From Thermoplasmata archaeon (lineage in GTDB: Archaea; Thermoplasmatota; Thermoplasmata; Thermoplasmatales; Thermoplasmataceae), in NCBI GenBank assembly GCA_021797295.1, contig JAKAAA010000043.1, positions 1 to 8,871 of the forward strand: DNA of 8,871 bases. Direction: 5' to 3'. The position numbers were made by a program, and so were the translations under genes. The notes beneath the pieces were generated by a model. The model was not told where the DNA came from, searched no databases, and saw only the letters and a list, made by a program, of their open reading frames with translations. Below, one piece after another: positions 1 to 8,871 of this stretch; position 1 is the stretch's first letter; each line of letters opens with the position of its first letter.

Positions 1-363
1 CCTATGCCGATCTACGAGGAAACACTGCCTCAAATGAATTCTTCCATTTATTATTCCTATCTGGGGAATTCAGAGAACTTTACCCACTTGAGCAGCAATG
101 GATTTAATTATTACTTATTTAATAATACTTATAAAAATCAGTCAATTTTAATGTACGAGCTTAATTCAAATATAAGCAAATTGGTGAATAATTTCAATAG
201 CACAAATTTAGGTGCAGTAAAAAATCTTACCAATAATTTGTATATGTATATACACCCATCCCCTGGAAAGGTTGAAATGAAAGTTTATTACCAGTCCTAT
301 GTTTCAATGGGCAATAGTGTGAATGGGCAGGGAATCATATTTTTCAATAATATCAGTGATTGA
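1..363 (+). CDS. C-terminal part of an Asn/Ser/Tyr-rich, probably surface-exposed protein
   Basis: This is the 3' end of a gene that probably starts before the window. The frame is open from base 1 to a TGA at 361-363, and the first ATG (4-6) has no promoter or ribosome-binding context in view. The 119 residues counted from that ATG are rich in Asn, Ser and Tyr and contain eight N-X-S/T sequons, at Asn 12, 25, 40, 45, 56, 65, 74 and 116. There is little Lys/Arg and no transmembrane segment. Archaeal exported and cell-surface proteins often look like this, and Thermoplasmatales are known to N-glycosylate surface proteins, so an extracellular location is inferred. The visible part has no C-terminal membrane anchor. 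I do not recognise the family: a thermopsin-like protease, an S-layer-type protein or another secreted protein are all possible. It converges on the ABC-transporter operon with a 32-bp gap. Confidence 0.6.
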   Translation, partial: PMPIYEETLPQMNSSIYYSYLGNSENFTHLSSNGFNYYLFNNTYKNQSILMYELNSNISKLVNNFNSTNLGAVKNLTNNLYMYIHPSPGKVEMKVYYQSYVSMGNSVNGQGIIFFNNISD

Positions 364-395
364 ATATGTTCCTATTTCAAATCAATCTTCTTATA

Positions 396-1547
396 CTATA
401 TTTCCACTATTGCATCAAACAGCTTATCAATATTCCCGGTTAGTCTTTCCCCCTGGCATAAGTATAGGCAGGCCATGGGTTGAAATGTTTTCATTATTTT
501 CACATATCCTGAAATTTCCTCAAGCTTAAGCGCGTTGAGTGAAATATCAATAATTATTGCTGATTTGTCGGTAAGAAATCCTATGCCTGTAATAAGTTTA
601 TAAATTTCTGCAACCGGAATGTCTCCTGCTAGTTTGCTATATTCCTCCCTGTGGAACTGGATTCCCATAAGGTTGAGTTCGTTGTCAAGGAGTGTTAGAA
701 ATTCATTTTTCAGAATATTTTCGCTGTAAGCTCTTGTAAATTTTAAGGTCATAAAATCTATATTTTTTCTCCATGTACGGTTAAATTTTCTAACATTATG
801 GTGATGTCTTATATCTTTACTTACTGTAATAGACAGACGTTTATTTTCATATAAAAAACGGTCAAGGTTTAAACGGTATTTATAGTAATCCCGTAGAACA
901 ACAATATCAGCAAGGTTTATTCCTATCTTTCTTCTTATAATTAGAGATGCTATAACATCCCTCCTGTCAGGTTTTTTCGATTGAAGCGCATTATAAATGC
1001 TGTTATATATATCCATGATGCCGAAATCCCTGCAAACTGATATGGTAAAGGCTCTTTTGTCAACTGCAGCATCAAAGTCTTTTATAAACCCATCTATTTC
1101 AGTGATTTTGATCATTTCCCGTCTTATTGCTGCGTTGAGTACTTCTATCCTGGTTTCATATGGAATAAAATCAAGTATCTGGGAACTAACTTCTGTTCCC
1201 GCATCGAAGAGGTCCAGTGGATTTGCCGGTACTGGTAATATATCTCCCAGAAGGTATGCAGTGATTCCTATCCTTCTTCCGTTTATCCTGAATTTTTTAA
1301 TGTTTGAAATAAGATCAATTAAATTTGTTTTTCTATGTATAATTGCACCGGAATATCTGTAATTATTAAAGAAGTCAAAGGTAAAAATCTTGATAATAGA
1401 TGATACTTCCGCATTCTTTGATATCAGTAAAACCTCATCATTATCATTCAACTGCAATGTAACATCGCCTACCAGTTTATTATCTCCGGCGTACATATTA
1501 AAATGGTTAAAGGAAAGGATTGAATTTTCACATTCATTTGCCTTCAT
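396..1547 (-). CDS. Degenerate ABC-transporter ATPase-like protein (pseudo-NBD) of a peptide-type operon
   Basis: This 383-residue protein can be laid over an oligopeptide-type ABC ATPase (DppD/DppF) at both ends. Residues 10-55 match the first beta-strands, ending in LLISKNAEVSSI where LVGESGSGKST is expected. Residues 86-125 match the Q-loop region (INGRRIGITAY). Residues 303-383 match the signature-to-switch region. The nucleotide-handling residues are missing: Walker A has Ser49 in place of Lys and no glycines; the Q-loop Gln is absent; LSGGQ reads LAGDI (306-310); Walker B IIIDIS keeps Asp334 but has Ile335 for the catalytic Glu; the H-loop His is Gln365. The middle (about 135-300) is longer than a normal helical subdomain, with a basic stretch near 246-261. 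The chain stops after the last core strand, without the usual oligopeptide C-terminal extension. The frame is fully open and an SD (GGGTGAT) sits 5 nt before the ATG, so it looks expressed. ATP hydrolysis is unlikely; a scaffold or regulatory partner is inferred. Confidence 0.72.
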   Translation of the reverse strand: MKANECENSILSFNHFNMYAGDNKLVGDVTLQLNDNDEVLLISKNAEVSSIIKIFTFDFFNNYRYSGAIIHRKTNLIDLISNIKKFRINGRRIGITAYLLGDILPVPANPLDLFDAGTEVSSQILDFIPYETRIEVLNAAIRREMIKITEIDGFIKDFDAAVDKRAFTISVCRDFGIMDIYNSIYNALQSKKPDRRDVIASLIIRRKIGINLADIVVLRDYYKYRLNLDRFLYENKRLSITVSKDIRHHHNVRKFNRTWRKNIDFMTLKFTRAYSENILKNEFLTLLDNELNLMGIQFHREEYSKLAGDIPVAEIYKLITGIGFLTDKSAIIIDISLNALKLEEISGYVKIMKTFQPMACLYLCQGERLTGNIDKLFDAIVEI

Positions 1548-2352
1548 CTGCTATCACCCCCCTGATTTCATAGCTCAAAAGTGCGGTAAAACCTATGAAA
1601 ATCGTGATAAACAGCAGTGGAAATACTACAATCCACCAGATTCCGAACAGCAGTAAAAGATTTACGTTGCCACCTAGATACATTAAATTGCCGATATCCA
1701 CCACAAACGGATTTTTAAAATAGAACCCGAAATATGTTATAATAACAACAATTCCACTTATCGCTCCCATATCAGTTAAAATATACGGAAGAAACTTTAA
1801 AAATGTCCAGTGTTTTCCAATCCTTCCGGAATTCTTCCCCAGATCAGAAACTTCCATATACCTGATAATGTAAAAGGGAAACCATCCAACGGAGATGGCA
1901 GCAATCATTCCTGTCTGGTTTGGCCGGGCTATATAAAGTATAAGGAGCATTACCAGCAAGTATGGGGCAGCGGTTAACGTTCGGACAAAATAAAAGATAA
2001 ATTTACGTAAAATGCCTCCTGTATAATTTGCTATAAACCCTATCCCTATTCCCGCTATTGCGGAGATAATAAGGGATTCAAACATCACCGTAAAATCAAA
2101 TTTCAGGGAACCGAGAAGTGCAGGAAGGATAGAAATACCGTAGTATGTTGTTCCAAAGTAATCCCACCAGCCCTTATCCAGAGTCGGGGGAGATGGTATA
2201 ACAGATGATGTTTTTTTGAATACCAGCAGGGTTGACAGGGATTTGACATTAATATACTGGGGATGCACTATATCAAGGATAAATGCAATCATGTATAATG
2301 CTATGAAGAAAATGCTAATTCCTATATATATATCCCTGGAATTAAATTTCAT
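1534..2352 (-). CDS. dppC: DppC-like ABC transporter permease
   Basis: This is a polytopic membrane protein of 272 residues, the second permease of a peptide/nickel-type (DppBC) importer. Six hydrophobic segments lie at about 8-28, 91-108, 118-141, 149-164, 196-211 and 232-259. After the first is the family landmark YFGTTYYGISILPALL (65-80), corresponding to the LGTDxLGRDxLSRL motif of DppC, although its charged residues are lost. A C-terminal WWIVVFPLLF segment matches the usual PWLVLFPG region. The EAA loop, which touches the ATPase, is hard to recognise around 168-190 (SDLGKNSGRIGKH); only the conserved glycine remains. A GTG at 2361 would add three residues, but GGGGTGG stands 5 nt before the ATG at 2352, so I choose the ATG. 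It overlaps the upstream permease gene by 11 nt and the downstream ATPase-like gene by 14 nt. Substrate is unknown; dipeptides or oligopeptides are the default family guess. Confidence 0.8.
   Translation of the reverse strand: MKFNSRDIYIGISIFFIALYMIAFILDIVHPQYINVKSLSTLLVFKKTSSVIPSPPTLDKGWWDYFGTTYYGISILPALLGSLKFDFTVMFESLIISAIAGIGIGFIANYTGGILRKFIFYFVRTLTAAPYLLVMLLILYIARPNQTGMIAAISVGWFPFYIIRYMEVSDLGKNSGRIGKHWTFLKFLPYILTDMGAISGIVVIITYFGFYFKNPFVVDIGNLMYLGGNVNLLLLFGIWWIVVFPLLFITIFIGFTALLSYEIRGVIADEGK
1553..1559 (-). promoter_or_regulatory. Shine-Dalgarno site for the pseudo-ATPase gene
   Basis: On the minus strand GGGTGAT lies 5 nt before the ATG at 1547, inside the end of the dppC-like gene. It matches the archaeal SD consensus GGAGGTGAT and fixes the start codon of the downstream gene. 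Confidence 0.75.
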
Positions 2353-3358
2353 TTTTTCCACCCCTGTTGATCAGGTCTATTAAAAGATCAAATATAATGA
2401 TCATGAGTGATAGAATAAAGACACTGTAAATGCCGCCCATTATTCCGTATTCATAGTCCAAAAATGAATAAATTGCAAGTTCTCCTGTATTCATATATGA
2501 AAATATGTAGCTTATTAATACCATTCCACCCATGAATACAACAAACATCCATTTCATGTCACTCAATATCCTAGATTTGATACCTCTTTTTATGTATCTT
2601 ACATAATTATCGGCAAAAGCATCCCTGGTAATTCCGGCTTTCATATACTTTTTATTGTATTCTATTGAAGCTTCATGGCTTATAAATACACTTAGATAAA
2701 TTGTGGTTGGTATAAAGAGTGAAAAAAACGGAAGTGCCATGTGCCTGAGATAATCAAAAAATACATAAGTGGAACCGTGAACAATACTATCTATTAAAAT
2801 AATATTTGTGGGTCTGGTTATGTAAATACTGTTACCGGTGGATGAAATCCAGTTATTAGCTGCAACTGACCCTGCTGAAAGGATGCCCTGTGATGGCAGC
2901 CACCCCAGTATGCCCGCAAATACGGTAAGCAACAAAAGACCGGATACAAAATATAAAAACATCAGTGGAAATATATTCATATTCAGCGTTTTTGTGATTT
3001 TAAATGCAGTGCCCGATCGGAGGCCGATAAAATATGATGCTGTATAGGATATAGCCAATGTTATAATCAGGAACAATACTGTTTCTGGAACTGTTATGAA
3101 TACTGCTCTGGAAACTGCTCCTGTATAAAGGGTTGTATCTGTATTCCCCATAGTTCCCCATATCAGAGAATGCAGAAAATAAAAATACTGAAAAACTATA
3201 TTTTTATGGAGCCCCAGAACATCTATAGAGCTTCCCGGGAAATCATTTTTTACAATATTAATTGGTACAAATTTAAAAGCAGTGAACAGGAATATAGTTA
3301 CCCCTATGAATATCAAAAAATATTTTACAAGAATACCTATTATTTTTCTCCACTGCAT
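2342..3358 (-). CDS. dppB: DppB-like ABC transporter permease
   Basis: This 338-residue membrane protein is the first gene of the ABC operon. Hydrophobic segments lie at about 9-29, 88-112, 127-152, 209-227, 271-290 and 308-330. DppB landmarks are visible: VPETVLFLIITLAISY (90-105), LGWLPSQG (151-158, the lgWlPxxG motif), YLRHMALPFFSL (203-214, the HlxLPxxxL motif), FLDYEYGIMGG (299-309, the RDYPxxqG region) and a closing LIDLINRGG (328-334). The EAA coupling loop (about 229-262) keeps HEAS, EYNKKYMKAG and one glycine but diverges from the consensus. About 45 residues between segment 1 and segment 2 face outside and are shorter than in many homologues. Translation starts at the ATG at 3358 without an SD, 28 nt downstream of a TATA box, which fits a leaderless transcript. 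Together with the dppC-like gene it would form the membrane channel. Confidence 0.83.
   Translation of the reverse strand: MQWRKIIGILVKYFLIFIGVTIFLFTAFKFVPINIVKNDFPGSSIDVLGLHKNIVFQYFYFLHSLIWGTMGNTDTTLYTGAVSRAVFITVPETVLFLIITLAISYTASYFIGLRSGTAFKITKTLNMNIFPLMFLYFVSGLLLLTVFAGILGWLPSQGILSAGSVAANNWISSTGNSIYITRPTNIILIDSIVHGSTYVFFDYLRHMALPFFSLFIPTTIYLSVFISHEASIEYNKKYMKAGITRDAFADNYVRYIKRGIKSRILSDMKWMFVVFMGGMVLISYIFSYMNTGELAIYSFLDYEYGIMGGIYSVFILSLMIIIFDLLIDLINRGGKNEI
2358..2364 (-). promoter_or_regulatory. Shine-Dalgarno site deciding the dppC-like start
   Basis: GGGGTGG on the minus strand lies 5 nt before the ATG at 2352. An in-frame GTG at 2361 falls within this SD and is therefore unlikely to be the start codon. 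Confidence 0.65.
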
Positions 3359-3655
3359 TGTAACACACAGATTAAACTGATAAATTTAAATCTTTATGTC
3401 TGACAGATTATGCTGGACTGTACTCTTTATTATATATATCAACATCAGGAAGTGCTTAACTGTCTGGGATCATAATATTTATTTCGTCTCTAAAATCGGG
3501 TTAATTGCACGGATCATTTTTATATCACATAAAAAACGTCGAATTTATGCCATTAATTTTTGCAGAACTGAATATGATTCGATGTACATCTACTTTTCAT
3601 GCAATTACTGTTTCCCTATGCTTTCATTCGCAATTCCGGGCAACAATATATTTCA
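3359..3655. other. Intergenic region of about 300 bp with promoter elements and no supported gene
   Basis: Apart from the TATA box of the ABC operon at its left edge, this AT-rich stretch holds a second strong TATA-like tract, TTATTATATATAT at 3427-3439, which could serve as a more distant promoter on the minus strand. The six-base inverted pair TCGAAT/ATTCGA near 3539 and 3576 encloses about 30 nt. I see no tRNA, no convincing C/D-box or other RNA, and no terminator stem. An 87-codon + strand frame at 3396-3659 gives an unlikely Cys/Tyr/Ile-rich peptide without a start signal. Confidence 0.5.
3381..3391 (-). promoter_or_regulatory. TATA box of the ABC-transporter operon
   Basis: On the minus strand ATTTAAATTTA, preceded by a purine-rich BRE-like AAAG, is centred 28 nt before the dppB-like ATG. 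There is no SD before that ATG. Both facts fit an archaeal promoter that produces a leaderless mRNA. Confidence 0.6.
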
Positions 3656-4189
3656 TTAATTGCTGCCTTCCATGTTAGAGGTAAAATAAGTCATCAGGAC
3701 ATCATCTGTATACCGGTTTCCTATCATGAACTGCCTTTTCCTGACTCCCTCATATTCAAATCCCAGTTTCCTGTAAGTATTTATGGCATTTACATTGCTT
3801 GAAAAAACCTCCAGATTTATTTTTTCTATCCCCTGTTCCTTTGACCAGGATATTGCCTCTTTTATCATCCCTGTTCCGATGTTCATATGCCTGAATTCTT
3901 TTTTGATTGCAATTCCCAGGGATGCTGTGTGCCTGTTTTTTTTATACATGCCACGCTGTATGGTTGTAACCCCCACTATTTTTCCATTCAATTCGCAGAC
4001 AAGTGTAAGGTCATCCCTGCTCTTCAGCCTTTCCTGCTCTCCACGTTCTGTTAATAAATAGTATTCGCTGACCAGATAAATCTTTTCATCCATTACACTC
4101 TGCATGCATTCTATAATTCCATGGGCATCTCCAGGGACTCCTCTCCGGATTAAATAATTCTCTGTCTGTTCATGTTTTTTGAGCATCAT
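3656..4189 (-). CDS. GNAT-family N-acetyltransferase
   Basis: This 177-residue protein has the size and order of a single GNAT domain, which transfers acetyl from acetyl-CoA to an amine. The N-terminal strand and helix (about 11-35) are followed by strands LTLVCELNGKIVGVTTIQ (61-78). Motif A is LGIAIKKEFRHMNIGTGM (91-108); its NIGTG is the pyrophosphate-binding turn, though the usual Arg/Gln three residues before the first glycine is Met102. Motif B is NLEVFSSNVNAINTYRKLGF (125-144), followed by YEGVRKRQFM and a closing DDVLMTYF strand (162-169), typical of acetyltransferases acting on amino acids, peptides or small amines. The substrate cannot be told. The first ATG (4189) is chosen because GGAG lies 5 nt upstream; a second ATG follows directly. 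The start overlaps the regulator gene stop as ATGA, so the two are cotranscribed and probably translationally coupled. Confidence 0.85.
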   Translation of the reverse strand: MMLKKHEQTENYLIRRGVPGDAHGIIECMQSVMDEKIYLVSEYYLLTERGEQERLKSRDDLTLVCELNGKIVGVTTIQRGMYKKNRHTASLGIAIKKEFRHMNIGTGMIKEAISWSKEQGIEKINLEVFSSNVNAINTYRKLGFEYEGVRKRQFMIGNRYTDDVLMTYFTSNMEGSN

Positions 4190-4509
4190 GGCGACTCCAG
4201 AATATTTTTCAGTTCCTTATATATATTTTCCATACTCTGCGCATTGGCTCTTGCGTCTGCAAGTATTTTATCGCGGTTTGCAATAAAATCAGATGTCAGT
4301 ATAGCACCCTCCCTCGAAGCCTCTATTATGCCTCCATGTTCCAGAATCCTCAGTGAATACCTGATTTTATGCTCCGGTATGCCTGTTTGCTGGGACATTT
4401 TAATTATTCCCATTGGCTGTTCCATAAGCAGTGTCTTAATTATGGTGAGATGCCTTTCAAGGGTTTCTATATTTTCCTTTACCTCCTTAAAAATTGAAGA
4501 ATCATTCAT
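4186..4509 (-). CDS. Small winged-helix transcriptional regulator
   Basis: This is a 107-residue, mostly helical protein. The N-terminal helix (about 4-29, SSIFKEVKENIETLERHLTI) could form a coiled-coil dimer contact. A winged helix follows: helix MGIIKMSQQTG (33-43), recognition helix PEHKIRYSLRILEHGGII (45-62) and a short wing EASREGAILT (63-72). A C-terminal helix (about 74-104) completes it. The architecture matches the predicted archaeal wHTH regulators common in Thermoplasmata (COG3432-like); the ligand and targets are unknown. An in-frame TTG at 4524 would add five residues, but the ATG at 4509 is preferred because a TATA-like tract lies about 26 nt upstream, which suits a leaderless start. 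The gene precedes the acetyltransferase with an ATGA overlap, so the regulator may control its own operon. Confidence 0.75.
   Translation of the reverse strand: MNDSSIFKEVKENIETLERHLTIIKTLLMEQPMGIIKMSQQTGIPEHKIRYSLRILEHGGIIEASREGAILTSDFIANRDKILADARANAQSMENIYKELKNILESP
4195..4198 (-). promoter_or_regulatory. Shine-Dalgarno site of the acetyltransferase gene
   Basis: GGAG on the minus strand, inside the end of the regulator gene, stands 5 nt before the first of two adjacent ATG codons. The same 5-nt spacing is seen for the dppC-like, pseudo-ATPase and trpG genes, which favours the first ATG. Confidence 0.5.
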
Positions 4510-4530
4510 GGTAATAAATAACAAGCCATT

Positions 4531-4540
4531 ATTTATTATT
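4531..4540 (-). promoter_or_regulatory. Probable TATA box of the regulator-acetyltransferase operon
   Basis: The minus strand reads AATAATAAATAA in the region 22-31 nt before the ATG at 4509. No SD precedes that ATG. The AT-rich context makes the exact box uncertain. Confidence 0.4.
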
Positions 4541-4583
4541 TTGTAAACTTATGAAAATCATAATAATTGAATTTTGTTGAGTC

Positions 4584-4595
4584 AATTCATGAATT
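4584..4595. repeat. 12-bp perfect palindrome, candidate operator
   Basis: AATTCATGAATT is its own reverse complement. Its half-site TGAATT also occurs at 4568-4573, giving the arrangement TGAATT, then AATTCA (4584-4589), then TGAATT (4590-4595). It lies about 45 bp upstream of the putative TATA box of the regulator gene and downstream of the 80-residue protein gene. A binding site for the neighbouring winged-helix protein is possible; chance in AT-rich DNA is the alternative. Confidence 0.35.
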
Positions 4596-4643
4596 ATAAT
4601 CTCTTCATATCTGCAAAGAAGATGAATCTTAAACCAGAAATTT

Positions 4644-4886
4644 TCAGGCAAATTTTATAACTTCAGGATCATAAATAACTTTTTCCCTGTCCATTATGGT
4701 AAACCTAGCAGTTGTATTGATTATGGATCGTATTTTATCCTTGCGTTCCCCGATATATTCATCATATTTTTCCGGATTCTTTGAATTTTCCCTAATTTTT
4801 AATGTGTTGTTGAGAAGCGCTATCTGGAGTTTGATTTCGAACTGCTTTCTCTCATCAAAGTCATTTATATCAAAAATCTTTACCAT
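4644..4886 (-). CDS. Small hypothetical protein (80 aa)
   Basis: I do not recognise this protein. It has 80 charged residues and no membrane segment, signal peptide or cysteine. A predominantly helical, Lys/Glu/Arg-rich part (about 9-57, including FEIKLQIALLNNTLKIRE) is followed by a probable beta hairpin (60-79, ARFTIMDREKVIYDPEVIKF). Coding is supported by a sensible soluble composition, the ATG start and a TATA-like tract at the expected distance. It is divergent from rtcB, with 146 bp between the start codons, and reads toward the regulator gene with a gap of 134 bp. A nucleic-acid-binding or partner protein is conceivable from size and charge, but nothing in the sequence shows it. Confidence 0.6.
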   Translation of the reverse strand: MVKIFDINDFDERKQFEIKLQIALLNNTLKIRENSKNPEKYDEYIGERKDKIRSIINTTARFTIMDREKVIYDPEVIKFA

Positions 4887-4907
4887 TTAGCCCTTATTAC
4901 TTTATTA

Positions 4908-4918
4908 TTTTATTAATT
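4908..4918 (-). promoter_or_regulatory. Possible TATA box of the 80-aa protein gene
   Basis: The minus strand carries TTAATAAAATAAT-like sequence 22-32 nt before the ATG at 4886, preceded by an A-run. The context is so AT-rich that the box cannot be placed exactly. GGG, 5-7 nt before the ATG, could be a minimal SD instead. Confidence 0.35.
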
Positions 4919-4999
4919 TTTTTATTTTAGAAGATTCTGGAATTTCCATTGATTTTCATATATCCCCATTTTCAGGATTATAAAATCCATAAAAACTAA

Positions 5000-5014
5000 A
5001 AACTATTATGTTTA
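5000..5014 (+). promoter_or_regulatory. Probable promoter element of rtcB
   Basis: AAACTATTATGTTTA is centred about 26 nt before the rtcB ATG at 5033, and no SD precedes that ATG, consistent with a leaderless start. It is a weak match to the archaeal TATA consensus. A better-looking ATTATAAAAT at 4978-4987 would give a leader of about 25 nt. A short inverted repeat, TAACC (5013-5017) and GGTTA (5025-5029), overlaps the expected transcription start. Confidence 0.35.
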
Positions 5015-5032
5015 ACCGTATAATGGTTATAT

Positions 5033-6460
5033 ATGTTGCAGATCAATAAATTAAGCGATTTTCAGTACCAAATCCCTGTAACAGGCAATATGAAAGTTCC
5101 GGGGATGCTATATATCAACGATCGCATATTGAAAAATTTCAGCGATGATGAACCACTCCGGCAGGTCATGAATGTGGCATCTCTTCCCGGAATAGTAAAA
5201 GCTTCCATGGCAATGCCGGATATACATCTCGGATATGGCTTTCCTATAGGCGGGGTTGCGGCCTTTGATTATTATGATGGAATAGTGTCCCCGGGCGGTG
5301 TCGGTTATGATATAAATTGCGGTGTTTCCCTGATTGCAACGGATCTGGATTATGATGAATATAAAGGCCATGTGGACAGTGTACTTGACGAACTCTATAA
5401 AACTGTCCCTGCCGGCATAGATAACAAATCGAGCTTCAGGATTAACAGTGATGATGAAAACGAAATTCTTTCTTCCGGCCTGAAATGGGCATACAGCAAG
5501 GGATACGCAACAGAAAATGATATGATACACACAGAAGAGAATGGATATATTCCTGCAAATATTGATGCTGTGAGTGAAAAAGCTATAAAGAGGGGCAAAA
5601 ACGAGCTCGGGACCCTTGGAGCCGGAAACCATTTTCTCGAAATAGATAGAATTGATAAGGTTATTAATCCTGAAATAGCAGGTAAATTTGGAACAGGAAT
5701 AAAAAATAAACTTGCCATAATGGTACATACAGGATCAAGGGGGACGGGGCACCAGGTGGCAACTGATTACCTTCTGCGGTTAAATGAGGATAGTGAAAGT
5801 GTAAAAATCCCGGAAGACAGGCAGCTTATATCCGCATATGCCAGCAGCAAATTAGGCGAAGATTATATGGACGCCATGAATGCAGCTGCAAATTTTGGCT
5901 TCGTAAACCGGCAGATTATAACCTATAAAATAAGGAGGGCATTTGAAAAGATAACCGGTCTGGATTCAGATAGCATGGGCATTCAAGTAGTTTACAGCCT
6001 GGCACACAATATGGCAAAGGTTGAAACCCATAGCATCGACGGAATCAAAAAGAAGGTAATCGTGCACAGAAAAGGAGCAACGAGAGCCCAGCCGGCAGGC
6101 ATATCAGATGGATATTTTCAGGAAACTGGCCATCCGGTGATTATACCGGGCCATATGGCCGGCCCCTCATATATACTGGTGGGATTGCCTGGAAATGAAG
6201 AAACAACATTTTCCAGTTCATGCCATGGCGCGGGAAGATTGCTGAGCAGGAAAAGGGCCAGTGAGGAATTCTCTGCAGATAATGTCAGAGATGACATGAG
6301 GTCCAGGGGAATATACCTGCGTGCAACAACAAATAAGGCGGTTGTTGAAGAATCCCCGGGAAGCTATAAAAACATTGACGATGTAATCGAGGTGATCCAG
6401 GGGGCCAGAATAGCATCCCCTGTGGCATCCCTGATGCCTGTGGCTGTCATGAAAGGATAA
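5033..6460 (+). CDS. rtcB: RNA-splicing ligase RtcB
   Basis: RtcB joins a 2',3'-cyclic phosphate or 3'-phosphate RNA end to a 5'-hydroxyl end using GTP and Mn2+. In archaea it seals tRNA halves after intron removal. The 475 residues match the archaeal family over the full length, with no intein. Metal and guanylate residues known from Pyrococcus RtcB are all visible: Asp93 and Cys96 in GYDINCGV, His200 with Asn199 in LGAGNHFLEI, His232 in VHTGSRGTGHQ, His325 with Asn326 in SLAHNMAKVE, and the nucleophile His398 in SSCHGAGR. MPDIHLGYGFPIGG (61-74) and VHRKGATRA (344-352) are also intact, and the C-terminus is the normal PVAVMKG. The start gives the usual N-terminus about 20 residues before KVPGMLY. 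No archease gene lies beside it. It converges on the DAHP synthase gene with a 4-bp gap. Confidence 0.97.
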   Translation: MLQINKLSDFQYQIPVTGNMKVPGMLYINDRILKNFSDDEPLRQVMNVASLPGIVKASMAMPDIHLGYGFPIGGVAAFDYYDGIVSPGGVGYDINCGVSLIATDLDYDEYKGHVDSVLDELYKTVPAGIDNKSSFRINSDDENEILSSGLKWAYSKGYATENDMIHTEENGYIPANIDAVSEKAIKRGKNELGTLGAGNHFLEIDRIDKVINPEIAGKFGTGIKNKLAIMVHTGSRGTGHQVATDYLLRLNEDSESVKIPEDRQLISAYASSKLGEDYMDAMNAAANFGFVNRQIITYKIRRAFEKITGLDSDSMGIQVVYSLAHNMAKVETHSIDGIKKKVIVHRKGATRAQPAGISDGYFQETGHPVIIPGHMAGPSYILVGLPGNEETTFSSSCHGAGRLLSRKRASEEFSADNVRDDMRSRGIYLRATTNKAVVEESPGSYKNIDDVIEVIQGARIASPVASLMPVAVMKG

Positions 6461-6464
6461 AAGC

Positions 6465-7247
6465 TCAAATCATGGTTTTTCCTAAAATTCCCACTATTTT
6501 CTGAACCTTTCCGTAAAGGTCATTGAATTGCTGTACAGTAAGCTGCTGCGCTGCATCGCTCAGTGCCTTCGATGGCTCCGGGTGCACCTCGATCATCAGC
6601 CCATCTGCACCTGCTGCGGCCCCTCCCATTGCAAGGGGCTCAACATACCTGTTAACCCCTGCAGGGTGGCTCGGATCTATTATTACCGGGTATTCAGTTT
6701 TTTCATGCAGTACCGGAATTGCGGATATATCCAGAGTAAATCTTGTTGACTGTTCGAAAGTCCTTATTCCCCTTTCGGAGAACATAATATTATGATTGCC
6801 ATTCATTGATAGGTACCGGGATGATGAAATAAGTTCATCCACGGTGTTGCCGAAGCCTCTTTTCAATAAAACCGGTTTTTTCTGTTTGCTCACCTTTTTT
6901 AAAAGTGAAAAATTCTGAGAATTCCTTGATCCTATCTGAATAATATCTGCATATTCTTCAATCAATGGCAGGTCTTCGACATCCATTACCTCGGTAATTA
7001 TAGCCATGCCTGTGGCATCCCTTGCACGTGAAAGAAGCTTGAGACCATCCTCTCCCAGCCCCTGGAATGAATCAGGGCATGTTCTGGGTTTGAATGCTCC
7101 GCCTCTCAGCACATTCACACCGGTTTTTTTCAGTTCCTTTGCAACGCCGACAATCTGTTCCTCATCTTCAACCGAGCAGGGCCCGGCTATCATGAGAAAC
7201 TTATCGTCCGTCAGGCTTAATTCATCAGTTATTTTTACGTTTACCAT
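6465..7247 (-). CDS. aroF: 3-deoxy-7-phosphoheptulonate (DAHP) synthase, type I-beta, stand-alone
   Basis: This enzyme condenses phosphoenolpyruvate and erythrose 4-phosphate to DAHP, the first step of the shikimate pathway. The 260 residues cover only the catalytic TIM barrel, without the ferredoxin-like/ACT or chorismate-mutase extension that gives feedback control in some relatives. Motifs in order: AGPCSVE (21-27, metal ligand Cys24), RGGAFKPRT (48-56), IGSRNSQNF (105-113), LLKRGFGNT (127-135), ERGIRTFE (158-165), DPSHPAG (191-197, His194), and GLMIEVHPEP (216-225, Glu220) with Asp231 eleven residues on, completing the Cys/His/Glu/Asp metal site. The family more often reads IGARNMQNF and PRTSPYSFQG; here these are IGSRNSQNF and PRTCPDSFQG. 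The gene follows trpC by 4 bp with a strong SD and is the last gene of the trp operon. The symbol follows common use for this subtype. Confidence 0.94.
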   Translation of the reverse strand: MVNVKITDELSLTDDKFLMIAGPCSVEDEEQIVGVAKELKKTGVNVLRGGAFKPRTCPDSFQGLGEDGLKLLSRARDATGMAIITEVMDVEDLPLIEEYADIIQIGSRNSQNFSLLKKVSKQKKPVLLKRGFGNTVDELISSSRYLSMNGNHNIMFSERGIRTFEQSTRFTLDISAIPVLHEKTEYPVIIDPSHPAGVNRYVEPLAMGGAAAGADGLMIEVHPEPSKALSDAAQQLTVQQFNDLYGKVQKIVGILGKTMI

Positions 7248-7250
7248 ACG

Positions 7251-7258
7251 ATCACCTT
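7251..7258 (-). promoter_or_regulatory. Shine-Dalgarno site of the DAHP synthase gene containing the trpC stop codon
   Basis: AAGGTGAT on the minus strand lies 3 nt before the ATG at 7247. The TGA within it (7254-7252) is the trpC stop codon, so terminating ribosomes sit on the initiation site of the next gene. This suggests translational coupling. Confidence 0.75.
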
Positions 7259-7962
7259 ATTTCATCGCCGGAAAGTATTGACGCCCCTATGAGCAGGCCA
7301 TTGTATTTACCTGTATTGAGGTTCTGGATATTCCCTGATGTTATGCCGCTTTCGAGTATCAACGGGAGGCCATATGACCTGAGGCGGTCATATACATCTT
7401 CCGCTTTATCCTCCATTTTCAGTGTTCTGAGATTTCTCCTGTTGTATCCTATCAGTACATTTTCTCCGGGAAATATATTTTCAATCCTGTCAGGGTCATG
7501 TACTTCAACAAGTGCCTCCATACCCAGTGAATTACCATACTTTACCAGATCCTTTACAGTGCTGTAATCAAGGAAATCACATATGAGGAGGAATACGTCT
7601 CCACCGGCCATAAATGATGATTGTACCATTTTACGGCTGGATATGAAATCCTTAATCAGGATTGGTTTGTTATAGCATTGCACGGCTCTGGCATCTAACT
7701 GGTCACCACCAAAGTATTGAGGTTCCGTTAAAATACTGATTCCTGCGATGATTTCCTTTATGTTATTAAAGTATTTAAGTATATCAGTATTTGATTTATT
7801 TCTGAAACCTGATGGTGATTTCCTCTTGAATTCTGCTATTATCCCCGGCTTCTTTTCCGTTTTCTCAAGAGCACGCTTAAGGCTGACGGTCTCTCTTTCC
7901 CTCATGTTGAATTCCAGCATTTCACGCTTATTATTTCCTGAATAAATACTATCAACTATCAT
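7252..7962 (-). CDS. trpC: Indole-3-glycerol-phosphate synthase
   Basis: TrpC closes the indole ring, turning carboxyphenylaminodeoxyribulose phosphate into indole-3-glycerol phosphate in tryptophan synthesis. The 236 residues form one TIM barrel, slightly shorter than the 248-residue Sulfolobus enzyme. Active-site residues are all present: Glu44 and Lys46 in AEFKRKSPS, Lys104 in LIKDF, Glu153 in LVEVHD, Asn174 in IGYNRRNL, and Glu204-Ser205 in LESGI. The general acid/base lysine and glutamate pairs known from Sulfolobus (Lys53, Lys110, Glu159) are thus matched. The loop IGYNRRNL differs from the common IGINNRDL by a Tyr and an Arg. The phosphate-binding end LLIGASIL (223-230) is normal. The ATG overlaps the trpG stop as ATGA, and only a weak SD is visible, so translation probably depends on coupling to trpG. 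Confidence 0.93.
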   Translation of the reverse strand: MIVDSIYSGNNKREMLEFNMRERETVSLKRALEKTEKKPGIIAEFKRKSPSGFRNKSNTDILKYFNNIKEIIAGISILTEPQYFGGDQLDARAVQCYNKPILIKDFISSRKMVQSSFMAGGDVFLLICDFLDYSTVKDLVKYGNSLGMEALVEVHDPDRIENIFPGENVLIGYNRRNLRTLKMEDKAEDVYDRLRSYGLPLILESGITSGNIQNLNTGKYNGLLIGASILSGDEIR

Positions 7963-8519
7963 AGAGCATCAACAAAATTTTTGAAAATGGTTTTTCCATA
8001 ATCTGAATAGTAACTTTCGGGATGGAACTGGACACCGTAAAAACGTCCGTCTTTTGAATGGAATCCCATGATCTCCCCATCTGTTTCAGAAAGGGCATCC
8101 ACAACTATTTCATTTCCACCTGATAGCACCAGTGAATGATAACGTATGGCAGTGAATTTTTCTGGAATTCCATTATAGAGAAGCGAATGGCTATGTCTTA
8201 TGGTATCAGGCTGGCCATGCATGATCCTCTTTGCAAGAACAATATCGCAGCCCAGGTAATATCCCAGAATCTGATTACCGAAGCAGACGCCCAGAAATTT
8301 CGATTCCCTGTTATTATCTATAAATTCATAGAGATTTCCTCTGTCCTCTATTTTTACCGGATTCCCGGGGCCAGGAGATATTATATATCCATCATATTTC
8401 CCGGCATTTGCAAGCTTATCATTTGTTTTTATATCAACCTGCAGATCCGGGGAGGCTATATACTGATATATGTTGTAAGTGAAGGAATCATAGTTGTCAA
8501 TAATCAATATTTTTTTCAT
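7959..8519 (-). CDS. trpG: Anthranilate synthase component II (glutamine amidotransferase)
   Basis: TrpG releases ammonia from glutamine and passes it to TrpE for anthranilate formation. It is a class I glutamine amidotransferase of 186 residues, a normal length. Counting from the chosen ATG: DNYDSFTYNI (8-17), the oxyanion region SPGPGNP (48-54), nucleophile Cys79 in GVCFGNQ, the TrpG-type RYHSL (126-130), and the His166/Glu168 pair in VQFHPES. The usual GVCLGHQ is changed to GVCFGNQ; that His is not catalytic. A GTG at 8528 would add Met-Asp-Tyr, but AGGTGG stands 5 nt before the ATG at 8519 and the family usually begins MKKILIIDNYDSF, so the ATG is chosen. The gene overlaps the end of trpE by 23 nt and the start of trpC by 4 nt. 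PabA (folate) is an alternative for this family, but trp neighbours favour TrpG. Confidence 0.93.
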   Translation of the reverse strand: MKKILIIDNYDSFTYNIYQYIASPDLQVDIKTNDKLANAGKYDGYIISPGPGNPVKIEDRGNLYEFIDNNRESKFLGVCFGNQILGYYLGCDIVLAKRIMHGQPDTIRHSHSLLYNGIPEKFTAIRYHSLVLSGGNEIVVDALSETDGEIMGFHSKDGRFYGVQFHPESYYSDYGKTIFKNFVDAL

Positions 8520-8871
8520 ATAATCCACCTGTAACTGTCAGGATTTTTGAGTACATTTCATTCACCTCATTGGCTGGAATAGAATCCTTTACTATTCCGG
8601 CTCCTGCCTGTGTGTAGCTTTCCATGCCATTTCTGTAGAGGCTGCGTATAAGAAGGGCAAGGTCAAGTTTGCCGCTGCCGGCAATTCCGAGAGCCCCGGC
8701 ATATGGGCCTCTGGGGTATTTTTCATACTGGTTAATCAATGTCATTGCCTTCTTCTTGGGGGCACCGCTTACTGTTCCGGCCGGAAATACCGATGCAAGG
8801 ATGTCACCGAATCCAGAATTCTCCGGAATCCCAGATACCCTGCTGACCAGATGCTGCACACTGGCAAATTT
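8497..8871 (-). CDS. trpE: Anthranilate synthase component I, C-terminal part (cut by window edge)
   Basis: TrpE makes anthranilate from chorismate and ammonia. Only the last 124 residues are inside the window; the frame is open to base 8871 and the start lies beyond it. Visible chorismate-binding-fold motifs are QHLVSRVSG near the edge (usually hHLvSxVeG), VFPAGTVSGAPKKKAM, the YAGALG segment, and QAGAGIVKDSIPANE, all close to the TrpE/PabB consensus. The last residues KNIDY overlap the trpG start. The N-terminal part that would hold any tryptophan feedback site is not in view. PabB or another chorismate-utilising enzyme cannot be excluded from this part alone, but the trpG and trpC neighbours make TrpE much more likely. 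Confidence 0.92.
   Translation of the reverse strand, partial: KFASVQHLVSRVSGIPENSGFGDILASVFPAGTVSGAPKKKAMTLINQYEKYPRGPYAGALGIAGSGKLDLALLIRSLYRNGMESYTQAGAGIVKDSIPANEVNEMYSKILTVTGGLYEKNIDY
8525..8530 (-). promoter_or_regulatory. Shine-Dalgarno site deciding the trpG start
   Basis: AGGTGG on the minus strand, inside the trpE coding region, lies 5 nt before the ATG at 8519. The alternative GTG at 8528 falls within this SD, which argues against it as the start. Confidence 0.65.

Follow-up and report, generated by a model that had tools for sequence, protein, structure and literature searches.

A degenerate DppD in Ferroplasma: probable pseudo-ATPase of a dipeptide-type importer that may no longer depend on ATP

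The DppD-like protein encoded in an 8871 nt stretch of a Ferroplasma genome (hereafter the window) appears from its sequence to be a pseudo-ATPase within an entire importer that has apparently abandoned ATP. Its gene, dppD*, is the last of three overlapping genes, dppB*-dppC*-dppD* (overlaps of 20 nt and 14 nt respectively), the asterisk marking the degenerate members of the system. Nucleotide-binding domains (NBDs) are the best-conserved components of ABC transporters, and a gene whose NBD motifs are lost is normally a dead one. In this system the motifs could be lost, and selection has since preserved the outcome while three genera diverged; the binding protein, both permeases and the dead ATPase are all still present. 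The features discussed below are as follows.

1..363, plus strand: 3′ end of the gene for SBP*, a membrane-tethered SBP_bac_5 binding protein, convergent; the whole gene is on contig C61 of the same assembly
396..1547, minus strand: dppD*, pseudo-ATPase of 383 amino acids with a predicted ABC NBD fold and a helical insert, nucleotide motifs lost
453..455, minus strand: Gln365, replacing the switch His (by alignment)
543..548, minus strand: Walker B Asp334, kept, and Ile335, replacing the catalytic Glu (by alignment)
606..620, minus strand: former signature, residues 310–314, IPVAE against canonical LSGGM
762..1166, minus strand: helical insert, residues 128–262, also in canonical Thermoplasmata DppD
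1398..1421, minus strand: former Walker A, residues 43–50, SKNAEVSS against canonical GESGCGKS
1534..2361, minus strand: dppC*, DppC/NikC-like permease of 275 amino acids, its 3′ end overlapping the start of dppD*
1774..1869, minus strand: cytosolic loop of DppC* between TM4 and TM5 (EAA loop; DppF-docking by analogy with E. coli), 32 residues against the canonical 49
2342..3358, minus strand: dppB*, DppB-like permease of 338 amino acids, coupling-loop length kept (68 versus 69)
3656..4189: GNAT acetyltransferase gene, overlapped by 4 nt by the small HTH gene
4186..4524: gene for a small HTH protein whose CggR/TrmB matches are weak and fall under the cut-off

The nucleotide site of DppD* and its relatives

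The first-pass annotation had described an uninterrupted reading frame with a good SD, without giving a strand; the frame does run unbroken for 383 codons on the minus strand, from 1547 down to 396, and AGGGGGGTGAT ends 5 nt upstream of its ATG. Alignment also agreed with the substitutions of Ser49 for the Walker A Lys, Ile335 for the catalytic Glu and Gln365 for the switch His, and showed that the Q-loop Gln, absent from the earlier list, is gone as well. LAGDI (residues 306–310) had been taken for the remains of the signature; the signature is indeed lost, but this position was wrong, as the register set through relatives (PHELSGGM / PEEIENPI / PSEIPVSD) places IPVAE (310–314) at the LSGGM site. 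Walker A, Q-loop, signature, catalytic Glu and switch His are all lost from the window protein, yet the statement that every motif had been erased was too strong, since Walker B Asp334 is kept. In Pfam the protein has no ABC_tran (PF00005) match up to E 1, and the C-terminal oligo_HPY (PF08352)/4Fe-4S domain with its C-x5-C-x6-C-x17-C motif is absent. Matches to ribK (NCBIfam, E 0.04) and to ribosomal S8 (PDB sequence search, E about 0.8) were treated as noise.

Motifs were compared between 19 degenerate rows (the window, 14 proteins and four loci) and 37 canonical rows, hand-picked from among the matches listed (at least 120); P0001, 99% identical to the window protein, was left out, and G061, G027 and G090 entered only the count of genome copies. 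None of the 19 degenerate rows has Walker A, signature or catalytic Glu, and the Q-loop Gln and switch His are out of register in every one: the Gln by one column in two (G026 and bin46), the His by one residue in four (P0003, P0004, P0005 and P0007, where it stands one residue after the switch position). The Walker B Asp is kept in 18 of the 19 and in 11 of 14 full-length genome copies. All motifs are kept in the 37 canonical rows, the variants being DEAT for DEPT in one and THDLG for THDLA in one. The 14 full-length copies (that of G090 is cut by a contig end) hold no phosphate loop, no in-register Q-loop Gln and no signature, with one catalytic Glu and one switch His between them. Stray residues occur in three copies, a Walker A-position Lys in Picrophilus G027, a catalytic-position Glu in G061 and a switch His in G004. 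The G027 Lys has no glycine loop around it and is Arg in the related G090, and the table row nearest G004 (P0015) has Tyr at the switch position; none of the 14 retains more than one of the five motif residues in register, and the three strays may be chance or leftovers. Judged from these alignments, motif erosion is complete for the binding motifs and nearly complete for the catalytic ones, with no working nucleotide site predicted to be left in DppD*. As the phosphate loop and signature are missing from all relatives checked, and these are under purifying selection (see below), the loss is more than chance. The former Walker A residues Ser43 and Ser49 are invariant in the 14 closest proteins.

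A structural match to an ABC NBD was nevertheless recovered, the model of DppD* having a predicted ABC NBD fold with a helical insert. The alignment behind the first model held the 37 canonical rows, which could have forced this fold; a model repeated from the 19 degenerate sequences only gave the same fold. Foldseek alone returned modest scores. The insert, of about 150 residues between Q-loop and signature, is also seen in canonical DppD (L048:7154-8725, L049:5405-6982 and L061:3598-5160), is absent from the aligned PDB relative Rv1281c, and shares R143, E144, R219, Y221 and Y222 between canonical and degenerate forms. Mean pair identity in the 19 degenerate rows is 45.7% for the insert, 35.1% from signature to switch and 42.0% for the N-lobe, against 32.6% for the insert and 83.6% from signature to switch in the canonical rows; because the two sets differ in breadth, these figures are a contrast and not a rate. 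In the 14 closest proteins N-lobe (54.4%) and insert (52.4%) are level.

The closest known proteins are E. coli DppD (8z1v chain C) and that of M. tuberculosis DppABCD (8wd9 chain D). By comparison with DppD of the DppABCDF system, DppD* is without the five motifs named above, carries the helical insert, has in the window no oligo_HPY/[4Fe-4S] domain and has no DppF beside it. Canonical Thermoplasmata DppD (e.g. Thermoplasma volcanium P0075, L061) shares the insert but differs from the window protein in having every motif and the Cys tail; a dppF encoding 480–494 amino acids comes next in the four canonical loci that were read closely.

The four Cys of the [4Fe-4S] tail are present in 96/96 canonical rows, 87 of them with the exact C-x5-C-x6-C-x17-C spacing, and are kept in six of 14 pseudo-ATPases (spaced 5-6-17 as in E. 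coli DppD in five, and 5-6-16 in the sixth); the domain is lost in seven Ferroplasma proteins, the window's included, and in Picrophilus. In E. coli this motif is needed for complex stability, and Cys-to-Ser changes disassemble the complex (passages of PMC12136057). Given that six proteins without ATP motifs keep these residues, complex assembly seems to have persisted after ATP use ended; in the seven Ferroplasma proteins and Picrophilus the tail seems to have gone only afterwards. Protein lengths form a series, from about 525 amino acids (canonical) through 439–465 (motifs lost, Cys tail kept) to 360–385 (tail lost) and 308 in Picrophilus, which lays out steps by which an importer could shed its motor.

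Permeases, binding protein and the missing DppF

The operon had been called an intact transporter operon, a description that does not hold: there is no dppF, and changes are seen in the binding protein and in each of the two permeases. Two permease subunits are present, DppB* matching Opp4B (E 2e-12) and DppC* matching Opp2C (E 2e-7) in NCBIfam, far below the curated cut-offs; in Pfam, DppB* reaches 20.4 bits for BPD_transp_1 (cut-off 26.4) and DppC* has no match.

In E. coli, DppD docks on DppB and DppF on DppC, each via the EAA loop between TM4 and TM5 (passages of PMC12136057). The DppC loop has 49 residues in 20/20 distinct canonical sequences (19 and G077), and 33, 32, 31, 25 or 19 residues in all 14 degenerate copies with a visible dppC*, making it 16–30 residues short. 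The DppB loop has 69 residues in the four canonical sequences compared and 68 in 13/14 degenerate ones; DppB* of G061 was not anchored, its loop being of the same length by eye. Most EAA residues of DppB* are changed though the loop length is kept. The short DppC* loop and the kept length in DppB* together indicate that the DppF arm has withered and the DppD arm has not; provided that the E. coli pairing holds in archaea, this is the strongest argument against an ATPase acting in trans and for a one-armed complex.

DppB* has also gained charges in or near its membrane helices: K12 and K/R29 in 14/14 copies (by comparison with three canonical sequences), and E92 and E293 in 12/12 Ferroplasma and g18 proteins, both absent from Picrophilus G027 and G090. 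K12, K/R29 and E92 are only candidates for proton coupling.

SBP* matches SBP_bac_5 (family-5 solute-binding protein) over the cut-off, but only across about positions 4–226 of 368, and it is the only such match in the window's assembly. Judged against one canonical SBP, it is without a stretch of about 45 residues in the ligand-binding part; with the partial match, this suggests that the way it binds ligand may be altered. The N terminus of SBP* (L095:17-2521) is a short cytosolic tail, [IM]P[DE]P...KWY, which precedes the membrane helix and is common to the seven degenerate sequences aligned. A weak PKD match, below cut-off, was found in one of two SBP* scanned, and the canonical SBP has weak PKD matches too. 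Window bases 1–239 lie beyond the end of contig C84 (14168 bases; the window maps to 14407).

No dppF lies downstream of dppD* in any of the 14 visible loci (that of G090 is not visible). With a DppF query and only top candidates scored, near-full-length orthologues of at least 48% identity were found in genomes with a canonical operon, whereas the matches in Ferroplasma, G026 and G027 were weaker and no more than partial. A DppF orthologue is also missing from some genomes of the family that show no canonical dppD (e.g. G013, G015 and G021), so that lack of DppF does not by itself identify the degenerate system. The window's assembly (G000), 91% complete, has no oligo_HPY ATPase, which is either a true loss of peptide ABC importers or the result of gaps; the other nine Ferroplasma genomes have 2–8 oligo_HPY matches each.

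Selection, distribution and origin

The window's genome belongs to Ferroplasma, and dppD* was found in 10/10 Ferroplasma genomes, 3/3 of genus g18 and 2/2 of g19, one of which is Picrophilus; the form of about 525 amino acids occurs in many other genera (family search, 77 genomes). In the tree, the 14 degenerate proteins fall on one side of one branch (SH-aLRT 99), the truncated G090 copy being left out both here and in the Cys count; long branches (2.87 for Picrophilus) drew a warning from the tree program, which makes a single origin likely but not proven. The shortened DppC loop in 14/14 copies gives separate support for it. A GNAT gene and an rtcB-like gene lie near the canonical operon at L049 as they do near the window's, which suggests that the degenerate operon is at the ancestral place.

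In four close pairs, dppD* has dN/dS (NG86) of 0.189, 0.150, 0.144 and 0.139, with 0.12–0.18 for dppC*, 0.07–0.10 for dppB*, 0.09–0.16 for SBP* and 0.04–0.10 for the neighbouring GNAT gene. The lowest value among dppB*, dppC*, dppD* and SBP* is that of dppB* in three of the four pairs, the exception being G006/G005 (SBP* 0.094 versus dppB* 0.102). For rtcB the values are 0.173, 0.057 and 0.085 in three pairs, and an uninformative 0.55 in G009/G003 at dS 0.003. Pairs of the window with G006 and G008 have dS above 1, are saturated and were kept out of this conclusion; G001, whose dppC* lies beyond its contig, gave no values for dppB*, dppC* or SBP*. By region, the bootstrap 95% upper limit is at most 0.54 for N-lobe, insert and C-lobe of dppD* in the two informative pairs, G006/G005 and G026/bin46 (= G062), on which the regional estimate rests; small pairs have wide intervals, that of the G009/G003 insert reaching 1.17. 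With every region's limit below 1, the NBD shell, and not the insert alone, is held by selection.

These values, with the predicted ABC fold and the presence in all ten Ferroplasma genomes, bear out the earlier description of a conserved pseudo-ATPase; neither dN/dS near 1 nor frameshifts were found. That the operon is a decaying, functionless relic is barely credible, even though its divergence is fast (of 14 other relatives, 12 have 43–56% identity, one 84% and one 27%), its branches in the tree are long and its proteins shorten along the series given above. There is no internal stop in any of the 14 full-length dppD* copies, dN/dS is 0.07–0.19 across dppB*, dppC*, dppD* and SBP* in the four pairs, and the bootstrap upper limit for each part of dppD* is no higher than 0.54 in the two informative pairs; intact frames and low dN/dS lead us to reject decay. 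Homology-set start codons are other than ATG, GTG or TTG in two genes, dppB* of G004 and SBP* of G003.

Explanations and related systems

The explanation we prefer, with a probability a little short of an even chance, is that a dipeptide importer, deprived of DppF and of the nucleotide chemistry of DppD, was retained as a complex that does not depend on ATP. The ancestor of Ferroplasma, Picrophilus and genus g18 would have had a DppA-like binding protein, DppB, DppC, DppD and DppF, of which DppF and the DppD chemistry would have been lost and the rest kept. By analogy with E. coli DppD–DppB docking, DppD* would dock only on DppB*, its NBD shell and insert serving as a scaffold or gate in the cytosol, and the opposite side of the complex would carry no NBD. 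Less surely, the complex may move or admit a peptide-like solute, supplied by tethered SBP*, with either the solute gradient or the large proton gradient on which acidophile cells live as the driving force. We lean to ATP-independent uptake over signalling given that dppB* has the lowest dN/dS in three of four pairs, that the binding protein is kept, that the proton gradient is large and that SbmA (below) offers a precedent. The fuller proposal, that a binding-protein-dependent importer was converted whole to an ATP-independent machine, plausibly proton-driven, with one NBD deleted and the other a pseudo-ATPase arm on a lopsided permease, is more tentative and stays appreciably under an even chance. 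Several observations stand against the preferred explanation: much the same traces would be expected of a receptor; stray motif residues persist in three of 14 copies, and some Ferroplasma proteins have a His one residue off the switch position; SBP* is changed, as are most EAA residues of DppB*; the docking of DppD* on DppB* is extrapolated from the E. coli system; and E92, a candidate for proton coupling, is absent in Picrophilus. The earlier suggestion of a channel or receptor that no longer uses ATP is, as far as sequence can tell, close to this explanation.

Were the complex a receptor, a ligand on SBP* would shift DppB*DppC* and DppD* would signal, chiefly through its insert, to a cytosolic partner, with nothing transported. 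The insert being better conserved than the signature-to-switch region in the 19 degenerate rows, the reverse of the canonical pattern, would fit this, as would the common cytosolic tail of SBP* and the HTH and GNAT genes next door. However, among the 14 closest proteins conservation of the N-lobe is at least equal to that of the insert, the operon has no dedicated output gene, and the lowest dN/dS is mostly that of the permease DppB* and not of DppD*; the GNAT gene also flanks the canonical L049 operon, which makes the neighbourhood old and weighs against signalling. We consider a receptor unlikely, if far from negligible. It is improbable that DppD* is a plain structural or assembly subunit of DppB*DppC*, with neither gating nor signalling, in a complex not for transport (e.g. 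cell-surface architecture): the 4-Cys motif that stabilises the E. coli complex is kept in 6/14 motif-less proteins and one SBP* has a weak PKD match, but the domain is lost in the seven Ferroplasma proteins and Picrophilus, and the PKD matches extend to the canonical SBP. The first-pass annotation had also proposed pairing with an active NBD encoded elsewhere in the genome. DppD* would then be the inactive half of a heterodimer. One degenerate site is common among ABC exporters (passages of PMC7756269), and other ABC ATPases exist, with 13 PF00005 matches in the window's assembly. Against this, DppD* supplies neither Walker A nor signature, where a composite site needs Walker A on one side and signature on the other; DppF matches are partial only in Ferroplasma, G026 and G027; oligo_HPY ATPases number zero in the 91% complete assembly; the two other Opp-type NBD sets of G005 adjoin permeases of their own; and the DppC loop meant for such a partner is short in 14/14 copies. 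Pairing in trans is thus very improbable, and we reject it.

ABC transporters with one degenerate site likewise conserve an NBD unable to hydrolyse ATP, but keep one working composite site, whereas no partner was found for DppD* in the 91% complete assembly. SbmA/BacA (SLiPT) is a proton-driven peptide importer whose ABC-type membrane domain works without ATP (PMC13316013); unlike it, the window system keeps an importer-type permease pair, a binding protein and a dead NBD. The Pfam match of DppB* and the NCBIfam matches of both permeases are to ABC transporter permeases. The membrane fold of BioY of ECF transporters is not known to be related to that of the window permeases; solitary BioY likewise offers uptake without an ATPase module (a reference title in PMC4820897). 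If the fuller proposal of a whole conversion is true, the operon would connect primary with secondary transport (or with a receptor) in the evolution of importer-type ABC systems, much as SbmA does for another ABC type, and intermediates would survive in living species. The system opens two questions to test: does a permease of the importer type function in the absence of ATP, and what purpose does an NBD have besides ATP?

No report of this degenerate system was found in the literature searched, most subscription journals being outside its coverage. The Picrophilus torridus secretome lists an Opp1 protein and a solute-binding protein (passages of PMC8345856), neither of which could be linked to this operon; the Ferroplasma-Acidiplasma-Picrophilus cluster is treated in PMC10354927, whose available passages hold nothing on this operon. 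A GNAT/HTH pair like the window's lies upstream of dppB* in several Ferroplasma genomes. At the far end of the window, 6465–8871 carries what we take to be aromatic amino-acid genes, overlapping or nearly so: DAHP synthase-like (6465–7247), trpC-like, trpG-like and the end of a trpE-like gene.
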